Origin: an uncultured Halomicronema sp.
GTDB lineage: Bacteria; Cyanobacteriota; Cyanobacteriia; Phormidesmidales; Phormidesmidaceae
Direction: 5' to 3'
Assembly: GCA_937899725.1 (NCBI GenBank)
Contig: CALCCA010000089.1
Span: 62,001-126,000, forward strand
DNA length: 64,000 nucleotides
Part shown: positions 1 to 64,000 of the stretch, one piece after another
Position numbering within the stretch: position 1 is the first letter of the stretch
Layout of the letters: each line of letters begins with the position of its first letter
Position numbers and translations under genes: made by a program
Notes under the pieces: model-generated
Databases searched by the model: none
What the model was told of the DNA's origin: nothing
What the model saw: only the letters and a program-made list of their open reading frames with translations

Positions 1-26
1 CTGTAGCGCTGCCAGACCCCGAGCGG

Positions 27-635
27 ATGGAACCGCGCCAGATGACGCAACTGCAGCTCACCGATCAGCCGGAGACCGCGATTGATTGGCTGCTCGATGC
101 GGTTGAAGAACAGCCCAAAACCGCCGAGTCTTTTATCCTCGCTCACCCTAACCTCACCGCTGAGCAGCAGCTGCAGATTCAAGAAATCTATGCCCGATAT
201 GACCACGACTTAGAGATCGCCGTCGAGGCCTATCTGCAATCGGTCAATTTACTCACCAATTTGGTCAGTCCAGAGACGGCCAATGAAGCGATCACCTATG
301 TCCGGGGTGAAGTGCTCGCGAACGAACAGGTGGTTCACGACCTCTTGTTTCAACGGACGATGGCCATTCGCGCCATTCTGCCGGTAGCACAACGTGCTTC
401 CCTCAACCAACTGCTGCGATCGCTGCTCAATTTAGGCACGCCCATCGAGGCTTCGACCTTTCCCTTTGACCTGATTGGGCAACCAGCAGCATCCGTGACC
501 GATCAGCTGCTAGAGCAGGGCTGGAACCTGTCGGTACAAACGCCACGCACCCTATTTTTTGATAAAGAGGGGCAAATGCTTGACCTCATCATCAATGGCG
601 ATCGGCAAGTCGCAGAGGTGCAGCTAACTCCCTAG
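27..635 (+). CDS. Hypothetical protein, start uncertain (frame open to window edge)
   Basis: I do not recognise this family. The 202-residue product is acidic and mostly helical: its first 140 residues read as amphipathic helices, followed by a short beta-rich tail with 'TLFFDKEGQMLDLIING'. There is no signal peptide or membrane segment, so it is probably cytosolic. The frame stays open to base 3, so the true start may lie outside the window; ATG at 27 and ATG at 42 are both possible. Codon use matches the neighbours. It is followed by a 384-base non-coding stretch and then two minus-strand genes, so it ends its transcription unit. Confidence 0.7.
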   Translation: MEPRQMTQLQLTDQPETAIDWLLDAVEEQPKTAESFILAHPNLTAEQQLQIQEIYARYDHDLEIAVEAYLQSVNLLTNLVSPETANEAITYVRGEVLANEQVVHDLLFQRTMAIRAILPVAQRASLNQLLRSLLNLGTPIEASTFPFDLIGQPAASVTDQLLEQGWNLSVQTPRTLFFDKEGQMLDLIINGDRQVAEVQLTP

Positions 636-1019
636 CAGACTACGGCGTAATTTTACCCACCATTACCGATGACTGGGGGCCGTAGGGGCCAAGGGGGCAT
701 CGAAACTGGAATGGTCGTCTTATTTCTGCCGTAGAGTACTAGAGGCTGTCATCATTTAGCGGCTGAGTCCTGATGTTGACAGCGGTTCAGCCTCTATCTA
801 AGTTTACGGAGCAGGCGCGGTAATGCCCATACCGTCAGGCTTTCGAGTTTAATTGATGACGCGCCCTAGTGCGAGTAGCTTCCGGCCCAGCGTTTAAGCC
901 TGTCTCACGACAAACCCGTTTTCTGCTGAGGTTTGGCCCTAATCCCGGCGATCACCGCCTCATCTTGGAGCCACTTCCTCAGGATGCTCTATTAGGGAGC
1001 ATCTGTAGACCGTCCGCTC
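636..1019. other. Non-coding gap with one long imperfect hairpin
   Basis: This gap separates a plus-strand gene from two minus-strand genes. The only structure seen is an imperfect hairpin at 741-795. The possible ORF 869-1174 runs antisense over the YciI gene and has arginine/proline-rich composition, so it is treated as a shadow. Confidence 0.6.
741..795. other. Imperfect hairpin (possible terminator or structured element)
   Basis: AGAGGCTG (741-748) is complementary to CAGCCTCT (788-795). The inner arms TCATCAT and ATGTTGA extend the pairing with one mismatch and a bulge. There is no T-tract on either side, so a Rho-independent terminator is not proven. It lies between convergently oriented genes. 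Confidence 0.35.
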
Positions 1020-1289
1020 TCAAAACACCTGATTCCAGCCGTAGACCTGATAGTCTGTCCAGATGCCGTTTTCCCAGTAAGGATCCCCTTCTACCAGCTG
1101 CCGCACCGTCGCTTCATCGTCAGCCTCATAAATACCCAAGACTTTCGTGTTATCGACGGTTGGCCCGAGGGTGACCAGCACCCCGCTCTCTTTCTGCGAT
1201 GTCAGTCCGGCGAGGTGAGCGGTGCGGTAGGGCGTCCGCTTTTCCAGCGCGTTCTCACAGTAGCTGCCCCACAGGATGAATTTCGCCAT
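1020..1289 (-). CDS. YciI-family protein
   Basis: The 89-residue product has the size and fold pattern of YciI-like proteins, small alpha/beta ferredoxin-like domains: 'MAKFILWGSYCENA...RTAHLAGL...LVTLGPTVD...VLGIYEADDEATVRQLVEGDPYWENGIWTDYQVYGWNQVF' in outline. The conserved His after RTA and the 'DPYWENGIW' segment are typical. No reaction is established for most members, and a catalytic His/Asp pair is assumed from the family. It starts 18 bases downstream of the end of the ureidoglycolate-lyase-like gene on the same strand, so the two are probably co-transcribed. Confidence 0.85.
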   Translation of the reverse strand: MAKFILWGSYCENALEKRTPYRTAHLAGLTSQKESGVLVTLGPTVDNTKVLGIYEADDEATVRQLVEGDPYWENGIWTDYQVYGWNQVF

Positions 1290-1306
1290 TGATCGCGTTC
1301 CTATCG

Positions 1307-1801
1307 CTAGATGATTTCAAATTCTACGTGGAAGCGCGATCGCAAGTTGCAGGTTTGATGATCAACGACGTTGGTGTCGCTCAGCTCTAGGTTATAGAAA
1401 TCCACCTCTGGCGCGTCAAACAGCGGCCCCGCATGCCAGGTGCCTACATGCAGTTTGATGAAACAGTCACCAGGAATCGTGAAGGCACGAATACCGGCTG
1501 GCTCCGGCTCTGTAGCGGCTCCCGGAGCCGCTACAGCCATCAACCAGGGAATGCCATTGAGAGATCCTAAACATTGCGTGCAGCGCTGATGGCGGGTGAT
1601 TGCGCCAAACTGACGGCCCTTAGTCGGCAGTCGCATGATGTAAAACCGTGGAATGCCCTGACTCAGGTCTAGCTGGGCATCCTCTGGGCCATAGGCGGTC
1701 CCATCTTGGGAGGCTTTTATCACCTGACCAAAAGGAGCAAAGGCGTCGGGGGTTAGGGGCTCAGCCGTCAGCGATTTGAGGGTGATCGGGGTCGCAGTCA
1801 T
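1307..1801 (-). CDS. Ureidoglycolate lyase (AllA)-like cupin protein
   Basis: Residues 'LTPDAFAPFGQVI' near the N-terminus, 'HQRCTQC' in the middle and 'KLHVGTWHAGP' about 50 residues from the end match the ureidoglycolate lyase/AllA family of cupins. AllA releases glyoxylate from ureidoglycolate in allantoin breakdown. A frame runs 43 codons further upstream, but that extension is arginine-rich and unlike the family; the ATG at 1801 gives 164 residues, the usual length. No other allantoin genes are nearby, so the substrate is inferred only from the family. The YciI gene follows on the same strand. Confidence 0.8.
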   Translation of the reverse strand: MTATPITLKSLTAEPLTPDAFAPFGQVIKASQDGTAYGPEDAQLDLSQGIPRFYIMRLPTKGRQFGAITRHQRCTQCLGSLNGIPWLMAVAAPGAATEPEPAGIRAFTIPGDCFIKLHVGTWHAGPLFDAPEVDFYNLELSDTNVVDHQTCNLRSRFHVEFEII

Positions 1802-1934
1802 GGTAATACTCAAGCGATCGACTGCTCCCAATCTAGCGCCTGCCGCCCGCCTTCTACCGTTTTTGGCGGGACGATCGCCCCGCCAGGCGCTACCCGTCCG
1901 GTGCTTGCAAGATCGCCAGCGACTAAGCATCTAT

Positions 1935-1977
1935 GTCAGCCCCGATCACTTTCCTGGGTGCCGCGATCGGGGCTGAC
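1935..1977 (-). terminator. 13-bp perfect hairpin after the CHAT gene
   Basis: GTCAGCCCCGATC (1935-1947) pairs perfectly with GATCGGGGCTGAC (1965-1977) around a 17-base loop. It begins 27 bases past the stop of the minus-strand CHAT gene and before the AllA-like gene. No clear T-run follows, so terminator function is inferred from position and stem strength. Confidence 0.45.
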
Positions 1978-2003
1978 CCATAGGGCTGTCCCTCGCCACC
2001 GCC

Positions 2004-4724
2004 TTAGTTATCTGACGGCAGTTCCTCTGGTGGCGCTTCTTCTGAGGACAATTCCTCTGGAGACGCCTCTTCGGGGGATGATTCTTCTAAGGGCAAGTCT
2101 TCTGGGGGCAAGTCCGCTGGGGTTAATACGCTTCTGGTCTCAGCATCCCAATAGCGGTAGTCTCGTCGCCAGTCCTGGAGCAGTGTTGGCGTCCATAGCC
2201 AGTTGTTCCAGGTATGGGGCGATTCATCGATTTGGCTCACAGCTCGCGGCGTCACCCGTTCCAATTCGTCCAGCCTTTGCAGCGTCAAAAAATAATCTTG
2301 GGCCAGGGCCAGTTCATTTGCCGACTCGATATCTAAAATGGCCTGCTCATCTTCGCTCGCCTGCTGTAAACCCGCATCTTCTTCAACTCCGGCAGGATTA
2401 ATATTGCCAAGCATCGTGTGGGCCATCACCAACCCCGCGTAGGCGTGCAAAATGGTCGGATCTGCAGGCGCCGCGGCTGGATTCGGTTGACGACGGCGTT
2501 GCTCATCGTAGAGGGTCAATGCGGCTTCCCAATTGGCGATTGCACTATCCCAATCGCCCATCGCATAGTCAGCAAAACCGCGAGCAATACGGCCTTCAAT
2601 GAAGCGATCGGGGGTGCGTTCCCAAGCCGTGCGAGCTTGCTGGGCAAAGATGCGCCCCTCATAGCGACTATTGACATCTTCTGGCTCCGATTGCATTAGG
2701 CTGCTTTCTTGCCAGGCAATGCGGCCCTTGATGTAAAGCAAGTCGGGCTCTGTCGTATCGCGCACCCAAGCCCAAACAGCATCACCCACCGTCGTGGGGT
2801 CGGCATTGCCAAGCAGGGCTTGGGTCAACGCCTGATCAAACTCGTCGCGCGCATCGGCGTAGCGGTTTTGCTTGAGGGCATCTTCGCCCCGCTTAATCAG
2901 GGTAAAGGCATCAGCGTTAGCCGGTTGTGGTTCTCCAGAGGGTGTGGTTGGCGTGGCGGTCGGCAGTACCGGGGGGCGGACACCGTTTTCTGACCAGCGA
3001 ATGGCCAAGAGGCCCAGACCCATCATGCCGACTACGCCCACGAGCCCCAGGGCAAACCAGACCAAGATGGGTTTTTCGGGGGAGCGCGGCAAGTAACGGC
3101 GGCTGGCGCCAGCGTTGGGTGTGGGTGTTGCGCTTTGATCTGGAGAGTGGTTGATGGTCGCCGATCGCGCCGGGGGCAAAGGCTGGGGGCGATCGGGCGG
3201 CGGCACCTCAGGCAGCGTCTCATAGATCTCTAGACCGGCCTGCCGAGTTGGGTCACTGACTAAGACCTCGCCCTGATCGGCAGGCATGGGGGGCTCATCG
3301 GGGCTGCTCGCGTTTTTAGAGAGCTGTTCGACGAAGCTGACCAGCAGCTCATCTTCGTCGGCATCGGGAAGGGGGGCCGTTTCTAATTCCGTGAGCAAGG
3401 TGGCCGTGACGCCCTCAGCTAGAGGCACCTCGGGCACCTCAGGCACTTTGGGCACCTCGGGTTCGTTGACGAGGGGTGTTGGCGGCGGCGGCGGCACGGC
3501 GGCCGCGGGTGCCGGCTCCGATCGCGGCAGCGGTACCGGTGGGTTGAGGGGCAGCAAATCGGTATCAAGGGACTCATCGGTGGTTCCCCCGCCCTGAGTC
3601 AGGTAGCCATCAAAATCTGGCTGCAAATATAGGATGGGCAAGGCCCAATAATGCTGATCGGAGCCAAACCCGGAGATTAGGCCCTGCCGGGTGCGGCTCA
3701 GGCTCATGTCGATGGGAAAGCCAATGCGCAGGTTGTGATAAAACAGCCGCGTAAAGGCGATCGCCACCTCATCGGGAATCCGTTCGGCCATCGCGACGAC
3801 CCCCGGCACCCCCCGATTGACTAGCGCCTGCACCAGGTTTTGCTGTCGCCAATCCATTTCGGCGTCATCGGCGGCGGTGTGGCCACTGCGACAAGAGTTG
3901 AACACCGCCAGCGCCACGTGATTGTTGACCAACAGACCGGCCAGATCATCGCCCGACAGTCGCTCAGTCAGACCCGTCTGCCGATTGACTAGGGATAAAT
4001 CGCCGCCGTTTTTACCAAAGTCGCTGTGGCCCGCATAGTGCAATACCTGATAGGTGCCTTGCTCTAGTTTCTGGGTGAGCAAAGCGCGATCGGGCTGCTC
4101 TAGCACGTCAATGCAAACGGGAGTCGCCTCACCGGGCTGGCTCGTAAACAGTTCGCGAATGTGCCCCGCTTCTTGCAGCAGCTGCAGATGATCTTGGTCT
4201 TCAGGGCCGGCGATGACCAACAGCACGTTGATCGACGTGCCGACTTCGAGGCGTTGGGGGGCACTGGCCGTGGGCTCCATCAACGGGTTGGCGGCGTACC
4301 GCGCAAAGGTGAGGTTTGGCCGGGTGGTCAGGGGTTGGCCGCTGTGCTGCAGCACTTCCCAAGGTAGCCGCTGCAAGCGACTCTCTTTTAACCCCAGCCG
4401 CAAGCGCAAAACCTCGTGGCGGTTTTGGGCAATGCCCCGCGCCCGCAGCCAACTTTCGCGAATTGCCTCATCTTGAAACAGCGCATTGTAGAGTTTGCTG
4501 CCCAGTTGAGGCAGGCCCGCTGGGTGATCGCTCAAATCCACCGTGCCCTGCAGCAACCCCATCAGCGGATCATCCATCGCCGGTTGCGCCAGCTGTAGCC
4601 ACTCATCCACCGGCCAGTCAACCTGGGCTTCGGCGACGGGCACCCCCGCGGCAGCGTCTTCGGTGCGGATCAGGTAGCGATCGCTGCCCAGCGATGTAAT
4701 TGAGAGATGAAATTCTTGAGTCAC
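2004..4724 (-). CDS. CHAT-domain (caspase-like) membrane protein with C-terminal helical repeats
   Basis: This 906-residue protein carries an N-terminal CHAT domain (about 1-375). The presumed catalytic pair is seen as His in 'HYAGHSDFG' (H233) and Cys in 'FNSCRSG' (C278). A proline-rich linker (380-550) precedes one membrane segment at about 554-576 ('LVWFALGLVGVVGMMGLGLLAI'-type run). The C-terminal half has TPR-like helices and ends in a tail of repeated Pro/Glu/Ser units. CHAT domains are caspase-family proteases, often activated by partner proteins in bacterial death or defence systems. The domain would be cytosolic with the helical part beyond the membrane, or the reverse. No obvious partner sensor gene lies beside it. 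Its substrate is unknown. Confidence 0.88.
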   Translation of the reverse strand: MTQEFHLSITSLGSDRYLIRTEDAAAGVPVAEAQVDWPVDEWLQLAQPAMDDPLMGLLQGTVDLSDHPAGLPQLGSKLYNALFQDEAIRESWLRARGIAQNRHEVLRLRLGLKESRLQRLPWEVLQHSGQPLTTRPNLTFARYAANPLMEPTASAPQRLEVGTSINVLLVIAGPEDQDHLQLLQEAGHIRELFTSQPGEATPVCIDVLEQPDRALLTQKLEQGTYQVLHYAGHSDFGKNGGDLSLVNRQTGLTERLSGDDLAGLLVNNHVALAVFNSCRSGHTAADDAEMDWRQQNLVQALVNRGVPGVVAMAERIPDEVAIAFTRLFYHNLRIGFPIDMSLSRTRQGLISGFGSDQHYWALPILYLQPDFDGYLTQGGGTTDESLDTDLLPLNPPVPLPRSEPAPAAAVPPPPPTPLVNEPEVPKVPEVPEVPLAEGVTATLLTELETAPLPDADEDELLVSFVEQLSKNASSPDEPPMPADQGEVLVSDPTRQAGLEIYETLPEVPPPDRPQPLPPARSATINHSPDQSATPTPNAGASRRYLPRSPEKPILVWFALGLVGVVGMMGLGLLAIRWSENGVRPPVLPTATPTTPSGEPQPANADAFTLIKRGEDALKQNRYADARDEFDQALTQALLGNADPTTVGDAVWAWVRDTTEPDLLYIKGRIAWQESSLMQSEPEDVNSRYEGRIFAQQARTAWERTPDRFIEGRIARGFADYAMGDWDSAIANWEAALTLYDEQRRRQPNPAAAPADPTILHAYAGLVMAHTMLGNINPAGVEEDAGLQQASEDEQAILDIESANELALAQDYFLTLQRLDELERVTPRAVSQIDESPHTWNNWLWTPTLLQDWRRDYRYWDAETRSVLTPADLPPEDLPLEESSPEEASPEELSSEEAPPEELPSDN

Positions 4725-4906
4725 GGTGACAGGGGCGGTAACAGGGGCTGTCTAGAGCATGCCCAAAAGCGGGGCATTTGCAGAACGTTATCTCTCAGGG
4801 TAAGTCACCCCTCTGACAATCGGCTGTGGGGGGTGACCCCAATTGCTTTTGGCATAGGGGCGATCACTTTAGGATAAATTCACCTGACTACCCCCTTAAG
4901 CTGACT

Positions 4907-5443
4907 ATGAACCAGATCGTTTTCTTCTACAGCGGCTCAGAACCCCTGATTCGCATCGTTGTCGTGGGTTCCTTAGCCTATTTCAGCTTGGTGCTTTTGT
5001 TGAGAATTTCTGGCAAGCGCTCACTCGCGCAGCTGAATGCTTTTGATTTTGTCGTGACCGTCGCGATCGGCTCTACGTTAGGACGACTGATCACCGCCAA
5101 AGGCACTTCTCTGGCCGAGGGCATCACCGCCTTCCTAACACTGTTGCTGCTGCAATATCTGGTCTCTTGGTTCACCGTGCGCTCATCTACCTTTGAGGAT
5201 TTAGTAACCGCTGACCCATCATTACTATATTTTCGCGGACAGTTTTTGCCGACCGCGATGCGGGCACAGCGGGTTACTCAATCACAGCTGCTGGCCGTCG
5301 TTCGCCAGCATCAAGTGGTCTCTCTCTCTGCCGTCGAAGCGATCGTGATGGAATCAGCTGGGACTATCGCCATCATTCCAAAGGCTGCTGATGGAACCCC
5401 TGCCAATGCTGCCGTATTAGACAATGTTCGCGGAGTTAGTTAA
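4907..5443 (+). CDS. DUF421 (YetF-like) membrane protein
   Basis: The product has two or three hydrophobic helices in the first 90 residues, including 'IRIVVVGSLAYFSLVLLLRISGKRSL'-type sequence. The family hallmark 'R-x-S-GKRSLAQLNAFDFVVTVAIGS' follows, and then a soluble domain with 'PSLLYFRGQ'. DUF421/YetF proteins are membrane proteins of poorly known function. The frame opens at 4826, but the ATG at 4907 places the first membrane helix near the N-terminus and gives 178 residues. It is divergent from the CHAT gene, with 182 bases between starts. Confidence 0.85.
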   Translation: MNQIVFFYSGSEPLIRIVVVGSLAYFSLVLLLRISGKRSLAQLNAFDFVVTVAIGSTLGRLITAKGTSLAEGITAFLTLLLLQYLVSWFTVRSSTFEDLVTADPSLLYFRGQFLPTAMRAQRVTQSQLLAVVRQHQVVSLSAVEAIVMESAGTIAIIPKAADGTPANAAVLDNVRGVS

Positions 5444-5689
5444 AAGATTGGCTTAAACCATGTTTCTAGAACTGCCAACGTTTCTGTCAGGGTTGGGCCG
5501 TGCCAAACGCCTGCGATCGGGAAACTATTTTTGAGCAACAATTCATGCGACGCCTCAAACGACGCAAGCCTTAGGGGGGAGCATTTGCGCACCGATGCAT
5601 CGAGATTACCGCCAACCCTAGCGAGGCTGAGCGTCACCCAATAGCCAGTTGGCAAGCCCCCGGGGTCTGGTGCCTAGCGCCCTTGCCTG

Positions 5690-6331
5690 CTAAACCTTGG
5701 CCGCCAGCCGCTGGCAAAACATCAGCACCGCCTGCAGCACCACTGGCGAAATCTCATGCCCGATGTTGTATTCCTTGTAGGTCACATCAACGCCCTGCGC
5801 GGTGAGGGCATCGCGCGACTGATGGGCTCTGGCCAGCGGCACCACCTGATCTTGCCGACCATGCACCATGAGCAACGGCCCGAGGTCGGGGTGCGGCGCT
5901 GGCGCACTGTGGCTGTAGCCGCTCAGCACCAATGCCCCAGCCAAGGGCAACTGCAACCCCACATCCATCGTCATGGCCCCCCCTTGTGAAAATCCGGCCA
6001 CCAGCGTGCGCTCCGGTGGAATGCCGGTTTCCTCAGCCATTTGCCCCAGCCACGCTTTTAACAGCTGCCGACTCTCTTGCAAATCGGCCTGTTGTTCAAA
6101 ATCATGGTCACTCTGAAAGTCATACCCCGTCGGAAAGCTGTACCACATCCGCCCTCCCGGTGCTTCAGGATGGGGAAACGGCGCATCAGGAAACAGCATT
6201 TTGACCCCCGGCATCGGCATGTAGCCCGCCAGTGCGGCCAAGTCTTGCCCGTTGGCTCCCCAGCCATGTAGGCCGATCAGCAGTTTATCGGCCGACTCAC
6301 TTGTCGTTTTGGCGATCGCGCTCAAACTCAC
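5690..6331 (-). CDS. Carboxylesterase/phospholipase-family alpha/beta hydrolase
   Basis: The 213-residue product matches the small carboxylesterase (Abhydrolase_2) family. 'LHGWGANGQDL' forms the oxyanion-hole region, Ser sits in 'AGFSQGGAM', Asp in 'HGRQDQVVP' and His in 'IGHEISP', completing the triad. These enzymes hydrolyse short acyl esters or lysophospholipids in the cytosol; the substrate here cannot be told. The start is GTG at 6331, with an AGG-containing stretch just upstream; there is no signal peptide. It is divergent from purH. Confidence 0.88.
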   Translation of the reverse strand: MSLSAIAKTTSESADKLLIGLHGWGANGQDLAALAGYMPMPGVKMLFPDAPFPHPEAPGGRMWYSFPTGYDFQSDHDFEQQADLQESRQLLKAWLGQMAEETGIPPERTLVAGFSQGGAMTMDVGLQLPLAGALVLSGYSHSAPAPHPDLGPLLMVHGRQDQVVPLARAHQSRDALTAQGVDVTYKEYNIGHEISPVVLQAVLMFCQRLAAKV

Positions 6332-6479
6332 AGGCTGACCTCAGTATCGTTTCCGCAGACGATTTTAACGTTTAACCAGCAGATGACAGCAGCAGCTGTG
6401 CCGACGGCATTCAGAGCATGCCAGAGCGCATATCGAAGTTAGCAGAAGATCTCTGCACTTTGTCCGCCAAATACCTCTC

Positions 6480-6565
6480 CGCTCCCACGCTCAACTCCGA
6501 ATTTCCAACTTCCAACGCCGAATTCAACCCTCCCAACTCCGAACGCCAAATTCCCCCTCAAACCG
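6480..6565. repeat. Degenerate short-repeat filler (AACTCCGAATTCC type)
   Basis: This stretch is built from loosely repeated units such as AACTCCGAATTTCCAACTTCC and CCGAATTCAACC. Similar filler occurs at 27712-27745, 39540-39630, 39930-40010 and 44365-44670. It lies in the leader region before purH. Confidence 0.5.
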
Positions 6566-6616
6566 CCCTTCCTCCGCACTACCCCGGTATATTGAGATTT
6601 ACACGAGACGGAGACA

Positions 6617-8179
6617 ATGGGCATGTCGCGGCTAGCACTACTGAGCGTATCGGACAAAACGGGACTGGTGGATCTGGCCAAAGCGCTGGTGGAATCCTTT
6701 GACTTTGAGATCGTGAGCAGCGGCGGCACCGCCTCAGCGATCGCCGAGGCCGGCCTGCCAGTCACCAAAGTCGCTGACTACACCGGCTCACCAGAAATTT
6801 TAGGCGGTCGGGTGAAAACGCTGCATCCCCGCATTCACGGTGGCATTTTGGGCCGTCCGGCCCTGCCCAGCGATGCCGAAGAGATGACAGCCAACGACAT
6901 TCGGGCCTTCGATTTGGTCGTGGTTAACCTCTACCCCTTTGAGCAAACGATTGCCCAGCCCGATGTCACGCTGCCTGACGCGATCGAGCAAATTGATATT
7001 GGCGGCCCCACCCTGCTGCGAGCGGCAGCCAAAAATCACGCCTACGTCACCGTGCTTTGTCAGCCCGACCAATACTCAATATATTTGGCACAAATGACCG
7101 AAAACGGCGGCGAAGCCTCTCCTCAACTGCGGCAAGACTGCGCTCGGCAGGCCTTTTGGCATACGGCGACCTACGACCAGGCGATCGCGAATTACCTATC
7201 AGCCTCAAAAGTCGAGGTAACAGCCGGGGCGGCTTTGCCCCAGCGATGGACGCTTACGGGCACGCAGCGCCAATTACTGCGCTACGGTGAGAATCCTCAC
7301 CAAGCGGCGGCCTGGTATCAAGCGGGCAACGTGCCGTCGGGTTGGGCCGCAGCGGAACTGGTGCAAGGCAAACCCTTGAGCTACAACAACTTGGTCGATC
7401 TAGAAGCCGCGCGGCGCATTCTGGCCGAATTTCCGCCCCAGTTACCGGTTGCCGCCGTGCTCAAACACACCAATCCTTGCGGTGCCGCCCAGGGAGATTC
7501 GCTCGCTGAAGCCTATCAAAAGGCCTTTAATGCCGATTCGGTCTCCGCTTTTGGTGGCATTGTGGCCCTTAACCGCGCAATTGATCACGACACGGCAACG
7601 GCGCTCTCAAAAACGTTTCTCGAGTGCATCGTGGCCCCTAGTTGTGATGCCGATGCCCGAGAAATTTTGACCCAAAAGAAAAACTTACGGGTACTCTTGT
7701 TGCCCGACCTGTTCAGCGGCCCGACTCATACGGCTAAGGCGATTGCCGGAGGCTTTTTGGTGCAGGCAGCTGACACGGTCGAAGATGACCCCTCAGAATG
7801 GGAAATCGTCACCGACCATAAGCCCGATGCTGACATGTTAGAAGAACTGCTCTTTGCCTGGCGCTTAGTCAAACACGTCAAATCCAACGCGATTTTAATC
7901 ACCAAAAACCGCACTACGCTAGGCGTCGGGGCTGGTCAGATGAACCGAGTTGGAGCCGTTAAAATTGCCCTAGAGCAAGCCAATGAGCAAGCTCAAGGCG
8001 CGATTCTAGCCAGTGATGGCTTTTTCCCCTTTGATGATTCCGTGCGCACGGCAGCGGCGGCGGGCATCAAGGCGATCGTGCAGCCGGGGGGCAGTAAGCG
8101 CGACGAAGACTCGATCAAGGCGGCGAACGGCTTGGGGGTGGTGATGGCCATGACCGGCATCCGCCACTTTTTACATTGA
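6617..8179 (+). CDS. purH: Bifunctional AICAR transformylase/IMP cyclohydrolase
   Basis: PurH performs the last two steps of purine synthesis: formylation of AICAR with 10-formyl-THF, then ring closure to IMP. The first 200 residues are the MGS-like IMP cyclohydrolase domain ('SVSDKTGLVDLAKAL', 'VSSGGTASAI', 'HPRIHGGIL'). The rest is the transformylase, with 'RYGENPHQAA' near residue 222 and 'LKHTNPCGAAQ' near 282. At 520 residues it is full length. The start ATG (6617, or 6623 two codons later) follows a GGAG ribosome-binding site ('acggagaca'). It is monocistronic; a repeat element follows. Confidence 0.97.
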   Translation: MGMSRLALLSVSDKTGLVDLAKALVESFDFEIVSSGGTASAIAEAGLPVTKVADYTGSPEILGGRVKTLHPRIHGGILGRPALPSDAEEMTANDIRAFDLVVVNLYPFEQTIAQPDVTLPDAIEQIDIGGPTLLRAAAKNHAYVTVLCQPDQYSIYLAQMTENGGEASPQLRQDCARQAFWHTATYDQAIANYLSASKVEVTAGAALPQRWTLTGTQRQLLRYGENPHQAAAWYQAGNVPSGWAAAELVQGKPLSYNNLVDLEAARRILAEFPPQLPVAAVLKHTNPCGAAQGDSLAEAYQKAFNADSVSAFGGIVALNRAIDHDTATALSKTFLECIVAPSCDADAREILTQKKNLRVLLLPDLFSGPTHTAKAIAGGFLVQAADTVEDDPSEWEIVTDHKPDADMLEELLFAWRLVKHVKSNAILITKNRTTLGVGAGQMNRVGAVKIALEQANEQAQGAILASDGFFPFDDSVRTAAAAGIKAIVQPGGSKRDEDSIKAANGLGVVMAMTGIRHFLH

Positions 8180-8662
8180 GGTGCTGCACTACGGAGTTTG
8201 AGGCCAGGTCAGCCACCCTTTAATCAACCGATCGCGATCGCGTCTGGGCATGCCAGGGCCTGTTTACTCATGGCATCGGGAGAGCCGAGTCGTATTCGGG
8301 ATCAGGCATCATGAGGCACACTGACCCACCGGTTGAGGCGACACCCCGCTTTGGGGTGGGGTGCCCAAGGCGGGGTGGGTATCGCTCCTTCTGCTGAGAG
8401 TTTGTTCAACCCACCCCATTCGCTCCTCCCTAGAGGGGCAAGAAACGGAGTTTGGCTTAACCCGAACTGACGTTCATTAGTCGTTGTGGCTGACAGAATT
8501 GGGATTAAAGCTTGAGCTGCCACAATGCCTGAAATTAATTTCGTCGCTCAGCAAATCAGCTAGATTGATGTGCCTCACAACACACCGTGGCAGAGCGATC
8601 GCCCACCGAAATCAAACTAAATCCGACCTGGGTAATTGCTATCGTCCGAGTGAATCTGCATT
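8180..8662. other. Non-coding gap holding repeat copy 1
   Basis: The gap after purH contains a dispersed repeat (8295-8480) and AT-richer sequence upstream of the next gene. Nothing else is recognised. Confidence 0.6.
8295..8480 (+). repeat. Dispersed repeat, family 1, copy 1
   Basis: This segment reads from TTCGGGATCAGGCATC to CCCGAACTGACGTTCATTAG. It recurs inverted at 21204-21384 and, less completely, at 27530-27673. Shared blocks include 'CCCAAGGCGGGGTGGG', 'GCTGAGA', 'CAACCCACCCCATT' and 'GGCTTAACCCGAACTG'. It holds no coding frame. It begins 116 bases after the purH stop. Confidence 0.8.
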
Positions 8663-9364
8663 ATGGAGCTGACTCAAAAGACGATGAATTATTTCTCGAC
8701 GCTGATCACCTTACTGCGCGATCGCCCCAGCTTTTTAGAAGAAATTCGCAACGGCACCAAACTAGAATCGAAAATTGTGGCGCTGATTGTTGCCAGCTCC
8801 TTATTTTTTGCCATTTATGGCGCTATTGTCGGGGCCTCAAATGGTTGGCAGCAGATGTTGCTTTCAACAGTTAAGCTACCGGCTTTATACCTGCTGACAC
8901 TGCTGATTTGTCTGCCCACGCTCTACTTCTTTGACATTCTTTTTGGGTCGCAGGCTAGCTTCAAACAATACGCTGTCCTGAGTCTGACAACCGTTTCGGT
9001 CATTAGCGTGCTGCTCTTTAGCTTTGCGCCCGTGACGCTCTTCTTTCTCATTTCAATTCGCGATTATCACTTCTTTCTATTGCTAAATGTGGCTATCTTT
9101 GCGCTGACCGGCTTTATTGGCGTACAGCTCTTTTATCGCGGAGTTAAAAGCGTCATGAAATTCAACGAAAAGACCCCGCCGATCCGCCAAAGACTGCTGC
9201 TATTTTGGCTCGTCCTATATGGTTTAGTGGGCAGTCAACTGGGCTGGACGCTCAGGCCCTTCTTCGGCGCACCTGGAGAGCCGTTTCAGCTATTCAGGCC
9301 CATCGAAAGTAATTTCTACGCTCAAATCATTACCAGTATTCGCTGGTTTTTATTCGGAAATTGA
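8663..9364 (+). CDS. Multi-pass membrane protein, Yip1-like hypothetical
   Basis: The 233-residue product starts with an amphipathic segment ('LLRDRPSFLEEIRNGTKLESK') and then has about five or six membrane helices. The overall pattern resembles Yip1-like membrane proteins; similar cyanobacterial proteins are often named only by a doubtful WH2-domain hit, and I give no function. ATG 8663 has no good ribosome site and ATG 8684 ('MNYFSTLITLL') is an equal alternative. It sits 93 bases before another membrane protein on the same strand, so the pair may form an operon. Confidence 0.75.
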   Translation: MELTQKTMNYFSTLITLLRDRPSFLEEIRNGTKLESKIVALIVASSLFFAIYGAIVGASNGWQQMLLSTVKLPALYLLTLLICLPTLYFFDILFGSQASFKQYAVLSLTTVSVISVLLFSFAPVTLFFLISIRDYHFFLLLNVAIFALTGFIGVQLFYRGVKSVMKFNEKTPPIRQRLLLFWLVLYGLVGSQLGWTLRPFFGAPGEPFQLFRPIESNFYAQIITSIRWFLFGN

Positions 9365-9457
9365 GCGCTCTCAAATATCAATAGTGACCGGCAAAGACTC
9401 TTATCAGCCAGGGGAGAACATGACTTTTCGATCTCAGTTTGCCAACTTAAACCGCGT

Positions 9458-10162
9458 ATGAAATCTGATTTAGAGGATTTAATCATTAGTCAAGACCAGC
9501 TTGAGCAGCTCACAGAATTGGAAGTCGGCAAGATATTTATCGGTGGCGTAGTCAGGCCGTCAGCGCTCCGATCACCCGGTCAACTCTGCTCGTTTTTAGT
9601 GGCAGAATTTTCGCTCCTGGCGGTTGTGTTTATTGTCTGCCTGGGCCTTGGATTAGTCATCGTCCGCAGTTGGGCCAGCTTCAACAACCTGTTCGGGCTG
9701 ATTGCGGTCGTAGTCGGGGTGACGATCACGGTGGCGATCGCCTGGCATGGCTATCAGTGGCAGCGCTACAAAGCGCTCAAGACGCTGTCGCATCTGCTGG
9801 ATGAGGTCGACCGACACAACGACATTGTGCAAACGATTCGGGTGATGGATGAGTTGCGGCTAGCCCAGTCGCCTGCCGCTGCCTCCAGCCTGCGCAATCG
9901 TACCGAAATTATCGCAGCGCTAGAGGCGACCCGCGACAGTTTGATTTCCGCCTTGATGACGGAGCGAATCTTGCGCTGCCATCAGACTGTACTCCAACAG
10001 GGCCGTGACCTGATGGGCAGCATTGAAACTAATCTAGTCGCGCTGCAGGCGCTCCATATCAACAATCAGGCGATCGAATATCAGCAGTTTTTGCAAGAGG
10101 CACTGGAAATTGGGTTAGCAGTTCAGCAAGAGATGACCACTAAAACCGGTGTGGATAATTAG
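9458..10162 (+). CDS. Hypothetical two-helix membrane protein
   Basis: The family is not recognised. After a hydrophilic N-terminus (about 45 residues) come two close membrane helices ('FSLLAVVFIVCLGLGLVIV' and 'LFGLIAVVVGVTITVAIA'). A long cytosolic helical, probably coiled-coil domain follows to residue 234, containing 'LSHLLDEVDRHNDIVQTIRVMDEL'-type heptads. The shape suggests a membrane-anchored structural or scaffolding protein. It follows a multi-pass membrane protein gene at 93 bases, and a hairpin lies about 150 bases downstream. Confidence 0.7.
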   Translation: MKSDLEDLIISQDQLEQLTELEVGKIFIGGVVRPSALRSPGQLCSFLVAEFSLLAVVFIVCLGLGLVIVRSWASFNNLFGLIAVVVGVTITVAIAWHGYQWQRYKALKTLSHLLDEVDRHNDIVQTIRVMDELRLAQSPAAASSLRNRTEIIAALEATRDSLISALMTERILRCHQTVLQQGRDLMGSIETNLVALQALHINNQAIEYQQFLQEALEIGLAVQQEMTTKTGVDN

Positions 10163-10314
10163 GGCTTTCTACTTAGCTGCTCACCTCTCGTTCATCACCA
10201 GCGATGATCTCATCAGCAGGGATCTGTACAGGGTCTGTACCTAGATAAAGTCTCTAGGACAGGTGATTTTCTGCAAAGGTTTGACAGAATTCCACCCCGG
10301 AGATCGGGGCGACC

Positions 10315-10349
10315 AAAGCCATCGCAACTCTCTCAGTTGTGATGGCTTT
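10315..10349 (+). terminator. Hairpin, probable terminator
   Basis: AAAGCCATCGCAACT pairs with AGTTGTGATGGCTTT around a CTCTC loop, with one G/T position within the stem. The A/T-rich outer arms give a short T-run on the descending arm. Position after the 9458-10162 gene fits transcription termination. Confidence 0.55.
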
Positions 10350-10431
10350 AGCTACGTTTATCCCCGCTGGACGAGCGATCGCTTAAACAAAATAGCGATT
10401 GAAGGTATCTGCATCCAGTAGTTATTCTTGG

Positions 10432-10680
10432 TCAGACATTGCCTAGAGAACCTCGCCTGCCGTAGCCTCTGTCTAGAGGAATTGGTCCAGTCACTACGGT
10501 GTAGACAATTGGCACGAAACAGATTTTCTGCACTCGGTGGTGGAAAATAACAGAACCATCATTGATTTTGGTCACGACATCATCCCAGCCATGTTTGGTT
10601 CGCAAACTCTTTAAGAAATTGTCTGTAACTTCATCAGGAGTCCGGGAAGGCTGCGTGTAGTTCTGATTATCAAGTGTCAA
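10432..10680 (-). CDS. Doubtful small hypothetical protein
   Basis: An 82-codon frame with no ATG start (TTG at 10680) and no clear ribosome site. The N-terminus 'NQNYTQPSRTPDEVTDNFLKSL' looks protein-like and shares only 'YTQPS' with the small protein at 58994-59293. The C-terminal part has less convincing composition. It is divergent from the racemase gene. It could be a decayed gene fragment or a chance frame. Confidence 0.28.
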   Translation of the reverse strand: MTLDNQNYTQPSRTPDEVTDNFLKSLRTKHGWDDVVTKINDGSVIFHHRVQKICFVPIVYTVVTGPIPLDRGYGRRGSLGNV

Positions 10681-10764
10681 CTTCTATACGTGGCCGTTGA
10701 GGTGAGTCCTCTGGCGGTTGGTGAACCAAGTCGAACGCTCATCTTCCCTTCTCTGGACAATGCT

Positions 10765-11556
10765 ATGGCTAACTCGATCGCTGCCAGAATCAATCCTCAA
10801 ACCGCGATGCCTGGCATCATTGGCGGGGTCGGGCCACTTGCCCATATTCAGTTTGAGCAGATTTTGTTGAACCGCAGCTGCCAACGCGGCGCCTGTCGCG
10901 ATCAAGATCATCCTGAATGGATCTTGATGAATGCGACCCAGATTCCCGATCGCACCCAAAGCATTCAAGGGATGGCCCCCGACTGCGCGCCTTGGTTAGT
11001 CAAATATGGTCATCGGTTAGAACGGGCCGGTGCTGACTTTTTGATTGTGACCTGCAATACGGCCCACGCCTTTTATGCCGCCGTCCAATCTCAGTTAACG
11101 ATTCCTTGGATTCCGCTGATGGGCGCGACATCGCAATGCATTCGTGAGCAGTATCCCCCGGTTCGCCGGGTCGGCATTTTAGCCACAGACGGCACACTGC
11201 AAACCCAGCTATATCACAAAAGTTTAAGCCAGGTCGGCCTCAAACCTGTCAGTCCTGCGCTCAGCTCACCCATGCAAAAGCGCATCATGCAGTCGATCTA
11301 CCATCCGGAATGGGGAATAAAAACCACAGGCGTGCAGGTGTCGAAAAAAGCGCTGTTGGATTTGACTCATGCAACCCACTGGCTCAAAGATCAAGGTGCT
11401 GAAGTGATCATCGCTGGCTGCACCGAACTCTCTGTGGGTCTGGCGCAGATTCCCGATCTCCCCCTACCGTGGATTGATCCCTTAACGGCGATCGCCGATA
11501 TGACGCTTGACCTAGCCCATGGTCAGCGCACTGCTGAAGCCCTAATCGCTGCCTAA
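10765..11556 (+). CDS. Aspartate/glutamate racemase family protein
   Basis: The product matches cofactor-independent Asp/Glu racemases, which invert the alpha carbon with two cysteines. Both are present: 'VTCNTAHAFY' and 'IIAGCTELSVG'. The N-terminal 'GIIGGVGPLAHIQFEQ' is the usual family opening. The frame begins at 10690, but ATG 10765 (MANSIAARINPQ) or ATG 10804 (MPGIIGGVGP) fits the family better; 10765 gives 263 residues. The next gene, a periplasmic amino-acid-binding protein, begins 15 bases after the stop, and a DAACS-family transporter follows. This suggests that D- or L-acidic amino acids are taken up and interconverted. The exact substrate is inferred. Confidence 0.88.
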   Translation: MANSIAARINPQTAMPGIIGGVGPLAHIQFEQILLNRSCQRGACRDQDHPEWILMNATQIPDRTQSIQGMAPDCAPWLVKYGHRLERAGADFLIVTCNTAHAFYAAVQSQLTIPWIPLMGATSQCIREQYPPVRRVGILATDGTLQTQLYHKSLSQVGLKPVSPALSSPMQKRIMQSIYHPEWGIKTTGVQVSKKALLDLTHATHWLKDQGAEVIIAGCTELSVGLAQIPDLPLPWIDPLTAIADMTLDLAHGQRTAEALIAA

Positions 11557-11571
11557 TCGAGGTGACTGACT

Positions 11572-12570
11572 GTGTCTAGCTGTCTAGATTTCCGAGCCCT
11601 TCGCCCCCCCGGATTTACCCTGCGGCGAGCCCTTACTTTTGTAGTTTTGACTGTCTTGCTCTGGGTCGGGATAGGGTTTACGGGAGTGGCGCCAGCCTAT
11701 GCCCATGCAACTAGCAGCTCAGCAACCAGTTCTAGGAGTAACCTCACAGCATCCACGACTCAGTCTCAGAGAGGCAGCAGTGAAGACGCGACTGCGACCG
11801 CGGCCACAATGCCCCCGGATATTGCTCAAATTTTAAAGCGCGGCAAGTTGGTGGTGGCCGTGTTGGGCAATGATAACGCCCCCTTCTTTATGGATACGGG
11901 GGAGGTGCAGCCCGGTGGCCTAGACATTCGACTGGCTCAGGAAATCGCCGACCAGTTAGATGTGAAATTAGAACTCAACCGCACTGCTGATACCTTCAAC
12001 GGCGTAGTCGATACTGTTTACAACCGAGAAGCCGATTTAGCGATCTCGAAGATTAGCCGCACCATGAAGCGCGCCAGGCGCGTGCGGTTTTCGCACCCCT
12101 ATTTGCAAATGCGCCAGGGTTTATTGGTCAATCGCCTGCTGCTCGCCCAACAAACGACGAATGAAAATGTGGTCGAAGCGATTCGGCAACTGACGGGCGA
12201 CGTCGGGGTGATTACAGGGTCTTCCTACGTGGGCTTTTTGCAACAGCGATTTCCGAAGGCCACGATTGTGGAGCTGGAGTCTTGGGAAAACATTGTGGCC
12301 GCTGTGAGCAGTGGCGAAATTTTGGCCGGCTATCGCGATGAGCTAGAAATCAAAAAGGTGGTGTTGACCAAACCCGATGCGGCCCTGCAACTGAAGACTG
12401 CCGTGCTCACCGACACGCAAGATTCGTTAGCCATGGTGCTGCCTTGGGATAGCTCGCATCTCTTGGCCTTTGTCAATCAATATCTCGACACCTTAGAGAC
12501 TGACTTGACCGTGGATGGCATTTTAGAAGAATTTTCATCCTATTGGGAGGCCCAAAAATCGGCTTCCTAG
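11572..12570 (+). CDS. Periplasmic amino-acid-type solute-binding protein (SBP family 3)
   Basis: The 332-residue product has an N-terminal signal segment ('LRRALTFVVLTVLLWVGIGF' region, probable cleavage after 'APAYA') and a low-complexity Ser/Thr linker. A family-3 binding domain follows from about residue 85: 'ILKRGKLVVAVLGNDNAPFF', 'GGLDIRLAQEIADQL', 'DLAISKISRTMKRARRVRFSHPYL'. These proteins bind polar or acidic amino acids in the periplasm, normally for an ABC permease. Here no ABC genes are present; a DAACS-family transporter begins 94 bases downstream. The start is GTG at 11572, 15 bases after the racemase stop, so the three genes are probably one operon. Confidence 0.9.
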   Translation: MSSCLDFRALRPPGFTLRRALTFVVLTVLLWVGIGFTGVAPAYAHATSSSATSSRSNLTASTTQSQRGSSEDATATAATMPPDIAQILKRGKLVVAVLGNDNAPFFMDTGEVQPGGLDIRLAQEIADQLDVKLELNRTADTFNGVVDTVYNREADLAISKISRTMKRARRVRFSHPYLQMRQGLLVNRLLLAQQTTNENVVEAIRQLTGDVGVITGSSYVGFLQQRFPKATIVELESWENIVAAVSSGEILAGYRDELEIKKVVLTKPDAALQLKTAVLTDTQDSLAMVLPWDSSHLLAFVNQYLDTLETDLTVDGILEEFSSYWEAQKSAS

Positions 12571-12664
12571 AAAGCTTTATTGCGATCGCGCCGCCTACCC
12601 TTGCCCCTTAAACGCCTCGGCCCATGACCGTCTCTCCTTACCATCGCTGGACATCGCACTCACC

Positions 12665-14005
12665 ATGACAACTTTCCTCAAAAGAAGATCGCTGCCCCCT
12701 CTTTCACTGGAATGGTTACGAAGCCCGTGGTGCATCTCACTCAGCGTCGTTTTAGGTATCTATATTGGCACCTCGCATAAGCCTTTGGCTGAGGCTATCA
12801 CCCCTGTCGGCAACCTTTATTTAGGGCTGCTGAAAATGTGTGTGTTGCCGATTTTGCTCTCAGCGATTTCTAACAGCATTGGACGATTGATGCAGAGCCA
12901 TGACGCCAAGCAGTATGTCCAGCGAATTTTGGTGGTGTTTCCCACGGCGATGGTGGCCGTGAGTGGGCTAGCAGTGGTGGTCGCCTCTATCACCGGGCCG
13001 GGTCGCAACCTGTCGACCGCCACGCTAGAAAGTTTGGGGGGTTTAGTCAATCAGTCAAGCATCGACTTAGAAGTTTCTTTGAGCGGTCCCCTACCAGTAG
13101 AAGAAGCGGGCCCCGACGTCGGCTCCTTTTTAGTCAGCATGGTGCCTGACAATATCTTCTCAGCGTTGAGTGAGGGCCAAACTCTGAGAGTTTTGATTTT
13201 TGCCATTGTTTTTGGCGTTTCTTTGGGGCTGATCAAAACCGCTAAGACTGAAGCCATGTTCGACGTTCTTGACAGCATTTATCAAGCCTTTAATCAGGTC
13301 ATTCACTGGCTGACATATCTCCTCCCGATTGGGTTGTGCAGCCTCCTGGCTACCCAGCTGTCAAAAATCGGGCTGGATGTGCTGTTTTCGATGGTCAACT
13401 TTGTGGTCGTGGCGATGGCGCTTTTCGCCGCTGTCTACATTGCGGGTACGGGCGTCATTTGTTGGCGGTCTAAACAATCGCTCTGGACCGTCTTGAGAGC
13501 GCTAAAAGATCCCACCATCTTGGCGCTGGCCACGACCAGCAGCTTAGCCTGTCTGCCGGCGGCGATCGCCAGCCTGCATGAAGATCTGAACTTTGATCGT
13601 CAAACGACCGATTTAGTGACACCACTTTCCATCACCGTGTGTCGCTTTGGCTCCATCATTTATTTTGCAGCGGCCACCCTGTTTGTCATGCAGCTGTACC
13701 AAAAACCGCTCGACTTTGGCACACTCTGGGTGATTTTGGTGGGCTCAGTGTTGGCGGGGATGGCCACATCAGGGGTGACCGGTATTTTGACCTTAACCAT
13801 GCTGGGGTTGGTGCTCGCCCCCCTGAAGCTGCCGCTGGATGCAGTGCTGGTCCTCTTTGTGGCGATCGACCCGATTATCAACCCCTTCCGCACGTTGAGC
13901 ATTGTGCATACGGGCATGGCCACAACGGCCATGATTGCGAACCTACACACCGAACATCAGCCAGTGGTTGCCAGTGCCTCTGGGTTTCCTACCGAGGCCG
14001 TCTAG
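12665..14005 (+). CDS. Divergent dicarboxylate/amino acid:cation symporter (DAACS/SDF family)
   Basis: This 446-residue, multi-helix protein has the glutamate-transporter fold: helical hairpin 1 around 'ATTSSLACLPAA' (289-300), hairpin 2 around 'GMATSGVTGILTL' and the helix-8 Arg-Thr in 'DPIINPFRT' (R409, T410). The usual NMDGT motif of helix 7 is replaced by 'CRFGS' (326-330). In helix 8 the second Asp is Asn406, and the later Asn and Asp ligands are also missing. In Na+-coupled members these residues bind cation and substrate amino group, so coupling is probably altered. It is encoded directly after a periplasmic binding protein and a racemase, an unusual partnership that suggests a binding-protein-fed transporter. 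Confidence 0.88.
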   Translation: MTTFLKRRSLPPLSLEWLRSPWCISLSVVLGIYIGTSHKPLAEAITPVGNLYLGLLKMCVLPILLSAISNSIGRLMQSHDAKQYVQRILVVFPTAMVAVSGLAVVVASITGPGRNLSTATLESLGGLVNQSSIDLEVSLSGPLPVEEAGPDVGSFLVSMVPDNIFSALSEGQTLRVLIFAIVFGVSLGLIKTAKTEAMFDVLDSIYQAFNQVIHWLTYLLPIGLCSLLATQLSKIGLDVLFSMVNFVVVAMALFAAVYIAGTGVICWRSKQSLWTVLRALKDPTILALATTSSLACLPAAIASLHEDLNFDRQTTDLVTPLSITVCRFGSIIYFAAATLFVMQLYQKPLDFGTLWVILVGSVLAGMATSGVTGILTLTMLGLVLAPLKLPLDAVLVLFVAIDPIINPFRTLSIVHTGMATTAMIANLHTEHQPVVASASGFPTEAV

Positions 14006-14126
14006 GTAGCAGTATCAACCCCGGCTTTCATGCAGACAGGACGCTGACAATTTTGAGGCAGCTTCCTGTTCGAGTTGAATGAATCTGAGCTAGGCTGGCC
14101 ACTAATGCAATACCAGAGATAGCTCG

Positions 14127-14546
14127 ATGATAGAAACCGGCAAAACCGTCAAGGTTCATTACACCGGCACGTTAAACGATGGTTCAGTGTTCGATTCTTC
14201 ACAAGGGCGTGATCCGCTCGAATTTCAAGTCGGATCGGGCCAGGTGATCCCCGGCTTTGATGCCGCGATTCAGCAAATGGATGTGGGCACGACCCAAACC
14301 ATCAAAATTCCCAGTCAAGAAGCCTACGGTGCCGTGCGTCAAGACATGGTCGCGCTGATTCCGCACGAGCAGTTTCCTAAAGATCTCAATCCTGAGGTGG
14401 GCCAAACGCTGCAGTTACAGACCCCTGAGGGAGCGCTGCCAGTACGGGTGTCAGACGTCAAAGATGAAGGGGTGATCATTGATGGCAATCATCCTCTGGC
14501 GGGCGAAGACCTGACCTTTGAATTAACTTTGGTCGAGGCCGCTTAG
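14127..14546 (+). CDS. FKBP-type peptidyl-prolyl isomerase, SlyD-like
   Basis: The 139-residue product begins with the FKBP core 'KTVKVHYTGTLNDGSVFDSS' and 'VIPGFDAAIQQMDVG'. An insert-in-flap domain (about 68-120) follows, and it closes with 'DGNHPLAGEDLTFELTLVE', the SlyD signature. Such proteins catalyse prolyl cis-trans isomerisation and chaperone folding in the cytosol. The His-rich metal-binding tail of enterobacterial SlyD is absent. The ATG at 14127 follows 'gatagctcg', a weak ribosome site. It stands alone between the transporter and argC. Confidence 0.92.
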   Translation: MIETGKTVKVHYTGTLNDGSVFDSSQGRDPLEFQVGSGQVIPGFDAAIQQMDVGTTQTIKIPSQEAYGAVRQDMVALIPHEQFPKDLNPEVGQTLQLQTPEGALPVRVSDVKDEGVIIDGNHPLAGEDLTFELTLVEAA

Positions 14547-14843
14547 GCGAACAGGACGATGTGCTGGTGATGGTGGCCAGCGCCGCCGCCTGCAGCCACC
14601 TGGACGCACCTCAGACGTGCCAGCCCTTGGCCATTGGCCAGAGTCAGAGGGTGGCGATCGCGCTTCATCAAATTCAGTTGCGATGATTGGCTGACAGCAG
14701 TCGCAGCAACAGCCAGATTTAGGATAAAGTTCTGTCACAAATAAATTGGATTGCGGCAAGGTTCTTTACCGTTATCTTTGTTCCTAAACCAGATCACTGT
14801 TCCTAAAGCAAAATTACTCTGACTGTCGGCTAGAGATGAAACC

Positions 14844-15896
14844 ATGGGCGAGTCTGAACAAATTCGGGTCGGTGTTGTGGGCGCTTCGGGCTACGGAGGT
14901 GTCCAGTTAGTGAGGCTGCTCAGCGAGCATCCCCAAGCAGAAATTACTTATTTAGGAGGGAGTCGCAGCGCCGGCAAACCCTACAGTGAAATTTATCCCC
15001 ATCTCTCGCTGCCGCTGACGGTTGAGCCCGTTGAGGTCACCGCGTTAGCCAATCGATGTGATGTGGTGTTTCTCTCGTTGCCCAATGGCATTGCCTGCAC
15101 CCTAGCGCCCGAGCTGCTGGCCCGAGGCTGCAAAGTTTTAGATCTCTCTGCCGATTATCGATTTGCTGATCTACAGACCTATCAAACCTGGTACGGCAGC
15201 GATCGCACCGATGGCGCGGTCAATCAGCAAGCGGTTTATGGCTTGCCTGAGCTATTTCGCGATCGCCTGCCTGAGGCGACTCTGATCGGCTGTCCGGGAT
15301 GCTATCCCACCGCGAGTTTGCTGGCGATCGCGCCGCTGCTCAAACAGGGCTTGGCGCAGCCAGACAGCCTGATTATTGACGCCAAATCTGGGACTTCTGG
15401 CGGGGGGCGTCAAGCCAAAGAGCACCTGCTGCTGGCTGAGGCCGATAACTCTCTAGCGGCCTACGGCGTGGGCAAACACCGCCACACGCCAGAGATTGAG
15501 CAAATCTGCTCGCGGCTGGCCGGTCGAGAGGTCATGGTGCAATTTACCCCCCACTTGGTGCCGATGGTCCGGGGCATTTTATCGACGGTTTATGCCAATC
15601 TGCGCGATCCGGGCCTCGTGCGCGAAGATCTGCACACGATCTATTCAGCGTTTTATCGGCGCTCTCCGTGGGTCTCTGTGTTGCCCACGGGCACCTATCC
15701 CCAAACCAAATGGGCCTGGGGCACCAACCGCTGCTACATCGGCATTGAGGTCGATGCCCGCACCGGTCGGGTCATCGTGATGTCGGCCATCGATAATTTG
15801 ATGAAAGGGCAGGCCGCCCAAGCCGTGCAGTGCTTCAATCTGATGTCTGACCTAGATGAGCAAACGGGTTTGCCGCAACAAAGCTTTTATCCTTAG
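14844..15896 (+). CDS. argC: N-acetyl-gamma-glutamyl-phosphate reductase
   Basis: ArgC reduces N-acetylglutamyl phosphate to the semialdehyde with NADPH, the third step of arginine synthesis. Near the N-terminus is the NADP-binding '[17 protein letters not shown]'. The catalytic Cys sits in '[11 protein letters not shown]' (about 150), 'SGTSGGGR' follows, and the active-site His lies in '[13 protein letters not shown]'. At 350 residues it is complete. The ATG at 14844 is chosen because the NADP motif follows within 15 residues. No other arg gene is adjacent, as is common in cyanobacteria. Confidence 0.97.
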
Positions 15897-16247
15897 GACG
15901 CTGCTTCAAAACAGCCGCCCCGCGCGCCGGAATTTGGCCGCGCTCAACGCTGACAGACCATTGTCTGCCCTGGAGACCCATTGCAGCGCCGATCTGGCTC
16001 ATTCATGGTCAGCCGCTGCCGCCACCAGAACGCCCTCCTGATGAGCCCTGATCTGGGAAATAAACTGGCTGCACCGCGATGCCCCGCAGCTAATCTCCGA
16101 CAATTTTCATCATTGGGGATGTCGTGCTCGCGTCATGCGCCATTGCTATGATGACCTTGAATAGCAAACAAGTCCGTCGTCTTGGCGGCTGGTATTGTTT
16201 GCCTGACGCCTGGCTGCTGAATTCTGTCCGTTTTCGATGATGTTGTG
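15897..16247. other. Non-coding gap with a stem-loop before the YggT gene
   Basis: No credible coding frame is seen; the plus-strand frame 15856-16041 overlaps argC and is a shadow. The notable structure is the hairpin at 16164-16202. Confidence 0.55.
16164..16202. other. Stem-loop of unknown role between argC and YggT gene
   Basis: GCAAACAA (16164-16171) pairs with TTGTTTGC (16195-16202). Inside it CCGTC (16174-16178) pairs with GGCGG (16184-16188) with one G-T pair, around a GTCTT loop. There is no T-tract. It could be the end of the argC transcript or a leader element for the gene starting 46 bases later. Confidence 0.4.
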
Positions 16248-16544
16248 ATGACTGAGCTGCTAACCCTCGACCATTTTGCTAGTTGGATTTTGAGCCCACT
16301 CTTGGGGCTTTACACCCTGTTGTTTATCGTGCGCATCGTGCTGACTTGGTATCCTGAAGCGCAGGGAGATCGCTTTCCCTTCAATTTAGTGATGGTGCCC
16401 ACCGAGTTTTTACTCATTCCCGTGCGCAAGGTCGTGCCGCCCTTTGGGGGGGTCGATATCTCCCCCATCATTTGGGTGGGCATCACAACCCTCCTGCGAG
16501 AAGTCTTGCTGGGGCAACAAGGGCTTTTGCGCATGTTGGCCTAG
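16248..16544 (+). CDS. YggT-family membrane protein
   Basis: The 98-residue product has two membrane helices separated by the family hallmark. The first helix ends in 'IVRIVLTWYPE', the loop reads 'FPFNLVMVPTEFLLIPVRKVVPPFGGVDISPI', shown here only in outline, and a second helix follows. YggT proteins are small membrane proteins linked to division, osmotic stress or, in chloroplasts and cyanobacteria, to nucleoid and thylakoid organisation. The ATG at 16248 is used; a GTG immediately before it is also open. It is monocistronic. Confidence 0.9.
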   Translation: MTELLTLDHFASWILSPLLGLYTLLFIVRIVLTWYPEAQGDRFPFNLVMVPTEFLLIPVRKVVPPFGGVDISPIIWVGITTLLREVLLGQQGLLRMLA

Positions 16545-16946
16545 GGTGGGCGCGTCCTCGCTTGGGGCATGCCACCTTGCCTGCTCATCGTCAACGTGAA
16601 TGGGGGGATGGTGGCGTCGTTGACCACTTCATCGTGACCGACGCTGACCCCGCTGCTGCTGAGAGAATGGCTGTCCCTCCTTGTCAGCGATTGCTGAGAC
16701 CGTTAACGTTCCAGTCTGTTGCGGCCCTGGTGGGCTGATAAAATTTGTGCAACCTACGTGTTGCTGACCGAGAAGACTAAGACCCTCAAAATTAGGCGAT
16801 GATGAACTCCGGTTTTCTCCGCATTGGCAGACAGCAGAAGGATTCGTGCTGCGTTGCCAGCAAATTAATGACCGGTGGATGAGTCGCCGCCTTGCGACCA
16901 AGAGCTACCGCAGGCGGCGAGGGGCGATCAGTTGCTCAGGTTGCCT
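16545..16946. other. Non-coding gap, nothing recognised
   Basis: Frames here (for example 16629-16901 minus and 16875-17096 plus) have biased, non-protein-like composition and no ribosome site. The gap separates convergent YggT and purine-permease genes. No hairpin with a T-run was found. Confidence 0.5.
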
Positions 16947-18359
16947 CTAATCACGCCGACCTGGCAACACCATGTTCAAAATCAGGGCGGTCAGCCCGCC
17001 GGCCGAAATGCCCGACGAGAAAATGTTTCTCACCAGCGGTGGCAGCTGCTCCAAAATATCCGGCACGTAGGTCACACCCAGGCCAATCCCCAATGAAACC
17101 GCCGTAATAAGCGACGCTCGCTTCGTGAAATTGACGCAGGATAAAATTTTGATGCCGGCTGCAGCGACCGTGCCAAACATGATCAGCGTCGCCCCCCCAA
17201 GCACCGGCTGCGGCATCGCCTGAAAGACCCCACCCACCACCGGGCACAGCCCCATCAGCACAAAAATTACCGCAATAAAATAGCCGATGTAGCGACTACC
17301 AATACCCGTCAGCTGAATCACCCCGTTGTTTTGACTAAAGGTGGTGTTAGGAAAGGTGTTGAAACAAGCCGCGATCAGAGAGTTGATGCCATCACCTAAA
17401 ACCCCGCCCTTAATCCGCTTCATATAGCGAGGGCCGGTGATGGGTTGGCCGGTGAGTAGGGAGGTCGCCGTCAGGTCGCCAATCGACTAGATCGCCGTAA
17501 TCAAGTACAAAAACGCAAAGGGAATAAAGGCCGCCAGGTCAAAGCCAAACCCATACCGAAACGGTATCGGCAGCAGGAATAGCGGCAACCCGGCGAGATT
17601 ATCGAAGGACACCAGCCCCAGTGGCCAAGCCACCAAATAGCCCACCACTAACCCAATCACGATGGAAGACATGCGCAGCAACGGACTGTTAGTACTGTTG
17701 AGCGCCAGAATGGTCACCAGCACGAGGGCCGCCACGCCCAGATTCGCCCAGCTGCCAAAGGTGCCCGCATCACGCGCAGCAAACCCGCCGCCCACGCTGG
17801 TCATGCCGACATTGATCAGCGTGAGACCAATCAGCGTGACCACAATGCCGGTGACTAAGGGCGTGATAATTTGCCCCGCCAAATGTAAAAACCGGCTGCA
17901 AAAAATCTCGACAAACGACCCCAAAAAGCACAGACCAAAAATCAGGCCCAGCGCTTCAGTCGGGGAACTTCCCGCAGCGATCGCGCCCGTGCCCGCTCCC
18001 AAAATCGGGCCAATAAAGGCAAAACTGGTGCCTTGAATACTCAGCAGCCCTGACCCCACCGGGCCGAAGCGGCGAGCTTGAATAAAGGTGGCAATGCCCG
18101 AAACAAACAGTGACATGCTGACCACAAACGCGGCATCGGCAGCCTCTAACCCCAGCGCCCCCGACACGATTAAAGATGGCGTGATAATGCCGACAAAACA
18201 GGCCAGCACATGTTGAATCGCGGCAAAAATTGCCTCTCGCAACGGCGGGCGATCGTCGAGGCCATAAATCAGCTCATGCTCAGCGGCAGCAACGACCGCT
18301 GGGGCAGCGGCTTCGTTGGTCACCGTTGAGCGCGAGACCGGTTGGGGGGCATCATCCAT
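16947..18359 (-). pseudogene. NCS2 xanthine/uracil permease interrupted by one in-frame amber codon
   Basis: Two adjacent minus-strand frames are in the same reading frame and together encode a full NCS2 nucleobase permease of about 470 codons. The only lesion is a TAG at 17489-17487 (codon 291 from ATG 18359). Upstream ends '...FLYLITAI'; downstream continues 'SIGDLTATSLLTGQPI', then 'GGVLGDGINS' and the family signature 'FSQNNGVIQLTGIGSRYIG'. By alignment from memory with E. coli XanQ, the TAG occupies the position of the essential Glu272 (E-x-x-G-D motif). GAG to TAG is a single base change. The rest is undamaged, so the lesion is recent, a sequencing error, or recoded. The frame extends upstream to 18533, but ATG 18359 better fits the family. 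Confidence 0.9.
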
Positions 18360-18745
18360 GCACAAGAAGCAGACACCGTCACCGGTGCTGTGTCGTAAAC
18401 AATATGGGTGGAGCAACCGGCTGCAGTCGCTGACCGGTGAGCATCTAAAATAACTGTGGTAAGCTACCGAACTTTGGGGCGCTATTTTGCAGGCGTTGCT
18501 ACAAACTGCGATCGCACCTGCCCTGTCAGTCACCTGTCCAAGTCACCAGCGCCCCATTCAGTTTGGTGGATCAGCCCCGCCCTGAATCGGTTCGCCAATC
18601 TCCCGTGCAGGCCCGCTGAGAGATCTGCGCTTGCATAACATCCTTAAGGATCGCCAATTTTCGCCCAGGTTTGACAGTGCCAAACCCGGGCGAGCGGTGA
18701 GGGCTATTTGGGCGCAACTTCCTGGGTGAGAATCTTCGCTGTCGA

Positions 18746-19486
18746 CTAAATCCGTCGGGTCAGCGTTTTGCCGTGGGTGTCAGTGCCGCAGGTGCTAAGC
18801 AGGCCAAACTGCTGAGCCAGTTGCTGCATTGAGGGCGTCTTTTTTGGACAGGGCCGCCAGTCTTTGGGGTTGTCATAGGCATAGTAGGCTTCAATCCCAT
18901 CAATGCCATATTCGACGGCTTGGGCCACCAGCTCTTCGGCCGCTCGCCGATAGCGACAGGGATGAGCCAATACCGCCATGCCGCCCGCCGCCTGAATCGC
19001 ATCAATGACCGCTGCCGCCTGTCGCTCTTCCCCCTGCGGCGAGTGGCGATTGAGGTAAGGCTGCATGGCGACATGGTTGGGCTTAAAGGCGTAGCCCAAG
19101 ATATGCACCTCCGTTTCCATCAGCAGGGAGGTGATTTCGACCCCAACCCATAGCCGAGGTAAGCGTCGAGCGCGGGTGCGCCGATGCGGTGGCTGAATGG
19201 GCGCCGGATGCTTCCACTGCCAATCTTCCAAATGCTGCTTGGCTTTGCGATACCCGCTGACCGTATGATGGTCGGTGATTGCAAATTCGTTAAGACCCAG
19301 CTGAATCGCCTGCTCTATCAGTGCTTCGGGAGCGAGTTGCCCGTCGGAATGAAGGGTGTGCATGTGGAAATTCAACTTTCCAGGACAGCTAGACTCGTTG
19401 ACCGTCTCAAAAACACCTCGAAGATCTAGAGCACTCCGAGCCGATGCCCTAGCCGAAACGCCAAGTTGGGCGGGGCTAGTTACCAT
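18746..19486 (-). CDS. PHP-domain metal-dependent phosphoesterase
   Basis: The 246-residue product has the PHP metal-binding motifs in order: 'NFHMHTLHSDG' (about 39-49), 'FAITDHHTVSG', 'VGVEITS', 'AVLAHPCRY' and 'GTDTHGKT' near the C-terminus. The His and Asp residues bind two or three metal ions. PHP proteins hydrolyse phosphate esters, for example in nucleosides or histidinol phosphate; the substrate here is unknown. The ATG at 19486 gives about 35 residues before the first motif, so a later start is possible. It is monocistronic. Confidence 0.9.
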   Translation of the reverse strand: MVTSPAQLGVSARASARSALDLRGVFETVNESSCPGKLNFHMHTLHSDGQLAPEALIEQAIQLGLNEFAITDHHTVSGYRKAKQHLEDWQWKHPAPIQPPHRRTRARRLPRLWVGVEITSLLMETEVHILGYAFKPNHVAMQPYLNRHSPQGEERQAAAVIDAIQAAGGMAVLAHPCRYRRAAEELVAQAVEYGIDGIEAYYAYDNPKDWRPCPKKTPSMQQLAQQFGLLSTCGTDTHGKTLTRRI

Positions 19487-20103
19487 TACCTATCTTCTTT
19501 GTCGCATCTACCACTACATTTATTTATCTAATATAGCGGCCCGCAAAAGTTTACGAATAACTGTTTTTGCGAAGAGAGTCCACTTTACAAGGATTTTTAA
19601 GAAACGTGAGTCACCGGGGCCGCCCCGAGCGATCGCGCTTGATCAACCACCCGACCGGTGATTCAGCAACGCTTCAGGACTCAGCCGTGCCCTATTATTG
19701 CCATTTTTTAGCTTTAGAGTACCCGCCAAAGTCGTATCGTCGCCTTTTTCTGGCCTCAATCTTTTGGCTTTATTGAAAACGAATCCCTATTTCCGCCGCC
19801 AGCGGTTGGATCGATGCCGGCCCGGCACTGTGAGCCGCATCTTCGGTGTTTTGCTGGATGACTTCGGGATCAAGGAAATTCGATGCTTGGCCACCGGCTC
19901 CACAACGGCTAATTGGATAATCGATATTGGCATCAGCCCATCAGAGCCGGTATGACAATGGCTGATTTGAGGGCGTGATTTCACCACTGGCAGTTTCAGA
20001 AAGCCGGTTTTCTGGTTTCAGTTGAGAGCAAGTATCAATAGTGATAATATGGCTGCCAGCGATTTTAATCACACTCATTCTCAATTAAGGACGGAAAGTG
20101 GTA
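19487..20103. other. Divergent intergenic region with futA promoter
   Basis: This 617-base region separates the PHP gene from the iron-binding-protein gene. It contains AT-rich blocks (19500-19570, 19690-19780) and a possible Fur box near 20072-20090. Frames within it have no ribosome sites or protein-like composition. Confidence 0.55.
20072..20090 (+). promoter_or_regulatory. Possible Fur box upstream of the iron-binding-protein gene
   Basis: The core ATTCTCAAT (20077-20085) matches the core of cyanobacterial FurA sites, and the reverse strand TGAGAATGAGTGTGA matches the 7-1-7 Fur consensus at 10 of 14 positions. It lies directly before the ribosome site of a FutA-type gene, where Fur repression is expected. 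Confidence 0.45.
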
Positions 20104-21156
20104 ATGCACAAGTTGACCCGACGCTCATTTTTGGTTGCTGGTGGAGCTACGGTGGCTCTAACGGCGACTCAGCTTCAACGCCCTCGATTGAGCTGGGCAC
20201 AAACCGGCGAGATTAACCTGTATTCGTCTCGACACTACAACACAGACGATGCTCTGTACGAAGGCTTTACCGAAGAGACCGGCATTCGTGTCAATCTCAT
20301 TGAGGGCAGCGCTGATGAGCTGCTCGAACGGATTTTGAGCGAAGGTAGCAACAGCCCCGCAGATGTCTTTATGACGGTTGATGCGGGCCGTCTCTGGCGC
20401 GCCGCCGATGCCGGTCTCTTTACGCCGGTGAGTTCGGCCATTCTCGCTGAGCGGATTCCGGAGAACTTGCGAGATGCGGAGGGGTTGTGGTTTGGTTTCT
20501 CAAAACGCGCCCGCGTGATTATGTACAATCGCGATCGCGTTAACCCCTCTGACCTCTCGACCTATGAGGCTCTCACCGATCCTCAGTGGGGGGGGCGGAT
20601 TTTGATTCGCACCTCCGGCAACATCTACAACCAATCCCTAGTGGCAGGCATGATTGAGGTGAATGGGGAAGCGGAAACGGAAGCTTGGGCAGCGGGCTTT
20701 GTGGAGAACTTTGCTCGTACCCCAGAAGGCAATGACACGGCGCAAATCAAAGCCGTTGCCGCTGGGCTAGGCGATATTGCGATCGCCAATAGCTACTACC
20801 TGGTGCGCATGGGCAAATCTGATGACCCGGCTGATCAAGAAGTGTTTGATCGAATCGGCGTCTTCCATCCCAACCAAGACGGTCGAGGTACCCACGTCAA
20901 CATCAGCGGTGCGGGCGTGTTGACCACCGCCCCCAACCCAGACGGGGCGATCGCCTTTTTAGAGTACCTCTCGACCCCGCGGGCACAGTCCTTCTTTGCT
21001 GAAGGCAACAACGAATACCCAGTGGTCGAAGGCACTGAGCTTGACCCGGTGTTGGCCAGCCTGGGCAGCTTCAAGGAAGATACTGTCAATGTCGAAGCCT
21101 ATGGTCAAAATGCTGGTGAAGCCGTACAGCTGATGGATCGGGCTGGTTGGGCATAG
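20104..21156 (+). CDS. futA: Fe(III) ABC transporter substrate-binding protein (FutA/IdiA type)
   Basis: The 350-residue product starts with a twin-arginine signal ('KLTRRSFLVAGGATVAL', then 'LSWA'). The mature part 'GEINLYSSRHYNTDDALYEGF' is the typical opening of ferric-iron-binding proteins. Tyrosines for Fe(III) are seen in 'NIYNQS' and 'NSYYLVRMG'. FutA delivers iron to FutBC or protects photosystem II. ATG 20104 is preferred over GTG 20098 because GGAAAG lies six bases before it. FutB and FutC genes are absent from the window, as usual for cyanobacteria. A possible Fur box overlaps the leader; a repeat follows the stop. Confidence 0.93.
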   Translation: MHKLTRRSFLVAGGATVALTATQLQRPRLSWAQTGEINLYSSRHYNTDDALYEGFTEETGIRVNLIEGSADELLERILSEGSNSPADVFMTVDAGRLWRAADAGLFTPVSSAILAERIPENLRDAEGLWFGFSKRARVIMYNRDRVNPSDLSTYEALTDPQWGGRILIRTSGNIYNQSLVAGMIEVNGEAETEAWAAGFVENFARTPEGNDTAQIKAVAAGLGDIAIANSYYLVRMGKSDDPADQEVFDRIGVFHPNQDGRGTHVNISGAGVLTTAPNPDGAIAFLEYLSTPRAQSFFAEGNNEYPVVEGTELDPVLASLGSFKEDTVNVEAYGQNAGEAVQLMDRAGWA

Positions 21157-21566
21157 ATTCAATTCAACCCTGGCAAGACCAGAACATGACATCGGAGGGG
21201 CTGACTAACGCCAGTTCGGGTTAAGCCAAACCCCGTTTCTTTCCCCTCTGGGGCGGGGCTAATGGGGTGGGTCAAACCATTCTCAGCGGGATGATCGGCC
21301 CCCCACCCCGCCTTGGGCACCCCTCTCCAGAGGGGATTGTCGCCTCGACCGGCGGGTCAGCAGGCTTGATGCCCTGATCCCGAACTCAGGTTGACTAAGG
21401 AAAGTTGCTTAAAAATAGCCTCCCCGATCGCGGAGGGGCACTGCCAAACCCTTACCAAAAGTTGTCTGTTCTGGGGACATGATTTAAGCGCAGAGCCCTC
21501 GCCGGAGATGCTGACTGCAACTCCGGCGAGCCTGATCGATTTATTCACCTGACGTTTCTAGCGCGA
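21157..21566. other. Non-coding gap holding repeat copy 2
   Basis: The convergent gap after futA contains family-1 repeat copy 2 (21204-21384). The remaining 180 bases show nothing recognisable. Confidence 0.6.
21204..21384 (-). repeat. Dispersed repeat, family 1, copy 2 (inverted)
   Basis: It reads, on the minus strand, GATCAGGGCATC ... CCCAAGGCGGGGTGGG ... GGCTTAACCCGAACTGGCGT, matching copy 1 across nearly its whole length. It starts 48 bases after the futA stop. The opposite orientation shows it is dispersed rather than tandem. Confidence 0.8.
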
Positions 21567-22505
21567 TCACGTCAGGGCCTGCAGCGATTTCGAGGGGGCG
21601 GCATCAGCCGAGAGATCTTCCTCAGAGACGATCGCGTGGTGCTGATCGACCCAAGTCAGTAGGGTGCGCTGCACTTGGCTACGTTCTAAAGCAACAATCG
21701 AAAAGTTGCGGGCACAATGGGCAGCCGTGCGCACGATGCGGGGCACACAGGCCGCATTGAGATAGACCGTGCCTTGACCATCGCGACTCAACCGCTGGCG
21801 TTGCCGGTCTTGACGATGCCGCAATGCATGGTGCATGTGGCCAAACGTGACTAGGGGCACGGTTTTGCCCTGCTGCTGAGCGTAGGCGATCGCCTCAGCC
21901 AAGTCAGGATCCCCAAAATCGCCGCCAATCGGCAGCCAGTCACGGCCACAGGGAGATTCCGGCGTATCGCCTAGCCCCGTAGGGCCGCAGTGCCCCATGA
22001 AAATCAGCGTGTCAAAGGCGGCATCATCCACCGCCTGCTTAATGCGAGCCAGCGATTCGGCAAAATTATGAACGCCGTAGCGATCGCGATAAAACGCCTC
22101 ATATTTCCACTCAGAACCGCCCCAGCTAAAGGGCCGCCCCCCGATGACCGTCAGGCCCAACTGCGGAAAATCGCGCTTGCCGTAGCCGACATCGGCATCG
22201 CCCAGCAGCTCCATTTGCAGTTGTACCCAGTCTTCGGTGGCACGATCGTAGGGGCATTTTTTGCGGCCCCACGGCGTGGCTGTGTACCAGGCATCATGGT
22301 TGCCAAAGATCGCGGCTTTTGGCAGACTCAATCCGGCAATTGATCGCACCACGGCCACGGCCTCGTTGCCAAAATCACCCACAAATAGGGCCAGATCAAT
22401 TTCTAAACTGTGGAGTGCCGCAATATCCGCCTCGTCCCACTGATCATGAACATCACCGATTACTGCAATCCGAAGCGCTCTATCCTGCATCGATGTGTCT
22501 GTCAT
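21567..22505 (-). CDS. Calcineurin-like metallophosphoesterase (TIGR04168-type)
   Basis: All metallophosphoesterase motifs are present in the 312-residue product: 'AVIGDVHDQWD' near the start, 'FVGDFGNE', 'IFGNHDAW', 'FMGHCGPTG' and 'TFGHMHHAL'. They hold a two-metal centre hydrolysing phosphomono- or diesters. The sequence resembles the cyanobacterial/plant TIGR04168 group, whose substrate is unknown. ATG 22505 is used; ATG at residue 6 is an alternative. No signal peptide is seen, so it is probably cytosolic. It is divergent from the HAD-phosphatase gene. Confidence 0.9.
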   Translation of the reverse strand: MTDTSMQDRALRIAVIGDVHDQWDEADIAALHSLEIDLALFVGDFGNEAVAVVRSIAGLSLPKAAIFGNHDAWYTATPWGRKKCPYDRATEDWVQLQMELLGDADVGYGKRDFPQLGLTVIGGRPFSWGGSEWKYEAFYRDRYGVHNFAESLARIKQAVDDAAFDTLIFMGHCGPTGLGDTPESPCGRDWLPIGGDFGDPDLAEAIAYAQQQGKTVPLVTFGHMHHALRHRQDRQRQRLSRDGQGTVYLNAACVPRIVRTAAHCARNFSIVALERSQVQRTLLTWVDQHHAIVSEEDLSADAAPSKSLQALT

Positions 22506-22829
22506 GGTTCATGTTTTTTAGGCCCTTTACTAAGATAAAGCAAAGCTTGGACTCGCGACTTGGCAAGCCGATCCCCCTGGGCCAGCGACAACTCCCCTGG
22601 GCTACGCAAGCAGCAAATCGGTGGTCATCAAGTCGTGCTCAGAGATGACGTTCTCGCCCCGATACCCTGCGAAAACGACCCGTCACAGCCAGCCAGCCAG
22701 CCCATCCTGATTCCTGGGGACTCTTGCCCCAGGCTCTCGCCGCGACCATCGGGCAATCAGCAATTCGGATCAGTCAAAATTGACCCCTCATAGGATGATG
22801 AAAGCATTGCTCGGGAGCGGAAAATTATC

Positions 22830-23663
22830 ATGACTGCGCTGATTGTCTTCACCGATCTAGATGGCACGCTGCTCAACGGCGAAAGCTATGCCTATGACGC
22901 TGCTTTGCCGCTACTTGAAAAGCTCAAACATCAAGGCATTCCCGTCATTCCGGTCACCAGCAAAACGCGGGCTGAGGTGGAAGCATTAATTCAGCAAATT
23001 GGCCTCACCACACCCTTTGTGGTGGAAAATGGCAGCGCCATCTATATTCCTCGGGATACCTGTGCGTTTGAGTTACCGGCGGGTGAAGACGATGGCCCTT
23101 ATCGGGTCGTCGCCCTCGGGGTAGCTTACGTCATGGCTCGGGCGGGCCTGAAAGCGATCGCCCAAGAGCTGGGGCGGCCCCTCAAGGGTTTCGGTGATTT
23201 GTCTATTGCTCAGGTGCAGCAGTTAACCGGCCTCTCCGCCCAAGCGGCCCAGCAGGCCAAAACGCGAGAGTTTTCGGAACCGTTTCTGACGCCCAAAAAC
23301 ACCGTCGCGGAAAAGCTCACCGCCGCGGTAACAGACATGGGCTTCAAAGTCGTGGTGGGCGATCGCTTTTCGCATTTGATTGGGGGTGAAGCGGGCAAGG
23401 GGCGCGCAGTGCATCAACTGCTCGATCTCTACGGCTCCACCTTTGCCCCCGGGGCAGCGGTGGTGACGGTGGGCTTAGGCAATAGCCCTAACGATCTCGA
23501 CATGCTAGAAAACGTGGATCACGCGATCGTGCTGCCCGGGGCTGATGGGCCGCACCCTCAGCTCCGCGATCGCGGCTGGGTGATGGCTCCGCAGCCTGCG
23601 CCTGAGGGGTGGGCGCTGGCCGTGACGCAGGTGCTGCAGTCCGTTGGTTTGGATGCGCTTTAA
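22830..23663 (+). CDS. Mannosyl-3-phosphoglycerate phosphatase family (HAD-IIB)
   Basis: The 277-residue protein has HAD motif I 'VFTDLDGTLLNG', motif II in 'VIPVTSKTRAEV', 'PFVVENGSAIY' and motif IV 'VGLGNSPNDLDMLE'. These match the MPGP branch of HAD-IIB phosphatases, which remove phosphate from mannosyl- or glucosyl-3-phosphoglycerate to make compatible solutes. The partner synthase gene is not in the window, so the actual sugar is uncertain. GGGAGCGG lies about nine bases before ATG 22830. It is probably cytosolic and monocistronic. Confidence 0.88.
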   Translation: MTALIVFTDLDGTLLNGESYAYDAALPLLEKLKHQGIPVIPVTSKTRAEVEALIQQIGLTTPFVVENGSAIYIPRDTCAFELPAGEDDGPYRVVALGVAYVMARAGLKAIAQELGRPLKGFGDLSIAQVQQLTGLSAQAAQQAKTREFSEPFLTPKNTVAEKLTAAVTDMGFKVVVGDRFSHLIGGEAGKGRAVHQLLDLYGSTFAPGAAVVTVGLGNSPNDLDMLENVDHAIVLPGADGPHPQLRDRGWVMAPQPAPEGWALAVTQVLQSVGLDAL

Positions 23664-23799
23664 CCGTTACCGCTGGGGGCTTATCGTTAACTGGAGCCAC
23701 CGGCTTAGAGATGCGCTTGAAAATAAAGTGACCGCGAGACGAGTTTTCTCCTTACGGAGAAAACCGGATTTACCGGGATGTTGCTTAAGCACGATGCCC

Positions 23800-24192
23800 T
23801 TACTGCGATCGCTCCGACGATGCCCACAGCCCTTGTTGCACCATCACGCTCAGCAGCCAGTTCGTCATGGTTGCCCGGCGCGTCAAGCGCGGAACCAGCT
23901 GGTCGACGCTATAGCCCTTAAAGCCCAACTCAGTTTTTAACAGCTGCTTGTTTGCTTTGGGAATCGAGCGGGTGAGTTGCACCGTCGCTGAGCGACTCTC
24001 GATAAAGTTCGGCGGCGCGGGAAATTTCTCGGCCCAAGCCGTCTCGACTGCCGCCGTATTCCACGTTTGGCTAGCGGCCTCGTAACGATAGCCCAAATGA
24101 TGCCACACCAGCCGATTGACCGTGCCGTCATCCAGCTGGTCGTGGAGAATATCCCAGAGGGTCTCGGCTGAAAGTGCCGGCAAATTTTCCAT
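23800..24192 (-). CDS. DUF1823 family protein
   Basis: The 130-residue product contains 'ETLWDILHDQLDDGTVNRLVW', then 'HHLGYRY', 'PPNFIESRSATVQLTRSIP' and 'KQLLKTELGFKGY', in the order seen in DUF1823, a family restricted to cyanobacteria and plastids. Its function is unknown. The conserved 'RRATMTNWLL' near the C-terminus supports a complete gene. It is divergent from glcD; the 200-base region between them holds two interlaced perfect palindromes. Confidence 0.88.
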   Translation of the reverse strand: MENLPALSAETLWDILHDQLDDGTVNRLVWHHLGYRYEAASQTWNTAAVETAWAEKFPAPPNFIESRSATVQLTRSIPKANKQLLKTELGFKGYSVDQLVPRLTRRATMTNWLLSVMVQQGLWASSERSQ

Positions 24193-24238
24193 AGTGTGAG
24201 TCCCGACTCAAAACCAGGCGAGTAAGTTTGACCAGTCA

Positions 24239-24301
24239 GCTGGCCCCACTGCATCCTATCGCTGATGGGGGATCGCAGTGGGGCCAGCGATCCCCCATCA
24301 G
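24239..24301. promoter_or_regulatory. Two interlaced perfect inverted repeats (A-B-A'-B')
   Basis: Arm A (24239-24252, GCTGGCCCCACTGC) pairs perfectly with A' (24275-24288). Arm B (24262-24276, CTGATGGGGGATCGC) pairs perfectly with B' (24287-24301). The arms alternate and share two bases at each junction, so the two full hairpins exclude one another. The block lies between the divergent starts of the DUF1823 gene and glcD, ending 92 bases before glcD. No T-tract follows. It may be a switch, a protein-binding site or a mobile palindrome. Confidence 0.6.
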
Positions 24302-24392
24302 TCTCTGATCCCCAACCGTTGATCGCCCAGCTTCCCGGCGCTGCAAGCGATAGAATCGAGACTAACCGCTATCCTCCAGCTCTTAGAAACTT

Positions 24393-25874
24393 ATGGTTGC
24401 TCACCTCAACGCTCCCTCCACTCAGCGCCACTGGGCTCCGGTCATTCGCGCCTTTGAAAAAGCACTGGGTAAGGACCGCGTTGTGCGGCGCAAGGAAGAG
24501 CTGCTGGTTTACGAATGCGACGGTTTGGCCAGCTATCGCCAGCGGCCGCCAGTGGTGGTGTTGCCCAAAACAACAGAACAGGTCGCTGCCGCCATCAAAA
24601 TCTGCAATCAGTTTGACGTGCCGTTTGTGCCCCGCGGGGCGGGCACCGGTTTATCAGGCGGTGCCCTCCCGGTAGAAGACGCCGTGCTGATCGTCACCGC
24701 CACCATGAACAAAATCCTCACGGTGGATTATGACAATCAGCGGGTGGTGGTGCAGCCTGGCGTAATCAACAATTGGGTGACTCAGGCCGTCAGCGGGGCA
24801 GGGTTTTACTATGCGCCCGATCCCTCTAGCCAAAGCGTTTGCTCCGTCGGGGGCAACGTGGCGGAAAACTCCGGTGGCGTGCACTGCCTCAAGTACGGCG
24901 TGACGACGAACCACGTGCTGGGGGTCAAGCTGGTGCTGCCCGAGGGGGAGATTGTCGAAATTGGTGGGGCCGTGGGTGAACAGCCCGGCTATGACCTGAT
25001 CGGCTTGCTCGTCGGCTCTGAAGGCACCCTGGGCATCGTTACCGAAATCACCCTGCGTATTTTGAAAGCGCCCGAATCAATCAATGTGCTGCTGGCTGAT
25101 TTCACCAGCGTTGAAGCAGCGGGCGCAGCGGTGTCAGACGTGATCAGTGCGGGGATCGTCCCGGCCGGCATGGAGATGATGGATAACTTCAGCCTGAATG
25201 CGGTAGAAGACGTGGTGAAAACGGAGTGTTATCCCCGTGATGCGGAGGCGATTTTGCTGATCGAGATTGATGGCTTGCCCAGTGAAGTGGCAACCTGTCG
25301 CGATCGCATCACCACCCTCTGCAAAAAAAATGGGGCGCGCCAGGTCACCGTCGCCGCCGCCCCGGCCGAGCGACTGCGATTGTGGAAAGGTCGCAAAGCC
25401 GCCTTTGCCGCGATGGGTAAACTCAGCCCTGATTATTACGTGCAGGATGGTGTGATTCCCCGCACGCAGCTGCCCTACGTGCTGCAGGAAATTGCTGCCC
25501 TGGGTGAGCAGCACGGCTATCGCGTGGCCAATGTGTTTCACGCTGGCGACGGCAACCTGCATCCGCTGATTTTGTTCAACAACCGCATTCCGGGCCAGCT
25601 GGAGGCCGTAGAGGAACTGGGCGGCGATATTTTGAAGCTCTGTGTTCAAGTAGGCGGCAGCATTTCCGGCGAACACGGCATCGGTGCGGACAAGCGCTGC
25701 TACATGCCTGATATGTTTTCCGCCACTGATCTGGAGACCATGCAGTGGGTGCGCACCAGCTGGAATCCCAAAGGCCTGGCGAACCCGACCAAAATCTTTC
25801 CCACGCCTCGCACCTGTGGCGAAGCGGCCCGAGCCACCCTGCCCCCGAAGCTCACTGAGGGCGATCGCTTTTAG
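24393..25874 (+). CDS. glcD: Glycolate dehydrogenase FAD-binding subunit
   Basis: GlcD oxidises glycolate, the photorespiratory product, to glyoxylate. The 493-residue protein has the FAD-binding 'VPRGAGTGLSGGALP' (about 88-102), 'DPSSQSVCSVGGNVAENSGG' and 'GLLVGSEGTLGIVTE'. The C-terminal domain has 'HAGDGNLHPLI' and 'SGEHGIGADKR', both GlcD/D-lactate-dehydrogenase hallmarks. ATG 24393 gives the usual length. The partner glcE/F genes are not adjacent, as is usual in cyanobacteria. A SLATT-like gene follows at 65 bases. Confidence 0.95.
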   Translation: MVAHLNAPSTQRHWAPVIRAFEKALGKDRVVRRKEELLVYECDGLASYRQRPPVVVLPKTTEQVAAAIKICNQFDVPFVPRGAGTGLSGGALPVEDAVLIVTATMNKILTVDYDNQRVVVQPGVINNWVTQAVSGAGFYYAPDPSSQSVCSVGGNVAENSGGVHCLKYGVTTNHVLGVKLVLPEGEIVEIGGAVGEQPGYDLIGLLVGSEGTLGIVTEITLRILKAPESINVLLADFTSVEAAGAAVSDVISAGIVPAGMEMMDNFSLNAVEDVVKTECYPRDAEAILLIEIDGLPSEVATCRDRITTLCKKNGARQVTVAAAPAERLRLWKGRKAAFAAMGKLSPDYYVQDGVIPRTQLPYVLQEIAALGEQHGYRVANVFHAGDGNLHPLILFNNRIPGQLEAVEELGGDILKLCVQVGGSISGEHGIGADKRCYMPDMFSATDLETMQWVRTSWNPKGLANPTKIFPTPRTCGEAARATLPPKLTEGDRF

Positions 25875-25939
25875 CACCAGCTCACGACGGGGCTGTGCAG
25901 TATAGAATGCGTTACAGGTAACGGCGTTGGGGCACTGGC

Positions 25940-26446
25940 ATGGGGGACAGTTCTGAGCGGCAAGCGCCGATGGCGAGATACAACCCGTTATCGCCAACCA
26001 GCACGTTAGAGGAAAGGCGACAACAGGCCCTGGAACAATGTGATCACCTGATTCGAGATTTTGCGCAGCGAGCTAATCGTCACAAAGCTCGGTACAAACG
26101 GCTGCAGGTGATGAGTGTGACGCTGGCCATCAGCACCACGATTCTGGCGGCCTTATCAGCGGGGCAAGGGCTGGGACAATGGGAGTGGATCGTGCCTGCC
26201 ATGAGTGGTTTAGCGGCCCTAGCGACAACCCTGCTCAGCCAAACCAGCACGCAAAAAATGTGGATAGAATCTCGCAATATGGCTCAGCAATTTCAAATGG
26301 AACAGTTTCTCTATCTCCAGTCCAGCGGAGAATATGGCAAGATTCAGGACGAAGCCGAGGGCCTTAAGCTGTTTTCTCATCGGCTGATGCTGGTCTGGTC
26401 TCAAGCCCAAGAAAAATGGTCACAGCAAGCCGCTGCCAAAAACTGA
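25940..26446 (+). CDS. DUF4231/SLATT-like two-helix membrane protein
   Basis: The 168-residue product has a helical N-terminal stretch ('EERRQQALEQCDHLIRDFAQ'), two close membrane helices around residues 57-95, and a C-terminal helical tail ('MAQQFQMEQFLYLQSSG'). This layout matches DUF4231 and the SLATT proteins proposed to form membrane pores in some conflict systems; for this member no effector partner is seen. ATG at 25970 (MARYNP) is an alternative start. The ABC permease ATG lies one base after its stop, so translation may be coupled. Confidence 0.7.
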   Translation: MGDSSERQAPMARYNPLSPTSTLEERRQQALEQCDHLIRDFAQRANRHKARYKRLQVMSVTLAISTTILAALSAGQGLGQWEWIVPAMSGLAALATTLLSQTSTQKMWIESRNMAQQFQMEQFLYLQSSGEYGKIQDEAEGLKLFSHRLMLVWSQAQEKWSQQAAAKN

Positions 26447-26447
26447 C

Positions 26448-27350
26448 ATGATGCCGGTCTCTTCCCAGTCAAAATGGTCGCTCGTGGGGCGATCGCTCAC
26501 TCCCTACCTCTTTCTGGCTCCAGCACTCTTGGTGCTGGGGCTGACGGTCTTTTGGCCCGCCATTCAAGCGCTGTACCTGAGTTTTACCAGCTACGGCTTT
26601 GACGTGACTCAGCCGCCGCTGTGGATTGGCCTCGCTAACTTTCAGGAGCTGCTGAGCGATCGCACCTTTTGGACTACCGTCAAAAACACTCTGCTGTATC
26701 TGATTGGGGTAGTGCCGGTCTTGGCGATTTTGCCGCTGCTGCTGGCAATTTTGGTGAACCGTCAGCTACGCGGTATTCGCTGGTTTCGAGTGGCCTACTA
26801 CACGCCGGTGGTGATTTCGATGGTGGTGGCGGGCATTGCCTGGCGCTGGCTCTATGCCGAAAATGGCTTTCTCAATCAGATTTTGATCGGCCTGGGACTC
26901 ACTGACAGTGGCGTGCCCTGGCTCACGAGTCCCACCCTGGCGTTGCCCAGCGTCATGCTCGTCACGATTTGGAAAGGGGTAGGCTACTACATGGTGATTT
27001 ATCTGGCCGGGCTGCAGACGATCCCCCCTGATTTATACGAAGCGGCGGCCATTGATGGCTCCGATGGCTGGCGCAAACATTGGGATATCACCTTGCCGCT
27101 GATGCGGCCCTATATCTTTTTGGTGACGGTAATCTCAGCGATCGCGGCCACAAAAGTCTTTGAAGAGATTTTCATCATGACCCAAGGGGGGCCGCTCAAC
27201 AGTTCTAAAACCATTGTTTATTACGTGTATGAACTGGCCTTTCAAGAACTGGAGTTGAGCTATGCCTGCACTGTGGGTTTAGCACTATTCCTCGTAATTT
27301 TAGCCCTGTCAATTTTGCGGCTAGTGAGCGATCGCACAGAGGTGGTTTAA
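26448..27350 (+). CDS. Orphan sugar-type ABC transporter permease (MalF/UgpA family)
   Basis: The 300-residue product has six membrane helices. The permease EAA loop reads 'YEAAAIDGSDGWRKHWDITLPL', given here in outline, about 200 residues in, and docks on the ATPase. The 'FLAPALLVLGLTVFWPAIQALYLSF' N-terminal helix is typical of MalF/UgpA-type sugar permeases. No binding protein, second permease or ATPase gene is in the window, so it must use subunits encoded elsewhere. It begins one base after the SLATT-like gene (ATG 26448 or 26451). A repeat element lies downstream. Confidence 0.92.
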   Translation: MMPVSSQSKWSLVGRSLTPYLFLAPALLVLGLTVFWPAIQALYLSFTSYGFDVTQPPLWIGLANFQELLSDRTFWTTVKNTLLYLIGVVPVLAILPLLLAILVNRQLRGIRWFRVAYYTPVVISMVVAGIAWRWLYAENGFLNQILIGLGLTDSGVPWLTSPTLALPSVMLVTIWKGVGYYMVIYLAGLQTIPPDLYEAAAIDGSDGWRKHWDITLPLMRPYIFLVTVISAIAATKVFEEIFIMTQGGPLNSSKTIVYYVYELAFQELELSYACTVGLALFLVILALSILRLVSDRTEVV

Positions 27351-27529
27351 GCCGCCTTTCGAGCACAGATACACCGGCATTGTCAGGGCGGATCTGAGAT
27401 TAACCTGGGTGTCCTTTCCTGGTCTGATGAGGTGCATCCATGGGCCTGAACGCAGGACTGCGGAATCATTCTTGCTTGTCCCGCGCTCGCTTCAGCAACC
27501 GGTACTGGCAATCAACGAAATCAAGGCTA

Positions 27530-27673
27530 ATGAGACGACAATCTCCTCTGGGGCGGGTTACCAAAGGCGGGTGGGTGTCGTCCTCCCGCTGAGAGTGGTT
27601 CAACCCACCCCCATTAGCCCCTCCTCAGAGGAGAAAGAAACGGGATTTAGCTTAACCTGAACTGGCGTTAATA
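27530..27673 (+). repeat. Dispersed repeat, family 1, copy 3 (5'-truncated)
   Basis: It matches copies 1 and 2 from 'GAGACGACAATC' through 'GCTGAGAGTGGTTCAACCCA' and ends in 'GCTTAACCTGAACTGGCGTTA'. The first 40 bases of the other copies, with the GATCAGG block, are not recognisable here. It begins 180 bases after the permease stop. Confidence 0.75.
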
Positions 27674-27711
27674 ACTGACCTTTGTTGACCCAGGTAGCGG
27701 CCAAGAGAATT

Positions 27712-27745
27712 CGGAGTTCGGAATTCGGAGTTCCAAATTCGAAAC
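27712..27745. repeat. Short GGAATTCGGAGTTCC filler
   Basis: Near-tandem units of TTCGGAGTTCGGAATTCGGA recur, like those at 6480-6565 and 39930-40010. It is intergenic. Confidence 0.5.
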
Positions 27746-27983
27746 TTGCAATACCCCTGGGGAAGGGCAAGCTCTGCGGAATTAAAAAGCCTGTCCGAGA
27801 CGGTCAAATACGACTTCTCACTTAGATGAATTCATGACTGTTGAAAACAAGCCAAAGCCTGAATTGGCGGTGATTACGGTACGGTTGGTTCGGTGTAAAA
27901 ACCCTGCTTTTCATTAGGAAAGCAACACCTGTGCAAACTGCCTCAAGCTGACACAATGAACATGAACTTGAGCAGAGAACGCA

Positions 27984-28286
27984 ATGAAGTCTTTATTCCG
28001 CACCCCCCTGATGAGATGGTTTAAGCGCCTAATTCGCAACCCCAAATATCGTTGGTTAGTGATTTTAGGTTCGCTGGTTTATTTGGTCAGCCCCTTGGAT
28101 ATTTCACCGGATGTCTTTCCCGTCATTGGGTGGATTGATGATGGCTTACTCGCCAGCATTGTCGTCACTGAATTAACTCAGATGGCGATTGATTACCGCC
28201 GCAAAAAGGTGGATAAATTTGGTCAGACTGTAGCTGCCACCGATAGCGAAAACATCATTGATATCGAGTCTGTCACCGTCGGCTAA
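27984..28286 (+). CDS. YkvA/DUF1232 small membrane protein
   Basis: The 100-residue product contains the DUF1232 core 'LVILGSLVYLVSPLDISPDV' followed by 'FPVIGWIDDGLL', with one membrane-dipping helix and a charged tail. Members are membrane-associated and of unknown function. The following gene starts 50 bases downstream on the same strand, so the two are probably co-expressed. Confidence 0.88.
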   Translation: MKSLFRTPLMRWFKRLIRNPKYRWLVILGSLVYLVSPLDISPDVFPVIGWIDDGLLASIVVTELTQMAIDYRRKKVDKFGQTVAATDSENIIDIESVTVG

Positions 28287-28336
28287 ATTGACCTGTACTC
28301 ATCGCAAAAATCAACCACAATCTGAGGAATCTCACC

Positions 28337-28918
28337 ATGACGACATCTGTAAAAGAACGCTTGAAAACTGATCTAGAGCAAGCTCAAAAAGGTGGCAAGC
28401 AGCGGGCCGCTAAGATCAGCGACATCTTGAAATCAGCTGCCTCGATGACCGTTGAGGAAATCAAAGAAGGATCGTCTGAGCTACATGTCCTCACGCGTAA
28501 ATCACTCGCCGACCTGCTGGAAGAGCTGCATGTCAACTCCGACGAGGTTGATGCGGCAGCGGCAGCCACGGCACCGATCGCGGATGCCGCCGACACTGAC
28601 GAAGCGCCCACCTGGCCCGCCATCCTCAAACAGGCTCTGGCCATTGTGCGCGATCGCAAAGGCGACTGGCTGCAAGAATTCCAGGCCCACTGGCAAAAAA
28701 ATGCGGCCAAATTTGATCGTGATATGACCGATGAATACGGCGATCGCTATCGCCAAACCAAATCCGTCTTTCGTCAAGTGCTCGATTGGGTCAAGTCTCA
28801 GCCCACCGGTCGCCAAACTCAACCTCAGCCACCTCGACCGGTCACTGTAGAAGTCGTTGATGGCGATGCTGCGGCGGGCAATGCGGCCAAAACGATGAAC
28901 TCATTGGATGCTGAATAG
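28337..28918 (+). CDS. Hypothetical helical protein
   Basis: No family function is recognised. The 193-residue product is highly charged and helical ('VKERLKTDLEQAQKGGKQRA', 'SLADLLEELHVNSDEVDAA'), with a Pro/Gln-rich linker near 155 and an acidic tail. It has no signal or membrane segment. Long amphipathic helices suggest a coiled-coil or membrane-surface protein of the apolipoprotein-like kind, an inference only. ATG 28337 follows 'gaggaatctcacc', a good GAGGA ribosome site. It follows the YkvA gene closely. Confidence 0.75.
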   Translation: MTTSVKERLKTDLEQAQKGGKQRAAKISDILKSAASMTVEEIKEGSSELHVLTRKSLADLLEELHVNSDEVDAAAAATAPIADAADTDEAPTWPAILKQALAIVRDRKGDWLQEFQAHWQKNAAKFDRDMTDEYGDRYRQTKSVFRQVLDWVKSQPTGRQTQPQPPRPVTVEVVDGDAAAGNAAKTMNSLDAE

Positions 28919-29223
28919 CACCCGCAAAACTCTTAAGAGGCTTTGTTGCCGATCTCTGTCCTGAGATAGTCAGGGCCATAGGTTCTTCAGGGGGTGCTTT
29001 TGGCGTCCCTTTTTTTGTGCGGGCAATTTCGGGGTTGGACGGATCATCCACCCGCGTCAATGCGGCCATTGCCGCATTCAGCATGCAGAGGTCGGAATGC
29101 GGCATGCGGCAATGGAAAATCTTGTGGGATCAACCCCCTCAACTCCAGCAAAATGCGTCCAGGTCAGTGCTGCCCATCCAGCCGCCAAACACCCACGAAA
29201 GAGCGCTGTGCCTGGCGATTTGC
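28919..29223. other. Convergent gap with GC-rich palindromes
   Basis: It separates the plus-strand helical protein from the minus-strand glycosyltransferase. AATGCGGC (29059-29066) pairs with GCCGCATT (29071-29078), and TGCCGCATTC (29070-29079) also pairs with GAATGCGGCA (29095-29104), giving competing hairpins. Confidence 0.5.
29059..29104. repeat. Competing ATGCGGC hairpins
   Basis: Hairpin 1 has an 8-bp stem with a CATT loop. Hairpin 2 uses the same descending arm in a 10-bp stem with a 15-base loop. A further ATGCGGCAATGG lies just after. In a convergent gap, a bidirectional terminator or REP-like palindrome is likely. Confidence 0.45.
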
Positions 29224-29967
29224 TCACGCTTCGGGCGACGGACTAATCGGCTCCTGGCGTTTTTGATAATACGTTTGTCGGTTAGACGCGACCGTCTCGG
29301 CCTCCCGCCATTGAGGCTCAGCCTCATGATGCAGATGTAGGTAAACCAAACGAGGCGAGCGGCACAGGGTGCGCCCTTGCCCGAGATAGCGCTCGATCAA
29401 ATCTTGATCTTCGGCTCCCCAGCCAATAAAGGCTTCATCCCAGCCCTGGATATCGAGCAGGCGCTGACGGCAAAAGAACGGCATGACGCCAAATTTTTCG
29501 CCGCGCAGCAAATGTTTGCGCAGGGCTGTCGGCTGATCTTCGGGGGCGATCGCCGCTTGCTCGATCGCTGGGGGCAGTTGAGTCACGTCTAGCTCAGTCT
29601 GGGGGCTCATCAACCGATATCCCGTGATCAGCAGCTCATCTGATAACGTTGCCAAGTGATGGTGACAAGCCAGCGTCTCACCGGAGGGAATCAGGTCCAC
29701 GTCTAGGGGTGCGGCATATCGTCCCTGAGCCAGTTGCAGGCCCCGATTGAGGGCACGCGTTTTGTGCAACGTGCCACGGTTAGGCAAAAAGTCATACCGC
29801 ACCTGGTGCTGCTGTAAGGTCTGCGCCAAGCCGGGCGTGGGGCGAGTATCCGCTTCGACCACAATCCACTCGTAGTGAGTGTGATAGCCGGCCTGCTGCC
29901 ACCACTGCAGCAAGGTTTGTAGATGGTGAGCTCGGCGGCGGTAAATCGTCACCAAAGAGAGTTCCAT
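29224..29967 (-). CDS. Family 2 glycosyltransferase with galactosyltransferase-type C-domain
   Basis: The 247-residue protein has a GT-A fold: 'LVTIYRRRAHHLQTLL' at the start, an acidic metal motif in 'APLDVDLIPSG' and the GT7-type acceptor motif 'GWDEAFIGWGAEDQDLIERY' near residue 180. No membrane helix is present, so it acts at the cytosolic face. It lies 14 bases after the end of the next glycosyltransferase gene. It is the last gene of the minus-strand cluster. The sugar and acceptor are unknown. Confidence 0.88.
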   Translation of the reverse strand: MELSLVTIYRRRAHHLQTLLQWWQQAGYHTHYEWIVVEADTRPTPGLAQTLQQHQVRYDFLPNRGTLHKTRALNRGLQLAQGRYAAPLDVDLIPSGETLACHHHLATLSDELLITGYRLMSPQTELDVTQLPPAIEQAAIAPEDQPTALRKHLLRGEKFGVMPFFCRQRLLDIQGWDEAFIGWGAEDQDLIERYLGQGRTLCRSPRLVYLHLHHEAEPQWREAETVASNRQTYYQKRQEPISPSPEA

Positions 29968-29981
29968 AGCGAGTCAGCGGA

Positions 29982-30806
29982 TTAACGACAAGGCGGCGGC
30001 AAGTGTACCTGAATCTGAGGCCGCGGCTCAGGCAGCCTGAGTTGAGGGGCCAAACTGCCCCAAATCTGTCCCTTTTGAAGCGCTTCTAAACAGGTGATGA
30101 TATTTTGGTCGCGGGTGGTGGTCGGCGCTAAGCCAGCGTGAAACTGGTTTCGTAGCGCCTCAGCATGAGACTGATGAACGACCTGACCGGCGGCGAGCAC
30201 GGGAAGATCCATCAGGCGGGCTCGCATGAGTAAATCCTGATCTTCCCAGCCCCAACCGTAAAAGCATTCTTTATAGCCCCCGAGTTTGAGCAACGTCTGG
30301 CGGTGAGCACAAACGAGGCCGCAGCCAGGGCGCTGCGGCAAATTGGCCGGGGCTTCTTGCAGGGTAACCTGATAGCCCCGTTCGCTTTTGGTGACGGTAT
30401 AGCGATATCGCCGACGTGTTAGGGCCATGGTGGTCGGGGCCGTCTCATCCACATCAGCAATATGGCAAACCGCCTGAGGAGTGCTTGCAAGCGTTGCTAG
30501 CAAGGCATCGACGGCGGCCCCATTCCATAAAATGTCAGCATCAGACAGCAGAATCATGTCGGCCTGCGATTGAGCGATGCCGTAGTTAAGCAGTGTGGCT
30601 TTGTTAAACCCAGGCAGGGGCTGCTGCAGAATTTTAATCCCCTTGACAGCGGCCAAATGCGACAGGGTGACCACCGTCTCTGGATGGGTCGATGCCCCAT
30701 CGCAGATCAAAATGGTTTGCAGGCGATCGCCCAATTGCCTCAGCGAGTCGACACAACCGGATAGACAACGATTTTTGACGGGGATCACAACATCGAGGCT
30801 GGGCAT
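29982..30806 (-). CDS. Family 2 glycosyltransferase
   Basis: The product opens with 'MPSLDVVIPVKNRCLSGCVD', has 'NKATLLNYGIAQSQ', the metal motif 'LLSDADILW' and, like its neighbour, a GT7-type segment 'GYKECFYGWGWEDQDLLMRA'. It would transfer one sugar to a growing glycan. A TTG start at 30839 is open, but ATG 30806 begins exactly at the GT fold and gives 274 residues. The two genes share this unusual C-domain, suggesting duplication. Confidence 0.88.
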   Translation of the reverse strand: MPSLDVVIPVKNRCLSGCVDSLRQLGDRLQTILICDGASTHPETVVTLSHLAAVKGIKILQQPLPGFNKATLLNYGIAQSQADMILLSDADILWNGAAVDALLATLASTPQAVCHIADVDETAPTTMALTRRRYRYTVTKSERGYQVTLQEAPANLPQRPGCGLVCAHRQTLLKLGGYKECFYGWGWEDQDLLMRARLMDLPVLAAGQVVHQSHAEALRNQFHAGLAPTTTRDQNIITCLEALQKGQIWGSLAPQLRLPEPRPQIQVHLPPPCR

Positions 30807-30956
30807 CAATTCAGACCAGAGACTCTCAGCGGGGAACAAAGTATCGTCATCACTCGATATCGCCGTGGCCCATTCGGTGAGGCCAGACGGCGAACCAGAC
30901 CGCTACGCTGCCCCCACGAGGGCCTTGACTCGGCGTAGCCAGCGGACTGCTCAGCC

Positions 30957-32288
30957 CTATCTTAACGGGGGGCCACCCAGGTGACGCAGAGTCACCCGAG
31001 CCGCCCGACTCAGCGGTGCCAAATTTAAGTCAGCCCGCCGCCGCGCCGCCTGATTGGCAATCGCGCGACCTTTAAGCGTCGATAACAAAGCCTGGCGGGC
31101 GGGCGAGCCGAGTCCGGTTGAGGCCTGGGTGGTCAAAGAATGGGGGCGTTTTTGGCGGAAGTAAGCAAATTGAACATCATTGACGATCCGCCCGACCCAA
31201 ACCGCCCGCAACAAAAACTCCGTATCCCCCCCAAAGCGGAGCCCCGTCGCAAAGCCGCCGACGGCCATCACCAAGCGCCGACTGACCAAACTGGTGGGGT
31301 GGAGCAGCGGATGTCCGGGTTTTTTTCGCAAAGCGGTATTGACATCCAGCGGATAGCTGACCAGCGTGAGCGCACCGGTGTGAGCATCGACGCGAATTTC
31401 TTGCGTGCCGACCAGGTCAGCGTTCGTTTGGCGAACCGTCGCGAGTAATCGGGCCAGGCGATCGCAACTCGACCAATCATCAGCATCTTGAAAACAGTAA
31501 TAGTCATAGGCAGTGTCTTCGATCACCTGTTGAATCAGCCGGTAAGGCCCCACATTCACTGACGACGCCAGGAGGGTCACGCTGGGAAAGTCGGCCAGTA
31601 GCTCTAGCGGTGGCTGGGGAGACCCATCATCGACCACGACGATCTGGTCGAGCGGGCGAGTCTGCTGCATTAGCGAGGTTAGGCAGCGATGTAGCCAAGG
31701 TTGGCACTGATAGTGCGGCACGACCGCCAGCACAGCAGGCGCTGGCCCTGTCTGCCCGCTGGGCAGGGGTGGGCGATCGCTGGCTGCCAATACGCGCCAT
31801 TGAAATGCCACGCCGCGCTGCTCTAGCGCTTGGGCGATCGCCAGTAGTGACCAGGCTGACGGCTGGCCCAGCGTGGGCCACACCGCCCTGAGCAAGCTCG
31901 CCGTGGCCACCCAGCTAGACAGGGTAAAAGCCGCCGCCTGGGCAGTTTCTTGAGGGTAGTCTGGCGGCGGCATCCACAGGGCCAAAAACGGCGCTTCAGC
32001 CCCGTCAAACAACGGGTAGCGCAGGCCCAGGGCAGACGGCGAGGTCGCTAACGCGATATAGCCAATCCACTTCAGGGTTGACCCAGACAGCTGGCGAGGC
32101 AAGTCGGGCCAGGTCGTCCTAGGCAGTCTACCCACCCTCGGAGCTGCTGGGTCTTGCAGCAACACACAGCATTGCTGCAAGGCTGTTGGCCAGGTGTCAA
32201 ACCCAGCTTGCAGTGCCTGCAGCGTCGCTGCGGTCGACACCTGACGACCGTCTAAAATCACCCGGAAAGCACGGCTTACCTGAGTCAT
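30957..32288 (-). CDS. Family 2 glycosyltransferase with an N-terminal domain of unknown type
   Basis: Residues 1 to about 200 form a domain I do not recognise, Trp- and Ala-rich with no membrane helix. After it comes a GT-A domain: 'VLAVVPHYQCQPWLHRCL', 'IVVVDDGSPQ', 'NVGPYRLIQQV' and the DxD-like 'FQDADDWSSCDR'. The final 30 residues carry 'RRADLNLAPLSRAARVTLRHLG'-type basic sequence. Its ATG overlaps the upstream stop by four bases (ATGA), so translation is coupled to the adenylating-enzyme gene. The extra domain may bind that partner. Confidence 0.85.
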   Translation of the reverse strand: MTQVSRAFRVILDGRQVSTAATLQALQAGFDTWPTALQQCCVLLQDPAAPRVGRLPRTTWPDLPRQLSGSTLKWIGYIALATSPSALGLRYPLFDGAEAPFLALWMPPPDYPQETAQAAAFTLSSWVATASLLRAVWPTLGQPSAWSLLAIAQALEQRGVAFQWRVLAASDRPPLPSGQTGPAPAVLAVVPHYQCQPWLHRCLTSLMQQTRPLDQIVVVDDGSPQPPLELLADFPSVTLLASSVNVGPYRLIQQVIEDTAYDYYCFQDADDWSSCDRLARLLATVRQTNADLVGTQEIRVDAHTGALTLVSYPLDVNTALRKKPGHPLLHPTSLVSRRLVMAVGGFATGLRFGGDTEFLLRAVWVGRIVNDVQFAYFRQKRPHSLTTQASTGLGSPARQALLSTLKGRAIANQAARRRADLNLAPLSRAARVTLRHLGGPPLR

Positions 32289-34549
32289 GTCAAAGGGGGC
32301 AGTTGCGGGCAGAGATCAACCAATACAGACTGCTTTTGATTAAATTGCGTGGTCAACCGTTCAAAGGCCGACTGCTGGCGCGATGTGAGTGTGGCTGCCA
32401 GCAAACAGCGATAGGCCAGCTCGGGTTGACCTTGTTGGTACAGCGGTTGCACCAAGGCGCTCACAATCGGGAGCCAGGGCGTCAAGCTGGCGGGGCGAGC
32501 CGGCGGCGCTGCGGTGAGGTCAGCGGCATGGGTGTCAATGATGGGTAGCCATTCTTGCGGATCAAGCGGGACGTGACGCAGGATATCGAAATATCCTCGC
32601 TCAACCTGAAGCCGCGCTTTTTCCGCGTCCGAACCCGCGGCCGCCGTTAGCGCTGCGAAGGGTTCACCGGCTGTCAGGGGCTCATGGATCAAGGCTTGAC
32701 GCCAGGATAGCCAACTCGCTAAAAAGGCCGGGGCGGAAGCCGCTGCCGTGAGCGGGCGCGGCAGGTTCGGCGGGGCCTGCAGCAGCTCTGACCAGTGATG
32801 CAGATGGGCTGTCGTCAAGTTAGCAGCCCAGAAGCTGAGATCACCCACGAGAACCGCTAAGGGAGGACGCAGGCGGCGTAGCGCTGGCGATCGCTGAGTC
32901 GGTGAGCGCCGCTGCAGAGCGACCTCAAAAGCGGCGAGCAAATGCTGCACATGCAGCGGGTCCAGGGGCCAGGTTTCTTCAATAGCGGCAATGGCCCAGG
33001 TGGGGGAGAGCATCGACGTGGGCAGATGCAAAGCGGGAATCAAGCGATCTAGTTGGAGGGCTGAATCCGGTGCCGTCGCAAGTTTTTGCTGGCGAGCAAC
33101 GGCTTGAGTGTAGATATCTTGAGATATTGAGCGATCGCTTATACAGCTGCAGGCCAACAGCAAGATTCTCACTTTCATCGCCTCAACGGCGGGGTCAGCC
33201 GCCGCGTCACTGCTAGTCAGCGCCATCAGCTGTTGCTGAATGACTTTGGGCAACTCCATGCCAATGACACGGGGAGCCAGCAAGGCTCTCAGCATCAGCG
33301 CTAGTGGGCGGGCTTCGCCGGTGGGCTGGGCTGAGGTCGCTAGCCAGCCACTCAGCGACTGTTGAGTAAGGGTGGTCAGCCAGCGGTGGTCGCTCCATTC
33401 CTCGGAGGGCACCGCTGGGGACGCCACGGCGGCATGATGAGTCGTGCGGAGGGTGTGATTGCCCAACGTCTGGTTGACCCAGGTTTGGAGTGAGGCCTCT
33501 GCCACCGCAGTCGTCGGTGCAGACAGTGAATTATCCACCTGTATCTGAGCAGCGACCAGGGTGGGTGACTGGCGCTGCAGGCGATAATGCAGCAGGCCCG
33601 GCAGTGTTGGCAGGGCCAATTCTCCCGGCATTTTGAGCCCCTGACGCGTGTCAATCCGATCTTCGCTGCGCCCCAAAACCTGTACCGTCAAGCCGGGCCG
33701 ACCGCAGGGACAGGGCGTTTCATGGCAATGAACGCGATCGCCACATTGGTAACGCACCAGCGGCATCGTTTCATTCCACAGGTCAGTGGTGACCAGAGCG
33801 CCGTCAACAATTTCCAAAAAACAAGACTGCTCGTCTAAATGTATCCGCCCAAACTCAGGGCAGGTAAAGCCGCGCACCGCCGCCTCGTGACAGCCATATT
33901 CATTAATGACCGGTGCTTGAAACCGCTGCTCCAGCAGCTCACGCTGATGCGGAAACAACAGTTCTCCGGTGCAAATAACCGCTTTGACGCCGGGCAACGA
34001 CGGCGGCAGCAGGCTGGCAATTTCACAGAGGCGACTCGGATAGCCCCGCCCCACCCAAGGGCGATTTGCCAAGTGCGCCCGTAGCGACTCGATAAACTCT
34101 AAATTCACCGGCCCTACGATCGCCCAATCGGCCTCTCGGCCCGGCATGAGGCGGCTCGCTAGGTTCACGATCGGCACCGCTGGATCGATACCCCACCAAT
34201 TCAGGAAGTCTTGGCGCGATCGCAAGCGTTGCTCATTCCAAGCTCTGTTAGCAAAAAAGGTATACGACCGACTGCGACTACCGCTGGTCGAACCGCGATA
34301 GATGATATCTGCAACCCCAGCGAGATACTGCCCAGGAGCTTGCCTCACGGCGGCTTTCTCTAGCGGGGGGAGTTGGGCGAACTGCGCCTGCCAGTTGGAA
34401 ACCAGGGTCGGACGTTCAAGCCCAAAGCGGCGGGGCTGCATCAGGCCCGCCGCCCGAAAGCGGGCCTGATTGCCGGGGGCCTGCAGGGCTGCCTGCAGCA
34501 CCGCCGCCAATCGAGTCGGCAACCCGTGTGGAGCCGCCGGTCGCGTCAC
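32285..34549 (-). CDS. CapK/PaaK-like adenylate-forming enzyme with large unknown C-terminal domain
   Basis: The first 330 residues match phenylacetate-CoA-ligase-like (CapK/CoF synthetase) enzymes: phosphate loop 'YRGSTSGSRSRS' (84-95), 'INEYGCHEAA' (215-224) and 'TTDLWNETMPLVRYQCGDR' (254-272). A 'CPCGRPG' Cys cluster follows. Such enzymes activate a carboxylate with ATP. Residues about 385-754 are Ala/Leu-rich helical sequence that I cannot assign. At 754 residues it is far longer than the usual 430. The start is GTG at 34549, overlapping the upstream SH3 gene stop, and its own stop overlaps the next start. The association with glycosyltransferases suggests acyl or carboxylate activation for a surface glycan. 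Confidence 0.82.
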   Translation of the reverse strand: MTRPAAPHGLPTRLAAVLQAALQAPGNQARFRAAGLMQPRRFGLERPTLVSNWQAQFAQLPPLEKAAVRQAPGQYLAGVADIIYRGSTSGSRSRSYTFFANRAWNEQRLRSRQDFLNWWGIDPAVPIVNLASRLMPGREADWAIVGPVNLEFIESLRAHLANRPWVGRGYPSRLCEIASLLPPSLPGVKAVICTGELLFPHQRELLEQRFQAPVINEYGCHEAAVRGFTCPEFGRIHLDEQSCFLEIVDGALVTTDLWNETMPLVRYQCGDRVHCHETPCPCGRPGLTVQVLGRSEDRIDTRQGLKMPGELALPTLPGLLHYRLQRQSPTLVAAQIQVDNSLSAPTTAVAEASLQTWVNQTLGNHTLRTTHHAAVASPAVPSEEWSDHRWLTTLTQQSLSGWLATSAQPTGEARPLALMLRALLAPRVIGMELPKVIQQQLMALTSSDAAADPAVEAMKVRILLLACSCISDRSISQDIYTQAVARQQKLATAPDSALQLDRLIPALHLPTSMLSPTWAIAAIEETWPLDPLHVQHLLAAFEVALQRRSPTQRSPALRRLRPPLAVLVGDLSFWAANLTTAHLHHWSELLQAPPNLPRPLTAAASAPAFLASWLSWRQALIHEPLTAGEPFAALTAAAGSDAEKARLQVERGYFDILRHVPLDPQEWLPIIDTHAADLTAAPPARPASLTPWLPIVSALVQPLYQQGQPELAYRCLLAATLTSRQQSAFERLTTQFNQKQSVLVDLCPQLPPLT

Positions 34550-35109
34550 GACTGGCGAGGCGTTTGGGCAATGCGATCGCCCATCTGCAGCCAGTCTTCC
34601 TGGACGGTATATTGCTGGGCGTCAGGGCCTGTCATGAGCTGCACGGCGGCCATGTCTAACGACGGTTTTTCACAAAAATCACCCAGCGCGGCCAGATAAC
34701 GACTGGCGACCCAGCCCTCTCGAAAACTCGGGGCAGAGCCAAAGCCAAACTCCCCAGGGTCGCCAAAATGGCTCGTAATCTTCGTCCAGTCGCCCGTATT
34801 GTTGACCTCTAATATGACCACTGCCCACCCTTTGGGCACCGCGCCGATAATCCGTCCCCCCGGGGTAGCGCGGATGCGGAGCGGATCTTCCTGAGTGATG
34901 ATCCGGGCATAGGCTTGAGGCTCTTGCCAGTCATACTGACAAACGGGCGGCTCGGCCTGAGCGACCGCCGCCGCAGTCGTCACCGAGGGAGTTTCTGATG
35001 TATCCGAAAATTGCTCGGTATGAGCGCTCACACTCTTAATGCCGACCAAAGAAAAAATGATTCCCACACAGTAAACAGCGACCCGTTTCCAATCACGCAA
35101 TAAGCTCAC
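34546..35109 (-). CDS. Exported SH3-type domain protein
   Basis: The N-terminal hydrophobic segment 'VAVYCVGIIFSLVGIKSVSA' is a signal peptide or anchor. A compact beta domain follows with 'PLRIRATPGGRIIGAVPKGW', 'GDWTKI' and 'REGWVASRYLAAL', the pattern of bacterial SH3 domains that bind peptidoglycan. The frame is open to 35271, but the extra part is not signal-like; GTG at 35109 starts just before the signal. It overlaps the adenylating-enzyme gene by four bases and heads the cluster. It likely acts in the periplasm or wall. Confidence 0.7.
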   Translation of the reverse strand: MSLLRDWKRVAVYCVGIIFSLVGIKSVSAHTEQFSDTSETPSVTTAAAVAQAEPPVCQYDWQEPQAYARIITQEDPLRIRATPGGRIIGAVPKGWAVVILEVNNTGDWTKITSHFGDPGEFGFGSAPSFREGWVASRYLAALGDFCEKPSLDMAAVQLMTGPDAQQYTVQEDWLQMGDRIAQTPRQS

Positions 35110-35819
35110 TAGACTGAGGCTCCAGCAGACGATACTTCTACACTTAGCAATCAAATTTACCCAGACCAGCCCAAGACATAAAAAGTTGTAACAGTTTTCA
35201 CTCGACTTCGTGATCGCCTCGGGGTCACCGTGATGGCAATCGCCAATCCGGTTAAGACCAGCCTGCGGCACCCCCTTGGCTGCTCCGCGCAGTCCCAGAG
35301 TGCTGCGAGGTGTCCTCAGCCAACGGCAGCAGAAGCAGCCTCAAACTTTGGTGTCTGCTTCTGCTGGCTGACGTCTGTTAGAGATGGCGGTCTGCCAACG
35401 GTTCCAGACGGTGGCGTGTAAGCTCAACGTCTGCCAGCGATCGCCCGTCGCAGCCGCATCACCTTGTCCCACCATGACCGGGACAACCAATGGATTCGCG
35501 GTCTAGAAAGAACGCGGTGAGGTTGCGAGCGGCTACCGCAAAAGGCCTTGACCAGGTGAATTGGGCCGGTGGCTCAGGCGATCGCCGAGAACCGGAGCAG
35601 CGACGATATGCTTATTGCGAATCATTCTGCAACTCATAGGCGAATTAAATATGTAAGCACCACGCCAAAAGCGATTTCGGGTGCTAGAATTTTTGTGAGA
35701 TTGTTCAGATATCGGTTGCAGCATTTGTTCGAAGTACTAACGGGTTTTCGCGTTTTTTCATTGGCAAACTTCTCTCCGAAATTTCTCTCTCAACACTTCC
35801 TAAATTTTGGAGACAATTT
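35110..35819. other. Divergent region with rbp promoter and long leader
   Basis: It separates the SH3 gene from the RNA-binding-protein gene. The last 135 bases form the rbp promoter and leader. The rest shows no credible gene. Confidence 0.55.
35682..35690 (+). promoter_or_regulatory. Extended -10 promoter of rbp
   Basis: TGCTAGAAT is an extended -10 element (TG-n-TAGAAT). It would start transcription near 35697, giving a leader of about 120 bases, AT- and T-rich, as in cold-regulated rbp genes. Confidence 0.55.
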
Positions 35820-36095
35820 ATGTCAATTTACGTAGGCAACTTGTCCTATGACGTTACAGAAGAAGATCTTTCTTCTGTTTTTGCTAAGTACGGTTCGGTG
35901 AAGCGCGTTCAGCTTCCTACCGACCGGGAGACCGGTCGTGTGCGCGGCTTCGGTTTTGTCGAGCTGGATAAAGAGTCAGAAGAAGAGGCTGCCATCGAAG
36001 CGCTGGACGGCGCTGAGTGGATGGGCCGTGACATGAAAGTTAACAAGGCTAAGCCTCGTGAAAAGAGAAGCAACAGCTTTTCTCGCAACTACTAA
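35820..36095 (+). CDS. rbp: Single-RRM RNA-binding protein
   Basis: The 91-residue product is a single RNA-recognition motif with RNP2 'IYVGNL' (3-8) and RNP1 'RGFGFVEL' (42-49). A short basic tail 'KPREKRSNSFSRNY' follows instead of the glycine-rich tail of other cyanobacterial Rbp proteins. These bind RNA, are often cold-induced and influence mRNA location or stability. GGAG lies nine bases before ATG 35820. A long leader precedes it, and two hairpins follow, the second a clear terminator. Confidence 0.95.
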   Translation: MSIYVGNLSYDVTEEDLSSVFAKYGSVKRVQLPTDRETGRVRGFGFVELDKESEEEAAIEALDGAEWMGRDMKVNKAKPREKRSNSFSRNY

Positions 36096-36118
36096 GTCTT
36101 AAATGACTGCCATTTAGA

Positions 36119-36154
36119 AAGCTGTCATTAAATCAGGATTTATCCTGACAGCTT
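36119..36154 (+). other. Hairpin in the rbp 3' region
   Basis: AAGCTGTCA pairs with TGACAGCTT, and a nested TCAGGAT/ATCCTGA hairpin shares its descending arm. It lies 24 bases past the stop and upstream of the terminator; it may protect the mRNA 3' end. Confidence 0.5.
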
Positions 36155-36165
36155 AATAAGTTGTG

Positions 36166-36202
36166 AAAACAGGTTTGAACATTCTGTTCAAACCTGTTTT
36201 TT
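36166..36202 (+). terminator. Strong Rho-independent terminator of rbp
   Basis: A perfect 16-bp stem (AAAACAGGTTTGAACA with TGTTCAAACCTGTTTT) has a TTC loop and ends in a run of six T. This isolates rbp from the downstream riboswitch. Confidence 0.92.
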
Positions 36203-36280
36203 GTGCGTTTAAACCCGCTGTAAGCAACATTGAATTGAGTAAACAAAGTATGTCTGAGCACAACGCTTTGTGATAGCGTT

Positions 36281-36475
36281 TGGTGACGGTATTGGTTCTA
36301 GTGGAGATCAGCCACTAGAGGAAACGGGGAAAGAGCAGTGAAAATCTGCCGCTGTCCCGCAACTGTGAAGGAGGTGATACCTCCCAGTCAGAATGCCCGC
36401 CAATCCACCACTGTCCTTTATTCGTCTGCGAGGTACGGATGAATCACTGCATCATTTCTAAGGTTGGGATTGGCC
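36281..36475 (+). ncRNA. Cobalamin riboswitch
   Basis: The B12 riboswitch core is visible: 'GCCACTAGAGGAAACGGGGA', 'AAGAGCAGTGAAAATCTGCC', 'GCTGTCCCGCAACTGTGAAG' and 'CCAGTCAGAATGCCCGC'. The closing P1 is ATTGG (36291-36295) with CCAAT (36400-36404). GCCAATCC (36399-36406) can instead pair with GGATTGGC (36467-36474), an alternative that would break P1 and form the expression platform. Cobalamin binding would then turn off the downstream genes. The first clear gene, DUF1636 then CobW, begins 590 bases later. Confidence 0.92.
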
Positions 36476-37065
36476 CATCACCACGCCGATTCAAAGCCAC
36501 TTTATGTTTGAGAACGCTACTGGAATCGCCACCAGAATCATCTTGTCACCTGGTTAGGGGCTGGCACCTCACCTAATGGCACCGTGCTTTCACCCTAACG
36601 CCAGAAAATTCTGGGACGGCGGGTTTTGGTCGGCCAGGCCGATCATCCCCTAGGGAATGTCTGGTCGCCGCCTTAGGATACGAGCAGTGGCTCGCCTGAG
36701 AACAAGGCCCGCTCATGCCCCATGGCCAAGGCTTTTGCCATCACCATCACCACGGATGCGCCGCCCCCGCAGGAATCCCAGCGGCTGCGGGCTGACGCTA
36801 CTGTCGTGGGTTGGGATGTGCTGCCCACAACCGTAATAACCCGATCGCGGTGCCCTCTCGGCGAGCCCCGCAATCGGCCGTCCATAGCACCTAGAGGATT
36901 GATCTAGGGGTCGATCGCCCCCGCTTTTAACTGTGGATTTGGCGAACCAACTGCCTGCCCTAGACTGTTTCACCGCTCTTTGGCCGGTCTCTGAGCGGCT
37001 AGCGCTGGCCGCTCTTCAGGCTGGCCCCATCATTTGCCCAATCAAAATCAGCCGCGAAATTAGCT
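36476..37065. other. Long region between riboswitch and DUF1636 gene
   Basis: No recognisable gene is found in this 590-base stretch, though it must be transcribed if the riboswitch controls DUF1636-cobW. It holds a small palindrome (GGTCGGCC-A-GGCCGATC, 36627-36643) and a His-rich short frame (36715-36795). It may be a decayed cobalt-transport gene or a long leader. Confidence 0.5.
36715..36795 (+). CDS. Possible His-rich micro-peptide
   Basis: A 26-codon frame from ATG encodes 'MPHGQGFCHHHHHGC' then an Ala/Pro tail. Five consecutive His with flanking Cys would bind metal. There is no clear ribosome site, and it may be a chance frame or the remnant of a His-rich metal-transport gene. It lies inside the predicted cobalamin-controlled transcript. 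Confidence 0.22.
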   Translation: MPHGQGFCHHHHHGCAAPAGIPAAAG

Positions 37066-37449
37066 ATGAATCAAACCACGCTTTTTGTCTGTGCTCTCTG
37101 TCGTTTCTCCCCAACCGAAAAATCGCGGCAGGGGGTCTCTGGCGGCGAACATCTGATCGCTCAGTTACGCACCCAACTCGCAGCCCGCAATCTGTCGAGT
37201 GTCGTGCAGCTGGAGCCCCTGCGCTGTATGGCCGCGTGCAGCCAGCCCTGCAACGTTTCGGTAGCGGCCCCGGGCAAGCTTACCTACATTCTCAGCGGGG
37301 TGGCTGCCGCTGAAGATGCCGCCACCGTGGCGGAGTTTTGTGCGCAGTACAGCGACAGTCACGATGGCCGGGTGCCCTATCGCGATCGCGCTGCCGCCAT
37401 TCGTCAAGCCACGGCCTTTGTTTTGCCGCCACTCTCCGTCCAGGCTTAA
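37066..37449 (+). CDS. DUF1636 metal-binding (ferredoxin-like) protein
   Basis: The 127-residue product has the DUF1636 cysteine pattern: 'VCALCRF' near residue 11 and 'CMAACSQPCNVSV' near 62. These cysteines resemble a thioredoxin-like 2Fe-2S or metal site. Members are commonly encoded beside CobW and cobalamin genes. Here the gene is 47 bases before the CobW gene and downstream of a cobalamin riboswitch, so a role in cobalt or metal handling is likely but unproven. Confidence 0.9.
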   Translation: MNQTTLFVCALCRFSPTEKSRQGVSGGEHLIAQLRTQLAARNLSSVVQLEPLRCMAACSQPCNVSVAAPGKLTYILSGVAAAEDAATVAEFCAQYSDSHDGRVPYRDRAAAIRQATAFVLPPLSVQA

Positions 37450-37496
37450 TTGCTGCGTTTAATTCATGATCCCCTCATTTTGGAGACTTTCTTACC

Positions 37497-38540
37497 GTGC
37501 ATAAAATTCCGGTGACGGTGATTACGGGCTTTTTAGGGTCTGGCAAGACGACCCTCGTGCGTCATCTGCTACAAAATCGTCAGGGCCGGCGGGTGGCTGT
37601 TTTAGTTAATGAATTTGGCGAAGTCGGCATTGATGGCGAGCTGCTGAAGTCTTGTCAGGTCTGCGATGACGAGGCAGCGGAGAGCGCTATCGATACCAAC
37701 ATCGTCGAACTGGCCAACGGTTGCCTCTGCTGTACAGTACAGGAGGAATTTTTGCCCACGATGCAGGCTTTGCTCCAGCGCCGCGAAGATATTGACTGCA
37801 TCGTGATTGAAACGTCGGGCTTAGCCCTGCCCAAACCGCTGGTGCAGGCCTTTCGCTGGCCCGAAATTCGCACGGGGGCTACGGTCGATGGCATCGTTAC
37901 CGTGGTTGATGGCGAAGCGCTGGTGCAAGGACAAGTGGTCGGTGACCTGGCCGCCTTGACCGCCCAGCGCCTGGCCGACGATAGCCTAGAGCATGAAACC
38001 CCGATCGAAGAACTGTTTGAAGATCAGCTCGCCTGTGCTGACATGGTGCTACTGACCAAAACCGACGTGATTGATCGTAAGGAGCGCGATCGCGTGCAGC
38101 AGTGGTTAGCCAATCAGGCGCCGACAGGCGTCAAGGTGCTGCCGTGCCACCAAGGGGAAGTCAATCCCGATGTGCTGCTGGGGTTTAACGCAGCAGTCGA
38201 AGACGACCTCGACAATCGCCATAGTCATCATGACCACGAGGCCGAGCATGAGCACGATGACGACATCAACTCAGTCTGCTTAGAGCTGACCCAAGAGTTT
38301 GCGCCAGAACTGTTGATTGATCGCCTACAAGCACTGGTGCAAGCGCAGACCATCTATCGCATTAAGGGCTTTGTCGCAGTGCCGAACAAGGCGATGCGAC
38401 TGGTGTTGCAAGGAGTGGGGCAGCGGTTTGACAAATTTTATGACCGCCCCTGGCGAGCGACAGAACCGCGAGCCACTCGCCTGGTCTTCATCGGGCATCG
38501 TTTGGAAGCCGAGACCTTGACCAAGGCCATTGCCGGGTAA
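37497..38540 (+). CDS. cobW: CobW-family GTPase/metallochaperone
   Basis: The 347-residue G3E GTPase has Walker A 'GFLGSGKTTLVRHLL', the metal-binding Cys cluster 'NGCLCCTVQEEF', 'VIETSGLALPKP' and 'LTKTDVI'. A His/Asp-rich segment 'RHSHHDHEAEHEHDDD' near 240 would bind metal. The C-terminal CobW domain contains 'IYRIKGFVAVPNK'. CobW proteins deliver cobalt or zinc and are linked to cobalamin synthesis. It starts with GTG at 37497 after a TGGAG ribosome site, and follows the DUF1636 gene under a cobalamin riboswitch. Confidence 0.92.
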   Translation: MHKIPVTVITGFLGSGKTTLVRHLLQNRQGRRVAVLVNEFGEVGIDGELLKSCQVCDDEAAESAIDTNIVELANGCLCCTVQEEFLPTMQALLQRREDIDCIVIETSGLALPKPLVQAFRWPEIRTGATVDGIVTVVDGEALVQGQVVGDLAALTAQRLADDSLEHETPIEELFEDQLACADMVLLTKTDVIDRKERDRVQQWLANQAPTGVKVLPCHQGEVNPDVLLGFNAAVEDDLDNRHSHHDHEAEHEHDDDINSVCLELTQEFAPELLIDRLQALVQAQTIYRIKGFVAVPNKAMRLVLQGVGQRFDKFYDRPWRATEPRATRLVFIGHRLEAETLTKAIAG

Positions 38541-38612
38541 GGGAGCAGGGGTGGCAGTGCACCCCCCCCTGAAAATGTGGCTGTTCTCAGCTGTAATTTG
38601 AGCGCCGCGCCT

Positions 38613-39392
38613 TTACGGGGCAGTCATCTCAAAGAGGTACGAGTGAGCCCCGGTAGGATCTTCAATCATGGCGAAGAATCCCGTCTCTGGAATGGCGGTT
38701 TTGGGCACCACAATTTTGCCGCCGAGCGCCTCAGCCTTATCAGCCCACTCGCCCGCTGACGGCACCGCAAAATAGGTCAGCCAGTGGGGTGGCATCTGAG
38801 GCACATCGGGGGGACGCTTGAGCAAACCGCCGACCTGCACACCGTTGCTTTTAAAACTGATATATTCTGTGCCATTCATCGCCATGGGGGCGGCAAACTG
38901 CCAGCCCAACAGCTCCGAATAGAACGGCAGCAGAGGGGCTGGATCATCGACCATCAGCTCCATCCAACAGATTTCACCGAGGCCATTACCGATCATATTC
39001 ATGGCCTCCTCATCTTGGGCCGGCGTGAATAGATGGAAGGTCGCTCCGGCGGGGTCACCGATGACCGCAGTGCGACCCACCGAGGGAATGTCAAAGGCAG
39101 GGACGCAGACGCTACCCCCTAATTCCTTAGCGCGATCGCAGGCTTTATCGACATCCTCGACGACCACATAAGTCATCCAGTGACTAGGGCCAGGAAAATC
39201 CGCCTCTAATGGCACCGGATGAGCAAAACCGCCGCTGTCTGTGGCGTAAAAGTCCGATGGTTCATGCCCAGGGATGTCCATCTTATCTAGCTTCCAACCA
39301 AAGAGCTGCTGATAAAAGGCCGTGGCCTGCTCAACATCTTTGGTCATCAAACTCCACCAGCAAAAACTGCCTATTTGGTCCTTAAGAGCCAT
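38613..39392 (-). CDS. Two-domain VOC (glyoxalase-like) protein
   Basis: Two vicinal-oxygen-chelate domains are seen: 'IGSFCWWSLMTKDVEQATAF' opens the first and 'GEICWMELMVDDPAPLLPFY' the second. Each has 'YQQLFGW'-like or 'YSELLGW' motifs and ends in 'DPAGATFHLF' and 'DPTGAHSYLFE'. Such proteins include glyoxalases, dioxygenases and stress-resistance proteins; the substrate is unknown. ATG 39392 follows GGAGGG, clearly better than the codon 11 residues upstream. Length 259 residues. Confidence 0.9.
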   Translation of the reverse strand: MALKDQIGSFCWWSLMTKDVEQATAFYQQLFGWKLDKMDIPGHEPSDFYATDSGGFAHPVPLEADFPGPSHWMTYVVVEDVDKACDRAKELGGSVCVPAFDIPSVGRTAVIGDPAGATFHLFTPAQDEEAMNMIGNGLGEICWMELMVDDPAPLLPFYSELLGWQFAAPMAMNGTEYISFKSNGVQVGGLLKRPPDVPQMPPHWLTYFAVPSAGEWADKAEALGGKIVVPKTAIPETGFFAMIEDPTGAHSYLFEMTAP

Positions 39393-39539
39393 GAGGTTGC
39401 CCTCCAATAACGTCTTGTAGGACAATCGTACTATGCAAAAACGGCAGCGTCTAGATCGTTAAGGCTTCTTACCAATCCGCTGTTGGCTCAGCGTCATCCT
39501 CACCGTGGCGACACCATTGAACGCTGCTGAAACCCTTGC

Positions 39540-39630
39540 CCATGGCTGAATTCGGAGTAATCCCATGCTCCGAAAATCGGCGTAGGCCTATTCTCCCTTT
39601 ACCGGCGACCCTCAACTCCTCAACTCCGGA
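39540..39630. repeat. Degenerate heptamer-like filler
   Basis: GAATTCGGAGTAATCCC and CTCAACTCCTCAACTCCGGAATT units resemble the intergenic filler elsewhere in the window. It lies between the VOC and MoaD-like genes. Confidence 0.4.
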
Positions 39631-39654
39631 ATTGATAGCCCGTAAAGGAACGTC

Positions 39655-39909
39655 TCAGCCGCCGCTGACGGGGGGGATCAACACCACTTCGTCACCTGAT
39701 TGCAGCGGCGTATCGGCGGCCACAAACTGCAGGTTGACGCCAAAGCGGGTGACATCGCGCCAGCGCTCTAGTTCTGGATGTTCGGCCAAGAGGCGATCAC
39801 GCACAGCAGCGACCGTCGCGCCCTCGGGCAATTGCAGGGTCAGCTCAGGCACGCCGTAGGCTTCTTGGTAGGCGGCGAAGAGTTTGACGGTGATGGCAAG
39901 GGGAGGCAT
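39655..39909 (-). CDS. moaD: MoaD/ThiS-family small sulfur carrier
   Basis: The 84-residue beta-grasp protein begins 'AITVKLFAAYQEAYGV', has 'LPEGATVAAVRDRLL' and ends in the required Gly-Gly ('PPVSGG'). MoaD is thiocarboxylated at that tail and gives sulfur to MoaE in molybdopterin synthase. ThiS is a possible alternative, but the length and 'DEVVLIPPVSGG' ending suit MoaD better. No other mo- genes are nearby. Confidence 0.85.
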   Translation of the reverse strand: MPPLAITVKLFAAYQEAYGVPELTLQLPEGATVAAVRDRLLAEHPELERWRDVTRFGVNLQFVAADTPLQSGDEVVLIPPVSGG

Positions 39910-39929
39910 GGAGGGTAGGGGGTGGAGGG

Positions 39930-40015
39930 AAGTAGAGGTGGAATGCGGAGTTCGGGGTTCGGAATGCGGAGTTTGGGGTGTGGGAAGGGTAAAGGCTGAG
40001 GATGGGTGAAGAGGG
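39930..40015. repeat. GGAGTTCGGGGTTCGGAATGCGG filler
   Basis: The stretch is made of repeated GGAATGCGGAGTT, GGGGTGTGGGAAGG and similar purine-rich units in the gap upstream of the moaD start. Confidence 0.5.
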
Positions 40016-40043
40016 GGGTGGGCGATCGCGGCTCGTGATGGCG

Positions 40044-41186
40044 TTACCCCAGCACGGGACGAAAGTAAAACGCGAGGCCCAAGATAGCGTAGGTCGCGAG
40101 GAGCAAGGTGCCTTCGAGCCAGTTAGAACGACCGTCGGAGCTGATCGAGTTGGTGATGAGCACAGCCACGGCTACAGCCACAAGTTCCAGCTCGTCAAAG
40201 TTGAGATCCATCGGTTTGTCGAGCAACCAGCCTGCCAGCACCAAAATCGGCGCGACAAACAGAGCGATTTGCAGACTTGAGCCCACCGCCACCGAGACAG
40301 AAAGCTCCATTTTATTTTTCATCGCGACGGTAACGGCGGTGGCATGTTCGGCGGCATTACCAATGATGGGCAGCAAAATCACCCCGGTAAAGAGCGGTGA
40401 CAGTCCCAGTTGTTCGGTGGCGGGTTCCAGGGCATTCACCAGCAGCTCTGATTCGGCAGCGACGATGAGGGTCGCGCCCACTAGCACCGCTACCCACAGC
40501 TTGAGGTTAGGCGGGTGAGCGGCTTCGACCGATTCAGCCGCTGGTGGACTGTCGTTCGGGGTAGCGGCGATCGCGATCGCCTCATCGCTGTCGGCAAAAT
40601 CAGCGGTGCCAGCGTCGTAGAGGTAGGTGTGAGTTTTCATCGAAAATAGCAGCGTCAGGCCGTAAACGCCGATCAGCACGATCGCCACGGCATCTGACAG
40701 ATGTTGTAAGGTGCCTGCCGCCACGCTCGTGTCAGGGGCAAAGCCGACGGCAGTTGGTAGCAAAATGGCCACAACGGCCAGATTCATTGCTGAAGCATTC
40801 ACCCGAGCCATCACGGGCTGAAAGTTTTGCTCCTTATATTTAATACCGCCCAGCAGCATCGAGAACCCCAATACCAACAGCAAATTGCTGATAATCGACC
40901 CGACAATGCTCGATTTCACCACGTTCACTAGGCCTTCGTTGAGGGCGATGAGGGCAATAATCAGTTCGGTGGCGTTGCCAAAGGTCGCGTTTAGCAAGCC
41001 GCCCCAAGACGGCCCTAACACTACCGCAATCTCCTCTGTCGCCTGCCCCATCCACCCGGCGAGGGGAATGATGGCCAGCCCAGCCGTGATAAAAACAATC
41101 AGCTCACCCCAGCCCAGATATTCAGCGGCGATCGAAATGGGCACAAAGATCAGCAGCCCGTAAAAGATAAGGTTCTTGATCAACAT
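40044..41186 (-). CDS. cax: Calcium/proton exchanger (CAX family)
   Basis: The 380-residue protein has about eleven membrane helices and the two CaCA alpha repeats: 'GGLLNATFGNATELIIALIA' (about 62-81) and 'LLPIIGNAAEHATAVTVAMK' in the second half. Both carry the Asn and Glu ion ligands. An acidic loop lies between the halves. CAX proteins export Ca2+ in exchange for H+ across the plasma or thylakoid membrane. ATG 41186. It is divergent from the phosphatase gene. Confidence 0.95.
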   Translation of the reverse strand: MLIKNLIFYGLLIFVPISIAAEYLGWGELIVFITAGLAIIPLAGWMGQATEEIAVVLGPSWGGLLNATFGNATELIIALIALNEGLVNVVKSSIVGSIISNLLLVLGFSMLLGGIKYKEQNFQPVMARVNASAMNLAVVAILLPTAVGFAPDTSVAAGTLQHLSDAVAIVLIGVYGLTLLFSMKTHTYLYDAGTADFADSDEAIAIAATPNDSPPAAESVEAAHPPNLKLWVAVLVGATLIVAAESELLVNALEPATEQLGLSPLFTGVILLPIIGNAAEHATAVTVAMKNKMELSVSVAVGSSLQIALFVAPILVLAGWLLDKPMDLNFDELELVAVAVAVLITNSISSDGRSNWLEGTLLLATYAILGLAFYFRPVLG

Positions 41187-41491
41187 AAAGTGACGTACAA
41201 AAGAAGATGTCAGAATAGCGCCACGCGATCGCAGTCGCTTGTCCGATCAGAACAAGACTGCGAGCCAGACCGCTGCGATGGCAGAGGGGATTATACCGAG
41301 ACCCTGCAACCAGACGATAAATCTGGCCCCCTTGCCCATCCTGCTCCCCGGCGTTGCCAAGATGGTATGGGGAGGCCGAACATTGGGCATGGGTATGACC
41401 TTTCCTCGGTGTCACCAGCGGATTGGCCAGCCCGATCACCGACTGACTGCTCCTCATTGTGAGTGGCCAAGTCATTCCACGCAAGGATATT
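41187..41491. other. Divergent gap with a hairpin
   Basis: CGCAGT (41230-41235) and CTTGT pair with ACAAG and ACTGCG (41257-41262). No gene is seen; it presumably carries promoters of the two divergent genes. Confidence 0.45.
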
Positions 41492-42514
41492 GTGACTACA
41501 TTCTCAAAGCCTCTAACAATTGCCATGACTGGACTTTTAGTGGTGCTCGGCGGCGGCCTGGTGGCCGTTGGCCTGTTCTTTTTATGGGCCAGTTCGGGAC
41601 GACTCGCGGAGTCAGAGCTAGCCCAGATCAAAACCACTGAGGGCCTGACGACGCAGGCGACAGCCGATGAGTTTACGGTGGTGGCCTACAACATCGGTTA
41701 TCTGTCGGGGTTGACCAACAACCAAGCCGTGGCTCGCGACGAGTCGCTGTATCGTCAAAATCTCGCAACCGCGATCGCGGCGCTGCAGACCGTTAACCCC
41801 GACATCTTGGCCCTGCAGGAAATTGATTTGAATGCGCGGCGCTCGTTTCGCGTCAATCAGGTAGAGGCGCTAGCGCATGCCCTAGCCTATCCCCAACAGG
41901 CAATCGCCGTTAATTGGGATAAGCGGTATGTGCCCTTTCCCTACTGGCCGCCGACCGCTCACTTTGGTGAAATTTTGTCGGGGCAGGCGATTTTAAGTCA
42001 GTTTTCCCTGACGACTCACGAGCGGCTGGTGCTTGATCGCGTGCCAGGCAACCCGTTTTATTACAACGCGCTGTATTTAGATCGGCTGGCTCAGGTGGCA
42101 ACGGTGCAAATCGGTGAGCGATCGCTGGTGATCATCAACCTGCACCTCGAAGCCTTTGACGCCCCCACGCGCCGGCGGCAAACGGAGTTTGTGCTGCAGC
42201 TGGCCGCAACCTATGGGCAACAGCAGCCGGTCTTGCTGCTGGGTGACTTTAATAGCGCCGTCAATCGTGAAGCAGAAGGCGAGCCGCGCTCGATTGCCAC
42301 GATGTTGGAATCATCAACGATGGCGGGAGCGGTGCCGCCCGATCTGCTGGCGCAGCCGGAGCAACTGACCTTTCCCTCTGACGAACCGCAATACAAGCTG
42401 GACTACGTTTTTTACACTCCCGATAGTTTAGAAGTGCTGGATGTGCGGGTGCTCACTGCCGCCGCGCAGGCCTCTGACCATCTGCCGGTTGTTGTACGGC
42501 TGCGGTTCCGATGA
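41492..42514 (+). CDS. Endonuclease/exonuclease/phosphatase (EEP) family protein, membrane-anchored
   Basis: The product has an N-terminal membrane helix ('AMTGLLVVLGGGLVAVGLFF') and an outer EEP domain: 'VVAYNIGYL' at the start, Glu in 'LALQEIDLNARRS', 'INLHLEA', 'LLGDFNSAVN' and the final 'ASDHLPVVVRL'. EEP enzymes cleave phosphodiesters in DNA, lipids or inositol phosphates; a membrane location favours a lipid or extracellular substrate. GTG 41492 after AAGGA is chosen; GTG 41459 is open. It overlaps the following kinase start by four bases (ATGA). Confidence 0.88.
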   Translation: MTTFSKPLTIAMTGLLVVLGGGLVAVGLFFLWASSGRLAESELAQIKTTEGLTTQATADEFTVVAYNIGYLSGLTNNQAVARDESLYRQNLATAIAALQTVNPDILALQEIDLNARRSFRVNQVEALAHALAYPQQAIAVNWDKRYVPFPYWPPTAHFGEILSGQAILSQFSLTTHERLVLDRVPGNPFYYNALYLDRLAQVATVQIGERSLVIINLHLEAFDAPTRRRQTEFVLQLAATYGQQQPVLLLGDFNSAVNREAEGEPRSIATMLESSTMAGAVPPDLLAQPEQLTFPSDEPQYKLDYVFYTPDSLEVLDVRVLTAAAQASDHLPVVVRLRFR

Positions 42515-44364
42515 GCCACTGTTTAAATCCTGACTGCGGCCAGCCCAAAAATCCCAGCGAGCATCGCTTTTGTCAGCGCTGCGGCTGGCCGCTGCGCCTG
42601 GGCGATCGCTATGAAGCCGTCTCGGCGCTCAAGGTTGGGCAAAACAGCCGCACGTTTGTGGGCCGTGATCGCACCACGCTGGTGCAACCGCAATGTTTGA
42701 TCAAACAGTTCACGCCCTATGGTGAAACGCGACTAGAGCACGCAGCCGCTGCCGAACGCTGGCGGCGCGATGTCGGGCATTTAGCCACCGCCAGCCAGCA
42801 TCCTCAGATTCCCGATGTGGTGGCCTATTTTGAGCGCGATCGCCATCAGTTTCTCGTGCAGCAATTTCTGACTGGGCCGCACCTGGATCAGATCCGGCAG
42901 GAAAAATTGGGGCCGTTTGACAGCGACGAAGTTTGGGCTTTTTTGCGGGATGTGCTGCCCATCCTGCATCACTTGCACCAAAATCGCATCATTCATCGCG
43001 ATATCAAACCCACTAACTTTCGCCGTCCGCTCGATCAGCCCCATTGGTGGCTAGTTGATTTGGGAGCGATCAAACCGTTAACCGCCACCCGCCTAGCGCA
43101 ACCCGGTACCGTGGTCGGCAGCGCAGACTATGCGGCGCCTGAGCAGTTGCGCGGTGAGGCTACCGTGGCGAGCGATCTCTACAGCTTGGGGGTGGTGTGC
43201 CTACATTTGCTGACGGGGCTGCAGCCCTTCGATCTGTTTGATAGTGGCCAGGGGGGCTGGCACTGGCGCAGCATCGTGCCCGATGTGTCACCGAGTCTGG
43301 CGGCAATCCTCGACTCAATGGTGCAGCCGACCCTGCGCGATCGCCTAGCGGATGTGGCGACAGCCATGATGCAGGTGGGCTTATCGCCTACCGCCACTGT
43401 CCCTGCCGCCGACGCACACTCCCGCGCTAGTCAGTGGATCGCTGAACAAACGGTAGATCTGGCGATGCCAATATTGGCGGCGGTGTCGCTGCCCCAGTCC
43501 GATCATCTCTTGTTGCTCACGGCAGCGGGGACGGTGGTCGGGAGATCGCTGAGTACCCTTGGGGAGTCCTTTCCCACGCTGTCGCTGCAATCGCCTCAGG
43601 CGACGGCCATCGCGGCACATCCCCATAATGGTGCCTTCATCGTGGGCACGGCCCGGGGGCAGCTAGAGCGCTGGCAAGAGCAGGCCGACAGCTGGCAAGG
43701 CAAGTCAGTCGGGGCGATCGCCCATGGCATCACTCAGCTAATGTTTGTGGCCGAGGGGCAGCAGCTACTCATCGCCGATAACCACGGTCACCTCTACCGC
43801 TGGGATGCTCAGACGCATCAGATCGTCGCCATCGGGCCCGCCCATGCCAGCAAAATCACCAGCCTTGCCCTGAACCACAGCGACACCCTGCTCGCCAGCG
43901 GCGACGACCAGGGACAAGTCGCTCTGTGGCAGTGGCCCACCATGAGGCTGCTGCGAAAACTCAGCCGTCAGCCAGGGGCCATCACCGCCTTAGCCTGGCA
44001 GGCGGACGATCAAACGCTGATCACTGCTAGCTGGGATGTCACGGTGCGCTGGCGCTGCCCTCAAACGGGCCGCGAGTCTCAGGTCGCCCAGGCCCAGGGC
44101 TTCTATTTGCCGGTGCGATCGCTATGGGCCCACCCCACCCAGCTCGACCTCGTCACTGGTAGTCAAGATGGCCATTTGCAACACTGGCAAGGCAGTGACG
44201 AGCCCGCGTCGCCGTCAGCAAAGGTAAGCGCCGCCGCGATCGTCGCTACGCCGGCGATCGCTCTGTGCTCTCAAACCGGGGCGTCACAATCTGGCTTCGG
44301 CCTAATTAGCATCACGGCCTCTGGCCAGCTCGCGCAATGGTTGTTGCCCGGCTCCGAGTCCTGA
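42511..44364 (+). CDS. Zinc-ribbon Ser/Thr protein kinase with C-terminal WD40-type propeller
   Basis: A zinc ribbon ('CLNPDCGQPKNP', 'FCQRCGWPL') opens the protein. The kinase domain has Lys65 in 'CLIKQF', 'HRDIKPTN' (162-169) and 'DLG' (183-185) in place of DFG. The glycine loop is degenerate ('VGQNSRTFVGRD' lacks GxGxxG), so activity may be weak. From about 300 on, repeats such as 'LALNHSDTLLASGDDQGQVAL' and 'LAWQADDQTLITASWDVTV' form a WD40-like propeller. It overlaps the EEP gene by four bases. Zinc-ribbon kinases of this type (SpkB-like) are cyanobacterial. Confidence 0.88.
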   Translation: MSHCLNPDCGQPKNPSEHRFCQRCGWPLRLGDRYEAVSALKVGQNSRTFVGRDRTTLVQPQCLIKQFTPYGETRLEHAAAAERWRRDVGHLATASQHPQIPDVVAYFERDRHQFLVQQFLTGPHLDQIRQEKLGPFDSDEVWAFLRDVLPILHHLHQNRIIHRDIKPTNFRRPLDQPHWWLVDLGAIKPLTATRLAQPGTVVGSADYAAPEQLRGEATVASDLYSLGVVCLHLLTGLQPFDLFDSGQGGWHWRSIVPDVSPSLAAILDSMVQPTLRDRLADVATAMMQVGLSPTATVPAADAHSRASQWIAEQTVDLAMPILAAVSLPQSDHLLLLTAAGTVVGRSLSTLGESFPTLSLQSPQATAIAAHPHNGAFIVGTARGQLERWQEQADSWQGKSVGAIAHGITQLMFVAEGQQLLIADNHGHLYRWDAQTHQIVAIGPAHASKITSLALNHSDTLLASGDDQGQVALWQWPTMRLLRKLSRQPGAITALAWQADDQTLITASWDVTVRWRCPQTGRESQVAQAQGFYLPVRSLWAHPTQLDLVTGSQDGHLQHWQGSDEPASPSAKVSAAAIVATPAIALCSQTGASQSGFGLISITASGQLAQWLLPGSES

Positions 44365-44877
44365 ACGCAGGAGAGGATGGGGAGTAGAGGGTAGGAGGTG
44401 GAGAGTACAGGGTGGAGGGCAGGAGGGCAGGAGGTGGAGGATAAAGGAAACACGGGTGTTGGTGTTTTCGGAACCCCCAGTCGTTAAAACAGCGCTCCCA
44501 CTCCCCCACTCCAAATTCCGTACTTCCCATTCCGAATTCCGACTTCATCACTCCGACTTCCAAACTCTTCACCCTCTACTCCCTACCCTCCACTCTCCAT
44601 TCCATAAAACTCTGCCCTGCTCACAGCAGACTCCCCACTCTCTACCCTCCCCCTCCGACTCCCCCTCCTGGCCAACATCAATCAGCAATCTCATCCGGCT
44701 TTCAACCCTAAGAAGATTTTCTGCGTAGGTAAGAATTGTGTCATGATAAACCCTGAAAAGACGGACACAGCAGCGTTCGCGAATCATCGCCACAGCGCCG
44801 TCCAGTCAAGGGGCTAGGGAGATCCCTAGAGACGTTAAGAGATCGACCCAAGCGGATACACACAGGTAGGCAGCAAG
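44365..44877. other. Intergenic filler with long polypurine and polypyrimidine tracts
   Basis: A purine-rich run (about 44369-44446) is followed by a pyrimidine-rich run (about 44500-44670); GGGAGTAGAGGGT (44380-44392) is exactly complementary to ACCCTCTACTCCC (44571-44583). The last 200 bases hold the pentapeptide gene leader. Confidence 0.6.
44369..44670. repeat. Polypurine/polypyrimidine inverted filler block
   Basis: Degenerate units such as GGAGGTGGAG and AGGGCAGG on the left mirror CTCCACTCTCC and CCCTACCCTCC on the right. This could form a cruciform or triplex. It resembles other short-repeat fillers of the window. Confidence 0.55.
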
Positions 44878-45720
44878 ATGGCAAATGAGGAGCAGCTGGC
44901 GAAACTCCGCGCAGGCATTGATAGCTGGAATCAGTGGCGTCAAGAGGTCGAGACGGCCGCGATCGACTTGAGCCGCGCCAACCTGAGCAACGCTGTGCTC
45001 AACGGGGCCAATCTGAACGGGGCCGACCTTTCTCGCGTCAACTTTATTGGGGCTTCGCTCTCGGGGGCTGATTTATCTCAGGCTGATCTTTCTCGGGCTG
45101 ATTTAAGTGGAGCCGACATCAACAAGGCAAATTTAACCGGAGCCACCCTCACCGGAGCTAATTTATTGGGGGCTGACCTGGCTGAAACGATTCTCAGCCA
45201 AGCGATGATGTCAGGCGTCAATCTCAATCGCTCTGACCTCTCCAACGTCGACTTAAGTGAGTGCAATCTCAGTCAGGCCAGCTTAATTGGCGTAGAGATG
45301 AGCCGGGCTGACCTCACGGCAGCTAATCTCAGCGATGCCAACCTCAAGCGAGCGGAGCTACAGCGGACTAAGCTCGTCAAAGCGGATTTATCCGGGGCTA
45401 ACCTGGCGGATGCGCGGCTGTTGAACGCGGACTTAAGCGAAGCGCAACTCCAAGAGACGAATATGAAGGGGGCTCGTCTCAACCGGGCCAACTTGACCAA
45501 GGCGAACTTTCATGCAGCCAATCTGGCGGACGCCAACTTGTTGGGCGCTAATCTGACCGCCGCGACGCTGACCGCCGCGAATTTACTCAACGTCAACTTG
45601 AGTGGGGCTGACCTGACTTTGGCCACGCTGCAGAATGCAGACTTAGAGGGCGCTGTTTTAGAAGGGGCGACCCTCAACCAAACAGTAATGCCCGATGGCG
45701 CTGTACGCACTGAAGCATGA
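44878..45720 (+). CDS. Pentapeptide-repeat protein
   Basis: After about 30 residues of helical N-terminus, the protein is an almost unbroken series of A(D/N)LSxA-type five-residue repeats, for example 'ANLNGADLSRVNFIGASLSG'. These form a right-handed quadrilateral beta helix of about 45 coils in total. Function in cyanobacteria is largely unknown; some relatives protect gyrase. The 280 residues are complete. Its TGA overlaps the ATG of tsaB by four bases (ATGA), so tsaB translation probably depends on it. Confidence 0.93.
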   Translation: MANEEQLAKLRAGIDSWNQWRQEVETAAIDLSRANLSNAVLNGANLNGADLSRVNFIGASLSGADLSQADLSRADLSGADINKANLTGATLTGANLLGADLAETILSQAMMSGVNLNRSDLSNVDLSECNLSQASLIGVEMSRADLTAANLSDANLKRAELQRTKLVKADLSGANLADARLLNADLSEAQLQETNMKGARLNRANLTKANFHAANLADANLLGANLTAATLTAANLLNVNLSGADLTLATLQNADLEGAVLEGATLNQTVMPDGAVRTEA

Positions 45721-46370
45721 TTGGCTTGGCGATTCACACCAGCAGTCCTGAACTGGGGTTGGCACTGCTTGAGTTAGCCCCAGAGGGCACCAGCGCGATG
45801 AAATCGCAGGTCTGGCCACTGGGTCGCGACTTGACAGCCTATCTGCATACTTGCCTACAGACGTTTATGGCTCCCTATGCCTGGTCTGATCTGGCTTACA
45901 TCGCCGTAGCAAAAGGCCCTGGCGGTTTCACCGGCACACGCATTGGCGTCGTCGTCGCGCGAACTTTAGCCCAGCAATTGACCATTCCCCTATTTGGGGT
46001 CTCCAGCCTAGACGCGATCGCCCAACATCATTTTTCCACCCTGGTTCCAGAGGCCGCTCCTCCCAGGGCTGACCAACCACCCCATACCGCTGTGGCCCTG
46101 CGCGCGCAGCGGGGGGAAATGTTTGGCGCGGTGTATCAATACCAAGAGTCGAGTTTGCAAGTGGTGCAGCCCGAAGCGCTGTATGCCCAAACTGAATGGG
46201 ACTCTAAATTGGCGACCTGGCCGACGCAGCATCATTTGATTCAGGCCGAAGGAGGACAAGCTGCCACCGTCACAGGCGTTTTATCGCTGGCTCAGGCCCG
46301 GTGGCTAGGGGGCGATCGCCCCGATTGGCAAACGGTATTACCCTTCTACGGTCAACATCCGGTGCGATGA
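45717..46370 (+). CDS. tsaB: tRNA threonylcarbamoyladenosine complex subunit TsaB
   Basis: TsaB pairs with TsaD, the catalytic subunit of t6A37 modification in ANN-decoding tRNAs. The 217-residue product starts 'LAIHTSSPELGLALLEL' (ASKHA fold) and contains the signature 'AKGPGGFTGTRIGVVVARTL'. The second half is the divergent TsaB C-domain. It overlaps the pentapeptide gene (ATGA), and its end lies 10 bases from the convergent GGCT-like gene. Confidence 0.93.
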   Translation: MIGLAIHTSSPELGLALLELAPEGTSAMKSQVWPLGRDLTAYLHTCLQTFMAPYAWSDLAYIAVAKGPGGFTGTRIGVVVARTLAQQLTIPLFGVSSLDAIAQHHFSTLVPEAAPPRADQPPHTAVALRAQRGEMFGAVYQYQESSLQVVQPEALYAQTEWDSKLATWPTQHHLIQAEGGQAATVTGVLSLAQARWLGGDRPDWQTVLPFYGQHPVR

Positions 46371-46380
46371 TGAGCGGGCA

Positions 46381-46920
46381 TTAAGCAGCTGTGGCGTGAA
46401 CCGTCGGCAACCGTCGGCCATCGGCTTGGGTTTGCTGCAGCTGATGCATGTGCTCAAACAACTTCCAGCAGTAGGGCTCTGGCAGCCCGCAGGTATAGGC
46501 TCCGCGCAGCACCACGCTGAAATACCAGTCATTAGGGGCAATCTCTTGGTTGAGCTTTTCCTGCACGGTGTAAGTGCGAATGTTGGAGTAGACGCGGCCG
46601 GCGCAGTTGACGGTAATCGACTCATGGTGATAGCCAATCTCGCGCTCATCAAGGGCCGCACTCAGGCGTTGGGGCAACCGATAGAGCACCCCCTCCACCG
46701 TATGACGAGTATCTCTGACAACGTCTAAAACGCCGCAGTTGCGACGCTCTGATTTACGAAAAAAGCCCAAACGATACCCGGGCAGGGTGGCTGGACCGAT
46801 GACATAGGCGTGCGTGCTTTCGCCAAGCGATCGCTTCAGATCAACCGGGCACATGCAAGACCCATAGGCAAAATAATAAAAGCTCGATTCGTCAGACTTT
46901 TTCGCCAGCAGCATTGTCAT
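46381..46920 (-). CDS. Gamma-glutamylcyclotransferase-like protein
   Basis: The 179-residue product has 'YYFAYGSCMCPVDLKRSLG', the GGCT opening (usually YGSN), then 'GPATLPGYRLGFFRKS' and 'VEGVLYRLP'. The general acid Glu is expected in 'DEREIGYHHESI'. GGCT enzymes cyclise gamma-glutamyl residues to 5-oxoproline; Cys replacing the usual Asn after Ser is a variation. GGTGA lies before ATG 46920. It is convergent with tsaB. Confidence 0.85.
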   Translation of the reverse strand: MTMLLAKKSDESSFYYFAYGSCMCPVDLKRSLGESTHAYVIGPATLPGYRLGFFRKSERRNCGVLDVVRDTRHTVEGVLYRLPQRLSAALDEREIGYHHESITVNCAGRVYSNIRTYTVQEKLNQEIAPNDWYFSVVLRGAYTCGLPEPYCWKLFEHMHQLQQTQADGRRLPTVHATAA

Positions 46921-47373
46921 TGCTATCAGTCACCTTTTACCAGGCAATGGAGGGATTGTACCAAACTTTCTGCAGAATGGAGCCGACCAATCTACTGTAA
47001 GACGATGGACTTACCGTGGATTAGCGATCGCTGCAAAAGTTTACGTCTTTTCCCCCGTCCACCCCCCCGCGCCTGTTCGCTTTAGTGAGCCAGGGGCATG
47101 ATGCGATCGCGCCATGCCCAACGAGGCAAATCGCCAGGGGCATCTGCCCTACGAGGCGATGGGTTTAGGGCAACGCTTTTGGCTTCCCTGAAGTCCTCCA
47201 AGCTCGATAAAGGAGAACTTTGCGCCCATCTATGGAGAGCTTCCTTTGCTGTGGCGAAGCCTGCCCACAGGGCGTAGGCATGGACAGTAGCAGAGCACCC
47301 AGCGATGCTAGACAGATGCTTTGGCACTGCCCAAGCCCCGATGCTCAAAGACTCTATATGATTGGCAACGCCC
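46921..47373. other. Non-coding gap with a short palindromic repeat
   Basis: The gap holds GGCGAAGCCTGCCC-ACA-GGGCGTAGGC (47253-47279) and several GATCGC motifs. No gene is credible. The minus-strand frame 47082-47348 has no ribosome site. Confidence 0.5.
47253..47279. repeat. Short palindromic repeat (GCCTGCCC-ACA-GGGC..AGGC)
   Basis: The arms GCCTGCCC and GGGCGTAGGC pair with a two-base bulge. Related GCCT-CCC-GTA-GGG units occur at 51772-51786 and inside the second MITE copy (58796-58820). Confidence 0.5.
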
Positions 47374-48393
47374 TTAGATAATTACCAGGTTGGCGAGGCT
47401 ACCGCTATAGCCAGTGATTTCAATCACGGCATCATTAGCGGCCTGAAAACCAGCCACCTCATCATTTAGCGCTAAAAACGTGCGATCTTCTGGCTTAGCC
47501 GCCGCTCCCATTGAGGCCGATAGGTCTTCAGTCAACACCCCTTCGATGGTGAAAGTCGCCGCCCCCTCTGAGGCAAACGTTTCTTCAGTCAAGACCTCTT
47601 CAATCTTTTCTGGGTTGAGGGTTGCCACCGTTCCGACTTCTTGAACAGCCCCCGCGGCGATCGCAAACGGGCCGTCAATCATATCGACGGTTGCTTCTAC
47701 CGCCGACAGATCGGCGGGCGATTCTGACTCTGCGGTGATATCGAGAGCAGAGTCCGGGGTATCGGTCTCAGCCCCGTCGATAACTGCAGCAAGATTAAAG
47801 TCTGTGATGACATCAAAGTCATCTAAAGACGAATCAGTCAACTCATTAATGACAAATACATCTGCGCCTGGGCCGCCAGTTAAGAGATCGCCATCGGCAC
47901 CGCCGTCAATCTCGTCGTCGCCCAGGCCGCCGATCAAGACGTCATGGCCCTCACCGCCATGCAAGATGAGGTCGGCTTCAGTGCCCGTCGCATCCACCTC
48001 GTCCTTAAAGGGAGAACCGATTAACTCTTCAATGCTAAAACCGGAAAAGACCGCTTCGGCAAACGAAAGACCCTGCAGTGCCCCGCCCGCATCAATCGTG
48101 TCAAAACCAGGGCCGCCAAACATACCTGCGGGAATCCCAATAGGATTGATGACGACATCGTCCGCATTAGCCGCACCATCGTCAGTCTCAGCAGGCGCAC
48201 TGAACCCTTCTGAAAACCGAAAGGTATCGTTTCCAGGGCCACCGTAAAAGGTATCGAAGCCTGGCCCATCGTTAAATACATCGTTTCCAGGACCGCCAAA
48301 CACGACATCATTGCCGCTGCCATCATTAAAGATGTCATCCCCGTCTGTGCCGGAGAGAAAATCAGATCTGTCGCTGCCTGTTATGGTTGCCAT
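47374..48393 (-). CDS. RTX-type calcium-binding protein
   Basis: The 339-residue protein begins with glycine/aspartate nonapeptides of the RTX kind ('GSGNDVVFGGPGNDVF', 'GGPGNDTF') and a second block near 155-195 ('GGEGHDVLIGGLGDDEIDGG', 'GGPGADVFVIN'). Such repeats bind Ca2+ and fold after export, usually by a type I system. The C-terminal 130 residues are acidic and not recognised, ending in a hydrophobic 'NLVII'. No signal peptide is present. Codon use is ordinary. No type I transporter is nearby. Confidence 0.88.
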   Translation of the reverse strand: MATITGSDRSDFLSGTDGDDIFNDGSGNDVVFGGPGNDVFNDGPGFDTFYGGPGNDTFRFSEGFSAPAETDDGAANADDVVINPIGIPAGMFGGPGFDTIDAGGALQGLSFAEAVFSGFSIEELIGSPFKDEVDATGTEADLILHGGEGHDVLIGGLGDDEIDGGADGDLLTGGPGADVFVINELTDSSLDDFDVITDFNLAAVIDGAETDTPDSALDITAESESPADLSAVEATVDMIDGPFAIAAGAVQEVGTVATLNPEKIEEVLTEETFASEGAATFTIEGVLTEDLSASMGAAAKPEDRTFLALNDEVAGFQAANDAVIEITGYSGSLANLVII

Positions 48394-49264
48394 TGATCTT
48401 TAGAAACTGTGGATAGTCGAGATCGGGTAGATGCGTTAGCGCAGGCAAATCACTGCCTAAATCTTCGATGATTGATCGCTTGAGTCCGTTGAGAGTTGCT
48501 GATAGCCGAGAATCGAGTTGTGACGTATCTGGTGGCTCGGGGCTCTGACAGACTAAAAGACCTGACGTAGCACCAGAAGCGGCTTCTAATACCTCGCATA
48601 CTGGGATAACTCACTTGGCCTCAGTATATCCCCCGTCATTAACCTATCGAATTGATCAACACTATCCTCATATTTAAACCATCTTTATCAAAGACTAATC
48701 GCTACTTCATAGAAAATTCACGGAATCAACATCATTGTCTTATTCGACTTTAAATTAGCTGCTTGCTCCCGCCTTTGGCATCCCCATTTTCTGAGATGGC
48801 TACTTTAAAGATTGATGCTGACGCTGTCATCTGACGCTGAGATCCTCGATTTATATTGGCTTTCCCCGGCTTGCCTGTCACCCAGACGACGATAAGTAGC
48901 TTCATATTCTCAGGGATTCCGAGTGCCATTACCCCCTTTCGTTACACCGAAAATTATTGTGAATTCAATAAAAATTGGGGACAAACCAAATAGGGAACAG
49001 TCTGGCTAGGCGATCGCTCATAATTTTTTTTAACTATCGCGACATCTCCTCTAAAAATCCCTTAAGAGATTGCAGAAAGCCGTTAGGTTTGATCAGGAGT
49101 CGTCACGGATACCCGTAGATTTACAGAGGCGTGCTCGCATGTCTCGCGGCTCCGGTTCATGGTTTGTGCGGAGAGGGTCAGGGCCGTGCGGGGGGCCAAC
49201 GGCGATCACCGCTGCAGACCGTGCCAAGATGGAGGCAGGACACTCAGCAAAGGAAGGGACAAGC
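48394..49264. other. AT-richer non-coding region before RNase Z
   Basis: This 870-base region separates divergent genes. Its middle (48600-49060) is AT-rich, and the last 200 bases hold the rnz leader. The rnz frame extends back to 49070, but that extension is unlike the family. Nothing else is recognised. Confidence 0.5.
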
Positions 49265-50221
49265 TTGGAGATCACCTTTTTGGGAACGAGTTCTGGTGTG
49301 CCAACGCGATCGCGCAACGTGTCAAGCGTGGCTTTGCGGCTGACTCAGCGGGGAGAAATCTGGCTATTTGACTGTGGTGAAGGCACCCAGCATCAGTTTT
49401 TGCGCAGCGAGTTTAAGGCCAGCCAAATTCGTCGCATTTTCATTACCCACATGCATGGTGACCACATCTTTGGGCTGATGGGGCTGTTGGCCAGCTGCGG
49501 CCTCGCCGGGAATCCCCAGCAAAAGGTCGATATCTATGGCCCTCCTAAGCTGCATGATTATTTGCAAGCCTGCCGTCGCTACTCTCAAACCCACTTTTCG
49601 TTTCCGATCAAAGTTCACACGGTCGAGCCGGGGCGAGTTTATGAAGATGATGACTTCGAGGTGACCTGCGCCTTGCTAGAGCACCGAGTGCCCGCCCACG
49701 GCTATCGCGTCAGCGAAAAGGATCGTCCGGGACGCTTCGACGTCAAACGGGCTCAGGGCTTGGGCATTCCGCCGGGGCCAATTTACGGCAAGTTGAAGAA
49801 TGGCGAGGTGGTGACCCTGCCAGACGGACGGCGCATCAACGGCAAAGACCTCTGTGGGCCCACGTTGCCGGGGCGCAGTTTGGCCTATTGCACCGACACG
49901 GTTTTTTGTGAACGGGCGGTCGAGCTGGCGCAGAAGGTTGATGTGCTGATTCACGAGGCGACCTTTGCTCACCAAGATGCGGAGATGGCTTATCAACGCC
50001 TGCACTCAACCTCGACGATGGCGGCTCAAACCGCCCTGCTGGCTCAAGCGAACCAGCTCATCATGACCCACTTCAGCCCGCGCTATGCCCCGGGCAATGC
50101 GATTGAATTAAAAGACCTCTTAGCTGAGGCGCGGTCAATTTTTCCCAACACGGTCATGGCGCGTGATTTTGACACGTATCCCATTACCCGTCGTGAACCG
50201 GCGGCGCTGGTAGTCCTGTAG
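49265..50221 (+). CDS. rnz: Ribonuclease Z
   Basis: RNase Z removes the 3' trailer from tRNA precursors. The metal motif '[13 protein letters not shown]' and '[14 protein letters not shown]' at the start are diagnostic; '[16 protein letters not shown]' and '[10 protein letters not shown]' complete the zinc site. The frame is open from ATG 49070, but the usual N-terminus begins at the TTG at 49265, preceded by a strong AGGAAGGGA ribosome site five bases away. This gives 318 residues, the family length. A longer protein from ATG 49229 cannot be excluded. Confidence 0.93.
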
Positions 50222-50245
50222 GGACGATTTGAGCGAGCTGACGGG

Positions 50246-50695
50246 TTAAACGGATAGCTCCGGACTCTGGTGCCGCCGGTCGGGCAGGCGATCGCCCAAC
50301 CGTTGACGAATGTCATCCAGCTGTTGACTGCTGCAAACACCGGCTCGGGGCTGCGGCACTTCGCTGTTGGGCCAAGAGTCTAAGTCCCCACAGGGGCAAG
50401 GCGATGATTTGACACCGTGAACGAGCATGGGGAGCGGCATTACGCAGCGCGCACAATCAACAATGTCCCACTCATCGCTCAATAGATCAGCGATGCTTTC
50501 ATCGGTACCGCGCAGAAAGCTATCGGCTGAGTTTTGCAGGATGGTTTGCCAACAGTGGTGGAACGCCACACTCAGCTGCGAGCCGTGAAAAATGGGGCTG
50601 GGCAAGCACTGAGTTTGGCTGTGCTGGAAGACGACCGGTTTGCCCAGCTGAAACCAATAAGCTAGGTAAGACTGAACTTTTTGAACAGAGGCCAT
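50246..50695 (-). CDS. Conserved cyanobacterial hypothetical protein with Cys motifs
   Basis: The 149-residue product starts 'ASVQKVQSYLAYWFQLGKPV', a pattern I associate with a cyanobacterial family of unknown function. Two Cys pairs, 'CARC' and 'SPCPCGDL', may bind zinc. 'FLRGTDESIADLLSDEWDIV' is another conserved-looking block. GGAAGGAAA precedes ATG 50695, an excellent ribosome site. It is convergent with rnz. Confidence 0.85.
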   Translation of the reverse strand: MASVQKVQSYLAYWFQLGKPVVFQHSQTQCLPSPIFHGSQLSVAFHHCWQTILQNSADSFLRGTDESIADLLSDEWDIVDCARCVMPLPMLVHGVKSSPCPCGDLDSWPNSEVPQPRAGVCSSQQLDDIRQRLGDRLPDRRHQSPELSV

Positions 50696-50816
50696 AGATT
50701 TCCTTCCAGCTAGAGTTGACGACCGGCTGGTTGATGCAACGCGTTCTTCATTTAGATCGTAGTCGGTTAGCTAGAAAGATGGTCTGTTATCAAGGGTTTG
50801 CAAGATGTTGTAATAA

Positions 50817-51404
50817 TCAGCGGAGCGGCTCTTTACCCGCTTTGAGAACGGGAACGCCAAGTTGACTGAGATCAACGGCAAAGCCAGCGACGACGAGATA
50901 GGTGACGTCGGCAACGGCCCCGACCTGGCGGGTCAACGTTCCTAAGCGATCGCGAAACGTGCGGCCCAGCGGATAAGCGGGAACCACCCCCCAACCCGTT
51001 TCTTCTGCGACCAGAATGAGGGTGCCGCGAAAGTGGGCGATCGCCTGCAGCAGCCCGTCAACCTGCGGCTGCCAGTCGTCGTGAGCGGCCTCCAAACCAT
51101 TGGCGACCCACGTGCCCAAAGAATCCACCAGCCAGCATTCTGTCGCCTCTGCCCGGCCTAGCGTAAGGGCTAAATCGACCGGCACTTCTAGTGTTTGCCA
51201 CTGGGCCGAACGCCGCTGACGGTGAGTGGCAATACGAGCTTGCCAGTCAGCATCCTCAGCCTGTTGACGTGCCGTGGCCACATAGGTCACCGGCTGCGCT
51301 GACTGCCGGGCCAGCTGCTCTGCCCATTCACTTTTGCCTGATTTGGTGGGGCCTGACACTAAGATCCGTTTACCCATCGCTGCGGTTTTGGCCATCGTTG
51401 TCAT
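50817..51404 (-). CDS. cobU: Adenosylcobinamide kinase/guanylyltransferase
   Basis: CobU phosphorylates adenosylcobinamide and transfers GMP to it in late cobalamin assembly. The 195-residue product has Walker A 'LVSGPTKSGKSEWAEQLA', 'VTYVATARQQAEDADWQARI' with the guanylated-His region 'ATHRQRR', and 'LVAEETGWGVVPAYPLGRTF' near 145. Starts at 51461, 51404, 51395 or 51377 are possible; 51404 is used, but the family core begins only at the last Met. No riboswitch was seen in its leader. Confidence 0.93.
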   Translation of the reverse strand: MTTMAKTAAMGKRILVSGPTKSGKSEWAEQLARQSAQPVTYVATARQQAEDADWQARIATHRQRRSAQWQTLEVPVDLALTLGRAEATECWLVDSLGTWVANGLEAAHDDWQPQVDGLLQAIAHFRGTLILVAEETGWGVVPAYPLGRTFRDRLGTLTRQVGAVADVTYLVVAGFAVDLSQLGVPVLKAGKEPLR

Positions 51405-51771
51405 TGAAAATTGGGCATTGCTGAACTGAAGGATGAGTCCAGTGTTCGAGACTGCGGGCAAGATGCCTGCTCTCCGTGGTTAATGGTGCATCAACTTGTG
51501 TCATTTCTCTGGTTGGCGATTCAACTCACACCCAAAATCAGCAACGCTGAAAATTGCGGTTATGGTCCCGGCGAGCGCGTTATCCACTAGCGCCGAAGAC
51601 TTTTTGCGCAAACAGGCTCCCGTGACCGCATCCGTCATGCCGGTCACCCCTATGGAGTCATAGCGAAATGGTCACAGTCACTAGTTTGTCAGTTTTTCTT
51701 CATGGCTCTCAGTAGGTCCCATTTCTTGCCGACAGGTTTTTGCTTGGCAGAGACGCTAACGCGTTGGTCTT

Positions 51772-51786
51772 GCCTGCCCGTAGGGC
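51772..51786. repeat. Short palindrome GCCTGCCC-GTA-GGGC
   Basis: GCCC and GGGC pair around GTA. It lies in a segment (51740-51800) that shares 'AGACGC' and 'GACTCCGCTCA' blocks with the MITE-like element. Confidence 0.45.
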
Positions 51787-51906
51787 TTATGACTCCGCTC
51801 AACCCTCAAATTCCGACCTAGCCAGCAATCGAGCTGATTGAGCGGCGGCGAAATCAGCCACTGGTCTAACAGTCATTCAGCCCCGCGACTTCCAGGGGAG
51901 ATTGTC

Positions 51907-52040
51907 TAATACCAATTCTACGAATTACAGCTACACATACGAGTCGGCTTTCTCCCTCGGGGAGACGCGATGCAAACGACTCCGCTCAGCCGACGTTCCT
52001 TGAGCGGAGTCGCAAGGAAGATCTGTAGCCCAGTTTCAAT
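51907..52040 (+). mobile_element. MITE-like element, copy A (right end lost)
   Basis: It begins TAATACCAATTCTACGAATT and matches copy B (58690-58858) almost base for base through 'CTTGAGCGGAGTCG' and 'AAGGAAGATCTGTAGCCCAG'. It lacks the 25-base inner insertion of copy B and its right terminal inverted repeat. No transposase frame is present. Confidence 0.75.
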
Positions 52041-52201
52041 AAGGGGGGGGCACATCACCGCGATCGCGGTCAGCCAGCATGTCGCGCTCCCAGTCGCCTC
52101 AAATTACCGCCTCAACGTTGTGTCCACGTTATGCCGTGCGACTCCGAAGAGTTTGATAAATTATGGATTGCCGATTTGTTTTCCTAAAAGAGACCGCATT
52201 C

Positions 52202-53263
52202 ATGGTGTTTGCTGCCGATAATCAATTTTTTCTCCGCAATATTTGGTATCACGCCATGCCCAGCCGGGAACTCAAGCCCGGCAAAACGATCGCCAAGACC
52301 CTGCTCAACGAGCCGATTTTGTTTGGCCGGACCGCTCAGGGCGAGCCCTTTGCGATTAAAGATCTGTGTCCTCACCGGGCGGTGCCGCTCAGCTGTGGCT
52401 CCTTCAACGGTGCTGATGTGCAGTGTTGCTATCACGGCTGGCGGTTTGGTCCAACCGGCAAATGTTTAGAAATTCCCTCGCTGATGGCCGACCAGCAGAT
52501 GGAGCTGAGCCGCTTCGACGTGCCGCACTATCAGGTGCAAGAAGTGCAGGGCAACCTGTGGATTTATATGGCCGAGTCCACCACCACCGCGGCTCCGCCG
52601 CCCGCGCTCGAGATTCCGCGAGTGCCCGGTTTTGCCGATGATGTGCAGCCCGCCATGACCTATCGGATGCGGTTTCCCTGCTTTATTGACCATGCCGTAG
52701 TCGGTTTGATGGATCCGGCCCATTCCCCCTTTGTGCATCGCAGCTGGTGGTGGCGCGGCACTCAACTCAATCCTGAAATCAAGTGGTTTGATCCGTCGCC
52801 CTATGGGTTTACGATGCGGCGTCACCAAATGCCCGACACGATGGGGCGCGGGTATTGGCTGATTGGTGGCGTCCCCCAGAACGAAATCATCTTTTACCTG
52901 CCGGGGGTGCGCACGGAGGAAATCACCACCGCTAAATATCGAGCCGTCAACCTAACCACGGTCACGCCGCTCAGCGATGACGAAACTGATGTGACGTTTG
53001 AGTTTTATTGGAATATTCCCTGGGGCTTTTTGCTCAAACCAGCGATGCGATACCTGATTCCAGAATTTTTGGGGCAGGATCGAGACGTGGTTGCCCACCA
53101 ACAGGTCGGCTTAAAACATGAGCCCATTCTGCGACTGATCAAAGACTCTGATGTGCTCGCTCGGTGGTATTACCAATTGAAGGCCGAATATCAGCGATCG
53201 CAACAGGAGCAGCGAGAATTTGTGTCTCCGGTAAAGACGCAACAGCTGCGCTGGATGGCTTAA
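52202..53263 (+). CDS. Rieske [2Fe-2S] aromatic-ring-hydroxylating-type oxygenase
   Basis: The 353-residue protein has the Rieske cluster ligands 'CPHRAVPLSCG' (C56, H58) and 'CCYHGW' (C75, H78). The mononuclear iron site is in 'LMDPAHSPFVH' (D171, H174, H179). It is related to pheophorbide-a-oxygenase- and vanillate-demethylase-like oxygenases. The substrate is not known. The frame opens at 52163; ATG 52202 begins at 'MVFAADNQFFLRNIWYHAM', the usual start. A shared hairpin terminates it and the convergent kinase gene. Confidence 0.9.
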   Translation: MVFAADNQFFLRNIWYHAMPSRELKPGKTIAKTLLNEPILFGRTAQGEPFAIKDLCPHRAVPLSCGSFNGADVQCCYHGWRFGPTGKCLEIPSLMADQQMELSRFDVPHYQVQEVQGNLWIYMAESTTTAAPPPALEIPRVPGFADDVQPAMTYRMRFPCFIDHAVVGLMDPAHSPFVHRSWWWRGTQLNPEIKWFDPSPYGFTMRRHQMPDTMGRGYWLIGGVPQNEIIFYLPGVRTEEITTAKYRAVNLTTVTPLSDDETDVTFEFYWNIPWGFLLKPAMRYLIPEFLGQDRDVVAHQQVGLKHEPILRLIKDSDVLARWYYQLKAEYQRSQQEQREFVSPVKTQQLRWMA

Positions 53264-53266
53264 TCG

Positions 53267-53298
53267 GAGTCAACGACATCAGGGGGCATCGTTGACTC
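53267..53298. terminator. Bidirectional hairpin between convergent genes
   Basis: GAGTCAACGA (53267-53276) pairs perfectly with TCGTTGACTC (53289-53298) around a 12-base loop. It lies between the Rieske gene stop and the kinase stop, four and two bases away. Confidence 0.65.
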
Positions 53299-53299
53299 G

Positions 53300-54925
53300 C
53301 TAGCGCATGAGGCCGCGTTTGCCATTGGGATAAACGGTGGCCCAATTGGTGCGCGCTAGGGTCAATTGCTCAGGGGTGACCCGCGCTCCGGTCAGGTCAG
53401 CGCCACAGAGATTAGCATCTTTCAGATTCGCGTTGGAGAGGGTGGCGTAATTCAGGTTGGCCCCCCGCAAATCCGCCCCGTTGAGGTTGGCATTGCTCAA
53501 ATAGGTGCGGCCCAGATTAGTCCCCCGTAAAGAAGCCTGGGTGAGGTCTGTGCGGCCAAAGTTGGCGCCGCTTAAGTCTGAGTGCTGAAAGTTAGCCTTC
53601 TTTAATTTCGTCTCAGCAAAGTTGCTGCCGGTGAGAGATAGCTTTTGTAAATCGATCGCATTCAGCACCAGTTGCGAAAAGTCGCGCCGGCCCTTGCTGT
53701 AGGCCGATTTAACGCCATCGCTGTTGAGCTTGCCGTCGCTGCCAGAGCGGGTGCCTGAGCTCAGGCGATCGCCCTTGGACCGCGCCATACTCGTCATGTT
53801 GAACTGATTCGGCCCTTTGGCTTTACCTCCGGTGCCCCCAGTCCGCGCATTTGCGCGCTCGCGCCGCGCCCGAATGGCCGCTGCCATGCGCGAGGAGGGG
53901 GAATCTTTGCGCGTTGACGGGTGATCTTCTCGAAGATTGCGATAGGCAGAATTGCCGTTGGCGCCCGCCCCGTTACCGGAACTGTTGTTGGCATTGGGGA
54001 AAGCCATATTCTGCGCGAGACTGTCCATGTAGGGCTCTAAATCTAAGTCGCGCAAAACGGACTCTACTGTCTGATAGCGATGCCGCACAGAAATTTCGAG
54101 CATTTTCTGCAACACCCCCGCAAAATGATCGCTCACGTGAACGAGGTTGCGCCACATCATTTCCCCCGTGGTGGGGTCGTAGTCTAAATCTTTGGGCGAC
54201 TTGCCAGTCAATAAATAGATGCAGGTAACCCCCATCGCATACAGGTCGCTGGCATACACCGGTCGCATGGCCATCTGCTCCGGCGGCGCATACCCCGGCG
54301 TGCCGATCGCATAGGCCGTCAGCGCCGTTTGGTCGGAGGATTCTTGCACCGGGGCCACCTTGTCCTTAACCGCACCAAAGTCGATTAAGACCAGCTTTTT
54401 ATCTTCATCTCGACGAATCAGGTTAGCGGGCTTGATGTCACGGTGAATGATCTCGCTATCGTGAACGTATTGAATCAGCGGCAGGGCTTCACTCAGAAAC
54501 TGCCGGACCCCGGCTTCACTAAACGGGCCGCCCTGTCTGACCTCTTGCTGCAGCGTTTTGCCGTTAATAAACTCTTGGACGAGAAAAAACTCTTGGTTAG
54601 TTTCAAAATAATCAAGCAGCCGAGGCAGCTGGGGATGATTCCCAATTTTCCCCAGAATCTTGGCTTCTCGCTGAAACAGATCGCGAGCCATATCGAGAAT
54701 ATGTTGCGCGTCGGCCGAGGGCCGCAACTGCTTGATGACACACAAAGGATGCCCTGGCAACGATTCATCGCGCGCTAAAAAGGTGGCACCAAACCCGCCT
54801 CGGCCCAATGCTCGCAGGGCTCGATAGCGATCGCGCAGCCGTAAAGCAGACCCGCAGGCTTGACAGTGGGTGACGCGGGGCGGGTTCTTCGGTTTTGGGC
54901 AATCCAAATTAGTGCAGTAACTCAT
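53300..54925 (-). CDS. Zinc-ribbon Ser/Thr protein kinase with pentapeptide repeats (SpkB-type)
   Basis: The 541-residue protein starts with a zinc ribbon ('CTNLDCPKPKNP', 'HCQACGSAL'). Its kinase domain is fully conserved: glycine loop 'GRGGFGATF' (41-49), Lys65, 'HRDIKPAN' (161-168) and 'DFG' (182-184). A Ser/Arg-rich linker (320-440) leads to pentapeptide repeats ('LSGANFGRTDLTQASLRGTN'). SpkB of Synechocystis has the same layout and acts in oxidative-stress signalling. ATG 54925 is preferred over the frame start at 54961. A perfect CRP-type site lies about 150 bases upstream. Confidence 0.92.
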   Translation of the reverse strand: MSYCTNLDCPKPKNPPRVTHCQACGSALRLRDRYRALRALGRGGFGATFLARDESLPGHPLCVIKQLRPSADAQHILDMARDLFQREAKILGKIGNHPQLPRLLDYFETNQEFFLVQEFINGKTLQQEVRQGGPFSEAGVRQFLSEALPLIQYVHDSEIIHRDIKPANLIRRDEDKKLVLIDFGAVKDKVAPVQESSDQTALTAYAIGTPGYAPPEQMAMRPVYASDLYAMGVTCIYLLTGKSPKDLDYDPTTGEMMWRNLVHVSDHFAGVLQKMLEISVRHRYQTVESVLRDLDLEPYMDSLAQNMAFPNANNSSGNGAGANGNSAYRNLREDHPSTRKDSPSSRMAAAIRARRERANARTGGTGGKAKGPNQFNMTSMARSKGDRLSSGTRSGSDGKLNSDGVKSAYSKGRRDFSQLVLNAIDLQKLSLTGSNFAETKLKKANFQHSDLSGANFGRTDLTQASLRGTNLGRTYLSNANLNGADLRGANLNYATLSNANLKDANLCGADLTGARVTPEQLTLARTNWATVYPNGKRGLMR

Positions 54926-55538
54926 GCGGCCCGAGGTGCGATTTTTGCCGGCGCAACACAACTAGAAGCCATCGGTGTAGGGATCAGCCCTAGCGTTAGA
55001 AGACCATTCACCGGTAACTCCCTGCAGCTTACATAACCGCTTGTCCGTTCTATAGGCTGCTTCATCATGAAAGCTAATGTGATTAGTGTCACACTACCTT
55101 AATTATTCCCAGCTTCCCATAGGGGTTTGATGCCTTATTTGACTTTCTGGTGAAGTTCACCGGTGGATTGATTGAAAGTTTCCTCTACGTAGAAAAAATC
55201 GAGTAATTACTGAGACGAAAAGAACAATCAATACTAGTGAATTCAACGACAACACGCTGAGAATAACTTCACATTAGTGGCAATCAGGCTAGGCGTGGAG
55301 CAGTGGCACTCGATTGACCGCTCTCCAGTAAGACATGGCACCCGGTTTCATATTCATCATAACGGCTGGCTAGTCGGTCCGTCTGTGCCCGTACATCAGC
55401 CCAATTAAGGGTAGCCAGTCGTCGGATTCTTTTGGCGGCGCGCTCAGCTTGCGCCGATCGCTGCAGTAGACTAACGAAAGGCGCGATCGCGCCCCTGACT
55501 GTGGTTGGCTGGCTGTTGAACGATACGTAAAAGAAGCG
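54926..55538. other. Divergent region between kinase and pheT
   Basis: It contains a CRP-type palindrome (55078-55093) and AT-rich sequence. No gene is credible; the minus frame 55370-55582 overlaps pheT and is a shadow. Confidence 0.55.
55078..55093 (-). promoter_or_regulatory. Perfect CRP/SyCRP1-type site upstream of the kinase gene
   Basis: TGTGA-TTAGTG-TCACA matches the CRP consensus (TGTGA-N6-TCACA) exactly. A -10-like TATAGA on the minus strand at 55054-55049 would place the site near -43, the usual distance for class II activation. Confidence 0.55.
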
Positions 55539-57986
55539 ATGCGGATTTCTCTGAATTGGCTACAAGACCTGGTTTCGATCACCCTCTCGCCAGCGGCGCT
55601 GGCCGATGCCCTGACGATGGCAGGGTTCGAGGTCGAAGATATTGAAGATCGAACGACCTGGGCGGATGGCGTCGTGGTCGGCTATGTGACTGACCGCCAA
55701 TCCCACCCCAATTCCGACAAGCTCAGCCTCTGCACAGTCGATATTGGCGCCGCAGAGCCCTCCCGCATTGTCTGTGGCGCGGCTAACGTGCGGGCCGATA
55801 GCTACGTCCCGGTGGCTCAGGTTGGCACCTATTTGCCCATTCCAGACTTAAAAATCAAGCCCAGAGAAGTTCGAGGCGTCCTGTCAGCAGGCATGATCTG
55901 TTCGCTGGCCGAGTTGGGACTCACCAAAGACTCGGAGGGTATCCACATCTTTGATTCGACCGAGCTGACGGTGGGGGCCGACGCGCGCCCACCGTTGGGC
56001 TTAGATGATGTGGTGCTCGACGTGACGTCAACGGCGAATCGGGCCGATGCGCTCAGCCTGGTGGGGATCGCCCGCGAAGTGGCGGCCATTACCGGGGCTC
56101 AGCTCAAACTACCCACGGCCCCACGCCCGCAGCCGCAGCAAACCCCATCGACGGTGACAGTTGCTCTCAGTGATGAGAAGGCCTGCCCGATTTATATCGC
56201 GACGGTCTTAGAGCAGGTGCAGATTGGGCCGTCGCCCACCTGGCTGCAGCAGCGGTTGCAGGCGGCCGGGACTCGCCCCATCAACAACATTGTGGATATC
56301 ACTAACTACGTGCTGCTGGAGTGGGGACAACCGCTGCATGCCTTCGATCGCGATCGCCTAGCAGCAGTCACGGGCAGTCATGACTATGCCCTCGGCGTGC
56401 GCTACGGTCAGCCCAGCGAAACCTTGACCACGCTCGATAGTCAGCCGCGATCGCTGAAGCCAGAGTCCTTGGTGATCACGGCCAATGACCAGCCGGTGGC
56501 GCTGGCTGGCGTGATGGGGGGCGAAACAACGGAAGTCTTTGCGGGCACTGTGGCCGTCATGCTCGAGGCGGCCTATTTTGACTCTGCCGCCATTCGCAAG
56601 TCGGCCCGCAGTCAGGGGCTGCGTACGGAAGCCTCGGCTCGCTACGAGCGGGGCATCAACCCGGCCGAACTTAGTCTGGCCTGCGATCGCGCTATCCACC
56701 TGATGCAAACGTTAGCGCAGGCTCAAGTCGTATCCCAAGTGACGGGCCGCACCCCCGTCGGCGAGATCACCCCCACGCGCACGCTACCCCTCCGGCTGGC
56801 AAGAGTGCATGCGGTTTTAGGCCCCGTGGTGAATCTAGATACGCCGGCACCTGCGCCGATTCCAGCTGACCAAGTTCAGGCCGTGCTCGAAACGCTCGGC
56901 TGCACGGTCGAACCTGGCCCTGCATCCGGCGTCTGGAACGTCACTGTACCCGCATTTCGCTATCGCGATTTAGAACGAGAAATCGACCTCATTGAAGAGG
57001 TCGCCCGCATTTATGGCTACGACCACTTTGCCAACACCCTGCCTCAGGCGGCCGTGGGGGGCGTGTTGTCACCGGCGGCCGCCCTGTCGCAAAAGCTGCG
57101 GCAGACCCTGCGCGGCGCTGGGCTGACGGAACTGATTCACTACTCGCTGACCAAAACTGAGTCAGACCAGCAGGTGGTGTTGGCCAATCCGCTCTTTACG
57201 GAATACTCGGCCCTGCGCACCAACCTGATTGATGGCTTAGTTGAAGCCTTTAAATTCAATCTGGAGCAGGGCAACGGCCCCCTCAACGGCTTTGAAATCG
57301 GCCGCATCTTTTGGCTTGACGGCGAGCAGCCCCAGGAAGTTGAAGTGGTGGGGGGCATTCTTGGCGGTGATGTGCGGCAGGGCAAATGGGTCAGTAGCGA
57401 TCGCCCTGAGCCGTTGTCTTGGTTTGCTGCCAAGGGCGTGCTGGAATCGGTCTTTCAACGACTCGGCTTAAGCGTCGATTATCGCTCAGATAGCGCCGAT
57501 GAGCGCCTGCATCCGGGGCGCACTGCGTCTCTGTGGGTGCGCGGTCGCTTGCGCCTGGGCACTTTTGGGCAACTGCACCCCCAACTGCGGCAAGCGCAAG
57601 ACTTGCCCGATGAAGTCTATGTGTTTCAGTTGAACTGGTCGGTGCTGATGACCTGCTTGGCGACCGGACAGCGCAAGGCAGTGAAATTCAGCCCCTATTC
57701 GACCTTCCCGGCCAGCGATCGCGATATTGCGTTTTATGCGCCCGTGACCGTTGCCGTGGCTGACTTAGCCAAAGTCATGACCAAAGCCGGTGGCAAACTG
57801 CTCAATACGGTGACTCTGTTTGACGAATATCAGGGGGAATCAGTCCCCGCAGGACAGCGGAGTCTCGCCTTTCGCCTGGTCTATCGCGCCCTCGATCGCA
57901 CCCTAACTGACGAAGACGTCGAACCCGTACACCAGAAAGTCAGGGCTGCGCTCGAAAAGCAGTTTCAAGTGGCTTTGCGCAGTTGA
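55539..57986 (+). CDS. pheT: Phenylalanine-tRNA ligase beta subunit
   Basis: PheT forms the alpha2-beta2 synthetase that charges tRNA-Phe. The 815-residue protein has the N-terminal EMAP-like tRNA-binding region ('[12 protein letters not shown]', '[15 protein letters not shown]'), the B3/B4 editing domain with '[20 protein letters not shown]', 'LAGVMGGE' and '[10 protein letters not shown]', and the C-terminal anticodon-binding FDX domain ('[11 protein letters not shown]'). It is full length. ATG 55539. The alpha subunit gene is not adjacent. Confidence 0.97.
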
Positions 57987-58110
57987 CCAGCGGCTGCCAG
58001 CAGTTAGCGATCTAACGTCTGTGCTACAGCAGTTTCAGCCCCGAATTTGTGTTCTGAAGCCAGCGTCGATCGGGTTAAACGGGTGTCCTCAGAAGGAGTC
58101 AGGAACGACT

Positions 58111-58500
58111 GTGGCCAATACCTATGACTTGATTTACGCCGTTGTGCGCCACATTCCCTATGGCCAGGTCGCCACCTATGGGCAGGTGGCAGAACTCGCT
58201 GGCCTGATTGGTAAACCTCGCGTCGTCGGCTACGCCCTCTATCGCGTCACAGATGGCGATGAGATTCCTTGGCATCGGGTCGTCAATGCCAAGGGCGAGG
58301 TCTCGCACTCGGTACACCGCAACGGCAATGACTATTTGCAGCAGTCACTGCTAGCGGATGAAGGCATCGAATTTGATGCCAAGGGCAAACTTGACCTGAC
58401 AAAGTATCGCTGGGTGGCCGATTCAGAGGTTTTGGAGCAGGCGATCGCTCGCATTCAGCAACAACTGGCGGAACCGAGCAGCTTTGAAGAAGATTCATAA
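58111..58500 (+). CDS. Alkyltransferase-like (ATL) DNA-repair protein
   Basis: The 129-residue product matches the C-terminal domain of O6-methylguanine-DNA methyltransferase: 'IPYGQVATYGQVAELAG' and 'PRVVGYAL'. The active-site PCHRV is 'PWHRVVNAKGEVS' (Trp54), so it cannot accept alkyl groups. Such ATL proteins bind O6-alkylguanine and hand it to nucleotide-excision repair. GTG 58111 follows AGGAA and gives the family start; the frame opens at 58021 upstream. It follows pheT at 124 bases. Confidence 0.92.
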   Translation: MANTYDLIYAVVRHIPYGQVATYGQVAELAGLIGKPRVVGYALYRVTDGDEIPWHRVVNAKGEVSHSVHRNGNDYLQQSLLADEGIEFDAKGKLDLTKYRWVADSEVLEQAIARIQQQLAEPSSFEEDS

Positions 58501-58689
58501 CCTCTGTGGCTGGCGGCTGGTTATTGCTCACGCCAGCGGGTAGCCAACACCGAACACTAGAATCACTAGTGCTCCACGGCGGAAGTAAGACACCCCTCCC
58601 GGTTTCTCTGGCCCCCTTGCCCCCATAGCTCCCTAAGCATCGGCAAATGGTTGGGGAAATCACGCCGCAGTCTACTAGTGCGGGCCAGC

Positions 58690-58858
58690 TAATACTAGTT
58701 CTACGAATTACAGCTACACAGACAAGTCGGCTTTCTCCCTCGGGGAGACGCGATGCGAACGACTCCGCTCAGCCGACGTTCCTTGAGCGGAGTCGTTGGC
58801 GTAGCCTTCCCGTAGGGAATAAGGAAGATCTGTAGCCCAGTTTCAGAGAATTGGTATA
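58690..58858 (+). mobile_element. MITE-like element, copy B, with nested insertion
   Basis: It runs from TAATACTAGTTCTACGAATT to AGAATTGGTATA. The left end of copy A (TACCAATTCT) is the exact inverse of this right end (AGAATTGGTA), so terminal inverted repeats exist. It encodes no protein. A 25-base block TTGGCGTAGCCTTCCCGTAG... (58796-58820), absent from copy A, is inserted. Confidence 0.78.
58796..58820 (+). repeat. 25-base nested palindromic insertion
   Basis: TTCCC-GTA-GGGAA is a small palindrome flanked by GGCGTAGCC. It interrupts the element between 'GCGGAGTCG' and 'AAGGAAGATC', which are adjacent except for one base in copy A. Confidence 0.65.
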
Positions 58859-58993
58859 AACCCGTTTAAAGAACCACAGCGGCCGGATGTGAGTATCCTA
58901 CCGCTGTGGGGTGAGAGGGGTCAGCCGCGTGAGGGCACTAACCTCAGGCCGACTGACAGGCGCTATTCGATTAATCATTTGGAGAAAGCCCGC

Positions 58994-59293
58994 TTAGTGG
59001 TTATAGCGCTCTTCCATCCAAACTCTCAGGGCATTTTCTTGGGCAAAATGCAGGGTCTGATTCGACGTGGGGTCATAGACGCGCCAAACTTCAGCCCCGT
59101 TTTTAGTGGTTCGCGAAATGCGGGGCATGGCACCGGCGGTGAGCCAATTCACGGTCTGTTCGGCCAGATGGCGGAACAGGTGGCCCAAGCTGTTGGGATG
59201 ATACGCCGTCGTGTAGTTGGCGGGGTGGATGAGTGAGGCGAAAGACGTGTGGCGCTGATCCAGTCGATTGGACGGTTGTGTGTAGCTGTTCAT
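58994..59293 (-). CDS. Small conserved-looking hypothetical protein
   Basis: The 99-residue product is soluble, with 'SLGHLFRHLAEQTVNWLT', 'PRISRTTKNGAEVWRVYDP' and 'LHFAQENALRVWMEERYN'. The Trp/Tyr-rich beta-like segment followed by a helix looks like a compact domain. I do not recognise the family. AGGAGAG lies just before ATG 59293, an excellent ribosome site. It is divergent from a LysR gene (192 bases), which may regulate it. Confidence 0.75.
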   Translation of the reverse strand: MNSYTQPSNRLDQRHTSFASLIHPANYTTAYHPNSLGHLFRHLAEQTVNWLTAGAMPRISRTTKNGAEVWRVYDPTSNQTLHFAQENALRVWMEERYNH

Positions 59294-59399
59294 AACACTC
59301 TCCTGTGTCGTGATGGCGGTCGTCTATCTGAAGTGACTATGACTTATCCGCCTTTGAGACCACTCTAACGAGCCCTCTTCAAAACACCCACACACACTG

Positions 59400-59416
59400 T
59401 GCATGACATCTATGCA
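59400..59416. promoter_or_regulatory. Palindrome between LysR gene and divergent small gene
   Basis: TGCAT-GACATCT-ATGCA is a 5-bp perfect inverted repeat with a 7-base spacer, 70 bases before the LysR start. LysR proteins usually bind such partial dyads in the divergent promoter; spacing is longer than the T-N11-A rule. Confidence 0.4.
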
Positions 59417-59485
59417 TAAAATCGATACGTATTGTCGGGATGAATAAGATAGCCTGTTGGCTATTCCTCCCTGGTCATTTTCATC

Positions 59486-60391
59486 ATGAATCCTTGGAAG
59501 CTTAAATTGTCTCAGTTGAGAGCACTCTTAGCGGTGGCTGAATATGGCAATTTTAGTGAGGCTGCCCTGCAGATGGATTTGACTCAATCGACCGTTAGCC
59601 ATGCGATCGCCACCCTAGAGGATGAGTTGGGCGTGATGGTGTTTCATCGCGGGCATCGGGGGGCTCAACTAACGCCAGTTGGTGAGCGGATTCTGCACGA
59701 TGCCCAAAAGATTCAAGGGCTGCTAGAGAACATGATGAGCGCTGCTGAGAACGAGCGCGGTCTCAAAGGGGGTACCGTTCGCATCGGTACGTTTCGTAGT
59801 ATTGCGACCCATCTGTTGCCAGAGACGATCGCCCGGCTGCACCAGATTCACGGGTCGGTGCAGATCTCAATTATTGAGATGGATGAACTTTATCAGCTGC
59901 GACAAGCCCTGAGACAGGGGCGGGTCGATCTCTGCTTCGCCGAAATGCTGGAAGGCGACGAATTTGAAAACATTCATGTCTTAGATGACGAATATGTTGC
60001 GCTGCTACCGCCACAGTTTGGTCTGCGCGATGCCCAGCTCACCATCGAAGACTTGTATACCTATCCGTTGATTTCCTCCAGTCACGACAGCTGTTCTGTG
60101 CGGCTACGCGATCGCCTCGCCACTTTACAGCCCAAGCTAGAGCTGACCTATCGCATTCGCCACGATTCTTCGATGACAGGCATGGTGCAGCAGGGGTTAG
60201 GGATTGCCTTAATGACTGAGCTGGCGGCTAAGCCAGTCCCCGAGGGGGTCAGAGTCTGTCGCTTGCCCTTTGTGCTGTCGCGGCCGATCGGGGCCTCCTT
60301 GCTGAGAGATGCCTTGCTCAGTCCGGCTGTTTATGCCTTTTTAGATGCCCTCCGGGGCACGGGTGAGTTTGCGTCAGCGCAAGCCGGATGA
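59486..60391 (+). CDS. LysR-family transcriptional regulator
   Basis: The 301-residue product has the N-terminal winged helix: 'LSQLRALLAVAEYGNFSEAA', 'LTQSTVSHAIATLEDELGVM' and 'VFHRGHRGAQLTPVGE'. A two-lobed effector domain follows ('GGTVRIGTFRSIATHLLPE', 'VDLCFAEML', 'VQQGLGIALMTELA'). LysR proteins bind DNA as tetramers and respond to small metabolites. Effector unknown. It is divergent from the small protein at 58994-59293 with a palindrome between them. Confidence 0.94.
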   Translation: MNPWKLKLSQLRALLAVAEYGNFSEAALQMDLTQSTVSHAIATLEDELGVMVFHRGHRGAQLTPVGERILHDAQKIQGLLENMMSAAENERGLKGGTVRIGTFRSIATHLLPETIARLHQIHGSVQISIIEMDELYQLRQALRQGRVDLCFAEMLEGDEFENIHVLDDEYVALLPPQFGLRDAQLTIEDLYTYPLISSSHDSCSVRLRDRLATLQPKLELTYRIRHDSSMTGMVQQGLGIALMTELAAKPVPEGVRVCRLPFVLSRPIGASLLRDALLSPAVYAFLDALRGTGEFASAQAG

Positions 60392-60500
60392 GACCTTTGC
60401 CGCAGCCACCCGTTAGCCGCTGCTTGGCCTCACCGGGTCAACGCCTAACCGCCATTTCGCCTTAAGATTCTGGGATGGCGTGACTCAAGGATGAAGCTCT

Positions 60501-61499
60501 GTGCGATCGCTCTATTTCTTGCTACCGGGGACAGACCGCAAATTTGCCTGTGGTGGCCTGTTTGCTGAGCTGAAAACGCTGGAACTAGCCCGCCAAGTGA
60601 CTGAGGCCACGGTGGTGACCTATCAGCAGCGAGAGCCCAACACGCTATTTCTCGATGATGTGCTGCAGTCGGTGGCCAGCCCCGATCATATTTTTGTAGT
60701 GAGCTGGGGCTTCCATGTGCCTCAGCTCGTGCAGCGGCTCCGCGGGCAGGCCGTGCTTTACCACGCCCACAGCGCCGGGTACGGCTTTCGGCTACCGAGT
60801 CAGGTGCCAATCATGACGGTGAGCCGCAACACGATGGGCTATTGGGGGCAATGGTGTCCCAGCTCGCCGACCTTTTATTTGCCCAATCTCATCTCTCCCG
60901 AATATACAAATCAAGGGCTGACCCGGGATATTGATGTGTTAGTGCAGGGGCGTAAATCGTCAGAATATCTGCTGCAACAGCTAGTGCCCGCGCTACAGGC
61001 CCAGTGCAACGTCATGCTGTTAGATCACTTTGTTGAGGACTTGGCGGGCCTGTTTAACCGCAGCAAAGTTTATCTCTACGACACTGCCGAATATTGGGCG
61101 CAATATCGCGTCACTGAGGGCTTTGGCTTGCCGCCGATGGAAGCAATGGCCTGTGGCTGCCAGATTTTTTCGAGTGTCAATGGTGCCCTGGCTGACTATC
61201 TGGACCCCGGATTTAACTGCCAAAATGTGGGCGTTTATTCCACCGCCTATGATGTTGATCGCATTCTTAAGACCCTACAACAGCCCTCACAACTGTCTGT
61301 GAACGCCGAATTTTTTGACGCTTACCGGGAAGCCAAAGTCATCTCCAGACTGCGAGAAATCTTAATCTCAGTCAATTACTTTTTTGATCACGTCCAGCAA
61401 CATCCCGCGGATATCCCTGGCTTATCACGCCGCCGATTAGCGCGCCTGCGGTTGCAAAGCGTGATTAAGAAGGTGCAGAAAAAACTGCGCGATCGCTAA
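60501..61499 (+). CDS. Family 1-type glycosyltransferase
   Basis: The 332-residue protein is a GT-B enzyme with the nucleotide-sugar motif 'EGFGLPPMEAMACGCQIFSS' (about 206-225), the E-x7-E site. The N-terminal domain has 'GGLFAELKTLELARQV' and 'VLYHAHSAGYG'. The final 40 residues are strongly basic and may bind membrane lipid. Start GTG 60501. A 13-bp hairpin lies about 120 bases downstream. Sugar and acceptor are unknown. Confidence 0.9.
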   Translation: MRSLYFLLPGTDRKFACGGLFAELKTLELARQVTEATVVTYQQREPNTLFLDDVLQSVASPDHIFVVSWGFHVPQLVQRLRGQAVLYHAHSAGYGFRLPSQVPIMTVSRNTMGYWGQWCPSSPTFYLPNLISPEYTNQGLTRDIDVLVQGRKSSEYLLQQLVPALQAQCNVMLLDHFVEDLAGLFNRSKVYLYDTAEYWAQYRVTEGFGLPPMEAMACGCQIFSSVNGALADYLDPGFNCQNVGVYSTAYDVDRILKTLQQPSQLSVNAEFFDAYREAKVISRLREILISVNYFFDHVQQHPADIPGLSRRRLARLRLQSVIKKVQKKLRDR

Positions 61500-61616
61500 A
61501 ACTCCCTAAATCCAATAATTGAACCAGTTATTGGCAGTTTAGACTCTGAAATTTTTCCAGAAAACTCTTTCAATCTGCTGTTTTTTCATCTCTGCCAACA
61601 GCTTTAAATGGCATCT

Positions 61617-61651
61617 GCCTGAGCCTGAGCAGTCAAGTCTCAGGCTCAGGC
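61617..61651 (+). terminator. 13-bp perfect hairpin after the glycosyltransferase
   Basis: GCCTGAGCCTGAG pairs perfectly with CTCAGGCTCAGGC around a 9-base loop. No T-tract follows, so it is terminator-like but may be a structured 3' end. Confidence 0.5.
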
Positions 61652-61761
61652 CATCGGGTTATGAGCAGCGATAGAGCGCCCCAGCGAGCCCAGATTCTCA
61701 CCGCCGGGCCGTCTCATAGCCACGCGATCTATGAAGAGTGGGGCGATCGCAGCAGGCAGTT

Positions 61762-61959
61762 TTACGCCTCGATGTGGGCGTAGTTACAGAGCGGCAATTG
61801 ATGATGTTGCGCCAGATTGCGGGCAAATCGGAGGATGCTGGTGTAGTTTGACTGCTTGCAAATGCATCGGCCTCTCGCGAGAGCGAGCTGGTTTTGGTTA
61901 TGCACCTCGATCGCCAAGGAAGACATATACACTGCGTAAAAAGAGGAGATTTTAGACAT
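61762..61959 (-). CDS. Doubtful 65-codon small protein
   Basis: The frame encodes 'MSKISSFYAVYMSSLAIEVH' then a Cys-containing basic helix. It is preceded by AT-rich sequence without a clear ribosome site. Composition is protein-like, but nothing identifies it. Confidence 0.25.
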   Translation of the reverse strand: MSKISSFYAVYMSSLAIEVHNQNQLALARGRCICKQSNYTSILRFARNLAQHHQLPLCNYAHIEA

Positions 61960-62119
61960 TTTTTAAATGAGGAATGACGACAAATCACAACTGCTCAATA
62001 GCAGCCGATAGCCAAACGACCTATCACCTGAGATCACTAACTGGCAATAGGTCGTCAACTCAAAATCGCTTTGAAGGGTTGATTTATAAACTTGGCTGCA
62101 GGCTTGGCTTTAGTAAAGT

Positions 62120-62335
62120 TTACGAAGCCGGAACCTGATCGTCTAGATCGCAGACCTCGGCCAAATTCTCTGGATCAACGTAGTAACAGGTATGATTATC
62201 AAGGCAAACAAATGCCCAGCCAGAATTCTCAACCCGCACTAGGTCATAGGTACCCTCTTGAACAAAAAAACCTTTATGGTCGCGAGTGCCGGGTGCGATC
62301 GCGAAGTTGTAGAAACTTTTGTTTTTAAGGTTCAT
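62120..62335 (-). CDS. Small hypothetical protein
   Basis: From ATG 62335 the 71-residue product 'MNLKNKSFYNFAIAPGTRDH' continues with 'GTYDLVRVENSGWAFVCLDN' and 'CYYVDPENLAEVCDLDD'. It reads as a small beta domain with an acidic tail and three Cys. The frame opens 18 codons upstream (62389). No family is recognised, and no good ribosome site is seen. Confidence 0.55.
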   Translation of the reverse strand: MNLKNKSFYNFAIAPGTRDHKGFFVQEGTYDLVRVENSGWAFVCLDNHTCYYVDPENLAEVCDLDDQVPAS

Positions 62336-63108
62336 AGCGATTACATCAAATGAAACGACAGTGGGGGCAAAGATGAACAAAGAAAGCATTTTCTTTAATC
62401 ATCCTCACCCTACAACAAGATTCTATGAAGCTGAGTTTACTCTTCCGAAGAAAAATAAAACATAACCTTTGACAAAATCTGTAAATTGCGAAAACTGTCG
62501 AAACTCGTGAAATTCAGTTGTTGTAATGCGGTGAGGTTGATCTTCGCAAGAATTTCTTCATGAAGTTTGGTGAACCAGACGAGCATATAGGCTATCGATA
62601 ATCTTGAGGGCAGGGCTTTTGTATTTGCAGTTAAGCTAATAGTCTTTGCTGGCTCTAGACTGAATTTCCTCTGCTTTTTATACCTGTTCATCCTTGAATT
62701 CATGCATCCAAGTAGGTTCTAGATAGTTGCCAAGCATTCTTTGAAGCGGGATTTGCAAAGATAATTTTCAGGATTTATCTGCCGTGATTCAGAGCAGCGA
62801 CGCAAGATCCGGTAAGCGAAGGTGAGGTCTAGATGTCGCAACTTGTTGGCAAGATCGCTGTTTTGTGTTCGCCTCGGTCACGTTGACACACGCCGATTAT
62901 TGGCCGCGATCGCCCGGGGCGAATCTTCAGCCCGTATACGGATACTCGCCTGACCGGGAGAACGCCGTTTCTTTAGGACTGGCTGCTTGAGATTGGCGGC
63001 TTCACTGCTGTTTGATCGCCGACGCGGATTCTCTAGACAGGCAGCGGTTAGTTCAGCCGCGACGTTAGACTAAGTCGTTGGTACGTTGCAAAATTGACAC
63101 ACCGCCCC
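62336..63108. other. Gene-poor AT-rich region
   Basis: One doubtful frame (62437-62703 minus) lies here; its first Met is followed by basic residues and there is no clear ribosome site. Otherwise nothing is recognised up to the ABC-F gene. Confidence 0.5.
62437..62703 (-). CDS. Doubtful 88-codon hypothetical protein
   Basis: The frame encodes a basic N-terminus and a helical 'YMLVWFTKLHEEILAKINLT' core, in an AT-rich segment. It may be a decayed or orphan gene; function is unknown. Confidence 0.25.
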   Translation of the reverse strand: MNSRMNRYKKQRKFSLEPAKTISLTANTKALPSRLSIAYMLVWFTKLHEEILAKINLTALQQLNFTSFDSFRNLQILSKVMFYFSSEE

Positions 63109-64000
63109 ATGACGCTCTTAACCCTCAAGTCCATTCAAAAAGACTTCGGTATCAAGGAAATTTTGCGGGATGCCAGCTTTAGCTTGGAAGAAGGCGACAA
63201 AGTGGGGCTGATTGGCACCAACGGCTCAGGCAAATCGACCTTATTAAAGATGATCGCCGGTCTGGAGCCGATCGACGGCGGCGATGTTTGGCGCAACGCC
63301 AGCGCCAAGGTGGTGTACCTGCCCCAACAGCCCGAGATTGAAGGCGATCGCACCGTATTAGAGCAGGTCTTTGCCGATGCAGGCGAGCAAATGGCGCTGA
63401 TTCGCCAGTATGAAGATATCTCGCACCGCATGGAGCACCATCCGGCAGACATGGATGCCTTGATGACTCAACTGTCGCGCGTGACCGAGAAAATCGACGC
63501 GGCGGGAGCTTGGGATTTGGAAACCAGTGCCGCGGTGGTGCTCACCCAGCTCGGCATTGAAGATTTAGATGCCCGTATCGGTGATTTGTCGGGAGGCTAT
63601 CGCAAACGGGTGGCGATCGCGTCAGCCCTGCTGTCAGAGCCCGATGCGCTGCTGATGGATGAGCCGACCAACCATTTGGATGCCGAATCGGTGGAGTGGC
63701 TGCAAAGCTACCTGAATGGGTTTCGCGGGGCGCTACTGCTGATCACCCACGATCGCTACTTTCTCGACCGGGTGACCAATCGCATTCTGGAGGTCGATCG
63801 CGGCGACCTGTTGGGCTACAGCGGCAACTACAGTTACTACCTCGAAAAAAAGGCGGCAGCCGAAGCCGCTGGCGTGAGTACCCAAAAGAAGCATAGCGGC
63901 GTGCTGCGGCGCGAGCTGGAATGGTTAAAGCGCGGCCCCAAAGCCCGCAGCACCAAGCAAAAGGCGCGCATTCAACGTATTGATGAGATGCAAAACCGCG
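63109..64000 (+). CDS. ABC-F family ATPase, 3' end beyond window
   Basis: The partial frame (297 codons, no stop) begins ATG at 63109, after 'accgcccc'. It has Walker A 'LIGTNGSGKSTLLKM' near residue 36, the signature 'LSGGYRKRVAIASALL' and Walker B 'ALLMDEPTNHLD'. The ABC-F linker starts after 'LITHDRYFLDRV'. No membrane domain is present. ABC-F proteins act on the ribosome in translation quality or antibiotic resistance; this resembles the Uup branch. The second ATPase domain lies outside the window. Confidence 0.94.
   Translation, partial: MTLLTLKSIQKDFGIKEILRDASFSLEEGDKVGLIGTNGSGKSTLLKMIAGLEPIDGGDVWRNASAKVVYLPQQPEIEGDRTVLEQVFADAGEQMALIRQYEDISHRMEHHPADMDALMTQLSRVTEKIDAAGAWDLETSAAVVLTQLGIEDLDARIGDLSGGYRKRVAIASALLSEPDALLMDEPTNHLDAESVEWLQSYLNGFRGALLLITHDRYFLDRVTNRILEVDRGDLLGYSGNYSYYLEKKAAAEAAGVSTQKKHSGVLRRELEWLKRGPKARSTKQKARIQRIDEMQNR

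Follow-up and report, generated by a model that had tools for sequence, protein, structure and literature searches.

A periplasmic binding protein gene paired with a gene for a DAACS elevator transporter lacking canonical Na+ ligands: a candidate binding-protein-dependent carrier in cyanobacteria

The window analysed here, a stretch of 64,000 nucleotides from the genome of an uncultured Halomicronema species, carries three genes in tandem on the plus strand, encoding in order an amino acid racemase, a family 3 periplasmic solute-binding protein (SBP3) and a transporter of the DAACS family (Table 1). The gene coordinates and the Pfam families of the products (Asp_Glu_race, SBP_bac_3 and SDF) bear out the compact unit proposed in the initial annotation, with intergenic gaps of 15 and 94 nucleotides. 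Upstream lie a purH-like gene, a gene for a Yip1-like protein and an unknown ORF, and downstream a gene for an FKBP and an argC-like gene; no ABC transporter is detected by Pfam among these flanking genes. An Rfam scan found no regulatory RNA around the operon, and scans for promoters and terminators gave matches at chance level only. The DAACS gene is the sole SDF-family match in this 7.0 Mb cyanobacterial genome. The nearest named matches to the locus come from Halomicronema and Leptolyngbya.

Table 1. Genes and sequence features of the three-gene unit, in window coordinates
Feature	Position	Strand	Remarks
Racemase	10765..11556	+	Asp/Glu-type amino acid racemase; accessory partner
SBP family 3 periplasmic binding protein	11572..12570	+	PF00497 3.1e-19
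SBP N-terminal signal region	11572..11709	+	hydrophobic helix, then APAYAHA; helix 14-35 in model
SBP Lys160, putative side-chain contact	12049..12051	+	57/58 R397-type pairs; 2/6 complete pairs without R397
SBP Arg167, at the SBP3 position for the alpha-carboxylate	12070..12072	+	invariant, 46 homologues
SBP Arg255 (putatively contacting the side-chain carboxylate) and Asp256 (at the alpha-amino position)	12334..12339	+	
DAACS elevator transporter, canonical Na+ ligands absent	12665..14005	+	PF00375 2.5e-67
TM7 motif C326-R327-F328-G329-S330 replacing NMDGT	13640..13654	+	
TM8 stretch D402...N406..R409 T410..I413...G417	13868..13915	+	R397, T398 kept; N401, D405 lost

The racemase matches PF01177 (1.5e-33; 116.8 bits against a cut-off of 31) and TIGR00035, a general amino acid racemase model (163.5 bits against 93.1), and resembles the aspartate racemase 1jfl (1.3e-42). 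Both catalytic cysteines claimed for it are indeed present, in the motifs VTCNTAH and AGCTEL. They also occur in full-length homologues, and the rows in which one is missing are fragments cut by the ends of loci. An alternative GTG start at 10690 is possible, though the ATG at 10765 is favoured because homologues are about 262 amino acids long. The enzyme is predicted to be cytosolic, and no signal region is seen in it. It is an accessory component, absent from part of the SBP-DAACS family.

The binding protein scores 69.5 bits against PF00497 (cut-off 26.4), and its AlphaFold2 model (pLDDT 87.5) has the SBP3/iGluR-LBD fold, with a best Z of 23.1. These results, along with a hydrophobic N-terminus ending in APAYAHA, confirm its description as a signal-bearing SBP3. 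Some homologues possess an N-terminal PG_binding_1 domain, which could anchor the protein to the cell wall. Arg167 and Asp256, the latter likewise invariant across 46 homologues, occupy the SBP3 positions that hold the alpha-carboxylate and alpha-amino groups of the ligand, respectively. Position 255 presumably matches the side-chain-contacting His of GlnBP.

The transporter reaches 228 bits against PF00375 (cut-off 27.9). Its AlphaFold2 model, built from a 54-sequence alignment, has a pLDDT of 85.9 and matches GltPh with a Z of 40.4 over 394 aligned residues; its fold is therefore that of a DAACS elevator, the identity first assigned to it. Equivalences to GltPh positions were taken from alignments to GltTk and to an ancestral transporter. 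In TM7, N310, M311, D312 and T314 of the NMDGT motif are replaced by C326, R327, F328 and S330, with G313 retained as G329. In TM8, D390, R397 and T398 are kept as D402, R409 and T410, and D394, N401 and D405 have become N406, I413 and G417. Thus the CRFGS motif, the Ile and Gly at the Asn and Asp ligand sites and the surviving Arg-Thr pair, all read initially from the letters alone, agree with the alignment to GltTk. The same reading had counted Asn406 as a lost amino-group ligand, which holds for the window but not as a family trait: Asn at position 394 occurs in the genus of the window and in few others, and since most close relatives have Asp, loss of D394 as a family-wide feature was dropped. 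The Na3 side in TM3 is altered too, with F, A and M in place of Y89, T92 and S93 in the family alignment; T308 and T352 are kept. The close clade is marked by the motifs T[ILV]CRFG in TM7 and IDP..[DN]P[FL]RTL.IVHTG in TM8, and throughout it other residues stand in for Met311 and for the Na1 and Na3 side-chain ligands. In GltPh, Met311 is a ligand of Na2, a site that is formed in part by backbone, and R397 binds the side-chain carboxylate of the substrate. The arginine at position 311 (R327) is a mark common to all members that have R397.

Sequence signatures that distinguish Na+-coupled from H+-coupled DAACS transporters have been published (PMC12668577). At the positions of the Na+ signature ([S/T]92-93, N310, [M/S]311, [D/E]312 and [D/E]405) the window protein has A/M, C, R, F and G; with respect to the H+ signature (hydrophobic 92, L311 and N405), its A92 is compatible, and its R311 and G405 are incompatible. 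When sorted by these criteria (PMC12668577), in rows that are phylogenetically non-independent, 61 SBP-linked DAACS carry neither signature and 2 are of the Na+ type, compared to 42 of the Na+ type, 5 of the H+ type and 16 with neither among those lacking a neighbouring SBP. The latter 16 include three Gloeomargarita-type transporters, whose SBP is unlinked, and a solo cyanobacterial group with KRDG motifs. The two Na+-type members, at loci L156 and L159, represent a second, independent case of an SBP3 gene adjoining an intact Na+-type DAACS. Since they retain the full motifs, the generalisation that all SBP-linked DAACS have lost their Na+ ligands was dropped, and since some solo DAACS also lack these motifs, the link between an SBP neighbour and Na+ loss is not a strict one. 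It is conceivable that an SBP-dependent DAACS such as that of the window is still driven by Na+, through the remaining backbone sites or new ligands. The backbone contribution to the Na2 site of GltPh, the retention of T308 and T352 in the window and the example of L156 and L159 would be consistent with this. Nevertheless, the clade-wide replacement of Met311 and of the Na1 and Na3 side-chain ligands, with Arg at 311 in every R397-type member, makes it unlikely.

Forty-six related loci emerged from a scan covering 84,980 species genomes. The order racemase-SBP-DAACS, on whose conservation in relatives the original proposal had been made to depend, recurs at 29 of them. A further four (in Planktothrix and Spirulina) have SBP-DAACS and an oppositely oriented racemase gene, nine have SBP-DAACS and four have the DAACS only. 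The SBP gene thus lies directly 5' of the DAACS gene in 42 of the 46 loci, and a racemase gene is present in 33. Short gaps, and overlaps of 4 bases at several loci, suggest that translation of the genes may be coupled. A search for SBP3-DAACS neighbours or fusions had been advised; neighbours abound, but no gene fusion was found among the loci examined. The long DAACS ORFs of L167, L177 and L168 were considered as fusions and rejected, their extensions having no Pfam match. Three of the four DAACS-only loci are cut by contig ends, and the fourth belongs to a Gloeomargaritales genome which, like two relatives, encodes the SBP orthologue elsewhere. In three Gloeomargarita-type genomes SBP and DAACS lie from 14 kb to more than 1 Mb apart, both being kept. 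Across 59 relatives and 292 genomes of the phylum, every SBP-bearing genome also has an SBP-type DAACS, and the sole genome with such a DAACS and without the SBP is 69% complete and its contig is broken. Two genomes contain an extra SBP, each adjoined by its own divergent DAACS. The recurrence of the gene order and of the altered sites in dozens of genomes is more than chance. Cultured carriers of the gene set include Leptolyngbya PCC 7375, Nodosilinea PCC 7104 and P. phymatum STM815.

Outside the cyanobacteria, SBP-DAACS pairs were found in Myxococcota and Bdellovibrionota, by locus-centred searches of these phyla, and in Pseudomonadota; phyla beyond Myxococcota and Bdellovibrionota were reached via plasmids only. 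Gemmobacter, Paraburkholderia and Cupriavidus combine the pair with a racemase and a second DAACS. The Paraburkholderia set is flanked by a VgrG-like gene and by the VasE/TssK gene of a type VI secretion (T6SS) cluster. In the available text of PMC8356804, the gene list of the T6SS-b cluster of Paraburkholderia phymatum includes Bphy_5989-5992, which like the window set comprise an SBP3 (termed an amino acid ABC transporter), a DAACS and an Asp/Glu racemase, along with a second DAACS; sets of this type are reported there in about 15 soil strains, Cupriavidus necator H16 included. The authors interpret these DAACS as symporters for dicarboxylates or as sensors, and that text makes no mention of SBP-dependence, of Na+-site loss or of cyanobacterial relatives (PMC8356804).

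The suggestion that T6SS-linked DAACS may sense dicarboxylates, made in the same text (PMC8356804), raises the possibility that the SBP and a degenerate DAACS together form a sensor, or transceptor, instead of a pump. Loss of the Na+ ligands, the location within a T6SS cluster in Paraburkholderia and the occurrence of SBP3 domains in sensors such as BvgS are all compatible with such a role. However, the protein retains the elevator fold and the substrate residues D390, R397 and T398, a metabolic enzyme is linked to the pair in cyanobacteria and Pseudomonadota alike, and no signalling gene is present among the scanned genes adjoining the unit. A sensory function is accordingly considered most improbable.

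The evolutionary histories of the two proteins point to a partnership. SBP-linked, Na+-less DAACS are separated from classical DAACS by a branch with 100/100 support that is present in 200/200 bootstrap trees (L128, which has a very long branch, was excluded from the final tree). SBP and DAACS distances are correlated with r = 0.93 over 26 pairs, a value reached in 0/5000 permutations. As this mirror-tree correlation partly reflects species history, cases within a genome and across phyla carry more weight: genome G043 contains two systems, and there the placement of each SBP parallels that of its partner DAACS; the SBP and DAACS groupings also match across phyla.

Residues of the two proteins also covary, SBP Arg255 doing so with transporter Arg397. 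All 58 pairs whose transporter has R397 also have R311, and SBP R255 and K160 are each found in 57 of them; the corresponding figures for the six complete pairs without R397 are 0, 0 and 2, a seventh row, which ends before position 397, having been left out of the count. Members lacking R397 group together weakly (81/88) and may be one lineage, so that the covariation of R397 with R255 may represent one or few events. The simplest reading is that in the R397 lineage binding protein and transporter would recognise one and the same acidic amino acid, and in the other lineage a different class of substrate.

SBP3 proteins normally work with ABC permeases, and the best sequence matches of the window SBP are ABC binding proteins. 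It might therefore serve an ABC amino acid permease encoded elsewhere and be merely co-regulated with an independent DAACS. Against this stand the strict co-occurrence of SBP and DAACS even where they are unlinked, the congruence of their trees and the covariation of their residues. Moreover, a motif scan of the 46 loci found no adjacent ABC ATPase gene on the same strand; four ABC-ATPase-like ORFs were detected, all encoded on the opposite strand, none closer than about 4 kb. The permease and ATPase genes that would accompany the SBP gene of an ABC amino acid importer are absent from beside it at these loci, and what is found is an SBP gene coupled to the gene of a secondary carrier, the gene arrangement of an SBP-dependent secondary transporter. 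Service to a distant ABC permease is considered very unlikely.

Acidic amino acids had been proposed as the substrate, and the covarying substrate residues support this; aspartate or glutamate of either chirality is favoured as the putative ligand. D-forms are perhaps transported, the racemase being the one pointer to them. The same SBP-DAACS system might instead carry cysteate, another sulfonate or dicarboxylate analogue, or mainly D-forms, which we regard as somewhat unlikely. The operon racemases of Gemmobacter and Cupriavidus, at 213 and 218 bits, pass the cut-off of 190 of the CuyB cysteate racemase model (NF052483), and that of the window, at 178.8 bits, falls just under it. With these Pseudomonadota enzymes above the cut-off and the window's close to it, cysteate keeps some plausibility. 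On the other hand, TIGR00035 is the only one of the two models whose cut-off the window racemase clears, the CuyB model also accepts a racemase adjoining a classical DAACS, and no gene for cysteate breakdown occurs among the scanned neighbours. A plain C4-dicarboxylate is disfavoured by the invariance of Arg167 and Asp256 in the SBP.

The three-gene unit is probably a binding-protein-dependent secondary transporter, in which an SBP3 feeds a GltPh-fold elevator that carries Asp/Glu-like amino acids and dispenses with classical Na+ coupling. An SBP-dependent DAACS with changed ion coupling had been suggested from the start; the pairing, the co-occurrence of unlinked genes, the presence in several phyla, the congruent trees and the covariation now stand behind it, whereas we infer the docking and the mode of coupling. 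An acidic alpha-amino acid would be captured by the periplasmic SBP, whose Arg167 and Asp256 would hold the backbone groups and whose Arg255 and Lys160 would hold the side-chain acid. The loaded protein would then dock on the outward-facing DAACS and deliver the amino acid to the transport domain, in which R409 (R397) would bind its side-chain carboxylate. The Na2 ligand Met311 of GltPh has its counterpart in R327, which may provide a fixed positive charge replacing Na+. Na+-independent carriers such as CaiT and ApcT have Arg or Lys in place of Na+, and the logic of R327 would be comparable. Movement of the elevator would free the ligand inside the cell, where the racemase, if present, could interconvert D and L forms. 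Uptake might be driven by H+, by the membrane potential, or by the SBP together with metabolic removal of the substrate, as opposed to the classical symport of 3 Na+. A wider reading, for and against which the case is evenly balanced, is that a further class of SBP-dependent secondary transporter exists in at least four phyla, in which an SBP3 feeds a DAACS, a built-in Arg replaces the Na+ sites, and direction comes from the SBP (and racemase) and not from Na+ symport. DAACS is a model elevator family (GltPh, EAATs); therefore an SBP-dependent branch devoid of Na+ ligands would, if confirmed, open two questions to direct test: the handover of substrate from a binding protein to an elevator, and the working of a glutamate-transporter fold that has lost its Na+ sites.

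The SBP3-DAACS pair appears to represent a class of binding-protein-fed carrier not previously described. A literature search, with subscription papers outside its reach so that absence is not proof, found no SBP3-DAACS system apart from the adjacency in PMC8356804. Secondary transporters described as using an SBP are limited to TRAP, TTT and, since 2025, TAXI-GltS (PMC12344293), and the authors of the latter work state that more classes are needed to test if the elevator mechanism permits SBP coupling (PMC12344293). TAXI-GltS of Bordetella pertussis is alike in that an SBP is coupled genetically to a usually solo, single-component elevator carrier for glutamate. It differs in its TAXI-type SBP, its GltS/ESS carrier, which is modelled as a dimer, its Na+ coupling and its lack of a racemase (PMC12344293). 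The window set, which Pfam assigns to SBP_bac_3 and SDF and thus not to TAXI-GltS, pairs an SBP3 with a DAACS (trimeric in GltPh) that has lost its Na+ ligands. TRAP and TTT systems likewise unite an SBP with a secondary-active membrane component and an elevator mechanism (PMC12344293 and references therein), but use other SBP families and an extra small membrane subunit and, in TRAP, a DASS-like fold; DctP-type TRAP transporters are Na+-dependent, unlike the system proposed here.

Classical DAACS/SLC1 transporters (GltPh, GltTk, GltP, DctA and the EAATs) share with the window protein the fold and the substrate residues R397, T398 and D390. The window protein differs from them in its partner SBP, in the replacement of NMDGT and D405, and in its separation by the 100/100 branch. 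The solved sequence closest to it by score is AncInt (PDB 9bgz; 6.6e-35), which binds and transports substrate independently of Na+ (PMC12668577). AncInt, however, keeps all the Na+ side chains and is uncoupled by allosteric changes (PMC12668577), whereas in the window other residues take the place of these side chains, and an SBP accompanies the transporter. Finally, SBP3-dependent ABC importers (GlnH, HisJ, ArtJ and PEB1a) resemble the window SBP in fold and in the residues that clamp the ligand backbone; the window SBP, in contrast, has no ABC permease or ATPase gene beside it, and its partner is a secondary carrier.

SBP family 3 (SBP3) was recruited by a DAACS transporter a second, independent time, at the compared loci L156 and L159 (Table). 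Linkage of a racemase to DAACS likewise arose repeatedly and independently, an amino acid racemase gene adjoining a classical Na+-type DAACS, without an SBP, at L169, L172 and L174. At L044, in the cyanobacterial genome G043, the gene preceding the DAACS-SBP genes encodes a PLP enzyme, not a racemase.

In both Pseudomonadota and G043, the SBP-DAACS pair has a companion, a second DAACS paralogue (DAACS2) that evolves fast. In L186, the SBP-DAACS-racemase-DAACS2 set is flanked by VgrG-like and TssK-like genes; the sets of L187 and L190 likewise lie within type VI secretion (T6SS) clusters. This placement presents a puzzling tie between putative uptake of acidic (perhaps D-) amino acids and the killing of competitors.

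The PG_binding_1 domain of the L040 and L052 SBP3 proteins suggests that both are probably attached to peptidoglycan.

Elsewhere in the window, a stop codon separates two consecutive ORFs of one apparent nucleobase-permease-like protein (16947-18533, minus strand), which are perhaps a single broken gene.

Features of the window and compared loci
Feature	Location	Strand
SBP3 of SBP-DAACS system, N-terminal PG_binding_1	L040:7716-8813	-
As above	L052:7713-8948	-
Threonine-synthase-like PLP enzyme, upstream of DAACS-SBP genes, same strand	L044:4138-5484	+
SBP3 gene adjoining DAACS with fully intact Na+ motif	L156:1435-3691	-
As above	L159:345-2685	+
SBP-DAACS-racemase-DAACS2 set, T6SS cluster	L186 (Paraburkholderia phymatum STM815):86-9213	
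Second DAACS paralogue	L185:4990-6330	
As above	L186:5922-7373	
As above	L044:9776-11074	
Nucleobase-permease-like membrane protein ORF, N-terminal part	window 17487-18533	-
Same, C-terminal part, same frame	window 16947-17423	-
DAACS, N-terminal extension about 290 aa	L167:1465-3594	-
DAACS, N-terminal extension about 140 aa	L177:1483-3198	-
Solo cyanobacterial DAACS	L048:5512-6774	

In the L167 and L177 DAACS proteins NQN replaces NMD, and their N-terminal extensions have no match in Pfam. A solo cyanobacterial group (L048 and L023-L026), with no SBP, also differs from the Na+-type carriers: its TM7 motif is KRDG[AS] and, in GltPh numbering, residue 397 is Lys and residue 405 Asn (N405).
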